Source: Syntrophus aciditrophicus SB (lineage in GTDB: Bacteria > Desulfobacterota > Syntrophia > Syntrophales > Syntrophaceae). Taken from it: a stretch of 64,000 nucleotides of DNA. The translations under genes were made by a program, and so were the position numbers. The stretch is from NCBI RefSeq assembly GCF_000013405.1, contig NC_007759.1, positions 869,001 to 933,000 of the forward strand. The letters run 5' to 3'. Below the pieces are notes generated by a model that was not told the DNA's origin, ran no database searches, and saw nothing but the letters and a program-made list of their open reading frames with translations. Shown here one piece after another: positions 1 to 64,000 of this stretch. The stretch's first letter is position 1, and each line of letters opens with the position of its first letter.

Positions 1-777
1 TATGAGGCCAGTGGAACCAGTGGGGAAAAGGTGGTTTTCAACGGCGTTTTGAATCTCAGTATTTCCGACGGCTGGTGGGCGGAAGGGTATGACGGCACCA
101 ATGGCTGGACCATCGGGCCCCTCGTTCGGGGGCTCTCGGAAGAAGATTCCAGCGTGGACGAAGAAGACAGTCTTTCGCTTTTCTCCACACTCGAAAATTC
201 CGTGATTCCTCTGTTCTATGATCGGGATACCTCGGGGATTCCCGACAAATGGATTACCATGATCAAAAGGTCGATTCATACGCTGGCTCCCCGGTTCAAC
301 ACGGAACGGATGCTTCAGGAATATTACAATGATATGTACATTCCCACTGTTCGCCGCATTGGGGAACTGAGCGAAAAGAGCTACCGGTTGGCGAAAGAAA
401 TTGCCGAGTGGAAAAGTACGATTCCCATGCGGTTTTCTTCTCTCCGCCTCCTGGATATCAGTGTTGAGGGGATTCAAGGGGATACCATCGTGGTTGATCA
501 GCCCCTGGTGGTTACAGCCCGGATCGATCCGGGAAAACTGAAACCCGAAGAAATTTACGCTGAACTTTTCATCGGACGGGATGACGGCTATGGATTCCTC
601 GAAAAGCCGGATTGTGTTCCCCTGAAAATGATCACCAATCTGCTCAACGGATCGCTCATCTTTACCGCGGAATACCGGGTCCGACGCAATGGGCCGCATT
701 CTTACGGAATCCGCGTGTTGCCATACAATGAAAAGCTGGCTTCGAAACATGAGACAGGCCTGATCCTGTGGGGGTAG
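1..777 (+). CDS. glgP: Alpha-glucan phosphorylase, C-terminal part (5' end outside window)
   Basis: The reading frame is open from base 1, so the gene begins before the window. The first residues carry the GTSGEK motif that places the PLP-binding lysine of glycogen/maltodextrin phosphorylases (GT35), followed by NGVLNLSISDGWWAEGY, closely matching the NGGLNLSELDGWWAEAY stretch in the complete phosphorylase at 52728-55274. The enzyme would release glucose-1-phosphate from alpha-1,4-glucan in the cytoplasm. The C-terminal beta-rich tail (about residues 140-258 of the visible part) is also typical of the bacterial alpha-glucan phosphorylase subfamily. The methionine/valine codon at base 31 is internal, not a start. 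The downstream glycogen synthase on the opposite strand supports a glycogen role. Confidence 0.88.
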   Translation, partial: YEASGTSGEKVVFNGVLNLSISDGWWAEGYDGTNGWTIGPLVRGLSEEDSSVDEEDSLSLFSTLENSVIPLFYDRDTSGIPDKWITMIKRSIHTLAPRFNTERMLQEYYNDMYIPTVRRIGELSEKSYRLAKEIAEWKSTIPMRFSSLRLLDISVEGIQGDTIVVDQPLVVTARIDPGKLKPEEIYAELFIGRDDGYGFLEKPDCVPLKMITNLLNGSLIFTAEYRVRRNGPHSYGIRVLPYNEKLASKHETGLILWG

Positions 778-1006
778 GCCTGTTCCGAAAAAAGAACGGG
801 GGAGATTGAAAACAGTTCAATCTCCCCCGTTCCCAGGGTGCCGATGACATTTTTGACAATGGATTGTTGAACGGCCTGTCTATGAAGTCGGCCCCTCAAT
901 GCATGATCAACAGACCGCGGTTTCTCACCTTTTCACCGTTCTTTTATTCCTTATTAATGCAACAGGGTATTCTGACCGGTTCGACCGAAAAAATCGGTCT
1001 GACGGC

Positions 1007-1201
1007 TTACTTCTGGTTGATCAGCCAGAGAATCAGTGTCAGGATCAGGCTGATCAGCAGACTGGTTGCCAAGGGAAAGTAAAATGTGACGTTTTTCCCT
1101 TTGAAATAAAAATCTCCCGGCAACCTGCCGATCCAGGGGATTTTGCCCGTCAGCAGAAGAACAAACCCGATACCTGCCATGATCAGGCCCAAAAAAATCA
1201 A
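1007..1201 (-). CDS. DUF2905 family small membrane protein
   Basis: A small protein of about 64 residues with two hydrophobic helices separated by GRLPGDFYFKGKNVTFYFP, the signature of the DUF2905 family found in many bacteria; its function is unknown. The only conventional start in frame is TTG at 1201, but family-like sequence (IDFSNIGRILIFLG) extends upstream to about 1228 without an ATG or GTG, so the true start is unclear; an ATC at 1228 preceded by a GGGATGG stretch is one possibility. It lies directly after the glycogen synthase gene on the same strand (stop at 1249), so the upstream coding could overlap that region and be co-translated. Confidence 0.7.
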   Translation of the reverse strand: MIFLGLIMAGIGFVLLLTGKIPWIGRLPGDFYFKGKNVTFYFPLATSLLISLILTLILWLINQK

Positions 1202-1248
1202 AATGCGACCAATATTGGAGAAATCGATAGCCCTGTACCATCCCTTCG

Positions 1249-2784
1249 TTAAGCCAGAGGCATGCCGCCGTTGAGCCGTTCGTAGATCTTTATGTATTCA
1301 TCTATCATCCGGTCGAGTTTGTAGGTGGCGCGCGTCTCTTTCATGATCCGCTTGATCTGAGAAGCCCTGACTTCTGCCGGTCTGCGATGGAATTCCACGC
1401 ATTTATGCAGGCCGTACCAGAGACCTCCCACATCATAATCGTGGAAAAGAAAGCCGTTTCCGGAATCTTCGGGGGCTCCGTCGATTTTCAGCTTCAGTTC
1501 CCGGATCTTATCATGGTATCCGCCTGTGTCGCGGTTGGTTGCTGTCGCGCCGAAGAGGTTTCCCAATTGATCGATCTGTCCGCAGGGCTCATAGAGTGAT
1601 GCTCCGAAAACATCGCTGGCTGAGGCAAAACCCAGCATGGAAAGTTCCTCGTTGAAGCGGTGATAGCAGATTTTCCCCTGCGACGCGCAGGCGATCCGGC
1701 CCATGATCTCTTCGTGAGTCCTGTCGCCGCCAACACCGTCGCCGATCACCGCGATCTGGACATCGCCATGTTCAATGACGAATTTCAAGGCAATCTCTTC
1801 AATCAATTCAACCCCTTTCTGGCAGGGATCGAGCCGGGACGGCCAGTAAAGAAGAATGGCCTCGGGATCGACGTTAAGGCCGGTGCGCCGCTGAAATTCC
1901 ACGAGATTATCCTTCTTTGCCTGGAGGACATCGTCATCCGCCCCGAAATTGCGGTGCAGAAAGCTGCACGATTCAGGATACATGTTCAAGGAAGGACAGT
2001 TCAGGACTGTCAAGGCCGATTCGAAGGCCTTTTTGGCTTTGATTTCCTGCCTCACGCTGTCCGGGATGATGGCACGGTCCATGAAATAGTCGTCGACGAT
2101 TTCTTCCAGGAAACGATGGCCGACGAGATTGACCAGGGTTGCGCTCTTGATGGCTGTGGCCTGGCAGTCGATGCAGCGCTCTCCTTTCTCTTCGCTGTAA
2201 TAGAGATCATGATCGAGTTGTTCCAGGTCTACCCCGAGATACATGGGAACAGGGACATTGCGGGTAAACACGTTATGAACTGTATGCAGAACGGGGATTT
2301 TCCGGGACTTGGCATAAGCGGTAACCGGCCCGCCGGCCATCCAGTCATGGGTGTGGAGAATCAGCTTGCCGCAATTCTGCGCACTGACCGTTTTGATGAC
2401 ATGGTTGATCAGCTGCTTTTGAAATTCAGCGGCATTTAGTGTGACATCTCCCGCATAAGCACTGGGTAGATCGGCAAAAATGGAGGAGCTGACGAGATGA
2501 ATCCGTTCCGGATCAATCTGGTAACGGATTTTCCGCCATTCACTTTCATCCATATTTCCTTCCTGCTGAAAACGCTTCTTCAGGTTCAGCGTGGCCAGAT
2601 GACAGTTGATTCCCCGTGCCGTCAGGCCCTCGCACAGCGCGGTGACCACCTCCCCCAGTCCCCCGCTTTTTCCTGAAATGAATCGGGCAAGGTCACACAT
2701 TCCTTCCGGAAGTCTTCCCGTTTCGGGGGTGATGAGCAGAACAGCCGTTCTGGGGGTGGTTTTAGAGGATTTTATTGCAACCAT
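1249..2784 (-). CDS. glgA: Glycogen/starch synthase-like glycosyltransferase (GT5)
   Basis: A 511-residue protein with the GT5 layout. The nucleotide-sugar-binding loop KSGGLGEV is at residues 39-46, and a C-terminal motif near residue 398 (LYEPCGQIDQLGNLFG followed by RDTGGYHD) corresponds to the EPCGL...RRTGGL motif of GlgA. It would add glucose from ADP-glucose (or UDP-glucose) to alpha-glucan. It is more divergent than classic GlgA, with an insertion containing a possible metal-binding CIDC around residues 200-205. The ATG at 2784 is preceded by a strong GGGAGG ribosome site. Neighbouring phosphorylase fragment at 1-777 fits glycogen turnover. Donor specificity cannot be read from the sequence. 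Confidence 0.85.
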   Translation of the reverse strand: MVAIKSSKTTPRTAVLLITPETGRLPEGMCDLARFISGKSGGLGEVVTALCEGLTARGINCHLATLNLKKRFQQEGNMDESEWRKIRYQIDPERIHLVSSSIFADLPSAYAGDVTLNAAEFQKQLINHVIKTVSAQNCGKLILHTHDWMAGGPVTAYAKSRKIPVLHTVHNVFTRNVPVPMYLGVDLEQLDHDLYYSEEKGERCIDCQATAIKSATLVNLVGHRFLEEIVDDYFMDRAIIPDSVRQEIKAKKAFESALTVLNCPSLNMYPESCSFLHRNFGADDDVLQAKKDNLVEFQRRTGLNVDPEAILLYWPSRLDPCQKGVELIEEIALKFVIEHGDVQIAVIGDGVGGDRTHEEIMGRIACASQGKICYHRFNEELSMLGFASASDVFGASLYEPCGQIDQLGNLFGATATNRDTGGYHDKIRELKLKIDGAPEDSGNGFLFHDYDVGGLWYGLHKCVEFHRRPAEVRASQIKRIMKETRATYKLDRMIDEYIKIYERLNGGMPLA

Positions 2785-3536
2785 TCCTTAACCTCCCTTC
2801 ATTCCTTAAAGAAACGTACAAAAATATGGTTATGACTTTATTGTCTTGGTCATCATTAAAAATGACATTCCAGGATGTCCCGATGCTGAGCCTGTCGCGC
2901 CGCCTTCTTCCTGCCATTTTCTATCCCTTTGATTGCAGCTTGATTGCAGCCCGGGATCGGATTCCGGGTAAATCGATCAGGCACGCCGACGTTCCTGGGA
3001 ACCGATGACGAAGGGTATTCGAAAAAAATCGGCGTCCGTGCGGGAATGCAAGGCTTTGAACAGACAAAATTTCATGAGTGATCTGTTGCGGCAGTCTGAA
3101 AAATGGCCGGAAGCTTTCCCGCATGATGGCATAAACAGGCAACGATATCGATTCCTTAATGCCATCGATTGAAACCTCAAGAAATAAAAAGGGTCTTTCA
3201 GGTCGATCCGTTCCTCTGGTTCTCCGGAGTCCGCAGAATACAGGAGAATTTATAACATGTTCCAGGCGGGCAGTGTTACATGGAAGTTGATAGCCCGATC
3301 AACGAAGATTGACGAATACTGGTTAATAAAGAAGCTTCAAAACGAGGAAAATAATCGTCAGACCCGAATAAAGTCCAGACCGGAACGGCAGAGGACACGA
3401 TTCCTCACAGGCTCGCTGTTCCTCACCGCTGCGGTCTTTACAAATTCGCCGCCGTAACTTGTTTATAATGTCACACTTGGCAGGAAACGCAATACGGGAT
3501 GAGTACGGAACCTATAACAGTATAATACTGGTATAC
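2785..3536. other. Intergenic stretch, no gene recognised
   Basis: About 750 bases between the divergently distant glycogen synthase and regulator genes. Several short open frames on both strands lack recognisable protein features and good ribosome sites. A tandem GATTGCAGC repeat occurs at about 2933-2953. A near-palindrome CAGTATAATACTG lies near 3515-3530, at the 3' side of the regulator gene, and may act as a weak transcription stop. No RNA gene was recognised. Confidence 0.4.
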
Positions 3537-4628
3537 TCAGGAAAGGGACAGCAGAAAGGAGCGAAGATTGATTTTTTCGTTGCTGATGCCAAGTTTTACC
3601 CGGATGTTGTCGCGGTGGGACTCCACGGAACGGATGGAAAGATTAAGTAATTCAGATATTTCTTTGGTTGTTTTTCCTTCTTTGACGAGATTGGCCACCT
3701 GGACTTCCTTCGGGGACAGATGAGCCAGTTCGGAGCTCAGGCTTTGAAGGAAGGGAGAGATGATATTCTGCACATTGGCTTCGATGATTTCAACACAGGT
3801 CATTTGATGCGGAGGAAGTTTCTGTTTTTTCAGCTGTTCGACATAGGGCAGGATCAATTCCTTGCAGTTGGAGAGAATCTTCTGTTCCTGGTCAATCCGG
3901 TCCATTTCTCTATTCTTGATAAGTACGTGAAGGGTCGTGTTCACTTCCTCCAGATTCCGGGATTTGACACGCAGGTCTTGTTCCTGCCTGCGAAGATCCT
4001 CTTCCACCTGACGACGCCGGGCAATTTCTTCCATAAGTTCCTGCGTCCGCTCCTGAACGCGATTTTCCAGATGCTCATTGAGTATGCGCAGCTCCTGCTG
4101 TGCCCGTAGAAGATCCCTGTTTTTCTGAACGGCTGTTTCATAGGTGGAAATCAGGATGTTCAAGATCCGCTTCCGGTCGGCAGTAATCGAATATTTCTGG
4201 CCTCCTATAAGGATCTCAATCTCCTCTGCAGACTCACAGGGCGCTTCATAGCCATGTTCTCTCTGCGTTAAAAAGTACTGGATGCGGGACAGGAGGTTCT
4301 CTTCATCATAAGGCTTGGTAATGAAATTGTCGGCGCCGCATTCCAGGCCCCGAATGATATCCCTCGAGTCTGAAAGAACCGTCAGAAGAATTACAGGTGT
4401 TGCTTTTTTCAACGGATCCGATTTGATGCGCTTGCACAGTTCGAATCCATCCATTTCCGGCATGATGATATCGCTTATGACGATTGCGGGTTGATTATTG
4501 CTGATTAACTGGAGCGCTTCCTGACCGTTCCTGGCGTGCAGCACGTGAAAACCGTGTTCTTCCAGGGTGTACCTCAGTCTTTCCGCCTGTGTCAGGCTGT
4601 CTTCCACAATGACGATATCATTATTCAT
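3537..4628 (-). CDS. Response regulator: receiver, coiled coil, LuxR-type HTH
   Basis: 363 residues. The N-terminal receiver domain (1-125) has the acidic pair E9/D10, phospho-acceptor D53 (SDIIMPEMDG), T83 and K105 (ITKPYD), so it looks phosphorylatable. Residues about 165-245 are a long charged coiled coil (HLENRVQERTQELMEEIARR type) like the linkers of histidine kinases. The C-terminus (about 295-355) is a LuxR/NarL helix-turn-helix beginning LSPKEVQVANLVKEGKTTKE. No kinase gene is adjacent, so it is an orphan regulator; the arrangement resembles PAS-LuxR regulators common in Deltaproteobacteria but with a receiver in place of PAS. Target genes are unknown. Confidence 0.85.
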   Translation of the reverse strand: MNNDIVIVEDSLTQAERLRYTLEEHGFHVLHARNGQEALQLISNNQPAIVISDIIMPEMDGFELCKRIKSDPLKKATPVILLTVLSDSRDIIRGLECGADNFITKPYDEENLLSRIQYFLTQREHGYEAPCESAEEIEILIGGQKYSITADRKRILNILISTYETAVQKNRDLLRAQQELRILNEHLENRVQERTQELMEEIARRRQVEEDLRRQEQDLRVKSRNLEEVNTTLHVLIKNREMDRIDQEQKILSNCKELILPYVEQLKKQKLPPHQMTCVEIIEANVQNIISPFLQSLSSELAHLSPKEVQVANLVKEGKTTKEISELLNLSIRSVESHRDNIRVKLGISNEKINLRSFLLSLS

Positions 4629-5180
4629 TTTATAAATTACCTGTGACGCTTATCATGTTTACTTATAATGTTAATAGCAAGATCCGCTGCAAATCCCTTT
4701 ATGGAAGAGAGAATGCATAACGGTGGTATCTCTTAAACATTATGCAAAAAATTTATCAATAAAAATTTATCCGATAAGGATTTACACCGATTGAGATTAA
4801 CAATGGTCCAAATACAAGGCTGACGGCATGGAGCTTCAAATATGGAGAATCTGCATAAGCAGTCCTTTGCTGAATTGAGCGCAAACAAAGTTGGTCAGAT
4901 GAAAAGGTATAATTTTTAGTGAGATCTATAATTCTTTATTTCTGAAATCACCATTGTTACTGGCATTATTATAATTATATATTGGCAATAATTCTTGACA
5001 TACTTGGATCTTGTTTCTATATATTTTTGGTGTCTGTCAAACAGGGTGTGGGGCAGATGTTCCGGAGATATTGGCTATAAACATGATGGAGATTGATTAT
5101 GATGCTGAAGGAATCTTTCGACGGCGAAAAGGATGACGGCGCCCCGTCCAAGACCGGATCGGCTCTTCCCGATTGACAGC
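4629..5180. other. AT-rich divergent promoter region
   Basis: About 550 AT-rich bases between the minus-strand regulator and the plus-strand MBL-fold gene. It holds a near-consensus plus-strand promoter (4995-5023, listed separately). A possible 25-codon open frame starts at ATG 5099, preceded by GGAG, and ends just before the ATG at 5181; it could be a leader peptide but shows no other support. No RNA gene recognised. Confidence 0.45.
4995..5023 (+). promoter_or_regulatory. Sigma-70-type promoter for the MBL-fold gene
   Basis: TTGACA at 4995-5000 and TATATA at 5018-5023 with an ideal 17-base spacer. Transcription would start near 5030, leaving a leader of about 150 bases before the ATG at 5181. 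Confidence 0.7.
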
Positions 5181-6293
5181 ATGAATATATCTCGCCGAAA
5201 AAAGGTAATCACAGCCATAATACTTGCTCTGGCCCTGCTGCTGGTTTCCTGCTTCTTGCCTCCAAGGCCCTTCGATGAAAAAAAGTGGCGGGCACAGGTG
5301 GAATCCACAGACCCGGCGCTTCTTTACGCCCCGCATCTGAGAGGCGGCCGTTATTTCAATCCCTGGATGCCCATGCAGAGGGGCTTCATGAGTTTTCTGC
5401 GCTGGGTGATCTCTGAAAAGACCCCCTATCCCCAGGCGGAGGAATACAACCTTCCTCCGGTCATATCGGGCCTTTATAAACGGATACGGTCAACACCGGG
5501 AGATTTTATCGCATGGATCGGTCATTCCACATTTCTGATCAGAATCAACGGAGAATACTGGATCACTGATCCGATGTTTTCGGAACGGGCCCTCCTGCCG
5601 AAACGTAAAACTCCGCCCGGCCTCTCTCTCGATGAGTTTTTAGCCCTGCCCGGCAGGAAAAACGTGATCATTTCCCATAATCACTACGATCATCTGGATT
5701 CTAAAAGCATCAGGCGGCTTTCCACCGACACGCGGGTCTTTGTCCCCATGGGGCTCAAGGCCATGGTGAATAATTTCGGAAAAAAGAAAGTTGTGGAAAT
5801 GGACTGGTGGCAAACGGTTTCCTGCGGCGATCGCTGCCAGGTGGTCTGTCTCCCCGCCCAACACTGGTCACGGAGGATCAGTCAAAACACGGATACCACC
5901 CTCTGGGCCAGTTTTTTGCTGGTGACACGTGGGCGGAAGATCTATTATGGCGGTGACAGCGGCTATTTTATCGGATACCGGGAGATCGGACGCCTTTATC
6001 CGGATATCGATTACGCCCTCCTGCCCGTTACAGCCTATGCGCCCCGCTGGTTCATGCATTACGCTCATATGGATCCCGGGGAGTCCCTGGAGGCCTTCCG
6101 GGACCTGGGTGCCAGATACTTCATTCCAACCCAGTGGGGAACTTTCCGGCTGGGAGAAGAACCGATCGGGGAGATTCCTTCAGCGCTGTCCAGGGCCGCA
6201 CAATCCAGTGATACTGATCCGGCCCGACTTCTTGTCATGAGCATCGGGCAGCTTCTGCCTATCGATAATCAAAAGCAGAAATTCGAACAATAA
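5181..6293 (+). CDS. Metallo-beta-lactamase-fold lipoprotein (NAPE-PLD/UlaG-like)
   Basis: 370 residues from the chosen ATG. The HxHxDH metal-binding motif is HNHYDH at residues 166-171, preceded by WIGHSTFLI and WITDP, which mark the RomA/UlaG/N-acyl-phosphatidylethanolamine phospholipase D branch of the fold; further histidines (AQHWS, GGDSGY region) complete a two-metal site. The N-terminus is a lipoprotein signal peptide (hydrophobic segment and LVSC, Cys24), so it is probably membrane-anchored in the periplasm. ATG 5181 is preferred over ATG 5133 because it places the signal peptide at the very N-terminus, though its ribosome site is poor. Substrate unknown; phospholipid-type phosphodiesters are a family-based guess. 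Single-gene unit with its own promoter and a terminator downstream. Confidence 0.82.
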   Translation: MNISRRKKVITAIILALALLLVSCFLPPRPFDEKKWRAQVESTDPALLYAPHLRGGRYFNPWMPMQRGFMSFLRWVISEKTPYPQAEEYNLPPVISGLYKRIRSTPGDFIAWIGHSTFLIRINGEYWITDPMFSERALLPKRKTPPGLSLDEFLALPGRKNVIISHNHYDHLDSKSIRRLSTDTRVFVPMGLKAMVNNFGKKKVVEMDWWQTVSCGDRCQVVCLPAQHWSRRISQNTDTTLWASFLLVTRGRKIYYGGDSGYFIGYREIGRLYPDIDYALLPVTAYAPRWFMHYAHMDPGESLEAFRDLGARYFIPTQWGTFRLGEEPIGEIPSALSRAAQSSDTDPARLLVMSIGQLLPIDNQKQKFEQ

Positions 6294-6430
6294 GGATTCA
6301 TCCTTTCTGAAGCCTTTATCACGGCAAGCCGCACGCGCAGTGGCAGGTAATGGCGTGCCATAGCCTGATGGTTCTGTCATGCATCGATAAGGTATGTTGA
6401 CACAGATGCCTCCTCGAATTAAAGGCAATA

Positions 6431-6458
6431 AAAAACCCGCTGTTTTCAGCGGGTTTTG
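6431..6458 (+). terminator. Rho-independent terminator after the MBL-fold gene
   Basis: Perfect nine-base stem AAAACCCGC / GCGGGTTTT (6432-6440 with 6449-6457) around an eight-base loop, with A/T tracts on both sides, so it can work in both directions. Confidence 0.8.
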
Positions 6459-6482
6459 GCCTTCTTTGAACTTCCTCCTACC

Positions 6483-7911
6483 ATGAATTCTTATAGAATA
6501 TTATTTAATTGACTACAGGGATGGCAATAATATTCATGGGAAGGCAGGAGGACTCATTACTTCCTGGGCGACAGAGCCCTCATTTCAGTATGTCCCAAGC
6601 CTCTATGAATCATAATAGGTTGGTTGGATCATAGAATCCTTGTCACGCTGGAGGATTGGTTTAGAGGCTAAATTTCCTGCTTTATCTTTCTTTTGTCGGG
6701 AGGTGATGTGATGCCCGGATTAAAGGGTAGCGTTGATGCTTTTGTCGGTATCGATATTTCAAAAGATAAATTTGATGTCTACGGGATTGGAAGGGACGAG
6801 AAAAAGCTATTTCAGTTTTCAGCGGCCATGGACCGGAATGGTTTTGAGAAGCTGAAGGAACATCTGGTGGTTGTTTCGGTCTCATCCGTTTTAATCGGGA
6901 TGGAGTCCACGGCTTCCTATCATGTCAATCTTTTCTCTTATCTGGTTTCTGAGGGATACCAGGTCGTTATCATCAATCCTTTGCTGATTTCCAATTATGT
7001 CAAGATGCAGCTCAGGAAGACCAAAACCGACAAGAAGGATGCTGTGGTCATTGCCCAGTTTCTTCTTGCGAATGGGAACACTCTGATCCAACGGGTCGAT
7101 TCATCTTTGATTTCCGATCTTCGTGATCTCTCGCGTCAGCGGGAAGGTTTGATTGACGAGATGACCGCATTGAAGATCAATATCAAGAGGCTCCTGAATA
7201 TCACTTTTCCGGAGCTGGAGCATATGACTTCCGTCTTTACGAAGTCCATACTGAAGCTTGTACAGAAATACCCTTCTGCCATTGCTCTTGGAAATGCAAA
7301 CCTTGGTCAATTATCTCAGATGCTGATCGCAGATTCCTATGGGCATAAAAGAGAGGCGTTTGCTGTGAAGCTGATCAAGGCCGCACATTCGTCGGTCGGT
7401 ACCAAAAGTTCAGCCAAGGAAATCATTCTCAAGCAAAACGTGACTCTGCTCCTTCACCTTGAAGAGGCACTGGAGGAGATAACCGGCATATTGATTGAGA
7501 TGAGTCGAAAGCAGATGGAAGACGATATCAACATTCTTACTTCCATAAAAGGTATCGGGGACAAAAGCGCTGTAAATTTTCTCATTGAGATGGGTGGCGA
7601 TGTTAATCATTACGAATATTCTGGGAAAATCATTGCCATGGCAGGATTGGACCCGGCTGTTTACCAGTCAGGTCAACATGAAGGTAAAGGCAGGATCACG
7701 AAACGTGGAAATCGTCATCTGAGGAGAATCATATGGATGATGACAACCAAAGTGATTCAATATAACGATATTTTTAAGGCTTATTACCTTAAACGAAGGA
7801 CTGAAGGCTTGCCCTATAAAATGGCGGTATTGGCCACTGCACATAAATTGATTCGTATCGCCTATGCCATGCTGACACGACGGACAACTTTTTGCCCACA
7901 GATGAATTCTT
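6483..7911 (+). mobile_element. IS110-family insertion sequence
   Basis: The transposase gene plus about 230 bases of structured non-coding DNA on its 5' side and almost none on its 3' side, the layout of the IS110 group proper (not IS1111). No terminal inverted repeats are visible, as expected. The ten bases ATGAATTCTT occur at both proposed ends (6483-6492 and 7902-7911) and contain the CT dinucleotide typical of IS110 cores; the ends are inferred from this repeat and are not certain. The element ends some 25 bases from the 3' end of the tRNA-Ala gene. Confidence 0.65.
6496..6669 (+). ncRNA. Candidate IS110 bridge RNA
   Basis: The 5' non-coding part of the element can form three successive structures: a perfect ten-base stem GAATATTATT/AATAATATTC (6496-6505 with 6526-6535, 20-base loop); hairpins at 6545-6579 including CAGGA/TCCTG and GGGC/GCCC; and a large stem AGCCTCTA/TAGAGGCT (6598-6605 with 6662-6669) closing a 56-base internal region. 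The total, about 174 nt, is close to the size of the bridge RNA described for IS621. The large loop contains ATGAAT (6605-6610), identical to part of the flanking repeat, as a guide would. Structure was found by eye, not by energy calculation. Confidence 0.5.
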
Positions 7912-7913
7912 GA
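6711..7913 (+). CDS. IS110-family transposase (DEDD recombinase)
   Basis: 400 residues from ATG 6711, chosen because GGGAGGTGA precedes it at the right distance; an in-frame TTG at 6693 lies upstream of that site. The N-terminal RuvC-like domain shows GIDISKDKFDV (Asp15), GMESTASYH (Glu65) and KTDKKDA (the paired Asp residues), i.e. the DEDD set. The C-terminal transposase domain has IKGIGDKSA (helix-hairpin-helix-like) and AGLDPAVYQSGQ, whose Ser320 matches the catalytic serine of IS110 enzymes, then GRITKRGNRHLRR. All key residues are present and the frame is intact, so the element may be active. The last codons (MNS-stop) fall inside the right-hand ATGAATTCTT repeat. Confidence 0.95.
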   Translation: MPGLKGSVDAFVGIDISKDKFDVYGIGRDEKKLFQFSAAMDRNGFEKLKEHLVVVSVSSVLIGMESTASYHVNLFSYLVSEGYQVVIINPLLISNYVKMQLRKTKTDKKDAVVIAQFLLANGNTLIQRVDSSLISDLRDLSRQREGLIDEMTALKINIKRLLNITFPELEHMTSVFTKSILKLVQKYPSAIALGNANLGQLSQMLIADSYGHKREAFAVKLIKAAHSSVGTKSSAKEIILKQNVTLLLHLEEALEEITGILIEMSRKQMEDDINILTSIKGIGDKSAVNFLIEMGGDVNHYEYSGKIIAMAGLDPAVYQSGQHEGKGRITKRGNRHLRRIIWMMTTKVIQYNDIFKAYYLKRRTEGLPYKMAVLATAHKLIRIAYAMLTRRTTFCPQMNS

Positions 7914-7934
7914 TAGTTGACTGAAATCTTGATT

Positions 7935-8010
7935 TGGTGGAGATGAGGGGGATCGAACCCCTGGCCTCGGCATTGCGAACGCCGCGCTCTCCCAGCTGAG
8001 CTACATCCCC
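7935..8010 (-). tRNA. tRNA-Ala (anticodon CGC)
   Basis: A 76-base cloverleaf including the encoded CCA: acceptor GGGGATG pairs with CATCTCC (one G-T pair), D-arm GCTC/GAGC, anticodon stem CGGCG/TGCCG with loop TTCGCAA (anticodon CGC, reading GCG alanine codons), T-arm AGGGG/CCCCT with TTCGATC. The IS110 element ends about 25 bases beyond its 3' end. Confidence 0.97.
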
Positions 8011-8048
8011 ATCCGGAAAACACAAATTTACCAGAAAATCGAAGCCGC

Positions 8049-8077
8049 TCTATAATATAAGGATTAGACTCTGTCAA
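8049..8077 (-). promoter_or_regulatory. Promoter of tRNA-Ala
   Basis: On the minus strand TTGACA (8077-8072) and TATAGA (8054-8049) with a 17-base spacer, about 40 bases upstream of the tRNA 5' end. Confidence 0.65.
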
Positions 8078-8102
8078 GCACTTGTTCATCTTCAAGCCTT
8101 TC

Positions 8103-8131
8103 TTGACAACAGGACCGTGTTTTCCTATACT
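8103..8131 (+). promoter_or_regulatory. Sigma-70-type promoter of the pilT operon
   Basis: TTGACA at 8103-8108 and TATACT at 8126-8131 with a 17-base spacer, about 105 bases before the pilT start. It lies back to back with the tRNA-Ala promoter. Confidence 0.72.
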
Positions 8132-8240
8132 CCCGCCGGTTTTCGTCCTTACCCGGGAAGAAAGGCCGTTTTTTACGAAAAGTATGTTGTGATATAAGAG
8201 TGGAAATCAGATCAATTTCAACTGAACAAGGAGACTGTGT

Positions 8241-9323
8241 ATGGCCAAAATCGATGCTTTTTTCCAGTTGATGCACGAACAGGGCGCATCGGACCTGCAT
8301 CTCGTTTCCGGACAGCAGCCTGCCATCCGGATGCGCGGTGAACTGGAGCGGGTGAAATATAATATTCTGGATAACGATGAGCTGAAGGCGATGCTCTATG
8401 AAATCACGCCGGAACACAAAATCAAGCAGTTCGAGGAAACGGGGGATGTCGATTTTGCCTATGAAATTCCTGGTCTGGCCCGTTACCGCGCCAATTTTTT
8501 CGAACAGAAGTTCGGTGTGGCAGCCGTTTTCCGGGAAATTCCCAGCCAGATCCTGACCTGTGAGCAACTGGGACTGCCGCCCGTAGTTTCCAAACTGGCC
8601 ACGCTGCCCCGGGGGCTGGTTCTGGTGACCGGACCAACAGGCAGTGGAAAGTCAACGACCCTGGCAGCCATCATCGATCAAGCCAACCGCCTGCGGAAGG
8701 ATCACATCATCACCGTCGAAGATCCCATTGAATTCGTTCATCAGAGCCAGAGCTGCATCGTCAACCATCGGGAAGTCGGCATTCATACAAAGAGCTTTTC
8801 CGCGGCCCTGAGAGGCGCCCTGCGTGAAGACCCGGACATCATACTGGTCGGGGAAATGCGGGATCTGGAAACCATCTCCCTGGCTGTGGAAGCCGCCTCC
8901 ACCGGCCATCTCGTTTTCGGGACCCTTCATACCACGAGTGCGGCGAAAACAGTTGACCGGATCATCGAGGTGTTTCCTTCCAGTGAGCAGGCCCAGATCC
9001 GATCCACCCTGGCAGACGGTCTGAGGGCGATCATCGCCCAGGTGCTCTTCAAGAGGATCGACAGAAAGGGCCGATGCGCTGCTCTGGAAATCCTCATAGC
9101 CAATGCGGCCGTGCGCAATCTGATCCGCGAGTCAAAGACCTTCCAGATTCCATCCATGATCCAGACGGGCAAGAAGTACGGGATGCAGCTTCTCGATGAC
9201 GCCATCATGGAACTGTTCAATAAGGGATGGATCAGCGCCGATGAAGCCTACATGAAGTGCAACGACAAGACCAAATTCCGGCCGTTGTTGAAAAACCCGC
9301 CGACAGATTTTACGGAGGTCTAA
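8241..9323 (+). CDS. pilT: Type IV pilus retraction ATPase PilT
   Basis: 360 residues, the usual length for PilT. N-terminal PAS-like domain with GASDLHL at 15-21; Walker A GPTGSGKST at about 130-138; Asp box VEDPIEF; Walker B-type VGEMRD; His box GTLHTTSA. It would form a hexameric cytoplasmic motor that depolymerises pilin. The ATG is preceded by AAGGAG. It is the first gene of a likely three-gene unit with a second PilT paralogue at 9414 and a receiver-like protein at 10718; pilin and assembly genes are not in the window. Confidence 0.95.
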   Translation: MAKIDAFFQLMHEQGASDLHLVSGQQPAIRMRGELERVKYNILDNDELKAMLYEITPEHKIKQFEETGDVDFAYEIPGLARYRANFFEQKFGVAAVFREIPSQILTCEQLGLPPVVSKLATLPRGLVLVTGPTGSGKSTTLAAIIDQANRLRKDHIITVEDPIEFVHQSQSCIVNHREVGIHTKSFSAALRGALREDPDIILVGEMRDLETISLAVEAASTGHLVFGTLHTTSAAKTVDRIIEVFPSSEQAQIRSTLADGLRAIIAQVLFKRIDRKGRCAALEILIANAAVRNLIRESKTFQIPSMIQTGKKYGMQLLDDAIMELFNKGWISADEAYMKCNDKTKFRPLLKNPPTDFTEV

Positions 9324-9413
9324 CCCTGGCGGTTATCCGTATGAACCGCGGCACAAGAGATTCTTTCGGGATTGGAGAGCGTTCTCCCTACCCGTTTTTC
9401 AGGAGGCGTGAAC

Positions 9414-10586
9414 ATGCGAAGGCAGGAACTGGATTATATTTTGACGAAAATGCTGGATGCATACGACAATGTGTCCGATTTGAATATGACCGTGGGCAAA
9501 CCCTTTCAGGTGGAGAGTTCCGGGCAGTTGACCGCTGTGGATTTTGATCCGCCCTGTGAAAAACTGACCCCCTTTCAGACGGAGACCATCGCCCTGAATC
9601 TGATCAACGGGGACCGCCGCCTGACGGAAACTCTCGTTGCCGAGGGTTCCTGCGATTCCTCCTATACTCTGCAGGGTAAGGCCCGTTTCCGGGTCAATAT
9701 TTTTTCCCAGCGGGGAAATTATTCCATTGTCCTGCGGAAGCTGGAAACCCGCATTCCAACCCTTCAGGATCTGAATCTGCCGGAGGCCTTCGAGAAAATG
9801 GCCCAGGAAAAAAACGGCATCATTCTCGTGACCGGGGCGACGGGAAGCGGAAAGTCCACATCCCTGGCCGCGATGCTCAACGAGATCAACGAACGGAAGT
9901 CGGTCCATGTAGTGACCCTGGAAGACCCCGTGGAATTCGTTCATCCACACAAGCAGGCGACCTTCAATCAACGGGAAATGGGGACGGATTTTGACACCTT
10001 TGCCAACGGCCTCCGGGCGGCTCTCCGTCAGGCCCCCAAGGTGATCCTCGTCGGGGAAATGAGGGATCGGGAGACTGTTGAAATTGCCCTGTCCGCTGCG
10101 GAGACCGGACATCTTGTCGTCAGCACCCTGCACACTGTGGATGCGGGGCAGACCATCAACCGCATTTTAGGAATGTTTTCCATTGAGGAGGAGCGCCAGA
10201 TCCGCATCCGTCTGGCCGATACGGTGCGCTGGATTGTATGCCAGCGGCTGCTGCCCAAGGAGGGTGGGGGCCGGGTGGCGGCTTTTGAAGTGATGGGGAA
10301 CAATCTGCGCGTGAAGGACACAATTCTGAACGGCGAATCGGAAGGCAAAACCTTTTATGAAATCATTCAGGCCGGCAAGGCCTTCGGGATGGTCACGTTC
10401 GATGATTACATCGTGGAGTTGTACCAGCGCGGCCTGGTCAGTGAAGAGACGGCCAAGGCCTATGCCTCCAACAAGGGCGTTGTGGGTCGAGGGATCGATT
10501 CGGTCAAGAGCGCCAAGGGTGAGGCGACGACCAGCCTGGGTAAACTGGAGGTCGATACAAGCTATGGAAAACAGAAGAGGTTTTAA
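9414..10586 (+). CDS. PilT/PilU-type ATPase (second paralogue)
   Basis: 390 residues. Same fold as the preceding gene: Walker A GATGSGKST at about 141-149, EDPVEFVHP Asp box, VGEMRD, and STLHTVDA His box. The N-terminal domain diverges (VSDLNMTVGKP in place of ASDLHL), like PilU and other accessory retraction ATPases. ATG 9414 is chosen because AGGAGG lies just upstream; an in-frame upstream ATG at 9372 has no ribosome site. About 90 bases after pilT on the same strand, so probably co-transcribed. Whether it acts with PilT in a retraction complex is inference. Confidence 0.9.
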   Translation: MRRQELDYILTKMLDAYDNVSDLNMTVGKPFQVESSGQLTAVDFDPPCEKLTPFQTETIALNLINGDRRLTETLVAEGSCDSSYTLQGKARFRVNIFSQRGNYSIVLRKLETRIPTLQDLNLPEAFEKMAQEKNGIILVTGATGSGKSTSLAAMLNEINERKSVHVVTLEDPVEFVHPHKQATFNQREMGTDFDTFANGLRAALRQAPKVILVGEMRDRETVEIALSAAETGHLVVSTLHTVDAGQTINRILGMFSIEEERQIRIRLADTVRWIVCQRLLPKEGGGRVAAFEVMGNNLRVKDTILNGESEGKTFYEIIQAGKAFGMVTFDDYIVELYQRGLVSEETAKAYASNKGVVGRGIDSVKSAKGEATTSLGKLEVDTSYGKQKRF

Positions 10587-10717
10587 AAGTTCCAGCCGGC
10601 CGGATAAAGTTATTCTCATGGCATGTTCAGAGAATTCAGTCTGTTTACAACTGCACGACTTTGTCCAAAATTCCGGCAAACAGGACGGTCGGGCGATGGA
10701 TACAGGGAGGAGAAAGG

Positions 10718-11233
10718 ATGATGGAGGAAGGCAAAACCCTTTTTAATGAAGTGGCATCCGGTTCTTACGATGCCTCAGATCGGCCTTTTGATTTTGTGAC
10801 GGAACAGGGAGAAACGGCTCTCGTTTGTGAATCCGATCCCGGCCTGAAGGATAAAACAGGGCAGGCCCTTTTTTCCCTGGGCTATTCGGTGAAGGAGGCG
10901 GAATCCGTCAGGGATGCCCTCAAAAAGATGCGTTTTCACGTCTTCGATGTCATTGTCGTCAATGCAGATTTCGATGAGGGAAAGGGCGCCCGTGAACTTC
11001 TGACGGCTCTCGAATTGCTGGATGTGTCCATCCGGAGACGGATATTCGTCACTCTTGTCGGCGACTCTTTCCGCACCAGGGACAGCATGGCGGCCTTCCA
11101 CCGGAGCGTCAATCTGGTTGTTCATACCGGGGATCTCAATGAACTGGGGACCATTGTCAAAAACGGTGTGCAGGAAAACAAGGCCTTTTATCATACCTAT
11201 ATGGAAGCCCTGAGAAAAATGGGGAGATCATAA
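10718..11233 (+). CDS. Degenerate CheY-like receiver protein
   Basis: 171 residues from ATG 10718, preceded by GGGAGGAGAAAGG. The middle part reads like a receiver domain: LVCESDPGLKDK (strand 1 and acidic end), a YSVKEAESVRDALKKM helix, VIVVNADF (strand 3), and IFVTLVGDS (strand 4). The phospho-acceptor aspartate appears to be Asn82 and the acidic pocket is reduced, so it is probably not phosphorylated by the usual route. Flanked by pilT paralogues on the same strand, it may regulate pilus retraction, but this is inference from position only. No output domain is visible. Confidence 0.65.
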   Translation: MMEEGKTLFNEVASGSYDASDRPFDFVTEQGETALVCESDPGLKDKTGQALFSLGYSVKEAESVRDALKKMRFHVFDVIVVNADFDEGKGARELLTALELLDVSIRRRIFVTLVGDSFRTRDSMAAFHRSVNLVVHTGDLNELGTIVKNGVQENKAFYHTYMEALRKMGRS

Positions 11234-11534
11234 AGATAAACGGGAAGAATCTTCAGATATTCAGAAGGCAGAGCCTGCAGGTCGCACTGATTTTCAGAAG
11301 CGGATTTATTGCATGTGAGTCCAGTCATTCATCGATGTCCATCCACCCTGCCTGTGTGAGCTGTTCTGCCGGGCGGGGTGGCCTTTGGCCCTGATCGCCA
11401 CTTCCCATCGGATATTTTCATTGACACGCCATTGCGTTTCCCATAATGTCTGCTCGCCGGTATAATAAATCAAGATATCATACTTGGATTGGAGGCTGCG
11501 CAAAGCGTACCAGCCACCTCCCGCAGAAAGTGAC
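11234..11534. other. Intergenic region before the glycan cluster
   Basis: About 300 bases with no gene recognised. It separates the pilus-related genes from the glycan genes and contains the promoter candidate at 11438-11466 and an unpaired TTGACA at 11421. Confidence 0.5.
11438..11466 (+). promoter_or_regulatory. Candidate promoter of the glycan cluster
   Basis: Perfect TATAAT at 11461-11466 with TTCCCA (four of six matches) 17 bases upstream. Placed 70 bases before the ATG at 11535. Confidence 0.45.
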
Positions 11535-12674
11535 ATGATTTCTAAAGATATAATAAAGACTTCATCTCAACCCATTATTGTCAAACTGATGGCCCGCATG
11601 TCGCCGGATTCCATGGAGCAACACTTTCGCCGTCAACTTCCCGATGGCGACGGCCTATGGGGAAGATGCCGTTTCGTTTTCGACGCTGCCGCGGAAGAAT
11701 ATGACTGGCTGGTGGTTTATCACGATCTGTATCGTGCACCCGGTTCACTGAGCATTGAAAAGCTTCGCTGCCCCCGCGAAAAGACCATTCTCATCACCAC
11801 CGAGCCGTCAACGATTACGGTTTACGGGAAAGATTACCTGCGTCAATATGGTACGGTCATTACATTTCAGGAACCCTGGGTGATTTCTCATCCCAATGCT
11901 GTCTTCACCCAGCCGGGGCTTGTCTGGTTTTACGGATTTCCCGATTCCGGGGGACACATCCGTTCCTATGATGAACTGCGCGTTGCTGAACCGCCTGAAA
12001 AAAACAAATTGATTTCTACGGTCTGTTCGAGCAGGAAAGGAGCGCTGACCCTTCATTCCCGGCGGGTCCGCTTTACAGAGCAGCTCAAGTCGGCTATTCC
12101 GGAACTGGATATATTCGGCCACGGCGTTAAGCCCATGTCCGACAAGGCCGAAGCCCTGGATCCTTACCAGTATCATATCACCATTGAAAATCATGTCTAT
12201 CCGCACCATCTGACTGAAAAGCTGCCTGATGCGTTTCTCGGTTACACTCTGCCGTTTTATCATGGCAGCCCCAACGCGGCAGACTATTTTCCCCCGGAAA
12301 GCTTTATTTACATCGATATCAGGGATTTTAAAAGATCCCGGGATATTATTCGAAGCACGATTGCCAACAACGAGTATCAGGACCGACTGCCATACATCAT
12401 TGAAGCCCGCCGCAGGGTGCTTGATGAGCACAATATTTTTGCTCTCCTGGACCGTTATATCAGCAAAACCGACGGGAGATTCAGCGCGAAGACTCAAAGC
12501 GGCGCTGATCAATTCATCATGAATCGGCAGACCCTCCGGCTGAAAAAACCTCTGATCGGAATTCGAAGTCTGGCAGAAAAAGCCGTGACAAAAGGAAAAC
12601 TCCGATTCCTTAAATGCCGAAGCTATTTATTGTCCAGAGACACAATGGACACTTTTTCACTGCGGGGAAATTGA
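11535..12674 (+). CDS. GT10-like (fucosyltransferase-fold) glycosyltransferase
   Basis: 379 residues from ATG 11535; an in-frame TTG at 11484 could add 17 residues. The C-terminal half has the GT10 pattern: YQYHITIENH, then LTEKLPDAFLGYTLPFYHGSP and FPPESFIYIDIRDF, the nucleotide-sugar-binding region of alpha-1,3-fucosyltransferases. The N-terminal half is more variable, with VVYHDL and TTEPSTI resembling the acceptor-side domain. It probably transfers fucose or a related deoxyhexose to lipopolysaccharide or another surface glycan; the sugar cannot be assigned from sequence. First gene of the glycan cluster running to 17322. Confidence 0.75.
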   Translation: MISKDIIKTSSQPIIVKLMARMSPDSMEQHFRRQLPDGDGLWGRCRFVFDAAAEEYDWLVVYHDLYRAPGSLSIEKLRCPREKTILITTEPSTITVYGKDYLRQYGTVITFQEPWVISHPNAVFTQPGLVWFYGFPDSGGHIRSYDELRVAEPPEKNKLISTVCSSRKGALTLHSRRVRFTEQLKSAIPELDIFGHGVKPMSDKAEALDPYQYHITIENHVYPHHLTEKLPDAFLGYTLPFYHGSPNAADYFPPESFIYIDIRDFKRSRDIIRSTIANNEYQDRLPYIIEARRRVLDEHNIFALLDRYISKTDGRFSAKTQSGADQFIMNRQTLRLKKPLIGIRSLAEKAVTKGKLRFLKCRSYLLSRDTMDTFSLRGN

Positions 12675-12829
12675 AGATTGCATCCGTGGTCTGCAGCAGC
12701 TCCTGCATTCCGTGCCTTCCCGATAAATTCTTGTGGGCGCATTCTGCTTATCAGATAACATGATCAAAGTACGGATATCCCCTTGCTTTAAAAAATGATG
12801 ACTCCGTATTTCATTCATAAAAGAGGTCA

Positions 12830-13792
12830 ATGAAAATGACGCCCTTGAAGGTAGTTGCATTTTTCGATGGAAGACCCGGACATGAGAAACAGACCCACGG
12901 CGTCGTCAATGCCCTTGCACGGCGGACTCCAATCGAGATCGTAGAAAAGCGGCACGTAACGCCCCTGGTTTCGTCAACCCTGATCAACTGGGGCCGCTGG
13001 TTGGCGGTAATGTTCCCAGGCGCGGGAAGCGGGCAATCCGGTCCCGTGGATCTCATCGTGGGAACAGGCACCCATGTGCACATCCCGATGCTTTTGTTAA
13101 AGAGAAGTCGGGGTGGCAGGACCGTGACGTGCATGACGCCGGATGTTCTGCTGAGAAGGCATATGGATCTCTGTTTTGTCCCCGTGCATGATCAGGTGAG
13201 GCCAGACCGCAATATCTTCACTACGATCGGTCCGCCGGGCATCTCGACCGACAGAGGAATCCATGAAAGCGACAGGGGACTGATTCTGATCGGCGGCATT
13301 GATCCTAAAAGTCATGTGTGGGATTCCGAAGAGGTCTTTTCCCAGGTCAAGGCGGTGATAGAAAAGGATGCTTCGAAGAAGTGGACTATCACCTCCTCAC
13401 CAAGAACGCCGGAAGAGATGTGCGTGCTGCTGGAACGTTTTGCCGCCGGGCGTCAGGGTGTCAGCTTTTTTCCGGCACGTGAGACGCCGCGAGGATGGAT
13501 TGAAGAAGCGTATGATCGCAATGAATGCGTCTGGGTTACAGCAGACAGTGTTTCCATGGTTTATGAAGCCCTGACTGCCGGGTGTCGCGTCGGTATTTTC
13601 CCCATGAGATGGAAAAAGAAAAAGGGAAAATTCCATCGAAGCGAGCAATACCTGATAGAAAATGGCATGGTGACGAATTTTGAAGCATGGATTTCCGGAA
13701 AAAGCAGGATGAAAAAACCGGAACCGCTTAACGAAGCCGCGCGGTGCGCGGAGGAAATATTGAAACGATGGTGGCCGGAACGATTAAAGTAG
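12830..13792 (+). CDS. ELM1/GtrOC1-like putative glycosyltransferase
   Basis: 320 residues matching the mitochondrial-fission ELM1 family (DUF1022): an N-terminal FDGRPGHEKQTHG, a central VGTGTHVHIPML, and C-terminal TADSVSMVYEALTAG followed by KGKFHRSEQYL. The bacterial members, such as GtrOC1, sit in lipopolysaccharide modification loci and are thought to be GT-B glycosyltransferases, although activity is poorly established. The gene overlaps the next glycosyltransferase (start 13768) by 25 bases, indicating a shared operon. AGAGGT lies just before the ATG. Confidence 0.8.
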   Translation: MKMTPLKVVAFFDGRPGHEKQTHGVVNALARRTPIEIVEKRHVTPLVSSTLINWGRWLAVMFPGAGSGQSGPVDLIVGTGTHVHIPMLLLKRSRGGRTVTCMTPDVLLRRHMDLCFVPVHDQVRPDRNIFTTIGPPGISTDRGIHESDRGLILIGGIDPKSHVWDSEEVFSQVKAVIEKDASKKWTITSSPRTPEEMCVLLERFAAGRQGVSFFPARETPRGWIEEAYDRNECVWVTADSVSMVYEALTAGCRVGIFPMRWKKKKGKFHRSEQYLIENGMVTNFEAWISGKSRMKKPEPLNEAARCAEEILKRWWPERLK

Positions 13793-14925
13793 TTCAGATG
13801 CTGCCTGATCTGAATGAAGGAGGAGTGGAAAAAGGCACTTTGGAACTGGGTGCTTTTCTGACTGAGTCGGGTCACCAGTCCATTGTCATTTCCGGCGGTG
13901 GCCGCATGGTTTCCCAGCTGGAGAGCGAGGGAAGCCGCCATCTGACCTGGCCGCATATCGGGGAAAAAAGCCCAAGGTGCCTGAACTATTTCTTCCCGCT
14001 CCGGCGATTTCTTCTCAAAGAGGGGGTGGATATTGTTCATCTGCGTTCCAGGCTGCCGGCCTGGGTCGCCTTTCTTGCATGGAAGAGCCTGCCTGTAAAA
14101 AGACGTCCTGTTCTGATCACAACCTTTCACGGCTTCTATTCCGTAAATTTTTACAGTGCCATCATGACCAGAGGTGAACGGATCATCGCCGTCTCCAAAA
14201 CCATTGCCGATCACATCAGGGAAGCATATGACGTGGCAGCGGAGAGAATCGTACTGATTCCAAGAGGTCTTGACGAGGAACAGTTCAATCCGGAAAACGT
14301 GACGGTTGAACGCATCCGCAATCTGAAAGAACGCTGGGGATTGAATGGCAATACGGATCCGGTTGTAATGCTTCCCGGAAGAGTGACCAGGTTGAAGGGA
14401 CAGGATGTATTCCTGCAAAGCCTTGCCGGGATAAAAGAGTTGCCCTGGAAAGCGATCATGGTCGGTGAATCGGATGCAACATCGGAATATACGCGGATCC
14501 TTGAAAAAATGGTTGGCGACCCGGATCTCAGGGAAAGGGTAAAGTTCGTCGGGCATTGCAGCGATATGCCAGCAGCCATGACGCTGGCAGACATCGTGGT
14601 TTCGACGTCGACGAAACCGGAATCGTTCGGGAGAACTTCGGTCGAGGCTCAGGCAATGAGAAAACCTGTGATTGTATCTGCCCATGGGGGCAGTCTGGAA
14701 ACCGTTCTGGACGGGAAAACGGGCTGGCATGTGAAGCCCGGGGATTCCGAAGCGCTTTCCGCCTGCCTGCGCATTGCTCTTTCAGATGAAAGTGTCCGGA
14801 AAAAGATGGGTGTAGAAGGAAGAAAATGGGTGGTCAGTCAATTCACTGTTACAAAGATGTGCGAAAAAACAGTCGCCCTCTATCAGGAACTGCTTTTGAG
14901 GAAGAGTAGCTGGTCTCAGATATGA
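13768..14925 (+). CDS. Family 4 glycosyltransferase
   Basis: 385 residues with a GT-B fold. The N-terminal MLPDLNEGGVEKGTLELG is the glycine-rich acceptor-side loop of GT4 enzymes; the C-terminal domain has LPGRVTRLKGQDVFL, a GHCSDMPAAMTLADIVVSTS stretch and the ESFGRTSVEAQAM motif that binds the nucleotide-sugar donor. ATG 13768 is preferred to GTG 13744 because of GGAGG upstream, though the spacing is long. It overlaps both neighbours (start inside the ELM1-like gene, ATGA overlap with the next gene at 14922), so translation is coupled. Donor sugar unknown. Confidence 0.87.
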   Translation: MVAGTIKVVQMLPDLNEGGVEKGTLELGAFLTESGHQSIVISGGGRMVSQLESEGSRHLTWPHIGEKSPRCLNYFFPLRRFLLKEGVDIVHLRSRLPAWVAFLAWKSLPVKRRPVLITTFHGFYSVNFYSAIMTRGERIIAVSKTIADHIREAYDVAAERIVLIPRGLDEEQFNPENVTVERIRNLKERWGLNGNTDPVVMLPGRVTRLKGQDVFLQSLAGIKELPWKAIMVGESDATSEYTRILEKMVGDPDLRERVKFVGHCSDMPAAMTLADIVVSTSTKPESFGRTSVEAQAMRKPVIVSAHGGSLETVLDGKTGWHVKPGDSEALSACLRIALSDESVRKKMGVEGRKWVVSQFTVTKMCEKTVALYQELLLRKSSWSQI

Positions 14926-16064
14926 AAGAGGTTTTTTTTCAGAAATCGAGGCCGAACATCGGGTTCCAGAGAAATCTTATCAATTCAGGAGAATGGTGCC
15001 GCATGTCTTCGCTGCTGTGGTGGGGCCGCTCTGACCGGGATTATTCCCGGAATCGCATCGTGTTGACATTACTGTCAGAGATGGGATTTCAAATTCAATA
15101 TTTCCACCCCCGCTCCAGCTATACCGGCTTTATGGAGGCACATTTCCATGACTTCGAAAAGCCCGATGTGATATGGGTGCCCTGCTTCCGGCAAAAGGAT
15201 ATTTTGTCCGCATCCCGCTGGGCAAAAAAATGGAACATTCCTCTTATTGTTGATCCTTTGATTTCCGCGTATGAAAAAGAGGTTTTTGAACGCAACAAAT
15301 GGAGCCCTGAATCACGTAAGGCAGAAAAAAGAAGGTTGTGGGAAGCCGATCTGTTTTCTCTTGCCGATGTCGTCGTTGCCGATACGCCTGCGCATGCAGA
15401 ATTTTTTTCAGAAACCCTTGGAGTGAATCCGCGGATGCTTTCCGTACTTTATGTAAGTGCGGAAACCGATTTCTTTAAATCGGCATCTTCAGAAAGAAAT
15501 CCTGCTTCCGGCCGGCATGAAATTCTGTTTTATGGAAGTTTTCTGCAGCTTCAGGGCGTGGATACGATTGTGCAGGCTGCAGGAATCTTTCCTGACATGA
15601 ATGTCCGGTGGGTACTGCTGGGTGATGGAGAGTTGAAGCCGGCGATGGAAAAGGCGGCCAGGAGGCATAAGAACATTGCCTTTGAACCGTGGATACCCTA
15701 TGCGAGTCTGCCGAGTAGAATAGCGCAGGCCGATATATTACTTGGAATCTTCGGTTCCACAAAGAAAGCGGAACTTGTCATACCCAACAAGATGTTCCAG
15801 GCCATGGCGGCCGGCAAACCCGTAATCACAAGGTATTCAAAAGCCTATCCTCCGGACATGTTCGCGTCGGACGTGATCGGATGGGTTCCCTGCGGGGATC
15901 CTGCATCACTCGCGGAAAAGGTGCGGGAATGGATAAGGGAACCGGAGAAGCTTGCACAAAGAGGAGAAAAAACAAGGGAACTTTTTGACAGGTTTTTTAG
16001 TAAGGAAAAAATGAAGGAAATGCTCAGCAATATACTCTCAAAGGCATCAGGTGAGAATTTCTGA
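14922..16064 (+). CDS. Glycosyltransferase (GT4-like)
   Basis: 380 residues. C-terminal domain with FYGSFLQLQGVDTIVQA, WVLLGDGELKPAMEK, and NKMFQAMAAGKPVI, the donor-binding pattern of GT4/GT1-type transferases. The N-terminal domain (ASRWAKKWNIPLIVDP) resembles capsule and LPS transferases with a Rossmann-like acceptor side. The start ATG overlaps the preceding stop as ATGA, and its own end overlaps the next gene by 14 bases. Part of the surface-glycan operon; sugar unknown. Confidence 0.82.
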   Translation: MKEVFFQKSRPNIGFQRNLINSGEWCRMSSLLWWGRSDRDYSRNRIVLTLLSEMGFQIQYFHPRSSYTGFMEAHFHDFEKPDVIWVPCFRQKDILSASRWAKKWNIPLIVDPLISAYEKEVFERNKWSPESRKAEKRRLWEADLFSLADVVVADTPAHAEFFSETLGVNPRMLSVLYVSAETDFFKSASSERNPASGRHEILFYGSFLQLQGVDTIVQAAGIFPDMNVRWVLLGDGELKPAMEKAARRHKNIAFEPWIPYASLPSRIAQADILLGIFGSTKKAELVIPNKMFQAMAAGKPVITRYSKAYPPDMFASDVIGWVPCGDPASLAEKVREWIREPEKLAQRGEKTRELFDRFFSKEKMKEMLSNILSKASGENF

Positions 16065-17322
16065 GATGGTTCTGCAGAGTGACCGGCGATGGGCGATATC
16101 ACTTGACAGATTCTGCATGATCATGGGTTCTTTACTGCCTGCCGGTATCGTCGCCGGCAATGCCGGCTTTGAGTCCATAATCATCCTGGTCGATATGGCA
16201 TGGATCCTCCGCTGGGTTCTGTTAAAGGAAAATCCCCTTCAGAAACAGATAATCATCCATCCTTTAATCCTCCCGTGGATTTTCTGGTTCGGGACTATGA
16301 TTGTCAGTCTTCTTATCAATGGTCAGGAAATCGGCGGGTGGGGTCATGACATCGCTTTTATAAGATACCTGCTTTTTGTTGTCGCATTGATTGATATTTC
16401 GCAACGACTTCCGGTTCAGAAATATTTGATTGTGGGTATGGGGGTGGGAGTTGTCTGGGCTGTAATCAATCTCCTGTCCGCGCACATTATCGGTTATGAT
16501 CTATTTGGTCGCCCCCTGATTCGATATGCCGGAAAGCTTAAGGAAAGCGCCCGTATTGCGGGACTGTTCGCTTATGTTGCACCTTTTTTCCTGGGATGGG
16601 CGGTTTCAGATAAAAACATGACCACAAGACGCAGGATTTTTATTGCAGTCGCGGGTGCGTTCGCCCTTGTTCTGGTTTTACAAACGAATATAAGAACCAC
16701 TTTTTTAGCAAGCGCAGCAGGCATAGCCATATATTTAATTTATTTTCTTTATAAAAAAAGCAGGTGGACCATTGTCATCCCGGCGCTTTTTTTTGCAGGG
16801 ATTGCGCTCATTGCCAAATTCTGGATACCCTATTTCAACGATCTAAGCAGTATCTACGATAGAATTTATATCTGGAAAGTCGCTCTGGCCATGTGGCAGG
16901 AACACCCGCTGTTTGGTGTCGGTGTCGGTTCGTTCCAGGATGCATATAAATCTGTAGCAGCATCGGGAATCGTCGCGCCGTTTGTCGCCCCTGACGGAAA
17001 CATTTTCAGCGCTCCCGAGGCGGCGCATGCCCATAATTTTTTACTGATGCTGCTTGCCTGTGGTGGAATTGCCGGTTTCTCGATGTTTGTATGGCTTTTT
17101 GTCAATGCCGTGCGGCGGATGTACAGGAAGCCGGATGGATGGCGAATTGGCCTTATTTCCTGGCCGGTTGTGGCTCTGCTTATTGGACTGACAGGCTGGA
17201 GTGTCTATTCCGACTGGTATCAGGCTGTGTTTGCCTATTTTATTGTTTTAGCCGGTTGTTGTGATGAATTGAGAGGGCCTGATCCGCGCCACTCTGAACC
17301 AGGAAAACGGAGATGTGGATGA
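16051..17322 (+). CDS. O-antigen ligase-like membrane protein
   Basis: 423 residues, about eleven hydrophobic helices, from a GTG start at 16051 inside the end of the preceding gene. The C-terminal half has the Wzy_C/WaaL pattern: a large periplasmic loop between helices, with IYIWKVALAMWQEHPLFGVG and a later HAHNFLL, the H-x2-N-type motif of O-antigen ligases. It would join polysaccharide to lipid A-core in the inner membrane, or polymerise O-units; the two cannot be told apart reliably here. Placed after four transferases, it fits completion of a surface glycan. Confidence 0.82.
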   Translation: MRISEMVLQSDRRWAISLDRFCMIMGSLLPAGIVAGNAGFESIIILVDMAWILRWVLLKENPLQKQIIIHPLILPWIFWFGTMIVSLLINGQEIGGWGHDIAFIRYLLFVVALIDISQRLPVQKYLIVGMGVGVVWAVINLLSAHIIGYDLFGRPLIRYAGKLKESARIAGLFAYVAPFFLGWAVSDKNMTTRRRIFIAVAGAFALVLVLQTNIRTTFLASAAGIAIYLIYFLYKKSRWTIVIPALFFAGIALIAKFWIPYFNDLSSIYDRIYIWKVALAMWQEHPLFGVGVGSFQDAYKSVAASGIVAPFVAPDGNIFSAPEAAHAHNFLLMLLACGGIAGFSMFVWLFVNAVRRMYRKPDGWRIGLISWPVVALLIGLTGWSVYSDWYQAVFAYFIVLAGCCDELRGPDPRHSEPGKRRCG

Positions 17323-17489
17323 TGAACGGAAATACAATGAAGAGCATCGTGAATTGCCGGGTTAGAGAACCTAATGCAAGAAAAGTTCAAGAACCGGGTT
17401 TTAGAAAGTTGTAACCCAAGAAACATCCCCTGTAATATGAAAGAAATCATTTCAACTATGTATCGTTGAATTTTCCAAAATAACAATAG

Positions 17490-18368
17490 ATGAAGAAGTT
17501 ACAGTCTCACACCGTTGTTTTGCTTATATTAAAATCGATTCCGCTGTCGGTGAGAAGATTCTTATTCACCGGCATTGCCCTTCTTGTTTACTGCCTGGTA
17601 CCGAAAAGACGCCTGATCGCCCTTTATAATCTGCATCGCGCCTTTCCGGAAAAATCCATGGACGAACTTGTCCGGATTGCAAAGGGGGTTTACCGGAACG
17701 TCGGCATCCTGGCAGCCGAATTTGTGGACATTCCCTCTCTGAACGCAAGCCGGATCAATGAATTCATGGAAGTCCGGGGGCTGGAAAATTACTGGAAAGC
17801 CAAGGCAAAAAATAAAGGGGTGGTCCTGGTGACGGCTCACTTCGGTAACTGGGAATTGATGGCAGCGGCTTTTGCCGTCATCGGGGAGCCCATCATGATC
17901 CTCTATCGACCCTTTGATAACCCCCTGCTGGAAAACATCGTTTCCACAGTGAGGACGTCGACAGGCAATACGGTCACTCCCGCGAACCGAGCCATGCGCG
18001 GAATATTGCGGCGCCTGAGAGATAAAAAAACCGTGGGGCTGCTGATCGATCAGAATGTTTCACCGCCGGAAGGCCGTTTTGTCCAGTTTTTCAACAGGCC
18101 TGCCTGTACGTCGCCGGGATTGGCGCATATCGCTCTTCTTACAGACGCTCCGGTCGTACCTGCCTTTCTCATTCGAAAAGAGGATGGAAAATATATTCTG
18201 GAGATTGGCGCCGAAAGAGAGTTGATCAAATCCGGAGACGATGACCGGGATATTATTCTGAACACGCAGCGTTACACCCGAGCTATCGAGGATGTCGTCA
18301 GGCAGCATCCGGAACAGTGGTTCTGGGTCCATCACCGCTGGAAAGCACAACCGCTTCCTCATCAATAA
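17490..18368 (+). CDS. LpxL/HtrB-type lipid A acyltransferase
   Basis: 292 residues. The acyltransferase motif H-x4-E is HFGNWE at residues 117-122; later conserved parts are LLIDQNV, FFNRPACTSPG and PEQWFWVHHRWK near the C-terminus. An N-terminal hydrophobic helix (about 9-37) anchors it to the inner membrane. It would transfer a secondary acyl chain to lipid A or a related glycolipid. It follows the glycan operon after about 165 bases, with no obvious Shine-Dalgarno before ATG 17490. Chain-length specificity cannot be read. Confidence 0.88.
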   Translation: MKKLQSHTVVLLILKSIPLSVRRFLFTGIALLVYCLVPKRRLIALYNLHRAFPEKSMDELVRIAKGVYRNVGILAAEFVDIPSLNASRINEFMEVRGLENYWKAKAKNKGVVLVTAHFGNWELMAAAFAVIGEPIMILYRPFDNPLLENIVSTVRTSTGNTVTPANRAMRGILRRLRDKKTVGLLIDQNVSPPEGRFVQFFNRPACTSPGLAHIALLTDAPVVPAFLIRKEDGKYILEIGAERELIKSGDDDRDIILNTQRYTRAIEDVVRQHPEQWFWVHHRWKAQPLPHQ

Positions 18369-18384
18369 TAAAAAATAAGTTGAA

Positions 18385-19353
18385 TTATTTTTTCTGCGCA
18401 GGAGACAGGCTTTCAGCTTTGCGACGAGCTTCTTCTGCCTGTTCCGGGAGGTTCAGCTTTTCATAGGATTGAGCCTGATAGAGATAATAGAACGCGTTGC
18501 CCTGTTCCAGGGCGATGGCGCGGTCGAAGATTTCGACGGCCTCACGGTGGCGGCCCGCATCGGCAAGGGCGCGTCCCAGACGATTGTAATAAACGGCTGC
18601 AAAGCGGGGATTGAAGGCGGCTGCGGCTTCCGTGCTGCGTTTCGCCTCCTCGCAGCGCAGCTGCCTGACCTGGATTTCCGCCAGACGGATCAGACAGAGG
18701 GGATCATCAGCACGGGCCTCAAGACTGCGGTTCAGCATTTCTTCCGCCCGACCGAGTTCTCCGATTTCAGCAAGGTCGTTGGCCAGACGCTGGCAGAAGC
18801 GGGCGGCTTCTTCCGGATCAAGGGTTATGGCTTGCCGGTATGCCTCTTCCGCGGAATCGAGGCGTCCGGCGGCAACCAGGGCATCGCCCAGCAGACAGAA
18901 CAGTTCCGGGGCATCCGGTTCCAGACCGGTCATCTTTTCGAAGATCTCCACAGCCTCGTCGGCCATGCCCGCAGTCAGAAAAGCGCAGCCCAGTTCCCTG
19001 ATCAGGGGGGGCTCTTCCGGTTGTGCTTCCACCGCCTGCCTGCAGATCGAAACCAGCCGGTCATACTGCCCGCCCTCTCTGTACAGACGGACCAGCTCAT
19101 CAAAGGCGAAACCGGTAAAGACCTTCCGCTTCAATTCGCCGGCAAACAACTTTTCAAAACAGACAATGGCCTCGTCACGCTGTCCATTGTCATGATAGGC
19201 CCAGGCCTGCGCCAGGAGGAAAGATTCTTCTTCGGGATACTGTTCGACAAGACGGCCGTACACTGCGGCGGCTTCTGAGTACCGTCCGGAATTCAGCAGG
19301 TTTTCCGCGGACTTTCGAAGGGCATCCTTATCGTCATTGTTTCTCATGGTCAC
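18385..19353 (-). CDS. Tetratricopeptide-repeat protein
   Basis: 322 residues made almost entirely of TPR helical pairs (for example GRYSEAAAVYGRLVEQYPEE, PEEPPLIRELGCAFLTAGMA, and GRHREAVEIFDRAIALEQGN). No signal peptide, so probably cytoplasmic. TPR domains bind other proteins; the partner is unknown. It converges with the LpxL-type gene; an AT-rich inverted repeat between them (18370-18395) may stop transcription both ways. Upstream on the same strand is the HesB-like gene, 80 bases away. Confidence 0.8.
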   Translation of the reverse strand: MTMRNNDDKDALRKSAENLLNSGRYSEAAAVYGRLVEQYPEEESFLLAQAWAYHDNGQRDEAIVCFEKLFAGELKRKVFTGFAFDELVRLYREGGQYDRLVSICRQAVEAQPEEPPLIRELGCAFLTAGMADEAVEIFEKMTGLEPDAPELFCLLGDALVAAGRLDSAEEAYRQAITLDPEEAARFCQRLANDLAEIGELGRAEEMLNRSLEARADDPLCLIRLAEIQVRQLRCEEAKRSTEAAAAFNPRFAAVYYNRLGRALADAGRHREAVEIFDRAIALEQGNAFYYLYQAQSYEKLNLPEQAEEARRKAESLSPAQKK

Positions 19354-19433
19354 GCTTCAAAATTTTCCCGGCCTTTGTTTTCGGGCGGGGCCTTTCGTCC
19401 GCTTCGGCAGGCCCCGTCCGGTATTTCTCTTAA

Positions 19434-19754
19434 TCAGCAACTGCAGGTGCCCCCGCATCCGCCACCTTCGCCGTCATCCAGCGCGGAGGTGACGAGAAAT
19501 CCGGAGCCTCTGTCGGTTTCGACAAAATCTACAAAAACGGGTTTGATCTGTTCAAACAGATCCCGGGTGACCAGGAAGGTAATTCCCTGTTCATGGAATT
19601 CTTCATCGCCGTCGCGCAGCTCATCCAGAGCCAAGCCCAGTGATAGCCCGGATCAGCCGCCTTCCGTCAGCATCAGCCTGACGGGCTGAACCTCCGCCAC
19701 ATTCTGCAGAAACTCCTGGAGCTTCTCTCCTGCTTTTTCTGAAACCTGAAACAT
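19434..19754 (-). CDS. HesB/IscA-like selenoprotein with in-frame UGA
   Basis: 106 residues if the UGA at 19655-19653 is read as selenocysteine (Sec34). ATG 19754 follows a strong GGAGGAGAAAATA site. The N-terminal MFQVSEKAGEKLQEFLQ and LMLTEGG-U-SGLSLGLALDE match the HesB/IscA iron-sulfur A-type fold, with Sec exactly at the first conserved cysteine (GGCSG in ordinary members). The frame continues without interruption through 72 codons to a Cys-rich tail GEGGGCGGTCSC. HesB-like selenoproteins are a known family in anaerobes, and a tRNA-Sec gene lies in this window. A spontaneous stop mutation is the alternative, but would not be expected to fall at this Cys. Probable role: iron-sulfur cluster handling or a redox variant of it. 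Confidence 0.87.
19623..19653 (-). promoter_or_regulatory. Candidate SECIS hairpin
   Basis: Starting with the A of the UGA, AUCCGG-GCUA can pair with UGGC-UCUGGAU, giving a nearly continuous ten-pair stem with one bulged U and a ten-base loop. This is where a bacterial SECIS that recruits SelB should be. It sits slightly closer to the UGA than in the E. coli examples and lacks an obvious GU at the loop start, so it is a candidate found by eye. Confidence 0.45.
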
Positions 19755-19897
19755 TATTTTCTCCTCCGGCAGAGAGCAAAATATTTGCCTTCTGTTAAAT
19801 TTAGTGCGCCGAATAGTGATGGATTCCCGGAATTTTGTCAACGAATTTCTATAATCCGGAAATCTTCTGTCCTGGATGACTTGTACTGAGGCCGGGT

Positions 19898-20101
19898 TCA
19901 GGGCAATCGCGGGGTAGAGCGTGGCTGATCATTATCCTGCGTGACGGCCTGATCGGTCAGCATGACGGGGATGCCATTCCGGATTTCATAAAGAAGCCGG
20001 CAGCCTGTGCAGGTCAATGCCTTTTCCTTTTCAATCAGATCGAGTTTTCCCCTGCATTGAGGGCAGACCAGGATATCGAGCAGTTCCTTTCGGATTGGCA
20101 T
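19898..20101 (-). CDS. Trm112-like zinc-ribbon protein
   Basis: 67 residues. LLDILVCPQCRGKLDL and a second pair LTCTGCRLLY form a four-Cys zinc ribbon, followed by NGIPVML; this is the Trm112 (UPF0434) family pattern. Eukaryotic Trm112 activates methyltransferases; the bacterial members' role is uncertain. Stands about 145 bases upstream of the HesB-like gene on the same strand. Confidence 0.85.
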   Translation of the reverse strand: MPIRKELLDILVCPQCRGKLDLIEKEKALTCTGCRLLYEIRNGIPVMLTDQAVTQDNDQPRSTPRLP

Positions 20102-20713
20102 TCTTCTTTGCTCCCTCTCTTTTCTTCTGTCATTTCACCCTAAGGCTAAGATTCGACGGGTTCTTCAAACAAAATATCAAGCGCCTCATTCACGGCAATG
20201 GCTTGGTTGCCGATCCCAGTGTGAACTCTCTCCGTAAAGCAGGAACGCAATTCGGGACTTCGCCGGAGTCCCGTCGTTTTCTTCGCAGGACCCAGGTCAG
20301 GCTGGATCGGCGGACTCGAAGAAATGCGGCCGCAGGAGTTTTTACTGTGATTTTTCCATTCCGTTCTTGATTGGTTATACTTTAAAAGGATCCGTTTCTT
20401 TCACGGCAGGAAATATAATGTCCACGAGAAGGATAAGCAATCAAAACCTTCAGGATTCTTTTGATACTTCGCCCAAGTTGTTTCTGTACAACGGATATGG
20501 GTTGATGATAGAGTTTTTAAACCGTTAGTTCGGTCAGGAATCTGGAATCGTTTCCCTTGTCCGGCTGTTTTCAAGGGGGGCGTTCAGGGGCGTGGAGTTC
20601 ATAGACCATGCGCTCGATGATTCTGATCTTTTCGTTGGAAAACAAACAGAGTGCAAGGGGCAAATCGCCATGATAAAGGGCAGACTGCTCGAGTCTGCTC
20701 GAAGGAGGCGCTT
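20102..20713. other. Intergenic region with one candidate small ORF
   Basis: About 610 bases between the Trm112-like gene and the oxidoreductase operon. The only supported item is the small frame at 20418-20528. The rest shows no recognisable protein, RNA gene or terminator. A TATACT at 20376-20381 with a weak TTTCCA 17 bases upstream could be a promoter. Confidence 0.4.
20418..20528 (+). CDS. Candidate small protein, unknown
   Basis: 36 codons from ATG 20418, preceded by AGGAAATATA and, 40 bases upstream, a TATACT box. The C-terminal half is hydrophobic/aromatic (LFLYNGYGLMIEFLNR). No family recognised and no coding statistics available, so it may be a chance frame; the ribosome site is its main support. 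Confidence 0.25.
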   Translation: MSTRRISNQNLQDSFDTSPKLFLYNGYGLMIEFLNR

Positions 20714-22359
20714 ATGGAATGCAATCTTTTAGTTGGAGGGCAGGCCGGACAGGGGCTGGCATCCATCGAAAATGAATTGACGGATCTTCTCTTTCGTCTG
20801 GGTTATCATTTTTTTGCCACCAAATTTTACATGTCCCGAATCCGTGGGGGTCACAACGAGCATCTGTTCCGGGTTGCGGAGGAACCGGTTCATGCCCTGA
20901 GTGGCGAACCCTGGGATGTGGTGGTCGGGTTGGACGAAGAAACGGAAAGGCTGCACAGGGCGGACCTGAGCGCCCATGGAATCTGCATCTCCATTGACGG
21001 GATTCGGGAAATCGAAAAAGCGGCAAAAGAGCACTTTCGCAATGTTAAGATGAGCAACAACATCCTGGTCGGCCTGCTTCTCAATGTGCTGGGGGTGACG
21101 TCGGAGAACCTGGGGGCTCTGGTGAAGGAAGAGGAGAAAATGGCTCTTCTGGTGGCCGGGATGGACTTTGCGGAACGCTGGAAAATGGCCGGCCGGTTCG
21201 CCCTGATGCCGCGGGCGGTTAATACATTAAAATTCGATGGGAATTCCGCCCTGGGATTCGGCGCGCTTCTGGGAGGCTGCCAGTTTGTTGCCGGCTATCC
21301 CATGACCCGGCCACATCGCTGCAGATGTATCTGACCCGGGCTGCCCTTGAGATGCCCGTGCATTTCGAACAGGCCGAGGACGAAATCTCCGCCCTCAACA
21401 CCGCCCTGGGGGCGTCTTACGCCGGGCTGCGGTCCATGGTGGCGACCTCAGGCGGCGGCTTCGCCTTGATGACCGAGGCCGTTTCACTGGCGGGTATGAC
21501 CGAGACGCCGGTGGTCGTGGTTGTAGCCCAGCGCCCCGGGCCCTCCACGGGATTGCCGACCCGCACGGAGCAGGGAGACCTGAATTTTATTCTCCATGCC
21601 GGGCACGGAGAATTTCCCCGTCTGCTCTACGCCCCGGGCTCAATTGAAGAGGCGATCTCCCTGGCCCGCCGCAGCTTCGAACTGGCGGATCGGTATCAGA
21701 TCCCCGTCTTTATCCTGACGGATCAGTATCTGGCGGATTCCATTCAACTGCTGGATAACCGCCCCGAGCTGACTGTATACAACCGGGAGTACGAGGTTTT
21801 CGATGACTCTTATTGCCGTTATGCCCTTACGCCCGATGGCCTGTCGCCCTTGACCTATCCGGGGCTGAGCGAGGCCCTGGTCAAGGTGGATTCCGACGAA
21901 CATACGGAAGAGGGAAAAATTACGGAAGATCTGAATCTGAGGGTCTGGATGGTGGATAAACGCCTGCGGAAGGGCCGTCTGCTGGAAGAAGAGGCTGTGC
22001 CGCCTGCGTTGTTCGGGGAGCGGAATGCCGGCGTATATCTGATCTGCTGGGGTTCAAACAAGGAAATCGTGGAGGAGACAGCCGCCCGGCTGCAGTCCGA
22101 GGGGCGTTCCGTTACCGCCCTCCACTTTTCCCAGGTTTACCCTCTGACCCCGGCGATGATCGAAAACATCCCTCTAATGGGAAAGCGCCTTATCGTCATT
22201 GAAAACAACGCTACCGGGCAGTTCGCGAAACTCCTGAAACGGGAGCTGTCCCTGGTGGCTGACGACCTGATCCTGAAGTACAACGGATTGTGCTTTTCAG
22301 TAAAGGAGCTTTATGACGAAGTCATGAACAGGCTTTCCGGAGATGGAGGTACAAAATGA
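20714..22359 (+). pseudogene. korA: 2-oxoacid:acceptor oxidoreductase, gamma/alpha-fused subunit, frameshifted
   Basis: ATG 20714 follows GAAGGAGG. The N-terminal POR-gamma domain (GGQAGQGL, then SRIRGGHNEH) and the alpha domain with the pyrimidine-binding motif are in the order of KorA-type fused subunits. At 21306-21308 a single base is missing: the frame reads YPMT then runs to a TGA at 21332, while the next frame carries PATSLQMYL and then [28 protein letters not shown], and the C-terminal domain to 22359. Inserting one base in the CCC run restores the family sequence. It is either a disrupted gene or a sequence error. The partner beta subunit follows with a four-base overlap and is intact. 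The complex oxidatively decarboxylates a 2-oxoacid with ferredoxin as acceptor. Confidence 0.8.
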
Positions 22360-23180
22360 TGAAGATCAATGATATTGCCTGGTGTCCCGGTTGCGGCAAT
22401 TTTCTCATTCGCGATGCCCTGGAAGGCGCGTTGACGGAACTGGCCATCCCACCGCGGGAGATTGTACTGACTTCCGGAATCGGTCAGGCGGCAAAGATGC
22501 CCCAGTATCTGAAAGTGAATTATTTTAACGGATTGCATGGCCGGGCTTTGCCGCCGGCGGTGGGGATCAAACTTGCCAGACCGGAGCTGACCGTCATTGC
22601 CGTTTCCGGAGACGGATGCAATTACGGGGAAGGGGGCAACCATTTTCTCCATACCCTGCGGAAGAATCTCGATATCACGATCCTGACGTGCAACAATCAG
22701 GTCTATGGACTGACCAAGGGACAGAGCTCCCCCACCACGGACCGCAACACGGCGAACATGCTGGATCCGCGGGGCAATGAAAACGAGCCGCTCAATCCCC
22801 TGGCCGTGGCTGTCGCAGTCGGAGCCCCCTTTGTGGCCAGAGGGTTTGCCGGTGAAAAGGATCACCTGAAGGAGCTTCTTAAAGAGGCCATCCGCTTCCG
22901 GGGGACGGCGGTCGTTGATATTCTTCAGCCCTGCGTCACTTTCAATAAGGTCAACACCTTTGCTTATTACCGGCAGAGGGTTTATCGGCTGGACGTTCCC
23001 GGAAAAGATCGCCGGGAAGCCCTGGAGATCGCCGGGATCTGGGGGGAACGAATTCCCATTGGCGTCATCCTGAGAGACGAAACTCGACCTGTCCGGGAGC
23101 CGGCCGGACGAATTTTTCAGAATTCCGTGACTTCCGGGATGATGGAGATGCTGCTGCGGACTCACTCCAGTGCAATCTGA
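22356..23180 (+). CDS. korB: 2-oxoacid:acceptor oxidoreductase, beta subunit
   Basis: 274 residues. The thiamine-diphosphate and Mg-binding motif is [12 protein letters not shown] with [11 protein letters not shown]; the N-terminal WCPGCGNF contributes the CxxC that coordinates an iron-sulfur cluster in the beta subunit. C-terminal [10 protein letters not shown] is typical of KorB. The start overlaps the korA stop (ATGA), so translation is coupled. Together with the alpha subunit it would form the ferredoxin-linked enzyme; the exact 2-oxoacid (2-oxoglutarate, branched-chain or other) is not fixed by sequence. Confidence 0.88.
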
Positions 23181-23410
23181 CGGACATGTTGAATATCAGC
23201 AATGCTGACTGGTCTCTTTTTTCGTCGTGCTGGAACTGACGGCAGGGATAAGGATTTTTTTATGCGCACCTTGACTTGTACTCTGACTTGACTTTTGGAT
23301 GGCAAAGAAAATATACTCCGTGCGACATTCATAAAAGAAAAGGGGACCATTCAGGGTTCTAAGGGTTCAGGGGCGCGTTGTGCCGCTGAAGGGCAGTTTT
23401 AGAGTGGCCG

Positions 23411-23451
23411 GGCCGCCACCAGGGGGTAATTCTCCGGGGCGGCCTTTTTTT
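23411..23451 (+). terminator. Rho-independent terminator
   Basis: GGCCGCC (23411-23417) pairs with GGCGGCC (23438-23444), with a run of seven T directly after. Strong G/C stem. It ends transcription in front of the prohibitin-like gene, 230 bases after korB, so it probably serves the korAB transcript. Confidence 0.75.
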
Positions 23452-23477
23452 AAATCAGAAAACGGGGAGGAATTTTA

Positions 23478-24332
23478 ATGGATGAAAGAGAAATTTACAG
23501 AATGAAGGAAACATTAAGGTCGGTAACGAAAAAGATGCCTCTTGCGGTGGTTGTCGGGATCATCATCGCAGTTATCCTTTTTTTCCGTCCCTTCGTTCAG
23601 ATCGGAGCCGGCGAAAGAGGCGTTGTGCTCAATTTCGGCGCCGTCCAGGATACGGTCCTGGGTGAAGGCCTCCACTTCAGAATTCCCATCATGCAAACGG
23701 TCATTCCCGTGGACGTGAAGGTACAGAAGTCAGAATCCGAGGCTGCCGCAGCATCGTCGGATCTTCAGGATGTGAGTTCGACGGTCGCACTCAATTACCA
23801 TATCATTCCCGATAAGGCGAATATTGTCTATCAGAGCATCGGTCTTGCATTCAAGGAGAGGATCATAGACCCCGCCGTTCAAGAAGTGGTTAAAGCCGTC
23901 ACCGCCAAGTACACCGCAGAGGAGCTTATCACAAAGAGGCCGGCAGTAAGCGACGCCATGAAGGCGGCCCTCACGGACAGACTTCTTGCGAATAATATCT
24001 CCGTCGATGCCTTCTCCATTGTCGGCTTCAGCTTTTCCAAAGGATTCATGGAAGCGATCGAAGCAAAGCAGACGGCGGAGCAGCTGGCGCTGAAGGCGAA
24101 GAGAGATCTGGAGAGGATAAAAATAGAAGCGGATCAGAAGGTTGCCGCGGCAAAAGCGGAGGCGGAAGCCTTAAGGCTGCAGCGGGCCAACATTTCCGCT
24201 GATCTGATCGAGCTCAGAAGGATAGAGGCCAATCTCAAAGCAATAGAGAAATGGAACGGAATCATGCCGCAGGTTACCGGGGCGGGAGCTGTCCCGTTCA
24301 TCGGTTTGGGCGGTTCAGAAAAGACTAAATAG
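23478..24332 (+). CDS. Prohibitin-family (SPFH/Band 7) membrane protein
   Basis: 284 residues; ATG preceded by GGGGAGGAATTTTA. A single N-terminal hydrophobic segment (about 20-38, LAVVVGIIIAVILFF) anchors it. The SPFH domain follows with GERGVVLNFGAV and GLHFRIP, and residues about 185-250 form a coiled coil (EQLALKAKRDLERIKIEADQ). Prohibitins assemble into large ring complexes in the inner membrane and modulate membrane proteases. No HflKC or FtsH gene is nearby. Its function in this organism is unknown. Confidence 0.9.
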   Translation: MDEREIYRMKETLRSVTKKMPLAVVVGIIIAVILFFRPFVQIGAGERGVVLNFGAVQDTVLGEGLHFRIPIMQTVIPVDVKVQKSESEAAAASSDLQDVSSTVALNYHIIPDKANIVYQSIGLAFKERIIDPAVQEVVKAVTAKYTAEELITKRPAVSDAMKAALTDRLLANNISVDAFSIVGFSFSKGFMEAIEAKQTAEQLALKAKRDLERIKIEADQKVAAAKAEAEALRLQRANISADLIELRRIEANLKAIEKWNGIMPQVTGAGAVPFIGLGGSEKTK

Positions 24333-24680
24333 CGGAGTAGATGGGAGAGGGAAGGAAGATCTATCAGGCAGAATACTGCTGATTGATCGGAGTCTGTCTC
24401 TTAAAGGACGGGAATTTGAAGTTCAGGAGACAACTTGCCTGTAAAATCCTTTAAGGGGAGTCGAACTGCAAGATTTTCTGAAAAACGATGGATTGACACT
24501 ACTTTCAGACATGCCCTGTAGATGCGATCTGAAAAGGGACAGGCATCTCGATGAACCGAGCGCCGCATGAACGGATTCCCTTAGTTGATGTTCAGCAGAG
24601 GGAGAAGCTTCAGAGCTTAATGTTTTTTAATTCAGATATTAAGGCGTTCCCATGGTGCCCGTGGAGATGGGGTGTAAAAT
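24333..24680. other. Intergenic region before epmB
   Basis: About 350 bases without a recognised gene. A TTGACA at 24493-24498 with a poor -10 (TGTAGA at 24517) could be a weak promoter for the EF-P modification cluster. Nothing else is supported. Confidence 0.35.
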
Positions 24681-24761
24681 ATTATAAAGAATAAGAAGAA
24701 GGTCAAAAGCGCAATCGTCGGTGCGGATATCAATAAGGACGGACGCGGACCCTGGAAAGAT

Positions 24762-25781
24762 GTGGACGATGCGGACTGGAAGGACTGGCGATGGCAGGTC
24801 AGAAACCGGATACGGTCGGGCAGACAGCTTGCCGAATTGCTGAAGGAGGCGCCGATTGCGGCCGGATCGTTGCGGGCCGTGATCCGGACTTACCCCTTTT
24901 CCATTACGCCTTACTATTTTTCCCTCATTCGAGAGGGGGATCCCGATGATCCCATCCGGTTTCAGTGCGTTCCCGACCCCCGGGAGGTTTCGTTTTCCCT
25001 GGGGGGAGTGGACGATCCCCTCGAGGAATCCAGGGATATGCCCGTTCCGGGGCTGATCCATCGCTATGCTGATCGCTGCCTGATCATGGCGACTTCGAAG
25101 TGCATGATGTACTGCCGGCATTGCAACCGCAAGCGAAGATGGAAAGCGGGTGCGGCGGACAGGGCCCCTTTGCGGGCCATGATCGATTATGTAGCCGCGA
25201 CGCCGGGAATCCGTGAGGTCATTGTTTCCGGGGGCGACCCTCTGACGCTGCCTGAGAAAGTGCTGGACGAGTTTCTCGGGGCTCTGCGGGCCATTCCCCA
25301 TGTGGAGGTTCTGCGCATCGGCAGCCGGATTCCCGTTGTCCTGCCCATGCGGATCACTGTTCCTCTGGTGCGCATTCTGCGGAAGCATCGTCCCTTGTGG
25401 TTCAACACGCAGTTCAACTCCCCCCGGGAGATCACGCCCGAATCCGCTGAGGCCTGTGAACGGCTGGTGGATGCCGGGATTCCCGTTTCCAACCAGTCGG
25501 TACTCCTTAAGGGAATCAACGACGATTATGAGACGATGCGCAGACTTCTGTACGGGTTGCAGCGTATTTCCGTGCGGCCTTATTATCTGTTTCAGTGTGA
25601 TCCCGTGCGGGGCGCCGATCATTTCCGGGTCGATTTCTGGAAGGGCATGGAAATGATGGAGCGGATTTCCCGTCAGACTTCCGGCCTCTGCCTGCCCCGT
25701 TATGTCATCGATGTTCCCGGCGGCAAAGGAAAAATGTCCCTCCAGACCTTCTCCCTGCTCGCTGATTCCGACATATCCTGA
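24762..25781 (+). CDS. epmB: EpmB-type EF-P (R)-beta-lysine/lysine 2,3-aminomutase (radical SAM)
   Basis: 339 residues from GTG 24762. The radical-SAM CxxxCxxC motif is Cys114, Cys118, Cys121 (CMMYCRHC); upstream PVPGLIHRYADRC and downstream VSGGDPLT and the C-terminal PVRGADHF region are shared with KamA/EpmB aminomutases. Reading upstream of 24762, in-frame sequence VKSAIVGADI...WKDV is similar to KamA N-termini as far as 24681, with no ATG, GTG or TTG, so the annotated start is probably too late. Followed by efp (119 bases later) and epmA, which favours EpmB: converting lysine to (R)-beta-lysine on the EF-P route. KamA of lysine fermentation is the alternative. Confidence 0.85.
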   Translation: MDDADWKDWRWQVRNRIRSGRQLAELLKEAPIAAGSLRAVIRTYPFSITPYYFSLIREGDPDDPIRFQCVPDPREVSFSLGGVDDPLEESRDMPVPGLIHRYADRCLIMATSKCMMYCRHCNRKRRWKAGAADRAPLRAMIDYVAATPGIREVIVSGGDPLTLPEKVLDEFLGALRAIPHVEVLRIGSRIPVVLPMRITVPLVRILRKHRPLWFNTQFNSPREITPESAEACERLVDAGIPVSNQSVLLKGINDDYETMRRLLYGLQRISVRPYYLFQCDPVRGADHFRVDFWKGMEMMERISRQTSGLCLPRYVIDVPGGKGKMSLQTFSLLADSDIS

Positions 25782-25900
25782 ACTATCCCGAAGACATAAC
25801 ATTTTTTTGACAAGGGGCTGGAAATGAATTAAGAAGCGGCACATCGTATTCAGGAATAAAAAGTTGTTAAAAATCCCAAAATTTTGAGGAGAGACATCCT

Positions 25901-26464
25901 ATGTACAGCGCCAGTGATTTGAGAAAAAATTTGAGAATCAAGCTTGAGGGAGATCCTTATATCATCACGGAATTCAACTTTGTCAAACCCGGTAAAGGTC
26001 AGGCCCTGTATCGCTGTAAACTGAAGAACATGATTACGGGCAACCAGTTCGAACGCACCTTCCGGTCGGTGGATAACTTCGAAGCAGCTGATCTCCAGGA
26101 AAAGAAGATGCAGTTCCTTTACACAGAAGAAGACAGATATTGTTTCATGGACAACACCTCCTATGAGCAGATCTTTCTCACCGCCGATCAGGTGGGGGAC
26201 GCCGCCCATTTTCTCATTGACAATCTCGAAGTGGAAATCCTTCTTTTCGAGGACAAACCCCTGGGAATCAGCCTGCCCAATTTTGTCGATCTGGTCGTCA
26301 CCAAGGCCGACCCCTGGGCCAAAGGAGACACGGTTTCCGGCAACACCAAGCCGGTTACCCTTCAGACGGGCTATCAGATCATGGTGCCTCCCTTTATCGA
26401 AGAGGGGGAGAAAATCCGCGTGGATACCCGGACAGGCGAATATCTGACCCGGGTCAAGGGCTGA
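25901..26464 (+). CDS. efp: Elongation factor P
   Basis: 187 residues, standard length. Three beta domains: KOW-like N-terminus, OB-fold middle, and C-terminal GYQIMVPPFIEEGEKIRVDT. The modification loop reads VKPGKGQA, with Lys32 at the position of E. coli Lys34, the residue that receives beta-lysine. EF-P relieves ribosome stalling at polyproline. It is sandwiched between the EpmB-like gene and EpmA (start nine bases after the efp stop), so the whole modification route is encoded together. Confidence 0.95.
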   Translation: MYSASDLRKNLRIKLEGDPYIITEFNFVKPGKGQALYRCKLKNMITGNQFERTFRSVDNFEAADLQEKKMQFLYTEEDRYCFMDNTSYEQIFLTADQVGDAAHFLIDNLEVEILLFEDKPLGISLPNFVDLVVTKADPWAKGDTVSGNTKPVTLQTGYQIMVPPFIEEGEKIRVDTRTGEYLTRVKG

Positions 26465-26473
26465 TAACCGGAC

Positions 26474-27472
26474 ATGGCTGACGCTTTCTTCTGCAAACCC
26501 TCCCTGACGGATCTATCCCCAAAAAAACTCACCGGGGAAGATTCCCGCTATGATGAAGGCTGGAGGCTGGCCGGAAAACGGGAGACCCTGAGGCTCCGGG
26601 CGGAAATTCTTCACAGCATACGCCGGTTTTTCCGGGAACGGGACTATCTGGAGGTGGATACGCCCATTCTGATACCAGCCCCGGCTCCGGAATCGCACAT
26701 CGATGCCGTCGCCTGTGGCTTCCAGTACCTGCAGACTTCGCCGGAACTCTGCATGAAAAGGCTGCTTGCCGCCGGATATCCGAGACTTTTTCAGATCTGC
26801 AGCTGTTTCCGCGAGGCGGAACGAGGGACACGCCATCTCCCTGAATTTACTCTCCTTGAATGGTATGCTCAAGGAAAGGATTACATGTTTCTCATGGAGG
26901 AGTGCGAAGCCCTGCTGCGCTTTCTTGCCGTTACTCTGTACGGGAAAGAGGAGATCACCTTCCAGGGGAGCCGCATCGACCTGTCAGCTCCGTGGGAGCG
27001 GCTGTCCGTGAACGAAGCCTTTCTGCGTTATGGAGGGATATCGGCCCGGCAGACCCTGGCGGAGGACATTTTTGACGAAGTTCTCGTCTCCCGGATTGAA
27101 TCCAGACTGGGGATAGAACGACCGACCTTTCTGTACGATTATCCTGTTGAACTGGCCGCCCTGGCACGGGCGAAACCGAATGATCCCTCTCTGGCCGAGC
27201 GGTTTGAGCTTTATGTTGCCGGGATCGAACTGGCCAATGCCTTTTCCGAACTGATCGATCCCGTTGAACAGAGCCGCCGCTTCGAAGAAGCACAGCAGGA
27301 ACGCCGGGCTCTTGGCAAAAGCCCCTATCCCTGGCCGGAGCGTTTTCTGCGCGCACTATCCGCAATGCCCCCTTCGACGGGCATTGCCCTGGGGATCGAT
27401 CGGCTGGTGATGCTGATGACGGATCGTGCGTTCATCGATGATGTGGTGGCCTTTCCTCCGGAACGATTATGA
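26474..27472 (+). CDS. epmA: EF-P (R)-beta-lysine ligase EpmA
   Basis: 332 residues, about the length of E. coli EpmA (325) and far shorter than lysyl-tRNA synthetase. It has only the class II catalytic core: motif 2 FREAERGTRHLPEFTLLEWY, motif 3 GIALGIDRLVML, and no anticodon-binding domain. It activates beta-lysine and attaches it to Lys32 of EF-P. Starts nine bases after efp on the same strand, certainly the same operon. Confidence 0.95.
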   Translation: MADAFFCKPSLTDLSPKKLTGEDSRYDEGWRLAGKRETLRLRAEILHSIRRFFRERDYLEVDTPILIPAPAPESHIDAVACGFQYLQTSPELCMKRLLAAGYPRLFQICSCFREAERGTRHLPEFTLLEWYAQGKDYMFLMEECEALLRFLAVTLYGKEEITFQGSRIDLSAPWERLSVNEAFLRYGGISARQTLAEDIFDEVLVSRIESRLGIERPTFLYDYPVELAALARAKPNDPSLAERFELYVAGIELANAFSELIDPVEQSRRFEEAQQERRALGKSPYPWPERFLRALSAMPPSTGIALGIDRLVMLMTDRAFIDDVVAFPPERL

Positions 27473-27597
27473 AATCGGGGCAGGATAAAGAGTCGGTAAG
27501 GATGCCGCTGGAAAATGGCATATTGACAAGGCCTCCTTTTTTCATTAGACAATAGCCTCCATGCCAATATTTGTTTACAGGGAGTAAAAAGTAAAAA

Positions 27598-28344
27598 GTG
27601 AAAGAACTTGCATCGGTCAACACCGTTGATCTGGGAGGGCAATTGCACGGCAGTGTGCTAAGCATGGTCATGGACGCGGGTCTTCTCGTTCAGTTTGTGC
27701 TGCTTGTCCTGCTGCTGTTTTCCGTCGTTTCCTGGGCCATCATTGTGACCAAGTACCGGAGTATCCGAAAGGTCAACGCGGAAAACAGTCTTTTTCTGGA
27801 CGCTTATATGAAATGCAGCAATCTGGCGGATGTCCTTCCGGAAGCCAAAAAATATTCCTCTTCGACTCTTGCCGGGGTGTTCCGTTCCGGTTATGCGGAG
27901 CTTGTTAATTTTGCAAAGGCAACCCAGGGGGCGTCTTTCCGGGATCGTGATGATGCCGTCCCGAGCCCGGAAATCAAGGGCCTCGATAATGTGGAGCGGG
28001 CGCTGAATCGGGCATGCAGTGCGGAAGCCACCAAACTGGAAGCGGCACTGGGGTTCCTCGCCACTACCGGCAGCGCAAGTCCTTTCATCGGCCTGTTCGG
28101 GACGGTATGGGGGATCATGGATACTTTCCGCGGTATCGGTTTTCAGGGGTCGGCCACCCTGGCGGTTGTCGCGCCGGGCATTTCCGAAGCTCTGATCGCG
28201 ACGGCGGCGGGGCTTGCCGCGGCAATTCCGGCGGTTATTTTCTATAATTACTATCTGAATCGCGTCAAACTCATGACTCTGGAAATGGATCACTTCGCGT
28301 CAGAATTGATCAACATTGTCGAACGCTATTATATTAAAGGCTGA
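27598..28344 (+). CDS. tolQ: Tol-Pal system proton channel TolQ
   Basis: 248 residues. MotA/TolQ/ExbB family with three membrane helices: one near residues 22-46 (FVLLVLLLFSVVSWAIIV) and two at about 150-230, with GLFGTVWGIMDTF and VVAPGISEALIATAAGL typical of TolQ. It forms the proton channel with TolR that energises the TolA link to the outer membrane. GTG 27598 is the start used, with GGGAG 16 bases upstream; an internal ATG at 27664 would begin at the first helix. First gene of tolQRAB-pal-cpoB. Confidence 0.93.
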   Translation: MKELASVNTVDLGGQLHGSVLSMVMDAGLLVQFVLLVLLLFSVVSWAIIVTKYRSIRKVNAENSLFLDAYMKCSNLADVLPEAKKYSSSTLAGVFRSGYAELVNFAKATQGASFRDRDDAVPSPEIKGLDNVERALNRACSAEATKLEAALGFLATTGSASPFIGLFGTVWGIMDTFRGIGFQGSATLAVVAPGISEALIATAAGLAAAIPAVIFYNYYLNRVKLMTLEMDHFASELINIVERYYIKG

Positions 28345-28376
28345 AAACTGAAAGTTTGGAGGTTTCAGTATTCAAT

Positions 28377-28802
28377 ATGCGTTACTCGCGAAAAAGATCT
28401 TTTACCGACGGGCGGCCCATGGCGGAAATCAACGTCACTCCCCTGGTGGACGTCGTCCTTGTTCTGCTTATCATCTTCATGGTCACAGCGCCGATGCTCC
28501 AGATGGGCATCGATGTGAACCTTCCCAAAGTGAAATCCCGGAGTGTTGACGTCAATGAAGAAAAAGTCGTTCTCACCATTGACGGCGCAAAGGAAATTTT
28601 TGTGAACAAGACAAAAATTCCCCTGACTGAGCTGGGTCCCCGGCTGGAGGGTGTCTTTGCCAACCGCCTCGACCGGGAACTTTATATGCGGGCGGACAGA
28701 GCCATCCCTTATGGATTCGTTGTTGAGGTCATGGCGGAAGTCCGGAAAGCAGGCATCGATAAACTGGGCATGATTACCGAACCGCCAGAGGAAGTAAAAT
28801 GA
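28377..28802 (+). CDS. tolR: Tol-Pal system protein TolR (ExbD family)
   Basis: 141 residues from ATG 28377, preceded by TTGGAGG at a suitable distance; a TTG at 28356 would put the start inside the ribosome site. One membrane helix with the conserved proton-carrying aspartate in PLVDVVLVLLIIFMV, then a periplasmic domain with KSRSVDVNEEKVVLTI. It works with TolQ to harness the proton gradient. Overlaps tolA by four bases (ATGA). Confidence 0.92.
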   Translation: MRYSRKRSFTDGRPMAEINVTPLVDVVLVLLIIFMVTAPMLQMGIDVNLPKVKSRSVDVNEEKVVLTIDGAKEIFVNKTKIPLTELGPRLEGVFANRLDRELYMRADRAIPYGFVVEVMAEVRKAGIDKLGMITEPPEEVK

Positions 28803-29614
28803 CCGTTGACCGCGCGTTCGGGTTATCCCGGGAGGATCGGGGAGGCCTGCGGCGCATGCTTGTTCTCTCTCTCCTTCTCCATGCCTTTGCCCTGTCGCTG
28901 TTCTTCGTTTGCGTTCCGAAAGCCTCATCACCAAAGTTGACCTTTGGTCCCGATTATGCCGTCAGTCTGGTCAGCTCCGCGGATCTGCGCATGGATGGCG
29001 GTAATTCTTCAAGGGAACTTGCGAAGGAACTGGCAGACATTCCTGAACCTGAGCCTGCGACTCTGCCGGCGGCGCCGGCGAAGCCGGAGGGAAAAGTTTC
29101 CCGCAGCGAACCGGCTTCCCTTTCTCCGGTGCCGGTCCGGAAGGTGGAACCGATGAAAAGACAGGATGGCGCCTTAGGAAAAGCCATAGAAGAGATTCGC
29201 CGGCGGGTGGAATCAGCAGGGCAGAAGCAGGCCTCTGCCCCGGCCTATCCCGGCGGGGGAATAACTTCCGATTCTCCGATTGGCGGGAGTCCTGCCGGTG
29301 CGGTTGGTGATGCTGAACTCGGAGCCCGGATGAAGGCCTATTATGGCTCCATCTGGATGAGGATCAAAAGGCACTGGTCCATGCCGCCCGATCTGCTCCC
29401 GCGGCAGAATATCGAGGCGGTGATTCATGTCCGGATTCTCCGCAGCGGAGCGGTTGAGGGGATCAGCTTCGAACAGCGTTCCGGGAATTCATATTTCGAC
29501 GAATCCGCAATGCGCGCCGTCCGCAAGGCGAGTCCCTTTCCTCCATTGCCGGAAGGAACAGGAGAGGAAGGCATCGAAATGGGCATCCGTTTTCATTCAT
29601 CCGAACTGAGGTAG
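28799..29614 (+). CDS. tolA: TolA/TonB-type energy transducer
   Basis: 271 residues. One N-terminal membrane helix (about 20-40), a Pro/Glu/Lys-rich periplasmic spacer with VEPMKRQ, and a C-terminal TonB-like domain with KRHWSMPPDL, VHVRILRSGAVEGISFEQRSG and PFPPLPEG. Position between tolR and tolB defines it as TolA. The helical spacer is much shorter than in E. coli TolA (about 421 residues), as in many Deltaproteobacteria. Confidence 0.88.
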   Translation: MTVDRAFGLSREDRGGLRRMLVLSLLLHAFALSLFFVCVPKASSPKLTFGPDYAVSLVSSADLRMDGGNSSRELAKELADIPEPEPATLPAAPAKPEGKVSRSEPASLSPVPVRKVEPMKRQDGALGKAIEEIRRRVESAGQKQASAPAYPGGGITSDSPIGGSPAGAVGDAELGARMKAYYGSIWMRIKRHWSMPPDLLPRQNIEAVIHVRILRSGAVEGISFEQRSGNSYFDESAMRAVRKASPFPPLPEGTGEEGIEMGIRFHSSELR

Positions 29615-29758
29615 CCAACACCAGACACAATACTGCAAGAGGGATAAAGGGCGGCAGAAAGAAAGCGATGCTGCCGCATGGATCACACGACAGAAGACCG
29701 GCACCGAAGCTGGCGACGAAAAGCGACTTTGGATCAGTCGCAGGAAACGGGGAAAAGC

Positions 29759-31168
29759 ATGATTCCAGAGAAAGAAAAGGCGGGGGAGCAGAGGAAGCGG
29801 CCGGATGGAATGTGCGGTGTAAGACGCGGGATGGGGGTGCTGCTCCTTTTCTGCGCGGTCGCTTTGTGCGCTATGCCCTTTGTCGTTCGATCCGTCTGGG
29901 GGAAGGTTTATATCGACATCGATTCCCCGGCGTTTCAGAAAATCCCGATTGCCGTTGCCGATTTTGCGCCTCTGAACGGCAATCAGGGCCATGCGGATCT
30001 CTCGTCCTGGTTTCCCGGCGCTGTGCGCAAAACCCTTGATCTGACCGGGTATTTCAATATTCTGAACAGGACGGGCGGACCGCGTGATCAAAGTCAGACC
30101 GGAGCAGTCCAAGCGCAGGCGGCCTACGGGGAATGGCGAAGTCTTGGTGCGGAATATCTGATTCAAGGCGGCTTCTCTTCCCGGGGGACACAGCTGGTCG
30201 CGGAATTCCGCCTTATCGACATTGTGCAGGGGCGTCAGCTGATGGGAAAGCAGTATACCGGAGGATTTGAAGACCGCAGGGACATGGTGATCCGCTTTGT
30301 TCAGGAAGTCCTTTCGCTTCTGACCGGTGGGGAAGGTTTCTTTGATACGCGGATCGCCTTTGTTGTCCGTCAGGGTCGTTCTTCAAGCCTCCACACTGTA
30401 GGGTTCGGTTCGCAGATCGACGGCCGGGACCTTGCCCGGGTAGCCGGCAGTCCTTCCCTGATCCTTTCACCGCGCTGGTCTCCTGATGGACGTTATCTTG
30501 CTTTTTCTTCCTATCGCGACGGGAAACCGGATATCTTTGTCGTATCACCCTCCGGCAGCGGTTTGAAGAAAATAGTCAGTTTCCAGGGACTCAATCTTCC
30601 CGGAGCCTGGTCTCCCGATGGACGGAGTCTGCTTCTGACCCTGAGCAAGGACGGAAATGAAGAAATCTACGTCATGGATGTGCGCAGCGGTCAGGTGCGT
30701 CGACTGACCCGCAATTCAGCGATTGACGTCTCTCCCGTCTGGTCTCCCGATGGGCGCAGGATCGCCTTTGTCTCCAACATTTCCGGTTCGCCGCAGATTT
30801 ATGTCATGAACGCGGATGGCGGGGATGTCCGTCGACTGACCTATTCGGGAAATTACAACACAACTCCTGCCTGGTCGCCCCGGGGGGGGAAGATTGCCTA
30901 TGAGGGGAAGGTCGGGAGCGGTTATCAGATTTTCTCGATTGACGAGGATGGCGGCAATGTCCGGCAATTGACCTCCGGAGCGGGCGATCATGAATTTCCT
31001 TCCTGGTCTCCCGACGGTCGATTCCTGACATTCAGCCTCCGCAGCGGCGGCCGCAGTCGGATCAATATTCTCAATGCCAATACGCTGGAAGTGCGGACTC
31101 TTTATGAAAGTACCGATCGTTGCCTGGGGCCCGCCTGGTCGCCCAGGCTGAAACAGGCTTTAAGATAG
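29759..31168 (+). CDS. tolB: Tol-Pal system beta-propeller protein TolB
   Basis: 469 residues from ATG 29759, preceded by GGGGAAAAGC; an in-frame ATG at 29678 lies farther upstream without a ribosome site. Hydrophobic signal segment at about 23-40 targets it to the periplasm. N-terminal anticodon-binding-like domain (VADFAPLNG) and C-terminal propeller blades with repeated WSPDGRxxxF (RWSPDGRYLAF, VWSPDGRRIAF, SWSPDGRFLTF). It interacts with Pal and TolA to keep the outer membrane in contact with the wall. Confidence 0.92.
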   Translation: MIPEKEKAGEQRKRPDGMCGVRRGMGVLLLFCAVALCAMPFVVRSVWGKVYIDIDSPAFQKIPIAVADFAPLNGNQGHADLSSWFPGAVRKTLDLTGYFNILNRTGGPRDQSQTGAVQAQAAYGEWRSLGAEYLIQGGFSSRGTQLVAEFRLIDIVQGRQLMGKQYTGGFEDRRDMVIRFVQEVLSLLTGGEGFFDTRIAFVVRQGRSSSLHTVGFGSQIDGRDLARVAGSPSLILSPRWSPDGRYLAFSSYRDGKPDIFVVSPSGSGLKKIVSFQGLNLPGAWSPDGRSLLLTLSKDGNEEIYVMDVRSGQVRRLTRNSAIDVSPVWSPDGRRIAFVSNISGSPQIYVMNADGGDVRRLTYSGNYNTTPAWSPRGGKIAYEGKVGSGYQIFSIDEDGGNVRQLTSGAGDHEFPSWSPDGRFLTFSLRSGGRSRINILNANTLEVRTLYESTDRCLGPAWSPRLKQALR

Positions 31169-31258
31169 GAATGCTGCCGAGGTTTTCACGGCAACAGGGC
31201 AGGGTTGGTATGTAAAACATTGATTTGTCTAAAAATAAAAAATATTTGGAATTTAGGG

Positions 31259-31287
31259 TTGACCTTCTTTGACCGACTGTGATTTAA
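31259..31287 (+). promoter_or_regulatory. Candidate promoter of pal-cpoB
   Basis: TTGACC at 31259-31264 and ATTTAA at 31282-31287 with a 17-base spacer; matches four to five of six bases each. It could give pal extra expression from the 215-base tolB-pal gap. Confidence 0.35.
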
Positions 31288-31383
31288 ATTTCCACTGTTG
31301 TGTGCATTTCGTCCGGAGTGCGGGAAAGACGCGGTATTTTTAAGGATGGTTGTTGTGAAGCATGAAGAAAGGAGAAAAAGAGG

Positions 31384-32016
31384 ATGAGGATGAGATTGAG
31401 AGAACTGGTGATGTTCGCCTGCGTTCTATGTCTGGCCTTTGTATTTACGACAGGCTGTGCCAAAAAGCAGGTTCTTCAGGAGGGGGAAGCTGCTGTTGAA
31501 AAAGCGGCAGGCGCCGAGGTGAAGCCGGCAACTGAGCCGGGTCTCACTCCGGAAGAACTGGCGGCCAGGGAGAAGGCTTTAAAAGAGCAGGCCTTGAAAG
31601 AACAGCAGGAAAGGGAACGTCTGGCAGGAGAAAAGGCCGCGGCCGAGAAAGCTGCCGCAGAGGCTGCTGCCAGGGCGGGCGAGGTGCTCGTGGACATCAA
31701 TTTCGAATTCGATCAATCCAGCCTGACCCCCGAGTCCAGAGAAATTCTGCAGAAACACGCGGCCTGGCTTGCCGCACATTCCGGTTATTCCCTGGTGATT
31801 GAAGGTCACTGTGATGACCTGGGTACGACGGAATACAATCTGGCCCTCGGTGAACGGCGTGCCGCGGAGGCAATGAGATTCCTTGTTGCATTGGGCATCG
31901 ACAGATCACGGATTAAAACCATCAGCTACGGGGAGGAAATGCCTCTCGATCCTGCGGAAACTGAAGAAGCCCGGGCCAAAAACAGAAGGGCTCATTTCGT
32001 AGTCACTCCGAAATAA
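31384..32016 (+). CDS. pal: Peptidoglycan-associated lipoprotein Pal
   Basis: 210 residues. Lipoprotein signal with Cys25 (FTTGC), a coiled Ala/Glu/Lys-rich linker (about 55-100), and a C-terminal OmpA domain with INFEFDQSSLTPES, IEGHCDDLGTTEYNLALGERRA and NRRAHFVV, which binds peptidoglycan. ATG preceded by AAGGAGAAAAAGAGG. Outer-membrane anchored partner of TolB. Confidence 0.95.
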   Translation: MRMRLRELVMFACVLCLAFVFTTGCAKKQVLQEGEAAVEKAAGAEVKPATEPGLTPEELAAREKALKEQALKEQQERERLAGEKAAAEKAAAEAAARAGEVLVDINFEFDQSSLTPESREILQKHAAWLAAHSGYSLVIEGHCDDLGTTEYNLALGERRAAEAMRFLVALGIDRSRIKTISYGEEMPLDPAETEEARAKNRRAHFVVTPK

Positions 32017-32037
32017 TAAGGTGCGGAGGGAGGTCCT

Positions 32038-32880
32038 TTGAAAAGCTTTGGATTGCTTGCCGTGGCGGTCGGTCTGGTCATTTTTTCAGGCTGCGCCACC
32101 ACGAAAGATTTGAACAGAACGCAGACTGATCTGAATCAGAAAATTGAGATCGTCAGTGAAAAAGTGACGGCCGCCGATTCGAACATTGCCGTCTTGAGGA
32201 AAGACGTTGACGCCGCCGTGGAAGGTCTGCGGAAAAGTCAGGCGAATATGGGCGCCGATCTCTCTGAACTTCGGGAACAGGTCCAGCAGGTGCGGGGCCA
32301 GGCGGAGTCTTTGCGAAAGGAAGTCGGGTCTCTGAACGGAAAGGCCGGCAAGAAGGATGACGAGAACAAGGAAATCAGAGAAAAACTGGATCAACTTTCC
32401 CAGAAGGTGAACTTTCTGGAAACCTTTCTTGCAATCGGCGACAAAAATGGCCATGCGGCTGCCAGCAACGGAACCAAGGCTAAAGACAACGTGAAGGCAA
32501 AGACGACCAGCAGGGAAGATCAGTATGCAGCCGCTTATTCTTTCTTCAAGGAAGGCAAATATGAGAAGGCAAGAACTGAATTCGAGAATTATCTGAAGGC
32601 CAATCCCAAAACGAGCTATTCCGATAACGCCCAGTTCTGGATTGGTGAAACCTACTACTTTGAAAAAAAATATGAAAAGGCCATTCTGGAATACGAAAAA
32701 GTAATCAAGAACTATCCTGATGGAAATCGGGCGGCGAATGCCCTTTTCAAACAGGGTTTATGCTTTCTGATGCTGGAGGATAAGGCCAGCGCCAGGCTGA
32801 TCTTTCAGCAGGTCATCAAGGATTATCCCAACACAAGCCAGGCGAGAACGGCGCGGGCTAAACTCCTGGAAATCAAATAA
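32038..32880 (+). CDS. cpoB: Tol-Pal system protein CpoB/YbgF
   Basis: 280 residues. Begins at TTG 32038, which follows a strong GGAGGGAGGTCC site; no ATG exists nearby. Lipoprotein signal with Cys19 (IFSGC) is unlike E. coli CpoB, which is soluble. Residues about 25-130 form a coiled coil, then three TPR units starting QYAAAYSFFKEGKYEKARTE. CpoB links septal peptidoglycan synthesis to Tol-Pal. Last gene of the operon, followed by a terminator. Confidence 0.9.
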   Translation: MKSFGLLAVAVGLVIFSGCATTKDLNRTQTDLNQKIEIVSEKVTAADSNIAVLRKDVDAAVEGLRKSQANMGADLSELREQVQQVRGQAESLRKEVGSLNGKAGKKDDENKEIREKLDQLSQKVNFLETFLAIGDKNGHAAASNGTKAKDNVKAKTTSREDQYAAAYSFFKEGKYEKARTEFENYLKANPKTSYSDNAQFWIGETYYFEKKYEKAILEYEKVIKNYPDGNRAANALFKQGLCFLMLEDKASARLIFQQVIKDYPNTSQARTARAKLLEIK

Positions 32881-32937
32881 TTCAAATGCCGGCGCTGCCT
32901 GTGCGGCCACAGCCGAAGCCGGGATAAAAAGTCCAAT

Positions 32938-32977
32938 AAAAAAGACGCAGCAGACCTTGATCCGCTGCGTCTTTTTT
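32938..32977. terminator. Bidirectional terminator between cpoB and the LolB-like gene
   Basis: AAAAAAGACGCAGC (32938-32951) pairs perfectly with GCTGCGTCTTTTTT (32964-32977), loop of twelve bases, with T/A tails on both sides. It serves the convergent genes on both strands. Confidence 0.85.
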
Positions 32978-32995
32978 ATTACCGGATCATTATTT

Positions 32996-33886
32996 TTATT
33001 GCCTGTTCAGCCTCAATGGTTCAATGCCGGGAGGGATTTCAAGAGAAAACAATTCCGGCTGAATTTCCTGAAGAAACTCGATATCCGTGTAACTCAGCTT
33101 CAGCGTTGTGGGATTAGGAGAGCCCGTCGTAACCGATATTCTTGCCGGAAAACCGGGCGCCTTCTTTAGGCCGCCATAAGCCTCGAATCGTACCGAATAT
33201 AAAAGTTCTCCGTTATTTCCCCACCGGGCAGCCCGGACAAGTTGATTGGATATCGGCTTCAGCCAGAAAACCTGGGCTTTCTCCTCTCCTCTGTAAACTT
33301 CCAGGCGGTATTCTTCCTTTTCCTGAAACCCTTTCAGGATGATATCCTTATCCCGGATCAGCGGAATGGTTCCCCGCAGCAGGGCAAGCATGTCGGACAA
33401 CTGAAAATGAGGGGAAATAAAAGGGAGAAAAGAGGCAAGCTGCACCGGGGATGGCGTTCCGATATAATATTTGCCTTCCTGCGGCAGAAAGACTTTCAAT
33501 TCTCCATTCTCAATGGTGAGATAGAAATCCGGCGGACCGAAGAGGGGAAGGGACTCCATGCGGAGACGTTCCGGATACTGCAGCAGAAAGGCGATCTTCA
33601 ACGGGTAGCGGCCGGAAGATGTGGTCAGATCGATCCTGGCCAGAGCCTTCAAGGCTTGAGGATTTCTTTCTTCTTCCATGAGCTGCTGCCATCGGGCCTG
33701 TGGGGAAAAAAGGGGAATATCCTGAGACACAGGCTTTACGGCCGGCGTCAGGGTGCATCCTGAAAACATCAGCAGTGCCAGGAAACCGGAAAGGACAAGG
33801 AACCGACACAGCCGGCTTCCGGATCCGTTGTCCCTGCCTGCCCTGAATTCATCATTGGGTTTGTTTGAAACAGTCATTATGTACAT
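32996..33886 (-). CDS. LolB-like/DUF4292 outer-membrane lipoprotein
   Basis: 296 residues from ATG 33886 (ATG 33877 is equally possible). A lipobox ends at Cys44 (LLMFSGC), unusually far from the start. The mature part is beta-rich with LARIDLTTSSGRYPLKIAFLL and YPERLRMESL, resembling LolB and DUF4292 proteins that receive or guide lipoproteins at the outer membrane. It starts 28 bases after the TPR lipoprotein on the same strand, the usual arrangement in Deltaproteobacteria. A true LolB function is a family-based inference. Confidence 0.7.
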   Translation of the reverse strand: MYIMTVSNKPNDEFRAGRDNGSGSRLCRFLVLSGFLALLMFSGCTLTPAVKPVSQDIPLFSPQARWQQLMEEERNPQALKALARIDLTTSSGRYPLKIAFLLQYPERLRMESLPLFGPPDFYLTIENGELKVFLPQEGKYYIGTPSPVQLASFLPFISPHFQLSDMLALLRGTIPLIRDKDIILKGFQEKEEYRLEVYRGEEKAQVFWLKPISNQLVRAARWGNNGELLYSVRFEAYGGLKKAPGFPARISVTTGSPNPTTLKLSYTDIEFLQEIQPELFSLEIPPGIEPLRLNRQ

Positions 33887-33914
33887 ATTAAGAGAAAATT
33901 TACCCCACGGCCGT

Positions 33915-35606
33915 TCAACGGCGCAGTTGCTCGATCTTTTGCCGGAGCTGACTGTTTTCCGGAGCATATTTCTGCGCCCGTCTGTATGCATCCAGAGCCT
34001 CCTGGAACCGTCCGGCCTTCCGGAGGGCGTCACCAAGATGTTCAGCGATGGTAGGATCATCGGGAATCCGTTTATCGGCTTCCTTGAGATAGCGGATCGC
34101 CTGTTCGATCCTGTTCTGCTTGAAATACACCCAGCCCATGCTGTCCAGGATGTATCCGTTGTCAGGTTTCAGGATCAGTGCCTGTCGGATCAGCTTTTCG
34201 GCCTCCGCAAGATGAATCCCCCGTTCAGCATAACTGTAACCGATGAAATTGAGGGCCTCTGCATGTTCCGGATCGATTTCCAGGACGCGCTTCATCTCTT
34301 TTATACTGTCCTCGAATCGATCCATTTTACTGTAAACTTCCCCAAGCCCGTAATGGAGTTCCTCGCTTCGGGGGAAGTCCTTCAAGCCTTCTTTAAGAAG
34401 ATTTTCGGCTTCCGGATACTGCGCCTTTTCCTGATAAAGGGAACCCAGGTAGGCGTAAAGGTTTGGAGCTTTCGCCTCTGTGGAAAGGGTTTCCCGGATC
34501 AGGCTGATGGCGGCATCGATCCGCCCCTCCTCTCTGAGGAGCATCCCCATCCGGATGCGCGCGTTGCCATACCATTCCGAATCCGGAGCAACCTTCCCAT
34601 AGGTATCCATCGCCTTGTCATTTTCCTGTTGTTCGTCATAGACGGAAGCCAGAAAATAATAGATCTTCTGATCGGACGGCGCCAGTTTCAATGCCTTCTG
34701 AAAGGCCTCAATGGCCCGGTCATATCTCTGCTGTTCATAATAGAGCAATCCGAGGGTAAAATGGACGTCCTTATTGGAATCGTCAATCGTCAGGCTGTCA
34801 CGAAAGACAGCTTCCGCTGCCTGATAATTTCCCTGGCGCAGATAGAATTCCCCTAGTCTTAGCCGGATGCCGACCTGTTCGGGATAACGTTGAATAAAGT
34901 CCTTATAGATGTTGACGGCCTGTTCGAGTTTTTTCTGCCTTTCATAGAGCAGTGCAAGATCGATCAGTGCCGATTCCAGTGATGGCTTTAGAAGAAGGGT
35001 TTTTTTGAAATATTGTTCCGCCTCGCTTTCGCGCCTCAGTTCAACCAGAACCTTCGCCATGTAGTACGTTCCCATGACGTTATCGTGATCATTTTTCAGC
35101 AGTAGGGAATACATGTCGACGGCTTTATCATAACGCTCCGTTTCGGCATAGAGCGTTCCCAGGTAAAGATAGGCCGAGGTATTCTTCGGATCGATTTCAA
35201 TGACCTTCCGGTAGGATCGTATGGCATTTTTATAGTCCTTCATGTTGATGTAGAGATTCCCGAGGATGAGATGGACATCCACGTCATCGGGATCGTGGAC
35301 AAGGGATTCTTTGCAGAGATCGACGGCTCTTCTGAAGTCACCCTTTTCAACATAGAGCGAAGCCAGTTCCTTCATGAGGTGAGAGGAAAGGGGATCATGC
35401 CGGAGCGCGGTTTCCAGTTCTTGAATAGCGTCATCCAGTCGTCCATCCAGGGCGGAGAGAACCCCCAGGGTATAGTGATAGCCGGCGGTGTAGGATGACG
35501 GATCTCTGCCTGAGATCTCTTTCCCGGATTTCAGCCGAACCTGCGTGCAACTCACCGCGGCGAGGAAGACGAAGACAAGAAGAATCCTGACTATAATCCT
35601 GTACAT
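33915..35606 (-). CDS. TPR-repeat lipoprotein
   Basis: 563 residues. Lipoprotein signal with Cys20 (LAAVSC) and about 14 TPR units covering the rest (typical unit: GNYQAAEAVFRDSLTIDDSN). Likely periplasmic, anchored to a membrane, and probably a scaffold for a cell-envelope complex. Middle of the minus-strand unit ctpA, deacetylase-like, TPR, LolB-like. Similar large TPR lipoproteins are common in delta- and gamma-proteobacteria; the partner is unknown. Confidence 0.85.
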   Translation of the reverse strand: MYRIIVRILLVFVFLAAVSCTQVRLKSGKEISGRDPSSYTAGYHYTLGVLSALDGRLDDAIQELETALRHDPLSSHLMKELASLYVEKGDFRRAVDLCKESLVHDPDDVDVHLILGNLYINMKDYKNAIRSYRKVIEIDPKNTSAYLYLGTLYAETERYDKAVDMYSLLLKNDHDNVMGTYYMAKVLVELRRESEAEQYFKKTLLLKPSLESALIDLALLYERQKKLEQAVNIYKDFIQRYPEQVGIRLRLGEFYLRQGNYQAAEAVFRDSLTIDDSNKDVHFTLGLLYYEQQRYDRAIEAFQKALKLAPSDQKIYYFLASVYDEQQENDKAMDTYGKVAPDSEWYGNARIRMGMLLREEGRIDAAISLIRETLSTEAKAPNLYAYLGSLYQEKAQYPEAENLLKEGLKDFPRSEELHYGLGEVYSKMDRFEDSIKEMKRVLEIDPEHAEALNFIGYSYAERGIHLAEAEKLIRQALILKPDNGYILDSMGWVYFKQNRIEQAIRYLKEADKRIPDDPTIAEHLGDALRKAGRFQEALDAYRRAQKYAPENSQLRQKIEQLRR

Positions 35607-35680
35607 AAGTCCTTCGGTTAAAGTGTCTTGACTTTAGGGGATATTCAAGACGTCTGAGGGTTGTCGGCCGAGCGGCCTTT

Positions 35681-36685
35681 TTACCGTACCATGCTGGACA
35701 CCGAAACCACTTCAACCCCCCGGGATTTCAATTCCGGAACAATCTTCGCCAGGGCCGAAACGGTATTGGGGTAAGGATGGCCAATGAGGAGCAGGGTGGA
35801 ATTCCCGTCTTTCGTTTTATTGAGGACATCCAGCAGGATTTGACATGTTTTTGTATAATCCTGCCCATTGTCGATGAAAATCCGTCTGGAGGCAAAGGGA
35901 ATCCCGATGTCCTGAGAAACCTTTGCGGCCTTTGAGTACGGTGTCGTCCGGCTGTCGATGAAAAAAAGCCCTCTTTTTTCGAGTTCTGCCATGACAATGG
36001 CCAGTTTCTCTTCATCTTCCGTGAACAGGGAGCCCATATGATTGTTGACTCCGGAAATGTGAGGAACGGCGTCAAGATTTCCGGTGAGGACCTTTCGAAG
36101 CTCCGAGTCATCCATCGTCGTCAGAAGAGCCCCGGGGCCGGGCTTTTCCTTTGGATAAGACCGTGGTTCCATCGGCAGATGGAGAAGGACGTCCCTGCCC
36201 GCTTTATGGATCATGTCGGCTGCCGCAGCCCCGCGGGGCATGTGAGGCAGAACAGCGAAACTGATCGGAGCTTCAATCTTCAGAAGATTTTTCACCGGGG
36301 ATAGATCTGCTCCTATATCGTCGATGAGAATTGCAATCCGCAACCCGGAGACGCGTTCCTTCGGCGCCTTCGTGGTCGGGGTTGCTTTTTCAGTTGGTGG
36401 TGGTACAGGTTTTTCCGTTCCGGGTGCTTCCGTAACCGGTCTTTCCGGAACCGGCAACGGAATTTCCCCGGGCTCAATCCGATGCTTTTCACCGCGATGC
36501 TCCGGGATGGATCGGGTGATCTCGGGCGGCCTTGTTTCTTCCTGCGGGCGATCGAAATAGACCTCGTAAAAAATCGCCCCCGCAACGATGAGGATCAACA
36601 GAATGAGCGAACGTTTCAGATTTTTTATAAAACCTGTCCCTTCTCTGTTATTCTGTCGAGATGGATTCTTTTTTTTATGATGCAA
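35681..36685 (-). CDS. Divergent polysaccharide deacetylase (YibQ-like)
   Basis: 334 residues. One N-terminal membrane helix (about 27-46), a Pro/Glu-rich spacer to about residue 110, then the DUF610/YibQ domain: LRIAILIDDIGAD, AVLPHMPRG, LLHLPMEP and GVNNHMGSLF. The fold is that of polysaccharide deacetylases, and the Asp/His pair is present. It faces the periplasm and may act on peptidoglycan or be structural. Sixteen bases after ctpA on the same strand, an arrangement known from envC-ctp-yibQ loci. Confidence 0.88.
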   Translation of the reverse strand: MHHKKKNPSRQNNREGTGFIKNLKRSLILLILIVAGAIFYEVYFDRPQEETRPPEITRSIPEHRGEKHRIEPGEIPLPVPERPVTEAPGTEKPVPPPTEKATPTTKAPKERVSGLRIAILIDDIGADLSPVKNLLKIEAPISFAVLPHMPRGAAAADMIHKAGRDVLLHLPMEPRSYPKEKPGPGALLTTMDDSELRKVLTGNLDAVPHISGVNNHMGSLFTEDEEKLAIVMAELEKRGLFFIDSRTTPYSKAAKVSQDIGIPFASRRIFIDNGQDYTKTCQILLDVLNKTKDGNSTLLLIGHPYPNTVSALAKIVPELKSRGVEVVSVSSMVR

Positions 36686-36700
36686 TCCGCTTACCTTATT

Positions 36701-38008
36701 CTATATCTTTCTGGAACCCTGAAAAACGTCCCAGCTTTTCAGTATATCTACGGCCGCCTTTAACTGATTGTCCTGGGACACGTCATCAAAAACCCGTTTC
36801 TGCAGTTCCAGCGGTTTCTTTGTTTCATTGTCGACACCCTTGATATGGCCTTTAAGGTCCCGTTCCCTGACTGCGTTGTTTCCCTCGCCATTCTCTTCCG
36901 CGGGTTTGATATACTTTACGGTGATGTCAGGGGTTATGCCCTCGGCCTGGATGGAGCGCCCTCCAGGGGTATAATACTTGGCCGTCGTCAATTTCAATGC
37001 GGCGCCTTCTTCAAGGGGAATGACGGTCTGCACGGAGCCCTTGCCGAACGTCTGGGTGCCTAGAATCAAAGCCCGCCCATTGTCCTGAAGCGCACCGGAA
37101 ACGATCTCCGCGGCACTGGCCGTTCCCTCATTGACGAGCACAACGATAGGACAATTCACCTCGTTGCCGTCGTCTTTCGCGACGGCCCGGCTTTCCACGC
37201 TCTTGATCCGTCCTTTCGTGGAGACAATCGTTCCTGCCCTTAAAAAGGCATCGGAAACCTCGATCGACTGGGTCAGCAAACCACCGGGATTATTCCGCAT
37301 ATCCAGGACAAGTCCCCGCAGGGGAGATGTTTGCTTTCCCCGCAGTTCCTGAAGCGCCCTTTTCAGGTCGTCGGCTGTTCTCTCCTGGAAGGAGGAAATG
37401 CGGACATAGCCAATCGAGTCCTCCAGCATTCTGGACTTGATGCTTTTGATCTGAATAATGGCCCGTGTGATGACGATGTCCTTGGGTTTCGGAAGGCTTT
37501 CCCTCATGATGGTGATGGTGACCTTGCTGTCCTTGGGACCGCGAAGTTTGGTGACCGCCTCCATAATAGTAATATCTTTGGTCGGTTGGCCGTCGATCTT
37601 GATGATCTGATCTCCCGCCTTGACGCCGGCCAGAAAAGCCGGGGTGTCTTCAATGGGGGACACGACGGTCAGCACATCCTTCAGTACCGTGATTTCAATG
37701 CCGATTCCGCCGAAGGATCCTTTTGTTTCCACCTCAAGCTCCCTGTACATTTCTTCTGTCATGAAGGCGCTGTGGGGATCCAGAACCTTCATCATCCCGT
37801 TGATCGCTCCCTGGATCAGTTTCTTGGAATCGACAGCTTCCACATAATTTTTATCCACAATATCGAGCACTTCACTGAATACTTTGAGCTGTTTGTAAGT
37901 GCCGCGATCCAGGGCGGAAACCTGACTGTCGCCGGAAAAACACAATAGGAACAGGAAGGTGAAAAGACAAACCGCGCCCAGGACCCGTTTGTTAAAAAAT
38001 GTGTTCAT
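36701..38008 (-). CDS. ctpA: C-terminal processing protease (S41)
   Basis: 435 residues. Signal peptide/anchor at 8-32, a PDZ domain (about 95-175, GIGIEITVLKDVLTVVSPI with GDQIIKIDG), and the S41 protease domain with catalytic Ser near 299 (NEGTASAAEIVSGAL) and Lys near 323 (FGKGSVQTVIPL). Such enzymes trim periplasmic proteins, including cell-wall hydrolases. ATG 38008 preceded by GTGGAGG. First gene of the minus-strand unit; a leader hairpin lies upstream (38109-38130). Confidence 0.93.
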   Translation of the reverse strand: MNTFFNKRVLGAVCLFTFLFLLCFSGDSQVSALDRGTYKQLKVFSEVLDIVDKNYVEAVDSKKLIQGAINGMMKVLDPHSAFMTEEMYRELEVETKGSFGGIGIEITVLKDVLTVVSPIEDTPAFLAGVKAGDQIIKIDGQPTKDITIMEAVTKLRGPKDSKVTITIMRESLPKPKDIVITRAIIQIKSIKSRMLEDSIGYVRISSFQERTADDLKRALQELRGKQTSPLRGLVLDMRNNPGGLLTQSIEVSDAFLRAGTIVSTKGRIKSVESRAVAKDDGNEVNCPIVVLVNEGTASAAEIVSGALQDNGRALILGTQTFGKGSVQTVIPLEEGAALKLTTAKYYTPGGRSIQAEGITPDITVKYIKPAEENGEGNNAVRERDLKGHIKGVDNETKKPLELQKRVFDDVSQDNQLKAAVDILKSWDVFQGSRKI

Positions 38009-38311
38009 TCAAACCTCCACATTTGGTGTTCATGCATTTTCCCTGCAGGATGGTCGACGATTCATTCGAAGGGTTATAATAAAAGTGCAAACCCGCCCAA
38101 TAAAAAACGTCCTGAGTAAACAGGACTTTTGAATGGATAAATCAACCTCTCCGGCCTAGCAGATAGTTATTGAAAATAACACTTTTTTTATCTAAATTTC
38201 CATTACTTTTTCTATTTCATCGGGATTGTTCCGATTCGCTTCCTTCTGATGCAGGATCTGCTTTCTGTGAACTGCGAAAAAAAACGGAACAAGGAAGGGA
38301 ATTCAAGGCGC
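38009..38311. other. Divergent promoter region of ctpA and the SAM hydrolase gene
   Basis: About 300 AT-rich bases between divergent genes. It contains the hairpin at 38109-38130 and TA-rich stretches suited to promoters on both strands (38160-38220), but no clear consensus pair. No other gene seen. Confidence 0.4.
38109..38130 (-). terminator. Leader hairpin with T-tract upstream of ctpA
   Basis: GTCCTG (38109-38114) and CAGGAC (38121-38126) form a six-base stem around AGTAAA. Read on the minus strand it is followed by GTTTTTTATT, so it resembles a rho-independent terminator placed inside the ctpA leader, about 100 bases before its start. It could be an attenuator or just insulate ctpA from upstream transcription. 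On the plus strand it has only four T. Confidence 0.45.
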
Positions 38312-39124
38312 ATGAGTAAGAAGTCGCCCGGCCGGATCATCACCCTTCTGACGGACTTCGGCCTTCGGGATGCCTATGTGGGCGTCATGAAGGGCGTTAT
38401 TGCCGGCATTGCTCCCAACGTGAGGATTATCGATCTGACCCATGGCATCCCGCCACAGGATATCCGGGCGGCCGGTTTCTGTCTGCTTACGGCTTACCCC
38501 TTCTTTCCGCAGGAAACCATACATGTGGCTGTTGTCGATCCGGGAGTGGGTACGGAGAGAAGGGCCGTGGCCATCGCGCTGGCCGAGGCTGTTCTGGTCG
38601 GGCCTGACAATGGGATTTTCACCGGGCTTCTTCAGCAGAAGGTCGTGAAAAGCGCCGTGGCTTTGGATCGATCCGAATTCTGGCTGTCAGTGCGTCCCGA
38701 GTTCACCTTTCATGGGCGGGATATCTTCGCCCCCGCGGCCGCGCATCTGGCTTCAGGGGCAGCCCTCTCCAGGCTGGGTACGCCCATTGATCCCGACACG
38801 CTGGTTCGTCTGGAACTTCCCGCCTGGGCGGAAACTGAAGACGGATTTTCCGGGAATATTCAGTATGCCGACGCTTTCGGCAACCTGGTTACGAATATTC
38901 CCGGAAGCCTCGTCGCAGGAAAGATGTGGAAAATCAAGACAGCCGATCTTGAAATCCCCGGGAAAAAGACTTATGAAGATGTTCCCTCCGGAGTGCTGCT
39001 GGCTCTGGCGGGCAGCCACGGGTTTTTGGAAATCGCGGCAAACAGCGGAAACGCCCGTGTCCTGCTGTCGATGAATGTCGGTGATCCTGTTGAGGTTCTG
39101 CTTGTCACATCGACGCGGAAATGA
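38312..39124 (+). CDS. SAM hydrolase (SAM hydroxide adenosyltransferase, DUF62)
   Basis: 270 residues from ATG 38312; an in-frame ATG at 38249 would add 21 poorly conserved residues. Family signature: LLTDFGLRDAYVGVMKGVI, VVDPGVGTERRAVA, GPDNGIF and FHGRDIFAPAAAHLA; the C-terminal domain has YADAFGNLVTNI. Related to fluorinase/chlorinase, but the bacterial homologues without halogenase loops hydrolyse S-adenosylmethionine to adenosine and methionine. Role in the cell unclear. Confidence 0.9.
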   Translation: MSKKSPGRIITLLTDFGLRDAYVGVMKGVIAGIAPNVRIIDLTHGIPPQDIRAAGFCLLTAYPFFPQETIHVAVVDPGVGTERRAVAIALAEAVLVGPDNGIFTGLLQQKVVKSAVALDRSEFWLSVRPEFTFHGRDIFAPAAAHLASGAALSRLGTPIDPDTLVRLELPAWAETEDGFSGNIQYADAFGNLVTNIPGSLVAGKMWKIKTADLEIPGKKTYEDVPSGVLLALAGSHGFLEIAANSGNARVLLSMNVGDPVEVLLVTSTRK

Positions 39125-39155
39125 GGCAAATCTCTGCTGCAGAAAGACAACGCTA

Positions 39156-39809
39156 ATGAATCAAACTCTGACCGATCTCTTCAGAATAATAAAACTTCCC
39201 GCCTTTTTGACAGTTTATCTCGTCATCTGTCTTTCTGCGATCCTGTCCTTCAGCCTGATGAGCGGAAGATCAGGAAACGCCGCGGAGGCCTTCGCGAAAA
39301 AACCGGATGCGGCAAAACCGGCCATACGCCTTGAAGCCCTGGAAAAAAGGATCCATGAGCTCGTCAACGAGGAGCGGAAAAAACGGGGTTTGAATTCTCT
39401 GGGCTGGAGCTCCGAACTCAACCGGATCGCCCGGCTTCACAGTCGAGACATGGCTTCGAAAAACTATTTCAGCCATTACGATCTTGAAGGACGGAATTTT
39501 GAGCACCGGTACACGCGGCGGGGGTTCGCCTGTCGAATCCCGATGGGCAAAGGCCGTTATACCCTTGGGGGAGAAAATCTTTTTCAGAACAATCTTTATG
39601 ATTCCGTCACCTACATCAGAAATTTGGGTGCAACCCGGACTGTTTATGACTGGAACAGCCTGGAACAGATTGCCCGGTCCACTGTTTCCGGATGGATGAA
39701 AAGCCCGGGACATCGGAAGAATATCCTTCAGCCGTTCTGGAAAACGGAGGGTATTGGAATCGCCGTTTCACCGGATGACAAGGTGCTGATCACCCAGAAT
39801 TTCTGTTAG
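39156..39809 (+). CDS. CAP/SCP-domain secreted protein
   Basis: 217 residues from ATG 39156 (an upstream in-frame start at 39075 overlaps the previous gene). Signal peptide or anchor around 15-40 (FLTVYLVICLSAILSFSL), then the CAP domain: HELVNEERKKRGLNSLGWS, HSRDMASKNYFSHYD and KSPGHRKNILQPFWKTEGIGIAV. Histidines of the CAP cavity are present. Bacterial CAP proteins (YkwD-like) are extracellular, with functions mostly unknown. Follows the SAM hydrolase gene by 31 bases. Confidence 0.85.
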   Translation: MNQTLTDLFRIIKLPAFLTVYLVICLSAILSFSLMSGRSGNAAEAFAKKPDAAKPAIRLEALEKRIHELVNEERKKRGLNSLGWSSELNRIARLHSRDMASKNYFSHYDLEGRNFEHRYTRRGFACRIPMGKGRYTLGGENLFQNNLYDSVTYIRNLGATRTVYDWNSLEQIARSTVSGWMKSPGHRKNILQPFWKTEGIGIAVSPDDKVLITQNFC

Positions 39810-39918
39810 GCCGCCTGCGGTGCGCCCTGACCAGGATTTCTTCGCGGCAGCTCAGGGATGTCAGGGGAATAGGCTGCCCATGGCAATAACATACTGAAAG
39901 ACATCAGGAATTGAGCTC

Positions 39919-41184
39919 ATGATAAACAATGCCCTTATTATTGTACTTGTTCTGGCGGCGATCGGGGTGATTCTTCAATTGGTTCTGATTTTCCGCAAAG
40001 TTTCCATCAATGCGGGGGCTGTTGACGAGGCGCTTCAAATCATCGAACGGAATTATGAACGGACGGAGAGGGCCGTCAGGGAAGAGATTTCCCGAAATCG
40101 GGAAGAATCGGCCCATGCCCAGCGGCAGTCCAGAGAGGAGCTGGCCGGCGCCCTGAGGAGCGTTGGGGATACGCTTAATCAGCAGCTAATGGACCTGACC
40201 CGGACAAACGAGGGGAAACTTGACGCGATGAGAATCACGGTGGAGGAAAAGCTCCAGACACTTCAGATCGATAACGCCGCTCAGCTCGACAGGATGCGGT
40301 CGACCGTGGAGGAAAAACTGCAGGGGACGCTGGAGCAGCGTCTGGGCGAGTCTTTCCGGCAGGTCAGTGAGCGTCTCGAACAGGTCTATCGCGGATTGGG
40401 CGAGATGCAGACCCTCGCTGCCGGCGTCGGTGATCTAAAAAAAGTGCTGAGTAATGTCAAAACCCGCGGCGTCTGGGGAGAGGTGCAGCTGGGGGCGATG
40501 CTGGAACAAGTCCTCCATCCCGATCAGTACGCGACGAATCTGGCCACGAAGGAAGGGGGAGAACGCGTCGAATTTGCCGTCAAGCTTCCCGGGAGAGGCG
40601 AGGAGCAGGATGAGGCGGTCTGGCTTCCCATCGATGCCAAGTTCCCCATGGAGGATTATCTGCGCCTCCTGGATGCCCGGGAAAAAGTGGAGACGGAGAG
40701 CATGGAGATCGCCGCCAGACATCTGGATAACCGGATTCGCCAGTGCGCCAGGGATATCTGCGAGAAGTATCTCAACCCCCCGCAGACGACGGATTTCGCC
40801 ATCCTGTTCCTGCCGACGGAGGGACTTTTTGCCGAGGTGGCCCGCCGCACCGGTCTCACTGAAACTCTCCAGCGGGAATGGAGGGTGGTCATCGCCGGCC
40901 CCACGACTCTCTGGTCGATTCTGAACAGTCTGCAGATGGGATTTAGAACCCTGGCAATTCAGAAACGGTCCAGCGAAGTCTGGAATCTCCTGGCTGCCGT
41001 GAAGACGGAATGGACCAGGTACGGTGAAATCCTGAACAAGGTTCAGAAGAAGCTCCATGAGGCATCGGATGCCCTGGACAAGGCACAGACCCGGACCCGG
41101 GTCATCGGAAAGAAGCTGAAGGATGTGCAGGAGCTTCCGGAAGGTCAGTCTGATGTTTTGCTGAAGGTCGATACGGAGGTATAA
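39919..41184 (+). CDS. rmuC: DNA recombination protein RmuC
   Basis: 421 residues. One N-terminal membrane helix (4-24), a long coiled coil (about 35-150), and the RmuC domain with KTRGVWGEVQLGAMLEQVL, LPIDAKFPMEDYLRL and TTDFAILFLPTEGLFAE. RmuC limits recombination at inverted repeats; biochemically it is thought to be a nuclease-fold protein. ATG preceded by CAGGAATTGAG. Stands alone between the CAP gene and the terminator near 41325. Confidence 0.95.
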   Translation: MINNALIIVLVLAAIGVILQLVLIFRKVSINAGAVDEALQIIERNYERTERAVREEISRNREESAHAQRQSREELAGALRSVGDTLNQQLMDLTRTNEGKLDAMRITVEEKLQTLQIDNAAQLDRMRSTVEEKLQGTLEQRLGESFRQVSERLEQVYRGLGEMQTLAAGVGDLKKVLSNVKTRGVWGEVQLGAMLEQVLHPDQYATNLATKEGGERVEFAVKLPGRGEEQDEAVWLPIDAKFPMEDYLRLLDAREKVETESMEIAARHLDNRIRQCARDICEKYLNPPQTTDFAILFLPTEGLFAEVARRTGLTETLQREWRVVIAGPTTLWSILNSLQMGFRTLAIQKRSSEVWNLLAAVKTEWTRYGEILNKVQKKLHEASDALDKAQTRTRVIGKKLKDVQELPEGQSDVLLKVDTEV

Positions 41185-41324
41185 AGCCGACTCCCAAGAT
41201 CCGGCTGGTCAGCGGAACGTCAGCTCAGAGGGCGTTGAGGCGCACCTGGTCATGAGACATGTGGAACCGTTACAAGAATCCGCGTCGTCATTGTCAATAT
41301 TGAAGGATCGTTGCTGAAATAAGA

Positions 41325-41362
41325 AAGGCCCCTCGATCTCTGTGTCTTCATCGAGGGGCCTT
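41325..41362 (-). terminator. Rho-independent terminator of the VWA/OmpA gene
   Basis: AAGGCCCCTCGAT (41325-41337) pairs perfectly with ATCGAGGGGCCTT (41350-41362). On the minus strand it is followed by TCTTATTT, so it best terminates the gene at 41407-42714; rmuC may share it. Confidence 0.75.
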
Positions 41363-41406
41363 CTGAACTTCAGGCGTTCAAGATTGAAATTTAACGGTTA
41401 TCTGGT

Positions 41407-42714
41407 TTAGTTGAACATAACAACGACTCTCCGGTTCTTCTGCCGTCCCGCTTTCGTTTTGTTGGTGGCGATCGGTTTGTCTTCACCGTAGCCGACAGCT
41501 TCGATGCGGGAAGCATCGATGCCATATTTTTCAACTAGAGCGGTTTTGACTGCGTTCGCCCGGTTCTGGGAAAGTTTCTTGTTGTATGCATTGGAATGGG
41601 TGCTGTCCGTATGACCTGCAACAACCGCCGTCACGTCCGGATTCGCCTTCATGTAATCGGCAACTTTCTGAATTTCCGAATCATATTTGGGTTCAATGTT
41701 GTATTTATCGGATGCAAACAGAATATGGAGGGTCATCATGACCGGCGCTTCCGCCTTGGGTTCTACCGCTGCCGCAGGTTCAGGGCGCTTTTCCTCTACC
41801 GGCGGGCAGCCATCTTTGTCAACCGCGACGCCTTTGGGGGTATCGGGACACTTGTCCAGACAATCGATCACACCGTCGCCATCACTGTCGAGCGGGCAAC
41901 CATCTTTGTCAACCGGACATCCTTGGGGCGTATCGGGGCATTTGTCCACAGAATCCCCGACACCGTCACGATCGCTGTCCTTGTCCAGGAACACTTTTTC
42001 CACAAAAGCAGCCATGCCTTCCGGAGAGGAGATGCTGTCTCCCGTTACCACGATACCGCACTCACCGGCATCGGCAACCTGCTTCATGATGTTCATGCCT
42101 TCCGCTTTATCCCCAAAATTCCACATGGCCGCCTTATCACCAAGGACAACCGTATAGATGCACACTCTGTCGCCATAGGCCTTTTTCATTCTCTGCGCTG
42201 CGGCTACGGGCTGGAATTTCTGCATGTCCGCGCCGTCGCTGAACGCGATCACGGCCATCCGGCCTGTCTGGGATTGCAGGTCGGCCGTGGCGCCTTCAAG
42301 ACCGGCATCCAGAGGGCTGAAACCTTTGCCCCGGGTAAAAGGAGCAATGGCCTGCGGCAGGAGTGATTTGTTATAAGCTGTGGGAGCGAAAAGAGACTTT
42401 GATGTAGCTCCCCCAAACATTGTAAAATCACCAAAGGCACGCGCTGCCGAGGTCAGTTTCAGGTTGGGGATTGTGTCATTGAAAAGAGTGACAAGGGCTT
42501 TTTCCTGGTTGAGTTTGCTGCCGCCCTTATAAATTTCATTCATTGATTCCGTTGCATCGAAGATGACTTCGAAGGTGTCAACTTTCTGAACATACTCACC
42601 GGACGCTAATTTTGGGTTGAGGTCGACCGCACTGAAAGCGGGCATGGCATACCCGATGAGCAGCGCGACCATGGCAAGAGGAACGAGGATCTTTAAAAAT
42701 CTTTTCCTGAACAT
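41407..42714 (-). CDS. Cell-envelope protein with VWA-like, thrombospondin-3 and OmpA domains
   Basis: 435 residues. Signal peptide 1-28; a VWA-like domain (about 45-240) with a DATESM metal-site start; two calcium-binding thrombospondin type 3 repeats (DSDRDGVGDSVDKCPDTPQG and the next DSDGDGVIDCLDKCPDTPKG); Pro/Ala/Glu linker; and a C-terminal OmpA domain (about 310-435) with ILFASDKYNIEP, GHTDSTHSNAYNKKLSQNRA and NRRVVVMF. It would be a periplasmic or outer-membrane protein bound to peptidoglycan that displays a protein-binding VWA domain. Strong promoter upstream and own terminator imply abundant, monocistronic expression. The VWA part is divergent. Confidence 0.85.
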   Translation of the reverse strand: MFRKRFLKILVPLAMVALLIGYAMPAFSAVDLNPKLASGEYVQKVDTFEVIFDATESMNEIYKGGSKLNQEKALVTLFNDTIPNLKLTSAARAFGDFTMFGGATSKSLFAPTAYNKSLLPQAIAPFTRGKGFSPLDAGLEGATADLQSQTGRMAVIAFSDGADMQKFQPVAAAQRMKKAYGDRVCIYTVVLGDKAAMWNFGDKAEGMNIMKQVADAGECGIVVTGDSISSPEGMAAFVEKVFLDKDSDRDGVGDSVDKCPDTPQGCPVDKDGCPLDSDGDGVIDCLDKCPDTPKGVAVDKDGCPPVEEKRPEPAAAVEPKAEAPVMMTLHILFASDKYNIEPKYDSEIQKVADYMKANPDVTAVVAGHTDSTHSNAYNKKLSQNRANAVKTALVEKYGIDASRIEAVGYGEDKPIATNKTKAGRQKNRRVVVMFN

Positions 42715-43040
42715 GATTTTTCTCCTTTCTGCAACTAAAATTTGTAATGTGTAAACAGGTACACCCTTTCACATTTGTGAATAATAAGGGCATTGTGGAA
42801 ATGTGTCAAATGGAAACATTTTGGAAATAAAGGCCTGTTATTTTATGTCGGACTTAAACTTCCACCTTCTAAATAAACGATAATGTTAATGACGACTATC
42901 TATTTGACTTAAAAGATAATTATTTATTGTGTGGTAGAGCTGTTCAACTTTTCAAAGGATTTTGTGCATCAAAAAATAATAATAAGACTGATGAGCAACG
43001 TTAAAAAAATACAAAGAAATGAGCAGGGGGGACTTCCTTT
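42715..43040. other. AT-rich intergenic region with divergent promoters
   Basis: About 325 bases, very AT-rich from 42840 to 43010. It contains the promoter for the minus-strand gene (42781-42809). No promoter consensus was found for the plus-strand TrpF-like gene, and no RNA gene or other frame was recognised. Confidence 0.5.
42781..42809 (-). promoter_or_regulatory. Sigma-70-type promoter of the VWA/OmpA gene
   Basis: On the minus strand TTGACA (42809-42804), a 17-base spacer and TATTAT (42786-42781). Nearly consensus, about 65 bases upstream of the ATG. Confidence 0.75.
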
Positions 43041-43733
43041 ATGCAGGATTTCAAAAACATGATTCAGATCGCGGGAGTGAGGGATGCAGCAGAGGCCTTG
43101 ATGATGGGTGACGCTGGAGTGACCCATCTGGGGTTTCCCCTCCGTCTTGCAGTTCACCGGGAGGATCTGAGCGAGCGCGAAGCGGCGGCGGTCATTGCCC
43201 TCCTGAAGCCGTCCGTGGAGCCGGTCCTGATTACGTACCTGCAGAAGGCCGATTCGATTGTCCGGCTCTGTCGCATCCTGGGCGTCCGGATTGTGCAGCT
43301 TCATGGGAACATCTCCATAACGGAGCTTTTGCGGTTGCGGCAAAATGCGCCGGAACTGGCTGTAATCAAAAGTCTCATCGTAAGAGGAAACAATCAGAAG
43401 GAACTGATCGCCACTGCTTCCTGTGACGCGCGGCTGGTCGATGCCTTCATCACGGACACCTGGGACCAGCAGACGGGCGCCTGCGGGGCTACGGGCAAAG
43501 TGCATGACTGGAAGATCAGCCGACTGCTGGCGGATTGTTCCCCGAAGCCCCTGATCCTTGCGGGAGGACTGGGACCGGAAAATGTTCGACAGGCAATCCT
43601 CGAGGTGCGGCCCGCCGGGGTGGATTCTCACACCGGCGTTGAAGGACCGGACGGGCGCAAGGACGAGGGGCGGGTTCGAGCCTTTGTGGCGGAAGCCAGG
43701 GCCGCCTTTCGCGAACTGAAAAGACTGCCTTGA
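43041..43733 (+). CDS. Phosphoribosylanthranilate isomerase-like protein
   Basis: 230 residues, TIM-barrel of the TrpF family: VRIVQLHGN, TGACGATGKVHDW, LILAGGLGPENV and AGVDSHTGVE in the usual order. The catalytic general-base cysteine of TrpF, in the N-terminal KICG motif, is replaced: the sequence here is IQIAGVR with Ala11. The second catalytic Asp (ITDTWD) remains. No other trp gene is adjacent. It may be a divergent isomerase with another substrate, or inactive; true TrpF function is doubtful. ATG 43041 has GAGCAGGGGGG upstream. Confidence 0.72.
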   Translation: MQDFKNMIQIAGVRDAAEALMMGDAGVTHLGFPLRLAVHREDLSEREAAAVIALLKPSVEPVLITYLQKADSIVRLCRILGVRIVQLHGNISITELLRLRQNAPELAVIKSLIVRGNNQKELIATASCDARLVDAFITDTWDQQTGACGATGKVHDWKISRLLADCSPKPLILAGGLGPENVRQAILEVRPAGVDSHTGVEGPDGRKDEGRVRAFVAEARAAFRELKRLP

Positions 43734-43988
43734 GGCGTCCATCGGGTCAGGAAAATATCGGGGCGAATGCTGATGTTTTGTTCAGTGTCTCTGTTTTTCA
43801 TGTCGAATTCACATCGATGGCGCCCTTTGCATTGAATTTGATATCCGCTCTCCGGTGTAAGCTGCAGCACGCCTGTGGCACTGGCCCCGCGGTTTTTATA
43901 TCATCCTGTATCCGGAATTGTGCGTCACAGTCAGATGGATGGAGACCCGCAAGAAAGCGCGATTCCGTGTCGGCGGCTGCTATCCAAT

Positions 43989-44705
43989 TTAACGGTGAGG
44001 TTTTTTTCTGTTTCTTCCGGCGAGAGGGTTGTTCCGGAGGAGGACGTAGGTGGCCCCGGCGCCGCCATCAAAGGATTGGGCGCTGGAATAAGCGATGACC
44101 CATTTCCGCCAGGCCCGGGAAGTAAGCCAGGTCTGAACGCCATTTTTCAATACGGGTTCCGCGGGCGAGGAAAGGCCGCGTCCGTGAATGATGAGAACGG
44201 CCCGCTTTCCTGCAGACACCGCTTCTTTGAGAAATGCGTTAAAGGCTGATCTGGCTTCCTTCACATTCATGCCGTGCAGATCAATGTGCGCCTGAATGGA
44301 GAAATCGCCTCGATGGAGCCGCCAGGCATAGGAAGCCGGGACGCAGAGCCCCGTTCCTTCGATGTATTCCGGAGTTTTGGCAACGTGAAAACCTTCTCCC
44401 GCTTCAATCAGGTGATGAAGATGCAGAAGCACTTCGGAAATCTCATCCGATGCCGATGAGCATGCCTGTTTTTTCGTGATTGCCGGTCGGCAGCAGTTCC
44501 AGACGAAAGGTTTTACCCCTTCCTTCTTCATGGCATCAAGAAAATAGCGTCGTTCTGTTTCAAAGTCCCGGGGTGCAGAGTTTTCCAGGTCGCGGCGGGG
44601 ATGTGAGGTTTGCGGATTCGGGGATGGGGCGGATGCCTCAGTCTGAAACAGGACGCTGATGTTCCGGAAGGGGTTGAAGGTCAATATGGAAGGCGAAGAA
44701 TCCAT
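43989..44705 (-). CDS. Smr-domain protein
   Basis: 238 residues. C-terminal Smr (MutS2-related) domain with DLHGM near 145 and IIHGRGLSSP near 175, the nuclease signature, followed by YSSAQSFDGGAGATYVLL. The N-terminal half is unrecognised and includes FVWNCCRP. Smr domains nick or cut nucleic acids, often with roles in recombination or ribosome rescue; the specific role is unknown. Alone on this strand. Confidence 0.82.
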   Translation of the reverse strand: MDSSPSILTFNPFRNISVLFQTEASAPSPNPQTSHPRRDLENSAPRDFETERRYFLDAMKKEGVKPFVWNCCRPAITKKQACSSASDEISEVLLHLHHLIEAGEGFHVAKTPEYIEGTGLCVPASYAWRLHRGDFSIQAHIDLHGMNVKEARSAFNAFLKEAVSAGKRAVLIIHGRGLSSPAEPVLKNGVQTWLTSRAWRKWVIAYSSAQSFDGGAGATYVLLRNNPLAGRNRKKPHR

Positions 44706-45169
44706 GGTCTTCTCTCCTGATCTTTCCAGAGATGATTATCCATACCGGAATTATCCAGTGATGACAAGATGGTTTTGCGGCACCCCGAAATTCTTCCCGA
44801 CGCACTGACTGACGACGTTGGATGTGTAAACAGCCCTGTTGCCGGAATGCCGGCTGGAACTTAACGATCATGAATCACCGCCGAAAAGATGAGATCGCCG
44901 GTTGATCGATCCGTCCCCTTTTTTATGAGTCTTTTTTCTTATTTGTCCAATTTCCCTTAGTAATTCCCGGTATCACAGGGTAAAATAAAACCGGTTTATC
45001 GAGTAAGATTGCAGAAGTACAAATAGCCTCGTCCGTTGGATGCAGATACAGCAGGGGAGATGGTCCGGAAGATCATTTTTGCGGGACTGCCGGATTTTTC
45101 TACCGCCGGATTCGAAGATCTCAGATGCAACGGAGCGGATCCGGCTTATAGAGATATTTTGTCAATGCC
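44706..45169. other. Intergenic region, nothing recognised
   Basis: About 460 bases between the Smr gene and the stress-protein gene. No supported gene, terminator or clear promoter pair was found on either strand. Confidence 0.4.
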
Positions 45170-46009
45170 ATGTATAAAAAAATCCTTGCCGCAGTCAATG
45201 AGCATCTGAATTCCGAGGTGACGGCGCGCTATGCCATGAACCTTGCGAAGGAGCTGCATGCTAAATTCTATATCTGCTTCATTGCGGAGGAAGGTATGTC
45301 CCCCCATAACCGTCATGCCGCCGAGGATGCGGTCAAACGGCTCTTTGATGAGGCTCTGGAGCTGGACATCGATACGGAAAGCATTGAAGCAACAGGGATT
45401 CCGGTCCGTGAGATTGGAGAAATCGTTCGGCGTGAAAAGATCGGGATGGTCTTTGCCTCAACGAGGAGAGAGGATATCGAGAAAAGGTTTTACGCCGGCA
45501 CCGTGGCCCGAAGCCTTTCGCTTCAACTTCCGTGCTCTGTTGCCCTCGTGCGCATCGCCCATTCCGGAAGGGTGCGCCCCGGAAGGATACTCGTTCCGGT
45601 CAAGGCAAGAATAGACCATGTCCGGGAACGGGCCGCTTTCGTGACGCACATGGCCAAGGCGTTCGGAGCGAAAGTTTATGTCTTCCACACGCCCAGGCCC
45701 ATTGAGACGATTTTCAGCGGTGAGATCCACCTTACCCCCCCTGAATGGGAAAAGCGCATGTCCCACGATATCTCGCAGTTCATGAGGTGCCTTCAGCAAC
45801 AGAATATCGAACACGAGGGGAGACACCTGCCGGGGAAGATCGCCAGAAATATCACCATCGAGGCCTTTGCAAAACGGCATGACCTCATCATCATGGGAGC
45901 AAGTGAACGGAGTCTCTGGGCATCCCTGATTCAGGGCAATCCTGTCGAAGAGGTTCTCAGAGAGACGCCCTGCGACCTCATCATCCTGAAGCCGCGCCAT
46001 GAAGATTAA
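45170..46009 (+). CDS. Universal stress protein, tandem domains
   Basis: 279 residues: two UspA domains (1-130 and 145-279). The second has the ATP-binding pattern IIMGASERSLWASLIQGNPV near residues 242-262 and ends CDLIILKP. The first has MVFASTRREDIEKRFYAGTV in the equivalent place. Cytoplasmic. It overlaps the following P-type ATPase by 11 bases, suggesting it regulates or partners the transporter, as tandem Usp proteins do for other cation transporters. No clear ribosome site before ATG 45170. Confidence 0.85.
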   Translation: MYKKILAAVNEHLNSEVTARYAMNLAKELHAKFYICFIAEEGMSPHNRHAAEDAVKRLFDEALELDIDTESIEATGIPVREIGEIVRREKIGMVFASTRREDIEKRFYAGTVARSLSLQLPCSVALVRIAHSGRVRPGRILVPVKARIDHVRERAAFVTHMAKAFGAKVYVFHTPRPIETIFSGEIHLTPPEWEKRMSHDISQFMRCLQQQNIEHEGRHLPGKIARNITIEAFAKRHDLIIMGASERSLWASLIQGNPVEEVLRETPCDLIILKPRHED

Positions 46010-48662
46010 CAGCCTTTCGAAAGAGGATGCCCTCAGGGCGCTCGTCAGCTCGGAAAACGGCCTTTCGGAAGAAGAAGCCGCGAAACGGCTTTCAGAAAGC
46101 GGCTTCAATGAAATCCGGGAAGTGCGCAAAACTTCCCTTTTGATCAGGTTCCTGAGACAGTTTACCCATTTCCTTGCCCTGCTCCTGTGGGTCGGCGCAG
46201 GTCTCGCGTTCCTCTCAGACGCTCTGAATCCCGGGGAGGATATGGCAACCCTGGGCTTTGCCATCGTCGGCGTTATTTTTATCAATGCCGTTTTCACGTA
46301 CATCCAGGAATACCGGGCGGAGAAAGCGCTGGAAGCCCTGAAAAAACTCCTCCCCTTTTATGTGCGGGTTGTCCGGGAAGGGAAAGAGAGCCAGATTCCT
46401 TCGCGCGAGGTCGTACCCGGTGACATCATTCTGCTTTCCGAAGGCGACAGAATTCCCGCCGATGCCCGTCTGCTGGATGTTTCCATGCTCAAGGTCAATA
46501 ATGCCTCGCTGACGGGAGAGTCCGAGGCCAGTCTCCGGAACGCTCTGCCTGCCGATGGCGAACTTCTTGAGAGCCCCAATATTGTCTTTGCCGGGACCAG
46601 CGTGACAAGCGGCTCGGGTAAGGCGCTGGTCTTTGCCACGGGAATGGGTACGGAATTCGGCCGGATCGCCCATCTGACGAGCACGGTTCAGGAGGATCTC
46701 AGCCCGCTTCAGAAGGAGATCGTTAAAGCGACGCGCGTTGTGGCAACCATCGCCGCCCTGGTCGGCGTCTTTTTCTTTGTCCTGGGATTCGTCATCGGCA
46801 GGAGCTTCTGGAGCAATTTCATTTTTGCCATCGGCATTACCGTCGCCCTCATCCCCGAGGGTCTGCTGCCCACGGTCACCCTTTCCCTGGCTATGGCCAG
46901 CCAGAGAATGGCAAAAAGGAAGGCCCTCATCAAGAACCTCTCCTCCGCGGAGACCCTGGGATGTGTCACCGTGGTCTGTACCGACAAGACCGGGACGCTC
47001 ACTCAAAACAGCATGACGGCATCGGCCCTGTGGAAAGATGATCGGATCCTCGCTGCCGAAGATTTCCGGGCGCAGGTCGATGACCGGCTTCTGCAGACGG
47101 CATTTTTCTGCAACAATGCGCGGTTCACTGACAATGAATACAAAGGCGATCCGACGGAGACGGCGCTCCTCAGACTGGGCAGGGAACGCTTGGGTGATCT
47201 GAGCGCGGAACGCATCTTCGAAATTCCCTTCGATTCCGACCGGAAGAGGATGACGACCCTGAACAGAACGGGCGATGGTGAATATGTCTATACGAAAGGA
47301 GCCATGGAGAGCATCCTGCCCCTCTGCAGCCGATTGCTCCGCAACGGCATCGAGCGGGAAGTGGATGAGAGCTTTCGCGAAGAGGCATTGACTGCCTATA
47401 ATCAACTCATGGACAGGGGGCTCAGAGTTCTGGCGTTTGCGTATAAGAAGCATGGGGGTTCATTTCTCATCCCCGATTCCTCGTCTCTGGAGGCGGACCT
47501 TGTCTTTGCCGGCCTCATCGGCCTCGAGGATCCGCCAAGGCCGGAAGTGCCGGAGGCCATCCGAAAATGCCATGATGCCGGCATCAGGGTCATCATGATC
47601 ACGGGGGATGGAAGCCGGACGGCTGTTGCGATTGCCCGGGAGATCGGTCTTGTCCGGGGAGAGCCGGTCGTGGTCGAAGGTCCGGAATTCGTGAAGATGG
47701 AGGACCGGGAACTGCGGGAAAAACTCTCCGCAAAGGAGATCATCTTTGCCCGCATGACGCCGAAGCACAAGATGAGGGTGGTCTCGATTCTGCAGGAGGA
47801 AGGGGAGTGGGTCGCCGTGACCGGTGACGGCGTCAATGATGCTCCGGCATTGAAAAAGGCGGATATCGGCATTTCCATGGGCATCTCAGGAACGGATGTC
47901 GCGAAAGAGGCTTCCGACATGATCCTGCTGGATGATAACTTCGCCACCATTGTGAACGCCGTTGAAGAAGGCCGGGCCGTTTATGAGAACATTCGAAAAT
48001 TCATCACCTATATCTTCGCCTCGAACATCCCCGAGGCAGTGCCCTACCTGGCTTACATCCTTCTGCGGATTCCCCTGCCGCTGACGATCATGCAGATCCT
48101 GGCGGTTGACCTTGGTACGGACATGCTTCCCGCTCTGGCCCTTGGTGCGGAAAAGCCGACACCGGCGGTCATGAAGCAGCCGCCCAGAAGCAGGAAGGAA
48201 AGGCTCCTTAATTTATCGGTTCTTTTCCGTGCCTACCTTTTCCTCGGCCCGATCGAAGCGGCAGCATGCATGTTCGGATTCTTTTACGTCCTCTACGGCG
48301 GGGGATGGAGCTGGGGAACTGCGCTTCCCCAGAACGATGTGCTTTATCTGCAGGCCACGACAGCCTGCCTGACCGCGATCATCATCTCCCAGATCGGCAA
48401 TGTCTTCGCATGCCGATCGGCTGCGGAGTCCGTGCGGAGTCTGGGGTTCTTTTCGAACGGCTTCATCTTTATCGGCATCGCCTTTGAGCTGTGCCTTCAG
48501 CTGTTTATCGTCTATTCTCCGTTCGGAAACAGGATCTTTTCTACCCATCCCCTTTCACCGGCAACCTGGCTCGCTCTGATCCCTTTTGCCCTGCTTCTGC
48601 TCTTCGGCGAGGAAGCAAGAAAACTTCTTGCGCATCGCCTGCGAAGAAATCCCGCGTCCTGA
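45999..48662 (+). CDS. P-type cation-transporting ATPase (P2-type)
   Basis: 887 residues. Cation-ATPase N-terminal domain (1-75), actuator TGES-type motif SLTGESEAS near 167, phosphorylation loop CTDKTGTLTQN (Asp near 329), and hinge VTGDGVNDAPALKKADIG near 610. M4 reads IPEGLLPTVTLSLA, typical of the P2 calcium/sodium group rather than heavy-metal ATPases. Ten membrane helices. Ion cannot be fixed: calcium, sodium or another. Translationally overlaps the Usp gene. Confidence 0.92.
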   Translation: MKINSLSKEDALRALVSSENGLSEEEAAKRLSESGFNEIREVRKTSLLIRFLRQFTHFLALLLWVGAGLAFLSDALNPGEDMATLGFAIVGVIFINAVFTYIQEYRAEKALEALKKLLPFYVRVVREGKESQIPSREVVPGDIILLSEGDRIPADARLLDVSMLKVNNASLTGESEASLRNALPADGELLESPNIVFAGTSVTSGSGKALVFATGMGTEFGRIAHLTSTVQEDLSPLQKEIVKATRVVATIAALVGVFFFVLGFVIGRSFWSNFIFAIGITVALIPEGLLPTVTLSLAMASQRMAKRKALIKNLSSAETLGCVTVVCTDKTGTLTQNSMTASALWKDDRILAAEDFRAQVDDRLLQTAFFCNNARFTDNEYKGDPTETALLRLGRERLGDLSAERIFEIPFDSDRKRMTTLNRTGDGEYVYTKGAMESILPLCSRLLRNGIEREVDESFREEALTAYNQLMDRGLRVLAFAYKKHGGSFLIPDSSSLEADLVFAGLIGLEDPPRPEVPEAIRKCHDAGIRVIMITGDGSRTAVAIAREIGLVRGEPVVVEGPEFVKMEDRELREKLSAKEIIFARMTPKHKMRVVSILQEEGEWVAVTGDGVNDAPALKKADIGISMGISGTDVAKEASDMILLDDNFATIVNAVEEGRAVYENIRKFITYIFASNIPEAVPYLAYILLRIPLPLTIMQILAVDLGTDMLPALALGAEKPTPAVMKQPPRSRKERLLNLSVLFRAYLFLGPIEAAACMFGFFYVLYGGGWSWGTALPQNDVLYLQATTACLTAIIISQIGNVFACRSAAESVRSLGFFSNGFIFIGIAFELCLQLFIVYSPFGNRIFSTHPLSPATWLALIPFALLLLFGEEARKLLAHRLRRNPAS

Positions 48663-48687
48663 AATCCCCGCCGTTTCCCGTGATTTT

Positions 48688-51510
48688 TTATGGGGTTGGT
48701 TTCAGTACGGCCTGAAGGAACCGGCCCGTGGGGCAGTCCTCCACGGCGGCGACCTCCTCCGGCGTTCCGGAGGCCATGATCCGTCCTCCGCCGGGGCCGC
48801 CTTCCGGACCGAGATCGATGATGTAGTCGGCGCTCTTGATGACATCCAGATTGTGTTCGATAACCACCACCGTGTTTCCCATATCGACAAGGCGCATGAG
48901 GACATCCAGCAGTTTCTGAATGTCGGCGAAATGCAGGCCGATGGTCGGCTCGTCGAGGATATACAGGGTGTTGCTGTTGACCCGCTTGCCCAGTTCCCGG
49001 GAAAGCTTGATCCGCTGGGCCTCGCCGCCGGACAGGGTGGTGGCCGATTGTCCCAGGCGGATGTACCCCAGACCGACGTCATACAGGGATTGCAGCTTAG
49101 CCCGGATAGACGGGATGTTTTCGAAGAAAGCCAGGGCCTGATTCACCGTCATGTCCAGGATGTCGGCGATGTTTCTGTCCTTGTAGCGGATATCCAGGGT
49201 ATCGGGATTGAACCGTTTGCCGCCGCAGGCGTCGCAGGTGACATAGACATCCGGCAGGAAGTGCATTTCGATCTTGATCAGACCATTGCCTTCGCAGGCC
49301 TCGCAGCGTCCGCCCTTGACGTTGAAACTGAACCGGCCGGGTTTGTAGCCCCGCATCCGCGCCTCGGGAAGGCCGGTGAAAAGATCGCGGATATAGGTGA
49401 ACGCGCCCGTGTAAGTGACCGGGTTGGAACGGGGCGTCCTGCCGATGGGCTGCTGGTTGATCAGAATGACCCGCTCGATGCCGCCCAGATCCACGATGCG
49501 CCGGATCTTGCCCAGACCGCCCTTGCGGTTGTTCAGCCTGCGGTTCAGAACCCGGTGGAGGGTTTCAATGATCATCGTGCTTTTTCCCGAGCCGGAGACG
49601 CCCGTCACAGCGGTGAAGACGCCGACGGGAATCCGGATGTCGATGTCCTTCAGGTTGTGCTCGTGGGCGCCTTCCAGGTGGATGAACCGTCGGGGAAGGG
49701 GACGCCTGGCCTCGGGCAGGGGGATAGAGAGCCTTCCGGAAAGATACTGGCCGGTCAGGGAGGTTTCGCTGTGGAGGATGTCTTCCGGCGTGCCCTGGAA
49801 GGTGACTTCCCCGCCGTGGACGCCCGCGCCCGGACCCATGTCGATGATATGGTCCGAAGCCAGCATCATGTCCGCATCATGTTCAACCACCAGCACGGTG
49901 TTGCCCATGTCGCGCAGGCGCTTCAGGGTGCGGATCAGCCGTTCGTTGTCCCGCTGATGCAGTCCGATGGTGGGCTCATCCAGGACATAGAGAACACCCA
50001 CCAGGCCGGAGCCGATCTGGGTCGCCAGCCGGATGCGCTGCCCTTCCCCTCCGGAGAGAGTCCCGGCGGAACGGGCCAGGTCCAGGTAATCCATGCCCAC
50101 GTCGAGCAGAAAGGTAAGCCGGTCCCTGATCTCCTTGAGAATCCGCTCGGAGATGAGCGCCTCCTGAGTCGTCAGCGGCAGGGATTTAAAAAACTGCATG
50201 CATTCCCGGACGGACAGCAGGCACACCTCATGGATGTTCTTCCCGTTTATCCTGACGGCCAGACTTTCCTTTTTCAGGCGTGTGCCCCTGCAGGTCGGAC
50301 ACTCCCGGAGACTGATATAACGGTAAAGTTCCAGGCGAACGGTGCTGGAGGGGGATTCATGGTACCGCCGGTCGAGTTGAGTGAGCACGCCTTCAAAGGG
50401 CTTGTCGTAAAAGAAGCGCCGCCCTCCGCGATCGGCATAAAAACGGATTTCTTCCCTGCCGGAACCGTAAAGAAGAATGTTACGGACCTTCTCGGGGAGT
50501 TTCCGGAAAGGGGTGTTGATGTCGAAGCCGTAGCGCTCGGCCAGGGCGTCCAGCATCTGGTGATACTGCATGGAATTGCGCCCTGCCCAGGGAGCGATGG
50601 CCCCTTCCCGGATGGACAGGTCCGGATCGGGAACGACCAGGTCTTCGTCAAAGTACATCCGGGTTCCCAGGCCGCTGCACTCCGGGCAGGCGCCGTAGGG
50701 CGTGTTGAAGGAAAAGAGCCGGGGCGCCAGTTCGGGGAGGCTGACTCCGCAGACGGGACAGGCATATTTTTCACTGAAGAGTATTTCCCCGCCGTCGGCG
50801 ATGTCAATCCGGACCAGACCGTCGGCCAGGGCGGAGGCCGTCTCCAGGGAATCGCGGAGGCGCTGCCGCATGCCTTCCCGAATCACGAGGCGGTCGACTA
50901 CCACATCGATATCGTGTCGCCGGTTCTTGTCAAGGAGGATGTCCTCCTCCAGTTCGCGGATTTCACCGTCAACCCGGACTCGGACATATCCTTCCCTCTG
51001 CAGTTTCTTGAATTCCTTTTGAAATTCCCCTTTTTTCCCTCGGACGACCGGGGCGAGAACGGTCAGTCGGGTTTTATCCGGCAGGTTGAGAATTGTCTCC
51101 ACCATCGTGTCGATCTTCTGGGAACGGATTTCCCGGCCGCAGACGGGACAATGGGGGATGCCGATCCGGGCGAAGAGCAGACGCAGATAATCGTAGATTT
51201 CCGTCACGGTACCCACGGTGGAACGGGGATTGTGCGTGGTGGAGCGCTGTTCGATGGCGATGGCGGGCGAAAGCCCCTCGATGGATTCCACGTCCGGCTT
51301 GTCCATCTGGCCGATAAACTGCCGGGCATAGGTGGACAGTGACTCCACATACCGCCGCTGACCTTCAGCATAGATCGTGTCGAAGGCCAGCGAGGATTTT
51401 CCGGAACCGCTGACCCCGGTGATAACAACCAGCAGGTTCCGGGGAATGTCGAGACTGACGTTTTTCAGGTTATGCTGTGAAGCACCCTTGATACGGATAA
51501 AACCGGACAT
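48688..51510 (-). CDS. uvrA: Excinuclease ABC subunit A
   Basis: 940 residues, standard length. Two ABC ATPase halves: Walker [11 protein letters not shown] near 33 and [10 protein letters not shown] near 640, ABC signatures LSGGEGQRI and LSGGEAQRI. Zinc-finger cysteines in CPVCG (about 257) and [14 protein letters not shown] (about 740). Forms the UvrA2B damage scanner of nucleotide-excision repair. Immediately downstream of the SurA-like gene (41 bases). Converges with the P-type ATPase gene; only 25 bases separate them. Confidence 0.97.
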
Positions 51511-51551
51511 GAACGATAAGCCCTTCAGGCGTACAGGAATCCCGGAAAGAA

Positions 51552-52520
51552 TTACAATTTGATCTCCACGAGCGATTTTGCCCTTAATTCGCTGATCCAG
51601 GAGTCGAATTTCTTCTCTATCTTTCCGTCTTCAAGGCGGGACTTGATTTCCGCCCGCACCTCTTCGATCGGCTTGAGGCCTGGGCCCCGACGGTCGATCA
51701 CCTTGATGATGTGAAATCCCACGGGGGATTCGATGAGGTCGCTGATCTTATCCCTGTCCAGACTGAAGGCCGCTTTTTCCACCTCGGGCAGCATGGCGCC
51801 CTTTTCCACAAAGCCCACATTTCCGCCGTCAGATGCCGCCGGTCCCTGGGAAAAACGGGCTGCCAGCGAGTCAAAGGATTCGCCCATCCTGAGACGCTTC
51901 AGAATTTCCATCGCATCCGCCTGCAGCTTCGCTTTGGCATTTTCATCCATGTTTCCGGGGAAGAGCAGCAGGATATGCTTTAATTTCACCGCGTCCTTCC
52001 CTTCGTATTCTTCGCGGTGGAGGCGATAGTATTCTCCGATCTCCTCGTCGTTCACCGTAACCTTGGAGCGCACTTCCCTCCGCAGGAGACGCGTCCGGAC
52101 CATGGAATCCCGCATTTCTTTTTTATAGTCCTCAAAATTGGTTCCTTCGCGGGCCAGGGACTGCTGGAAGGCGTCCATTGTCGTCTTTCTCCGGGCCAGG
52201 TTATCCCGGATGGAGGCCATGACCTCTTCGTCCGAGACGGCAATGGCCGATTTCTTCGCTTCCTGTTCGATCAGCAGGTTGTCGATCATCCGGTTAAGCA
52301 GGGTGAGTCGAGTTTCCGACATGATCCGGTCCTTGTCCGTTCCCTTGTAGCTGTCATCGATCTTTTTCCGGTAGGGCTCGAAAGCGGTATTCAGTTCATG
52401 AAGGGTGATGATCTCGTCATTGACGAAAGCGACGATGCGGTCGACGATTTCCGCCCGTGCCTGAAGAGTGGCCATCAGGACGGACAGCAGTAAAAAAGTG
52501 AAAATCTGTAATTTTTTCAA
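51552..52520 (-). CDS. surA: SurA-like periplasmic chaperone/peptidyl-prolyl isomerase
   Basis: 322 residues from TTG 52520, which follows GGGAGGTTTTCC. Signal peptide 1-23; a SurA-N domain ([20 protein letters not shown]) up to about 170; one PpiC-type parvulin domain (about 175-275) with [21 protein letters not shown] and [14 protein letters not shown]. It would help outer-membrane protein folding. In many Deltaproteobacteria mfd is followed by such a gene; here mgtA-like and glgP separate them. Confidence 0.87.
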
Positions 52521-52727
52521 GGAAAACCTCCCTTTTGTGCATTTAGGAATTTGCTTCGCCGGCTTTCGGAAAAAACCGATGTAAAGCAGGTTGGAAATTT
52601 CAGGTGGCCACTCTATCAGAATATGGCGACCGCTTCAATCGTTAGATCATCCCTGCATGCGGTAAGAACTTTCCGGCTTGAATTACGTTTTCGCTGAAAT
52701 AATGCCGGCCGGAGCGGCCTGTTCTTC

Positions 52728-55274
52728 TCATCGCTGCCAGAGGATGTGGGCGGCTTCGAGAGGAATCATGCTCCCGGCGAGGTGCGGTATCACGCGCGCC
52801 GTATAGTCGGCGGCCGTCCTTGCTGCGCTCGCCCGGGCGAAGTAGACGTAGCCGTTTTCCGCGCCTACCAGTTTCGGGCCGCATGTCATTTCAAGACGCA
52901 CGGGATCGCCGTCGACGGTTCGTTCCGCATACAGCTCGACACGCACATCATCCGGGCTGAGGCCGTTCAGATAAACCTGAACCTCAAACAGATGCTCGCT
53001 CTCGTCTGTCGTAACCGCCACTTCGCCGAAGCGAAGATTCTTCCATTTCCTTGTCACGTCGCGCAGCCCGTTCACCAGTTCAACGGCCGGCGCGCCCCTG
53101 TCGGCGGCGCGTTCCCGGAAGGCAGCGGCAGCGGGGATATAGTATTGTTCCGTGTACTGACGCACTGTCCGGTTGCTGGAAAAGTACGCCGTCAAGCGTG
53201 CCATGCTCTCGCGAATACGCGCCATCCAGGCGGTCGGTATGCCCCTGGAATCCCGGCAGTAAAACTCAGGGATCACTTCCTGTTCCAGGATCGTGTACAG
53301 CGCTTCGGCTTCGGCGGCATCCCAGGCCGGGTCGCTGTCGTGTTCGCGGCCGTCGCCCAGCGCCCATCCCGCTTCGGGCGTATAGGCTTCAGCCCACCAT
53401 CCGTCCAGCTCCGACAGGTTCAGCCCTCCGTTTGAAAGCACCTTCATGCCGCTCGTCCCGCATGCCTCCCAGGGACGCCGTGGGCTGTTGATCCAGACAT
53501 CCACTCCCTGGACCAGGCTTTCCGTCAGCAGCATGTCGTAATCGCTCAGAAAAACGACGTGTCCCCCGGCTTCCGGGCGTCGGATGAAATGCATCCATTC
53601 CTGGATCATGGCCTTTCCCGCCTCGTCCTCCGGATGGGCCTTGCCTGCAACGATAAGCTGCACCGGGCGTTCCGCAACGGTGAGGATGCGCAGCAGCCTT
53701 TCCGGGTCATGCAACAGCAGATTCGGCCTCTTGTAGGTTGTAAAACGGCGCGCAAACCCCAGTGTCAAGGCGTTCGCATCAAAGATGTGCCGCGCATTCC
53801 CGATTTCCCCGGCGGTTGCGCCTGAGGCGGCCAGCTGCCTGGAAAGCCGCCTGCGAACGAAATCGACAAGAGATTTGCGGTTATCGGCGCGGAGCTGCCA
53901 GAGTTTATCCTCCGGCACGGATCGTATCTTTTCCTCCAGGTGCTCCGTTATCCCCAGCCAGCGCTCCTTGCCGCAGAACTCGGTCCAGAGGCCATCGGCC
54001 TCTGCAGAATCCCAGCTCGGCATGTGAACGCCGTTGGTCACATGACCCACCGGCACTTCGACTTCCGGCCAGCGTGGGAAGAGAGACTGAAAGATGCGCC
54101 GGCTCACTTTCCCGTGCAGACGACTCACTCCATTGATCGCGCCGCTTCCGCGTATGGCCAGGTATGCCATGTTGAAATCTTCGGCGGGATCGTCCGGATC
54201 GAGACGGCCCAGGGCCAGAAGATCCCGCAGGGGGATTCCCAGATGGTTCCGTGCGTAATCCCCCAGGTAATGTTCGATGATCCGGGGATTGAAATGATCG
54301 AATCCGTCGGCTACCGGCGTGTGGGTCGTGAAGAGATTGCCCGCCCTTGTAACGGCCAGCGCCGTTTCAAAAGGTTGCCCTGTCTCTTCCATGAAGATGC
54401 GCGCCCTTTCCAGGACCGCAAAGGCTGCGTGCCCTTCGTTCAGTTGGCAGACATCGGGCTTGATACCGAGTGCTTCGAGCAGTCGCCAGCCACCCATCCC
54501 GAGGACGATTTCCTGTCTCAGGCGCTGCTCCGGCCCCCCGCCGTAAAGCTCGCCGGCAACACCCCGATAGGCGGGAAAATTCGCCGCGTCATTGGTGTCC
54601 AGCAGATAAAGGGTCACTCTTCCCACCTGAACCTGCCAGGCTCGCAGCCAGAGCGGATAACCGGGAAACATGATCTCCAGCCGCAGCCATTCGCCGTTCG
54701 GCTCACGCACCGGCATGACCGGCAGTTGCCCGGGGTCGTTGTAAGGGAAGAGGGCCTGCTGCTCGCCGTGCATGTCGATCACCTGACGGAAATACCCCTG
54801 CTGATAGAGCAGTCCCACACCGATAACCGGCACGCCCAGGTCGCTGGCCGCTTTGAGCTGGTCGCCGGCTACATTTCCCAACCCGCCGGAATAAATGGGA
54901 AGCGCTTCACTCAACATGAATTCCATGCTGAAATACGCGACGGAAGTCAGGGCGTCCAGGGGATACTGTTGCTGAAACCAGGCTGGGGCCTCCGCCTCAT
55001 GGCGCCTGGCGGCAGCCAGGTCGTCGACCTTTCTGCGAAAGACCGGATCGTCCAGCGTCCGCTGGAGCTGCTCCCGTGAGACGGTTTGCAGAACGACCCA
55101 GGGATTGTGGGTGAGATCCCAGAGATCTGGATCGAGTTGGTTCCAGATTTCATCGGCGGCATGATTCCAGGACCAGCGCATGTCCAGCGCCAGCTCCGCC
55201 AGCGCATCGAACCCTTCGATCCCGGTCGGAAAGAAAGCATGTATGGGACTTCCTGCTCTTTTGATTCTGTCCAT
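52728..55274 (-). CDS. glgP: Alpha-glucan phosphorylase
   Basis: 848 residues, the shorter bacterial alpha-glucan phosphorylase subfamily with DUF3417 at the N-terminus (LALDMRWSWNHAADEIW). Substrate and PLP motifs: CGTSGMKVLSNGGLNLSELD, with the PLP lysine near 612; EGHAAFAVLERAR near 260. It degrades glycogen or maltodextrin to glucose-1-phosphate. The 1-777 fragment is a paralogue. ATG 55274 is in good context (GAGAGGGAAAA upstream). Confidence 0.93.
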   Translation of the reverse strand: MDRIKRAGSPIHAFFPTGIEGFDALAELALDMRWSWNHAADEIWNQLDPDLWDLTHNPWVVLQTVSREQLQRTLDDPVFRRKVDDLAAARRHEAEAPAWFQQQYPLDALTSVAYFSMEFMLSEALPIYSGGLGNVAGDQLKAASDLGVPVIGVGLLYQQGYFRQVIDMHGEQQALFPYNDPGQLPVMPVREPNGEWLRLEIMFPGYPLWLRAWQVQVGRVTLYLLDTNDAANFPAYRGVAGELYGGGPEQRLRQEIVLGMGGWRLLEALGIKPDVCQLNEGHAAFAVLERARIFMEETGQPFETALAVTRAGNLFTTHTPVADGFDHFNPRIIEHYLGDYARNHLGIPLRDLLALGRLDPDDPAEDFNMAYLAIRGSGAINGVSRLHGKVSRRIFQSLFPRWPEVEVPVGHVTNGVHMPSWDSAEADGLWTEFCGKERWLGITEHLEEKIRSVPEDKLWQLRADNRKSLVDFVRRRLSRQLAASGATAGEIGNARHIFDANALTLGFARRFTTYKRPNLLLHDPERLLRILTVAERPVQLIVAGKAHPEDEAGKAMIQEWMHFIRRPEAGGHVVFLSDYDMLLTESLVQGVDVWINSPRRPWEACGTSGMKVLSNGGLNLSELDGWWAEAYTPEAGWALGDGREHDSDPAWDAAEAEALYTILEQEVIPEFYCRDSRGIPTAWMARIRESMARLTAYFSSNRTVRQYTEQYYIPAAAAFRERAADRGAPAVELVNGLRDVTRKWKNLRFGEVAVTTDESEHLFEVQVYLNGLSPDDVRVELYAERTVDGDPVRLEMTCGPKLVGAENGYVYFARASAARTAADYTARVIPHLAGSMIPLEAAHILWQR

Positions 55275-55332
55275 TTTTCCCTCTCTCTGTCTGTTCAGGA
55301 AACCTTTTCGGCATCAGGGGGATGCCGCTGCT

Positions 55333-57885
55333 TTACTTCACTGCATAACGGCGGAAGAACCACTGCTTCATCCCTTCCACCACGATCAGGTAGGCCAGAA
55401 GAATGGCCGTCAGGAAAAGGAAGAAGAACGCCGGCGGAGTTACAAACCCGAGACGCGCGCCGGCAGGGGTGAACGGCAGCAGGATGGCCGCCGCCGCCAC
55501 GGTCAGGGAACAGGCGATCAGCCAGGGGTTGGGGCGGCTTTTAAATGGATTTCTGCGGGTGCGGATCACAAAGATGACCAGCAACTGCGTCGCCATGGAT
55601 TCCATAAACCATCCTGTATGGAAAAGCGCCTCCCCCGCATGGAAGACCGCCAGCATGACATAGAAAGTGAGAAAATCGAAGATTGAGCTGATGGGGCCGA
55701 TAATCAGCATGAAGTTGCGGATGAAGTTCATATCCCAGTTCTTTGGATGGTTCAGGTAATCGTCATCCACGCGATCCAGCGGAATCGGGAGTTCGGAGAC
55801 GTCGTAAAGAAGGTTGTTGAGAAGGATCTGCACCGGGAGCATGGGAAGAAAGGGCAGAAAAAGTGATCCCCCGGCCATGCTGAACATGTTGCCGAAATTG
55901 GAACTGGTGCCCATCATGATATATTTCATGATATTGCCGAAGGTGCGCCGTCCTTCCAGAACTCCGGCATGGAGGATGCCCAGATCCTGCTTCATCAGAA
56001 TCATGTCTGCTGCTGACTTAGCCACGTCCACGGCACTGTCCACGGATATGCCGACATCGGCCGAATGAAGGGGCGGGGCGTCATTGATGCCGTCGCCAAG
56101 ATAGCCTACGACATGGCCCCGCCGTTTAAGGGCGAGGATCACCCTGTTTTTCTGAGCGGGAGTCATCCGGCAGAAGATGTTTACTTCATCCACTCGCGCC
56201 ATGAGTGCCTGATCGTCGAGATGCTGGATTTCCGTTCCGGTAAGCGCCCCTGTCACGTGAAGGCCGAGTTGTGCGCAGACATGCCGGGTCACGGGTTCAT
56301 TGTCGCCCGTGACAACCTTGACGGCAACCCTGTCGGCGGCAAGTCCTGCCAGAGCCGTTCTTGCACTTTCCTTCGGCGGGTCGAGAAATGCCGCATATCC
56401 CGCGAACAGGAGTTCCGTTTCATCGCTTACCGCGGCATGCATGTGGTCCATTCCCACCTGCCGTGAGGCGATTCCCAGCACTCGGAACCCCTCTTTGCTG
56501 AGTTCTTCATATTGCCCGTTGATCCGTTCACGAGACACTTCATCGAGGGGATGGGGACCGGCTTCTCCATCCGCTTCATAATTGACGGAAAGGCTCAGGA
56601 TGTCTTCGGGAGCCCCCTTGACGACGATCAGCCTTGTCGAGCCATTATCAAGGAGCACGGAAACACGGCGCCGCTCGAAGTCGAACGGCACTTCATCGAT
56701 CTTGCGCCAGCCGCTCGCGTCGATCTCCCTGTGCTCCAGGATGGCGTCATCCAGAGGGCTCTTCAATCCGGTTTCAAAGAAGCTGTTCAGGTAGGCCAGT
56801 TCCAGAACACGTGCACTCTCGCGGCCGAGGGGATCCACGTGACGCTCAAGATGGATGCGGGCCTCCGTCAGGGTGCCGGTTTTGTCGGTGCAGAAGACAT
56901 CCATGCTTCCGAGATTCTGTATTGCCGCCAGCCGCTTGACGATCACTTTATTGGCCGCCATGCGCAGCGCGCCTCGCGACAGCGTCACGGAAACGACCAT
57001 GGGGAGAAGTTCCGGGGTCAGTCCCACGGCCAGAGCCACGGCAAAGAGAAACGATTCGAGCCAGGGGCGGTGAAAGAAGGCATTGACCAGAAGGACAAAC
57101 AGAACCAGTAAGATGGTCATCCGCATAATGAGGAGGCCGAAATGGCGGATTCCCTGCTCGAAGGCGGTGGGAGGAGCCTCGGCAAGAAGGGTGTCGGAGA
57201 TTCCGCCGAGTTCCGTATCCCGTCCTGTGCGGCAAACCATGACTTTTGCCGATCCGCTGATCACCGATGTTCCGGAGAGAACGGAATTTCCGGCTGCGAG
57301 GATATCGGTCTCCCCGGGTATTTCCGATGGGGCCTTCTCCACGGGGAAGGGTTCACCCGTGAGAAGCGCCTGGTTGACAAAGAAGTCCCTTGCTTCCAGA
57401 ACCCGGCCATCGCAGGGAACCAGGTCTCCGGCAGCGAGGAGAACCACGTCGCCCGGCACCATTTCCGCCGTTGGGATATCGATCGGTTTTCCTTCCCGCA
57501 GTACCTTTCCACGGACCGCCACCGACCGGCGCAGACGTTCCGCCGCCTCTCCCGCCCGGTATTCCTGAACAAAATCGAGGGTCACGCTGATGAGGACGAT
57601 GGCGCCGATAATGAAGAAGCTGGCGGCGTCTCCAGTGAAAGCTGAGACAGCACTGGCGACAAGGAGAATGATGACCAGGGGATTGCGGAACTTGGCCAGA
57701 AATTGAAAAAACAGCGCACGTTTGCGCTCCCCGTGGATCAGGTTGGGGCCGAAACCGGCCAGTCGGGCAGACGCTTCCGCATGGCTCAACCCTTGATGGC
57801 TCGATCCAAGCTGGTCCAGGAGCGTCGCCATGGGGAGCTGCCAGAACCGCGACGCCGATTCAATATTGACTGTGGATAGCGGCAT
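55333..57885 (-). CDS. mgtA: Magnesium-translocating P-type ATPase
   Basis: 850 residues. P3B-type: N-terminal cation-ATPase domain, actuator LLTGEPFPVEK near 175, phosphorylation motif CTDKTGTLTEAR with Asp near 332, hinge GYLGDGINDAPPLHSADVGIS, and a C-terminal domain with MGTSSNFGNMFSMAG, the MgtA/MgtB signature in M6. Inner-membrane Mg2+ import. About 60 bases after the glgP start on the same strand. No Mg riboswitch could be recognised in the short upstream gap. Confidence 0.92.
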   Translation of the reverse strand: MPLSTVNIESASRFWQLPMATLLDQLGSSHQGLSHAEASARLAGFGPNLIHGERKRALFFQFLAKFRNPLVIILLVASAVSAFTGDAASFFIIGAIVLISVTLDFVQEYRAGEAAERLRRSVAVRGKVLREGKPIDIPTAEMVPGDVVLLAAGDLVPCDGRVLEARDFFVNQALLTGEPFPVEKAPSEIPGETDILAAGNSVLSGTSVISGSAKVMVCRTGRDTELGGISDTLLAEAPPTAFEQGIRHFGLLIMRMTILLVLFVLLVNAFFHRPWLESFLFAVALAVGLTPELLPMVVSVTLSRGALRMAANKVIVKRLAAIQNLGSMDVFCTDKTGTLTEARIHLERHVDPLGRESARVLELAYLNSFFETGLKSPLDDAILEHREIDASGWRKIDEVPFDFERRRVSVLLDNGSTRLIVVKGAPEDILSLSVNYEADGEAGPHPLDEVSRERINGQYEELSKEGFRVLGIASRQVGMDHMHAAVSDETELLFAGYAAFLDPPKESARTALAGLAADRVAVKVVTGDNEPVTRHVCAQLGLHVTGALTGTEIQHLDDQALMARVDEVNIFCRMTPAQKNRVILALKRRGHVVGYLGDGINDAPPLHSADVGISVDSAVDVAKSAADMILMKQDLGILHAGVLEGRRTFGNIMKYIMMGTSSNFGNMFSMAGGSLFLPFLPMLPVQILLNNLLYDVSELPIPLDRVDDDYLNHPKNWDMNFIRNFMLIIGPISSIFDFLTFYVMLAVFHAGEALFHTGWFMESMATQLLVIFVIRTRRNPFKSRPNPWLIACSLTVAAAAILLPFTPAGARLGFVTPPAFFFLFLTAILLAYLIVVEGMKQWFFRRYAVK

Positions 57886-57922
57886 GGTTGACCGGTGAAT
57901 CCTTTCCGGGTGATGGCCTTCC

Positions 57923-60900
57923 TCAGGAAAGCAGCCGCAGCACCTCGCCTGCCTTTTCGAGAATCTCGCTTCCCTTGAGGCCGGGCATGGGGATGTAAAT
58001 TTTGCAGTCCGGTGTCAGACGCAGTCCCTTGAGCTTTTTGCGGGCCAGAGAAAGAATCCGTTCCGGCTCCACGGGAGTGTCGGCGCTGAAGAAGAGAAAC
58101 ATCTGCTTCGTGTCGTAGCCCATCTTTTTTACCCGGATCGCCTTCAGGCGGTTGCGGAGCCGGATGACCTCGAGGAGGTTGGTCACTTCCGGCGGCAGGT
58201 AGCCGAAGCAGTCTGCCAGCTCGTCGCGGATTTCTTCCAGTTCCTCATTTGAATCGGCCATGGAGATCCGCTTGTACGTGACCAGCCGCCGGTGCACGTC
58301 TGCCATGTATTCTTCGGGGATAAAGGCGGGGAGTCCCAGATTGATTTCCGGCACGATTTCCTCCTCAGGTATGGTTTCTCCCTTGATTTCCCGAATCGTC
58401 TGCTCCATCAGCTCCGTGTACAGTTCATAACCAACGGCGGACACATGGCCGGACTGCGAGGTCCCCAGCAGATTGCCGCCTCCCCGGATTTCCATATCGC
58501 TGGAGGCGATCCGGAATCCGGAACCGGGTTCCGAAAAATCCATGATGACCTGCAGCCGTTTCTGGGCGTCCCGGGAAAGGAGAACCCCTTTGGGAACGAG
58601 GAGGTAGGCGTAAGCTTCCTCGCTGGATCGTCCCACCCGTCCCCGGATCTGATAGAGCTGGGCCAGGCCGAAGCGGTCCGCCCGATTGACGAGGATCGTA
58701 TTCGCCGTGGGAATATCCAGCCCGGAACCGATGATGGTCGTGCAGACCAGGACATTGCACTCCTTGCGTAGAAATCGGCCCATGACGTCCTCGATTTCCC
58801 GAGGCTTCATCTGCCCGTGAACGACGCCGATGTCCGCTTCCGGAACCAGCTTTTCCACCAGGCGGGCCATCGTGTAAATCGACCTGACCCGGTCGTGGAG
58901 AAAGAAAACCTGACCGTTGCGGGCCAGTTCCCGCCGGATGGCTTCCCGAATCGTTTCCTCGTTGAATTCCAGGACATAGGTCTTGATGGTCTGCCGGTCC
59001 TCGGGTGGGGTATTGATGATGGACAGATCGCGGATTCCAACCAGGGAAAGATGAAGGGTCCGGGGGATCGGCGTGGCCGTCAGGGTGAGGACATCGACGA
59101 GGGTCCTGAGTTTCTTCAGCTTTTCCTTGTGGGCGACCCCGAAACGCTGTTCCTCGTCAACGATCACCAGCCCCAGATTTTTAAAGGTCACATCTTTCTG
59201 AAGCAGCCGGTGCGTGCCGATCACGATATCAACCTGGCCCTTGCGGAGTCCTTCCAGCACCGACGACTGCTCCGCCTTGCTCTTGAAGCGGTTCAGAGCC
59301 TCGATGCGGATGGGATAGTCCTTCATGCGGCTGCTGAAGGTCTGGCAGTGCTGTTCCGCCAGGATGGTCGTGGGAACGAGAACGGCGGTCTGGCGGCCGT
59401 CCATGGCCGTGCGGAAGGCCGACCGCATGGCCACTTCTGTCTTGCCGAAGCCCGCGTCGCCGCATATCAGCCGGTCCATGGGCTTTGCGCTGTTCATGTC
59501 GGCATGGATATCTTCGATGGCCCGGGCCTGATCGGGCGTTTCATCGTAGGGAAAAGCGGCGCTGAATTCTTCATAAACCGCATCAGGCGGCGCGAAGGAT
59601 CGCCGTTCCATGACCTCCCGGGCGGCGTAAATGGCGACCAGTTCCTCGGCGACTTCCTGGATGGATTTTTTGACCCGCTCCCGCACGGTGTCCCAGGACG
59701 TCCCGCCCAGCTTGTCGACCTTGGGGACATAGCCCTCGGGACCGATGTAGCGGGAAATCTGATCGAGGCGGTCTATGGGAAGGTAGAGCTTGTCGCCGCT
59801 CTGATAATTGATGAGAAGGAAATCGTTCTCGATGCCGCCGACACTCAGTTTCTGCAGCCCCTGATAGAGGCCGATTCCGTGTTCCTTGTGGACGACGTAG
59901 TCCCCCTCTTTCAGATCGCCGAAAGAGCGCAGGAAGTATCCTTCCCGGGCGGACCGGATACGCCTTCCCGTTATCTTTTTCCCGAAAAGCTCCTCCTCGC
60001 TGATCGCAGCCAGTTTCAGATCGGGGAAGAGAAAACTCCGGCTCAGCCGGCCTTCCCGCAGGCTCAGCACGCCGGGTCCCGAGTGAAGAAAGGCTTCGCT
60101 GATCAGGGATCCTTCCGGCGTCCGGACGGGCAGCTCATAGTTTCCCAGGAGATGACGCATCCGTTGCAGGTCTTCCTTGCCGGAACAGAGGAACGCCACC
60201 AGCATGCCTTCCTGCAGCCAGCGGCGGATGTGCTCGACCAGAGGGGCAAGCAGGGTTTCCTCGCCGCCGGGTCCGCGGTGAAGATCGCCCAGTTCCGGGT
60301 CCGTTGCCAGGGGAAGGGGAAGGGATTCATACTGGGAGGCTTGTGTTTTTTCCCCATTTCCGGAAGCATATTCCGTCAGGCGGCCGAGAGCGAGGCCTTC
60401 CAGTATCATCCGTTGAAACCGGCGCAGATCCTTTATAAAAGCATCCTTTGTTACGTAGGAGGCTTCCCGTTCCAGATAGAACTTGCCTTCCCGTTCCGCC
60501 TTCAGCAGACAGCGGTCAATCTCGTTTTCGATTCTTTCCCCTGCGTTTTCGATGGCCAGGGCGTCATCGAGCACGACAAAACAGTTTCCGGGAAGGTAAT
60601 CGAAAAAGGTTCCCAGCCGGACCGCTTGTGTGGCCGTTGCATTCTCCGTTGGGGAATCCGGCGAAGTCGGGGCCAGGGACTCATAGAAAAGAGGCAGGAA
60701 GAGGGGATTGAAGGAGGTGGACAGACCGGCATCGATCGTTTCGGACAGCCGGTCGCGCACATTCCGGGGAAGTTCCAGGGCGGCAGCCCGGTAACGGATG
60801 TTCTGCAGCGCCCTCTGACGGCGTTCTTCAGAGAGGATGACCTCCCGCGCGGGGGACAGGACAAAGGCCTCCCGCCTGCCGGTGGAACGCTGGGATGCGG

Positions 60901-61531
60901 GGTCGAAGGCGCGCAGGGATTCCAGATCGTCGCCGTCGAACTCCAGGCGGAGCGGGGAATCCTCCAAAGGAGGAAAGATGTCCAGGACATGCCCCCGCAG
61001 ACTGAACTCCCCTTTGTCCTCCACCAGGGTCATCCGCTGATAACCGCCGGCAACCAGCTTGGCAACGAGTTCATCCCGGGGAACCTCGCTGCCCGGAGCG
61101 AGAATCTCCAGGTAGGCGTCAAGGATGCTTCGCGGGACAACCTTCTGCATGAGGGCCTTGAGGGAGGCGACGATTACAGCCGGTTCGTCTGTCAGCAGGC
61201 GGGCCAGAACCTCCATCCTGACCAGCTCGACGTCCCGCTGGAGGGCGAACATGTCCGTTGTCTGGATATCCCAGGGGGGATAGAGGAGAACCTTGCCGCT
61301 ACCGAGAAAGAGGGAAAGATCCTGAAAAGTTTCCCTTGCCTCTTTCTCCGTCGGGCTCAGGACGACAAGGGGCCTGCCGAGTTGTTCCGACAGCGCCGCG
61401 ATCAGAAAGGCATTGGCCGATCCGTGAAGCCTGTTCACGGACAACCGCTCAACGCCGCCTTCTATTCTTTCGCGAAGCATGCGGAGGACCGGAGCGGCCG
61501 GTCCTCGTTGGAGGGATATGATTTTTCTCAA
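57923..61531 (-). CDS. mfd: Transcription-repair coupling factor Mfd
   Basis: 1202 residues. N-terminal UvrB-like homology, RNA-polymerase-interacting CarD-like domain with [17 protein letters not shown] (about 510-530), translocase motifs [12 protein letters not shown] near 690 and VDEEQRFGV near 790, helicase [10 protein letters not shown], and the C-terminal TRCF domain. It removes RNA polymerase stalled at lesions and recruits UvrA. Full length and intact. Upstream is nadA (131-base gap), downstream mgtA. Confidence 0.96.
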
Positions 61532-61662
61532 TTCATTAACGTTCGGCTCAGGAGTTCCGGACAGGAATTCCTGTCAACCTGCTATCCTGCAAATTTCATC
61601 ATCCTGTTCAGGATGGAGTGCCGGTGTTTAATCTCCATGACCGGCAAGGGTTTAAGAGTGCC

Positions 61663-62574
61663 TTACCGCACGGCCAGCATCCGGTCCAGAGCCCTCTTTG
61701 CGGGGATGCGGATCGCTTCAGGCACCTTGATCACCGGGGTCATTGTTTTCAGGGATGCGAGAATGTTCTCCAGCGTGATCAGTTTCATCGTCTGACAGAC
61801 AAGACTTTCCGATGGGGAAATGAAAATCTTTTCGGGATTCTGCTTTTTCAGCGGGGTCATGATCCCGATTTCCGTTCCGACAATGATTTCCCGGACATCC
61901 GTTTTCCGGCAGAACTCGATCATCGCGGACGTGCTGCCCACAAAGTCCGCCATCGCCACGACCGCCTCGTTGCATTCCGGATGGGCGATGAACAGGGCGC
62001 CGGGATGTTCCGCTTTTGCCCGGGCGACCTCCTCGGGCAGGACGAAATGATGGAAGGGGCAGTAGCCTTCCCAGGGGATGATCTCCTTATCCGTGAATCT
62101 GGCGGTGTAACGGGCCAGGTTGCCATCGGGGATCATGAGGATCTGCCGGGCATCCGTCAGGCTGTTGACCACCTTGACGGCGTTGGCCGAGGTGCAGCAG
62201 ATGTCGGAGTGCGCCTTGATCTCCGCGGAGGAATTGATGTAGGTGACGACCGCGGCGTCGGGGTATTTTTTTCTGGCCTCTGCCAGCGATACGGGTGTTA
62301 TCTTGTCGGCCAGGGGGCATCCCGCACCCAGATGCGGCAGAAGAACTGTCTTGTCCGGAGAAATGATGGAGGCGCTTTCGGCCATGAAATGAACACCGGC
62401 AAAAACGATGACATCGGCATTCGTCCGAGCCGCCTCGATGCTCAGGGCCAGCGAATCTCCAAGTATATCGGCAATTTCCTGAACTTCTTCCCGCTGATAA
62501 TAATGCGCCAGCAGGATGGCGTTCCGTTCATGAAGCAACGCGCGGATTTCTGACTGCAGGTCTGATAAGCTCAT
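61663..62574 (-). CDS. nadA: Quinolinate synthase
   Basis: 303 residues. Three cysteines that bind the [4Fe-4S] cluster lie in GAGCPLADK (near 85), HPECNEA (near 201) and SLVCQTMK (near 261); [21 protein letters not shown] and [14 protein letters not shown] are also diagnostic. Makes quinolinate from iminoaspartate and dihydroxyacetone phosphate for NAD synthesis. ATG preceded by GAGGGGGCGACTT. No nadB or nadC nearby. Confidence 0.95.
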
Positions 62575-62756
62575 AAGTCGCCCCCTCGATTTCTGGAAAA
62601 TTAAACTCTTATATTTTGGAAATATAATATAAAAACCAACAATACAAGATGAAAAACAAACGATGCGACTGTTGACAGATTGGGGGAATTGGGGTAGTTA
62701 CCAGAGCGGTTTGCAGGGCTGCAACCCGGAGTACCCGGATCAGTCAGAGATAATGG

Positions 62757-62786
62757 TTGACAGGCCGACCCCGTTTGGGGTTTAAT
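62757..62786 (+). promoter_or_regulatory. Candidate promoter of tRNA-Sec
   Basis: TTGACA at 62757-62762 and TTTAAT at 62781-62786, an 18-base spacer that holds a small CCCC/GGGG inverted repeat. It ends about 48 bases before the tRNA. Another TTGACA at 62672 has only a weak -10. Confidence 0.4.
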
Positions 62787-62833
62787 GCCGCAGCTTTCAG
62801 ACAACTTACAATTTTCCGCTTTTTCTTCCCCAC

Positions 62834-62931
62834 GGAAGTGCCAAGGTCACTGGTGGGCCTCCCGGACTTCAAATCCGGTGTGGGGCGCTAAAACCGTCCC
62901 AGGTGGGTTCGATTCCCATGCACTTCCGCCA
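62834..62931 (+). tRNA. selC: tRNA-Sec (anticodon UCA)
   Basis: 98 bases including CCA. The acceptor stem has eight perfect pairs (GGAAGTGC / GCACTTCC), the extra length that marks tRNA-Sec. The anticodon arm CCGGA-CTTCAAA-TCCGG gives UCA, reading UGA. The long variable arm is TGTGGGGCGC...GTCCCAGG. The T-loop is TTCGATT. It directly supports reading the in-frame UGA at 19653-19655 as selenocysteine. Right next to it begins DNA with lower GC and phage-defence-type genes, consistent with its use as an integration site. Confidence 0.96.
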
Positions 62932-62947
62932 TTTTTACTCAATTTTA

Positions 62948-63367
62948 TTATCTTTTATTACTTGCTTTGGCGCCTACGGAGTGCCTACGCATTTTGATGA
63001 TTTCGGCGACATGGATAAACTTGCCTGCAACGGGCAAGTTGGGGCTGGGCTGAACATTCAGCCATTTAAGCATGGCCAAATTCCTGATGGTATGAGCGAC
63101 TTTTTCACTGTCAAGTGGGGGACGAAGTTTCTGTTTCCATTCGAGTACATAGGACAGGACATCGGTTTCGGCAGGTTTATTTTTTCCGCTTCTCGTCAAT
63201 TCTTTTTCTGCAAACAGGACTGTCGAGACAATCTCCGCCTGCATCGTGTTCATCCGCACGAATAAATCGACCGTTTTTTCAATGATCGGCTCCCATTTCC
63301 TGATCTCTTTTTCATATGCCTTTCTGGCATCGGCGAATGTCTGTCCGGTTTCATTAAACCACAACAC
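62948..63367 (-). CDS. Uncharacterised protein next to BrxL-like gene
   Basis: 139 residues from GTG 63367, with no good ribosome site (a TTG at 63364 is the only alternative). Mostly helical and charged: FADARKAYEKEIRKWEPIIE, then a LSYVLEWKQKLRPPLDSEKV segment. No family recognised. It lies 52 bases downstream of the BrxL-like gene on the same strand, in the island adjoining tRNA-Sec, and may be an accessory gene of that system. Whether the frame is complete at its N-terminus is uncertain. Confidence 0.55.
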   Translation of the reverse strand: MLWFNETGQTFADARKAYEKEIRKWEPIIEKTVDLFVRMNTMQAEIVSTVLFAEKELTRSGKNKPAETDVLSYVLEWKQKLRPPLDSEKVAHTIRNLAMLKWLNVQPSPNLPVAGKFIHVAEIIKMRRHSVGAKASNKR

Positions 63368-63419
63368 TTTTTCTTATATATGGACACGTCGCACCCTCAA
63401 AGTTTAATTTTAATTACCC

Positions 63420-64000
63420 TTATTCGAGGATGGCCTTCATAAAGGCATCCGCTGGGTCCGCATAGAAGACGATATTTACTTTTGTCGCCATTTCGTCTGG
63501 CAATTCTAGTAGTTGTCTTCGTGCCGAAATTGGCATGAGAATCTGGGCAGCTCCTTTTTCAACCCCTAACTCGGCGACGGCGACCGGGTTGGGGATCATT
63601 TCCACTGAACCTCCCAAATTGAGCGAGCCAATAACGATAAGCCTACCCTTCGTGCTCCTCTCCATCAAACTTCCACACAGGGCTATCAATAAGGGCAACC
63701 CCAAGCCATGTCCGGAATGGTCTGTATCCATCGCCCGCAACTGCACGGAAAACTCATGGCTGCGAGGGTCGCGATCCCCAACAAGAGACTTGGCCTGCGA
63801 GTAGAGATTTTGCTCTCCAAAACGGACGCTTTCTCGAAACGCCGGTGGAACGGGTGCATTAAGTATCTTCACTCCATTGCCCGGACCGCACGTTACTTCG
63901 ATGCGATATAGAGATGGCGCTGCATCTTGTCCACCGGGGCTGATCGCCCATACCTGTCCGGGCGGCAATGGGTCCGCTTCGATCGCTTCATCGCTGTGTA
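63420..64000 (-). CDS. brxL: BrxL-like Lon-type protease domain protein (N-terminus outside window)
   Basis: The frame is open to the window end, so this is the C-terminal 193 residues of a larger protein. Residues PPGQVWAISPGG, YRIEVTCGPGNG, RESVRFGEQNL, SGHGLGLPLLIALCGSL, VIGSLNLGGSVEMI, and FYADPADAFMKAILE match the C-terminal Lon-like domain of BrxL, the AAA+/Lon protein of BREX phage-defence systems. It is recognised by these motifs without database search; a Lon-like AAA+ of another defence system remains possible. The stop lies 52 bases from the orphan gene at 62948. Confidence 0.75.
   Translation of the reverse strand, partial: HSDEAIEADPLPPGQVWAISPGGQDAAPSLYRIEVTCGPGNGVKILNAPVPPAFRESVRFGEQNLYSQAKSLVGDRDPRSHEFSVQLRAMDTDHSGHGLGLPLLIALCGSLMERSTKGRLIVIGSLNLGGSVEMIPNPVAVAELGVEKGAAQILMPISARRQLLELPDEMATKVNIVFYADPADAFMKAILE

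What the first reader, a model, noticed from the sequence alone, without database searches (positions are those of the whole stretch)
19434..19754. HesB/IscA-like protein with an in-frame UGA at the conserved cysteine
The codon at 19655-19653 is TGA. Upstream and downstream are one continuous frame of the HesB/IscA fold, the UGA replaces the first conserved cysteine (GGC to GG-Sec), a stem-loop follows immediately, and tRNA-Sec is in this window. An A-type iron-sulfur carrier with selenium as ligand or redox group is chemically unusual. HesB-like selenoproteins are known as a family, so the novelty is the context: next to a Trm112-like and a TPR gene, in an organism with a Cys-rich tail GGCGGTCSC.
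Basis: partly seen in the sequence, partly recalled or inferred. Interest (0 to 1): 0.85.

Follow-up and report, generated by a model that had tools for sequence, protein, structure and literature searches.

The report
Known HesB-like selenoprotein, ordinary but real
The gene almost certainly reads its internal UGA 'stop' as selenocysteine in a small iron-sulfur-carrier-like protein, but this is a known and widespread selenoprotein family, already listed in 2006 for the bacterium this window most probably comes from.

Summary
Window 19434-19754 (-) is one frame of a 106-residue HesB/IscA protein with UGA at 19655-19653, where the first conserved Cys belongs (aligned to the GGCSG-type cysteine of IscA). 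The genome has selA, selB, selD and tRNA-Sec. A bacterial-SECIS hairpin (19633-19617, loop UGGAU, 25 nt after UGA) keeps its five core pairs in 40 of 42 Sec relatives against 1 of 9 non-Sec relatives, with extreme synonymous-codon constraint. The UGA is conserved in Syntrophus and across the phylum. A nonsense mutation is effectively excluded.

It is not new. The protein passes NCBIfam NF038090 'IscA_HesB_Se'; 216 of 394 phylum genomes have this family, most listed members with one in-frame TGA. A 2006 paper lists a HesB-like selenoprotein in Syntrophus aciditrophicus, most probably this genome. The Cys-rich tail is a family feature. The TPR neighbour is conserved in the order, the Trm112-like one only in the genus.

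Side finding: Syntrophus has an expanded set (5 copies here: four with UGA, one with neither Sec nor Cys). Two UGA copies lie in tandem beside arsenic-type transporters, and no canonical IscA/SufA/ErpA was found in this genome. Function is untested; a Sec/Cys iron or Fe-S site is the likeliest reading.

The parts
19434..19754 (-). HesB/IscA-family selenoprotein gene, 106 aa plus stop (terminal TGA 19436-19434)
   Evidence: NCBIfam NF038090 106.8 bits against cut-off 85; Pfam PF01521 27.4 against 26.3; AlphaFold model matches IscA/SufA structures
19653..19655 (-). In-frame UGA = Sec34, at the position of the first conserved Cys of IscA
   Evidence: TGA conserved in Syntrophus relatives and in most phylum members
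19617..19633 (-). Bacterial SECIS core hairpin: UGGCUC / loop UGGAU / GAGCUG
   Evidence: core pairs kept in 40/42 Sec and 1/9 non-Sec relatives; compensatory C-G to U-A change in L027
19437..19460 (-). Cys-rich C-terminal tail GCGGTCSC, aligned with the C-terminal Cys-Gly-Cys-Gly of IscA
62834..62931 (+). tRNA-Sec gene (anticodon UCA)
   Evidence: ARAGORN; Rfam RF01852 77.4 bits
18385..19353 (-). TPR-repeat protein gene, same strand, 80 nt downstream; pairing conserved in the order
   Evidence: next to HesB on the same strand in L022, L023, L097-L101
19898..20101 (-). Trm112-like zinc-ribbon protein gene upstream (coding part); pairing seen only in Syntrophus
   Evidence: PF03966 48.5 bits; L022, L023

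Best explanation
This is a genuine member of the known HesB-like (IscA_HesB_Se) selenoprotein family. SelB with Sec-tRNA-Sec reads the UGA at 19655-19653 with help of a hairpin 25 nt downstream, giving full-length HesB with Sec34 where IscA has its first cluster-binding Cys. The product folds as an A-type (IscA) domain; Sec34 and the tail cysteines most likely form a metal or Fe-S site in an oligomer, with a selenol/thiol redox or metalloid-binding role as the main alternative. Shown here: frame, homology, predicted fold, machinery, SECIS conservation and UGA conservation. Inferred: actual Sec insertion, metal or cluster binding, and the physiological role. The confidence below is for identity and Sec decoding; for the iron or Fe-S binding role it is about 0.5.
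For: Frame and UGA. NF038090 'IscA_HesB_Se' over its cut-off. selB 373.6 bits, selA 615.3 bits, selD 379.6 bits, all over cut-off, in a one-contig genome; tRNA-Sec. SECIS core kept in 40/42 Sec relatives against 1/9 non-Sec, with synonymous constraint up to p = 8e-27. UGA kept in all three other Syntrophus genomes searched; Cys in the sister copy L021 with a remnant stem. Sec34 aligns with the GGCSG Cys of IscA-type structures; fold match to 1r94, 1x0g, 2d2a, TM-score about 0.7. HesB-like selenoprotein listed for S. aciditrophicus in PMC1794560.
Against: No protein-level proof of Sec here. For longer segments the minimum-energy RNA fold is a different structure, so SECIS support rests on comparison rather than on a single fold. 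Because the hairpin hardly varies there is only one double compensatory change. A disruption mutant of the distant Methanococcus HesB-like selenoprotein was not impaired in nitrogen fixation and its function is unclear (PMC11097638), so genetics does not yet support an Fe-S role. The tail is disordered in the model (pLDDT under 50), so proximity of tail Cys to Sec34 is inferred.
Confidence: 0.93

Rival explanations
1. The protein is a selenium-based redox or metal(loid)-handling protein on an IscA fold, not an Fe-S carrier (same identity and Sec decoding, different function).
For: Paralogues with vicinal Cys-Sec and few or no tail Cys lie in tandem beside ArsP, SBF-type (ACR3-like) and ArsR genes. 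No Fe-S assembly gene recognised among the immediate neighbours of the window gene. Function unclear in Methanococcus. A 2026 review holds that most uncharacterised selenoproteins are probably redox proteins.
Against: The window-type protein keeps both the first Cys position (as Sec) and C-terminal Cys residues as in true A-type carriers; the arsenic-type context belongs to the paralogues, not to this gene.
Confidence: 0.4
2. Nonsense mutation or pseudogene: the UGA is a real stop and the gene is broken.
For: Only that UGA is formally a stop codon, and that one paralogue in the same genome (L015) has lost the site altogether.
Against: UGA at the same column in dozens of relatives, including Syntrophus; rest of the frame conserved; SECIS hairpin under strong synonymous constraint; full Sec machinery.
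Confidence: 0.01
3. The UGA is read as another amino acid by a changed code or by near-cognate readthrough.
For: None found. (A diverged paralogue type, L123 and L124, has Trp at the site.)
Against: Homologues have Cys at this column (L021 and others); tRNA-Sec and selA/B/D are present; this gene itself ends at a second UGA where relatives with the same CxC end have TAA or TAG; the SECIS hairpin is specific to Sec members.
Confidence: 0.02

Closest known systems
HesB-like selenoprotein (NCBIfam NF038090 IscA_HesB_Se; related TIGR01911 HesB_rel_seleno)
   Same: Sequence over the NF038090 cut-off, Sec at the UxGP-type site, SECIS downstream, anaerobic deltaproteobacterial host; a HesB-like selenoprotein is listed for Syntrophus aciditrophicus in PMC1794560.
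   Different: USGL rather than UxGP. It falls far below the cut-off of the methanococcal-type TIGR01911 (23.5 against 66.35 bits).
A-type Fe-S carriers IscA / SufA / ErpA
   Same: Fold (1r94, 1x0g, 2d2a), position of the first Cys, and Cys residues at the C-terminus.
   Different: Sec replaces the first Cys; below the cut-offs of TIGR00049, IscA, SufA and ErpA models; no isc/suf gene recognised beside it.
DsrR of Allochromatium (2k4z)
   Same: Same fold, found by Foldseek at rank 8.
   Different: From my own knowledge it lacks the ligand cysteines; it resembles the Syntrophus paralogues without Sec or Cys more than the window protein.

Membership tests
HesB-like selenoprotein, NF038090 IscA_HesB_Se | Score over curated cut-off (85 bits) | tested here: met
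   106.8 bits
HesB-like selenoprotein, NF038090 IscA_HesB_Se | In-frame UGA at the first conserved Cys position, conserved in relatives | tested here: met
HesB-like selenoprotein, NF038090 IscA_HesB_Se | bSECIS: 3-9 nt loop with G in the first two loop positions, 4-16 bp stem, 16-37 nt from the UGA (model as given in PMC13188914) | tested here: met
   loop UGGAU, 6-bp stem with two G-U pairs, 25 nt
HesB-like selenoprotein, NF038090 IscA_HesB_Se | selA, selB, selD and tRNA-Sec in the genome | tested here: met
HesB-like selenoprotein, NF038090 IscA_HesB_Se | Selenium actually present in the protein | not testable with these tools
   needs 75Se labelling or mass spectrometry
TIGR01911 HesB_rel_seleno (methanococcal type) | Score over curated cut-off (66.35 bits) | tested here: not met
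   23.5 bits; best in the genome 31.8
Canonical A-type carrier (TIGR00049 / IscA / SufA / ErpA) | Score over curated cut-offs | tested here: not met
   TIGR00049 48.5 against 58.8; IscA 33.7 against 150.6; SufA 33.1 against 136.2; ErpA 36.5 against 117
Canonical A-type carrier (TIGR00049 / IscA / SufA / ErpA) | IscA fold | tested here: met
   AlphaFold mean pLDDT 82; Foldseek 1r94 E 3.1e-7
Canonical A-type carrier (TIGR00049 / IscA / SufA / ErpA) | Binds and transfers Fe-S clusters | not testable with these tools
   biochemistry needed

The most novel reading that the evidence does not exclude
In Syntrophus, Sec-HesB proteins are the only A-type proteins: a diversified set in which Sec is an iron or Fe-S ligand (window type), an arsenic-linked Cys-Sec site (tandem paralogues) and a lost site (paralogues kept without Sec or Cys). 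This would be a selenium-based replacement for IscA/ErpA.
Probability: 0.2. Interest if true: 0.65.

Novelty: already known. Interest (0 to 1): 0.2.

Why it matters
As a finding it is ordinary: a clear, correctly read example of a documented selenoprotein family. If Sec34 were shown to ligate iron or an Fe-S cluster, it would be a very unusual selenium ligand in Fe-S trafficking. The absence of any recognised canonical A-type carrier in this one-contig genome makes Syntrophus a reasonable place to test that.

Tried and rejected
Nonsense mutation: rejected by UGA and SECIS conservation. Novel neighbourhood: rejected; TPR pairing is conserved in the order, Trm112-like in the genus, and no neighbour is conserved across the phylum sample. 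Organism-specific Cys tail: rejected. Terminal UGA as a second Sec: rejected, since relatives with the same CxC end stop with TAA or TAG (L024, L027, L050, L060). RNA folding alone: inconclusive (z -1.1 to -2.9, competing fold). A first version of the codon test mis-sorted three CU-type paralogues as non-Sec and crashed; one search is the corrected one. Papers on IscA with Sec beyond the HesB-like reports: none relevant found.

Full report
Observation. The minus strand at 19754-19434 encodes MFQVSEKAGEKLQEFLQNVAEVQPVRLMLTEGG(UGA)SGLSLGLALDELRDGDEEFHEQGITFLVTRDLFEQIKPVFVDFVETDRGSGFLVTSALDDGEGGGCGGTCSC, then a terminal UGA. The internal UGA is exactly at 19655-19653. A GGAGGAG ribosome-site-like stretch precedes the ATG. 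ARAGORN and Rfam both find tRNA-Sec at 62834-62931.

Family. The protein scores 106.8 bits against NCBIfam NF038090 'IscA_HesB_Se' (cut-off 85), and just passes Pfam Fe-S_biosyn. It stays below the cut-offs of the canonical IscA, SufA, ErpA and TIGR00049 models, and of the methanococcal-type TIGR01911. Alignment to solved structures puts Sec34 on the first conserved cysteine of E. coli and Aquifex IscA-type proteins, and the tail GCGG on their C-terminal GCG. An AlphaFold model (mean pLDDT 82, Sec entered as Cys) matches IscA 1r94 and 1x0g and SufA 2d2a at TM-scores of about 0.7; the Cys tail is disordered in the model.

Sec machinery. The one-contig genome (3,179,300 bp) has selB 373.6 bits, selA 615.3 bits and selD 379.6 bits, all over cut-off; selD itself carries one in-frame TGA.

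SECIS. The hairpin UGGCUC-UGGAU-GAGCUG lies at 19633-19617, with the loop beginning 25 nt after the UGA and a G at loop position 2, within the bacterial SECIS model quoted in PMC13188914. Single-sequence folding is equivocal: a 56-nt segment prefers another pairing. Comparison is decisive. In 42 distinct Sec relatives the five core pairs are intact in 40, in 9 non-Sec relatives in 1 (L021, the near sister of the window gene). At the synonymous sites of the Ala-Leu-Asp-Glu motif the Sec genes use GCT 39/40 (29/223 elsewhere in the same genes, p = 8e-27), CTG 42/42 (p = 1e-16) and GAG 41/42 (p = 2e-15), while non-Sec relatives use GCT in 1/7. The p-values treat related sequences as independent and so overstate the case, but the contrast is large. 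L027 shows a double compensatory change (GGUUC/GAACC). The core occurs once in the 64 kb window.

Conservation of the UGA. All three other Syntrophus genomes searched have a 72-77% identical copy with one TGA; in L022 and L023 it lies in the same gene neighbourhood. One Syntrophus genome also has a Cys copy with a remnant stem (L021). In 394 phylum genomes, 216 have a family match, and about four in five of the matches listed carry exactly one TGA. On a tree of 52 members the Sec/non-Sec label needs 8 changes, in line with the Sec/Cys exchange described in PMC1794560.

Context. The TPR gene follows on the same strand in Syntrophus and in L097-L101 from other families of the order. The Trm112-like gene is next to it only in Syntrophus. 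Neither is near the gene elsewhere in the phylum sample, and no neighbour is conserved across it. The context is therefore lineage-specific gene order, perhaps an operon with the TPR protein, and not a novel system.

Prior knowledge. PMC1794560 (2006) lists a HesB-like selenoprotein in Syntrophus aciditrophicus, among 11 HesB-like selenoproteins in bacteria; PMC9312934 and PMC13188914 list the family. I could not confirm the accession or which locus the 2006 list meant.

Paralogues. The same genome has five NF038090 matches: the window gene; a tandem pair with UGA beside two ArsP permeases, an SBF-type (ACR3-like) transporter and ArsR and MarR regulators; another UGA copy; and one copy whose site reads SQRNTP, with neither Sec nor Cys. 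Other Syntrophus genomes carry 7, 2 and 6 matches, including further non-Sec, non-Cys types kept between species. No canonical A-type carrier was found, in line with the report that such carriers are absent from many Delta-Proteobacteria (PMC2682760). The 2006 paper counts one HesB-like protein for the species, so three of the four UGA copies may have gone unlisted there.

Mechanism. Shown: frame, UGA, machinery, SECIS conservation, predicted fold. Inferred: Sec insertion (very likely), and an iron or Fe-S site formed by Sec34 and tail Cys (about even odds against a selenol redox or metalloid role). A disruption mutant of the distant Methanococcus protein was not impaired in nitrogen fixation, and its function is unclear (PMC11097638).

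Verdict. A correct reading of a real feature that is already known; low interest as a finding, moderate interest for the paralogue set.

Noticed in passing
L061 5344-6460 (G000:C1:2954343-2955384): Tandem pair of UGA-bearing HesB paralogues with vicinal Cys-Sec (CUGA, CUGP), beside two ArsP permeases, an SBF-type (ACR3-like) transporter, ArsR and MarR regulators and a thioredoxin-like gene; suggests an arsenic or metalloid link.
   Followed up: partly
L015 (G000:C1:1415611-1415892), L114, L115, L123, L124: HesB paralogues in several Syntrophus species with neither Sec nor Cys at the site (QSQRNTP, QDEGSKRP, EGGWRGP), yet retained between species; possibly roles without a metal site.
   Followed up: partly
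whole genome G000 (no window coordinates): No canonical IscA/SufA/ErpA over cut-off in a one-contig genome (PF01521 and TIGR00049 searches); only Sec-HesB relatives match.
   Followed up: partly
L033, L034, L035, L044, L056, L057, L029: Many phylum genomes carry adjacent tandem Sec and Cys copies of this gene, possibly a selenium-dependent isoform pair.
   Followed up: no
L010 (G000:C1:1086624-1087553): selD of this genome carries one in-frame TGA and is itself a likely selenoprotein (a known situation).
   Followed up: no
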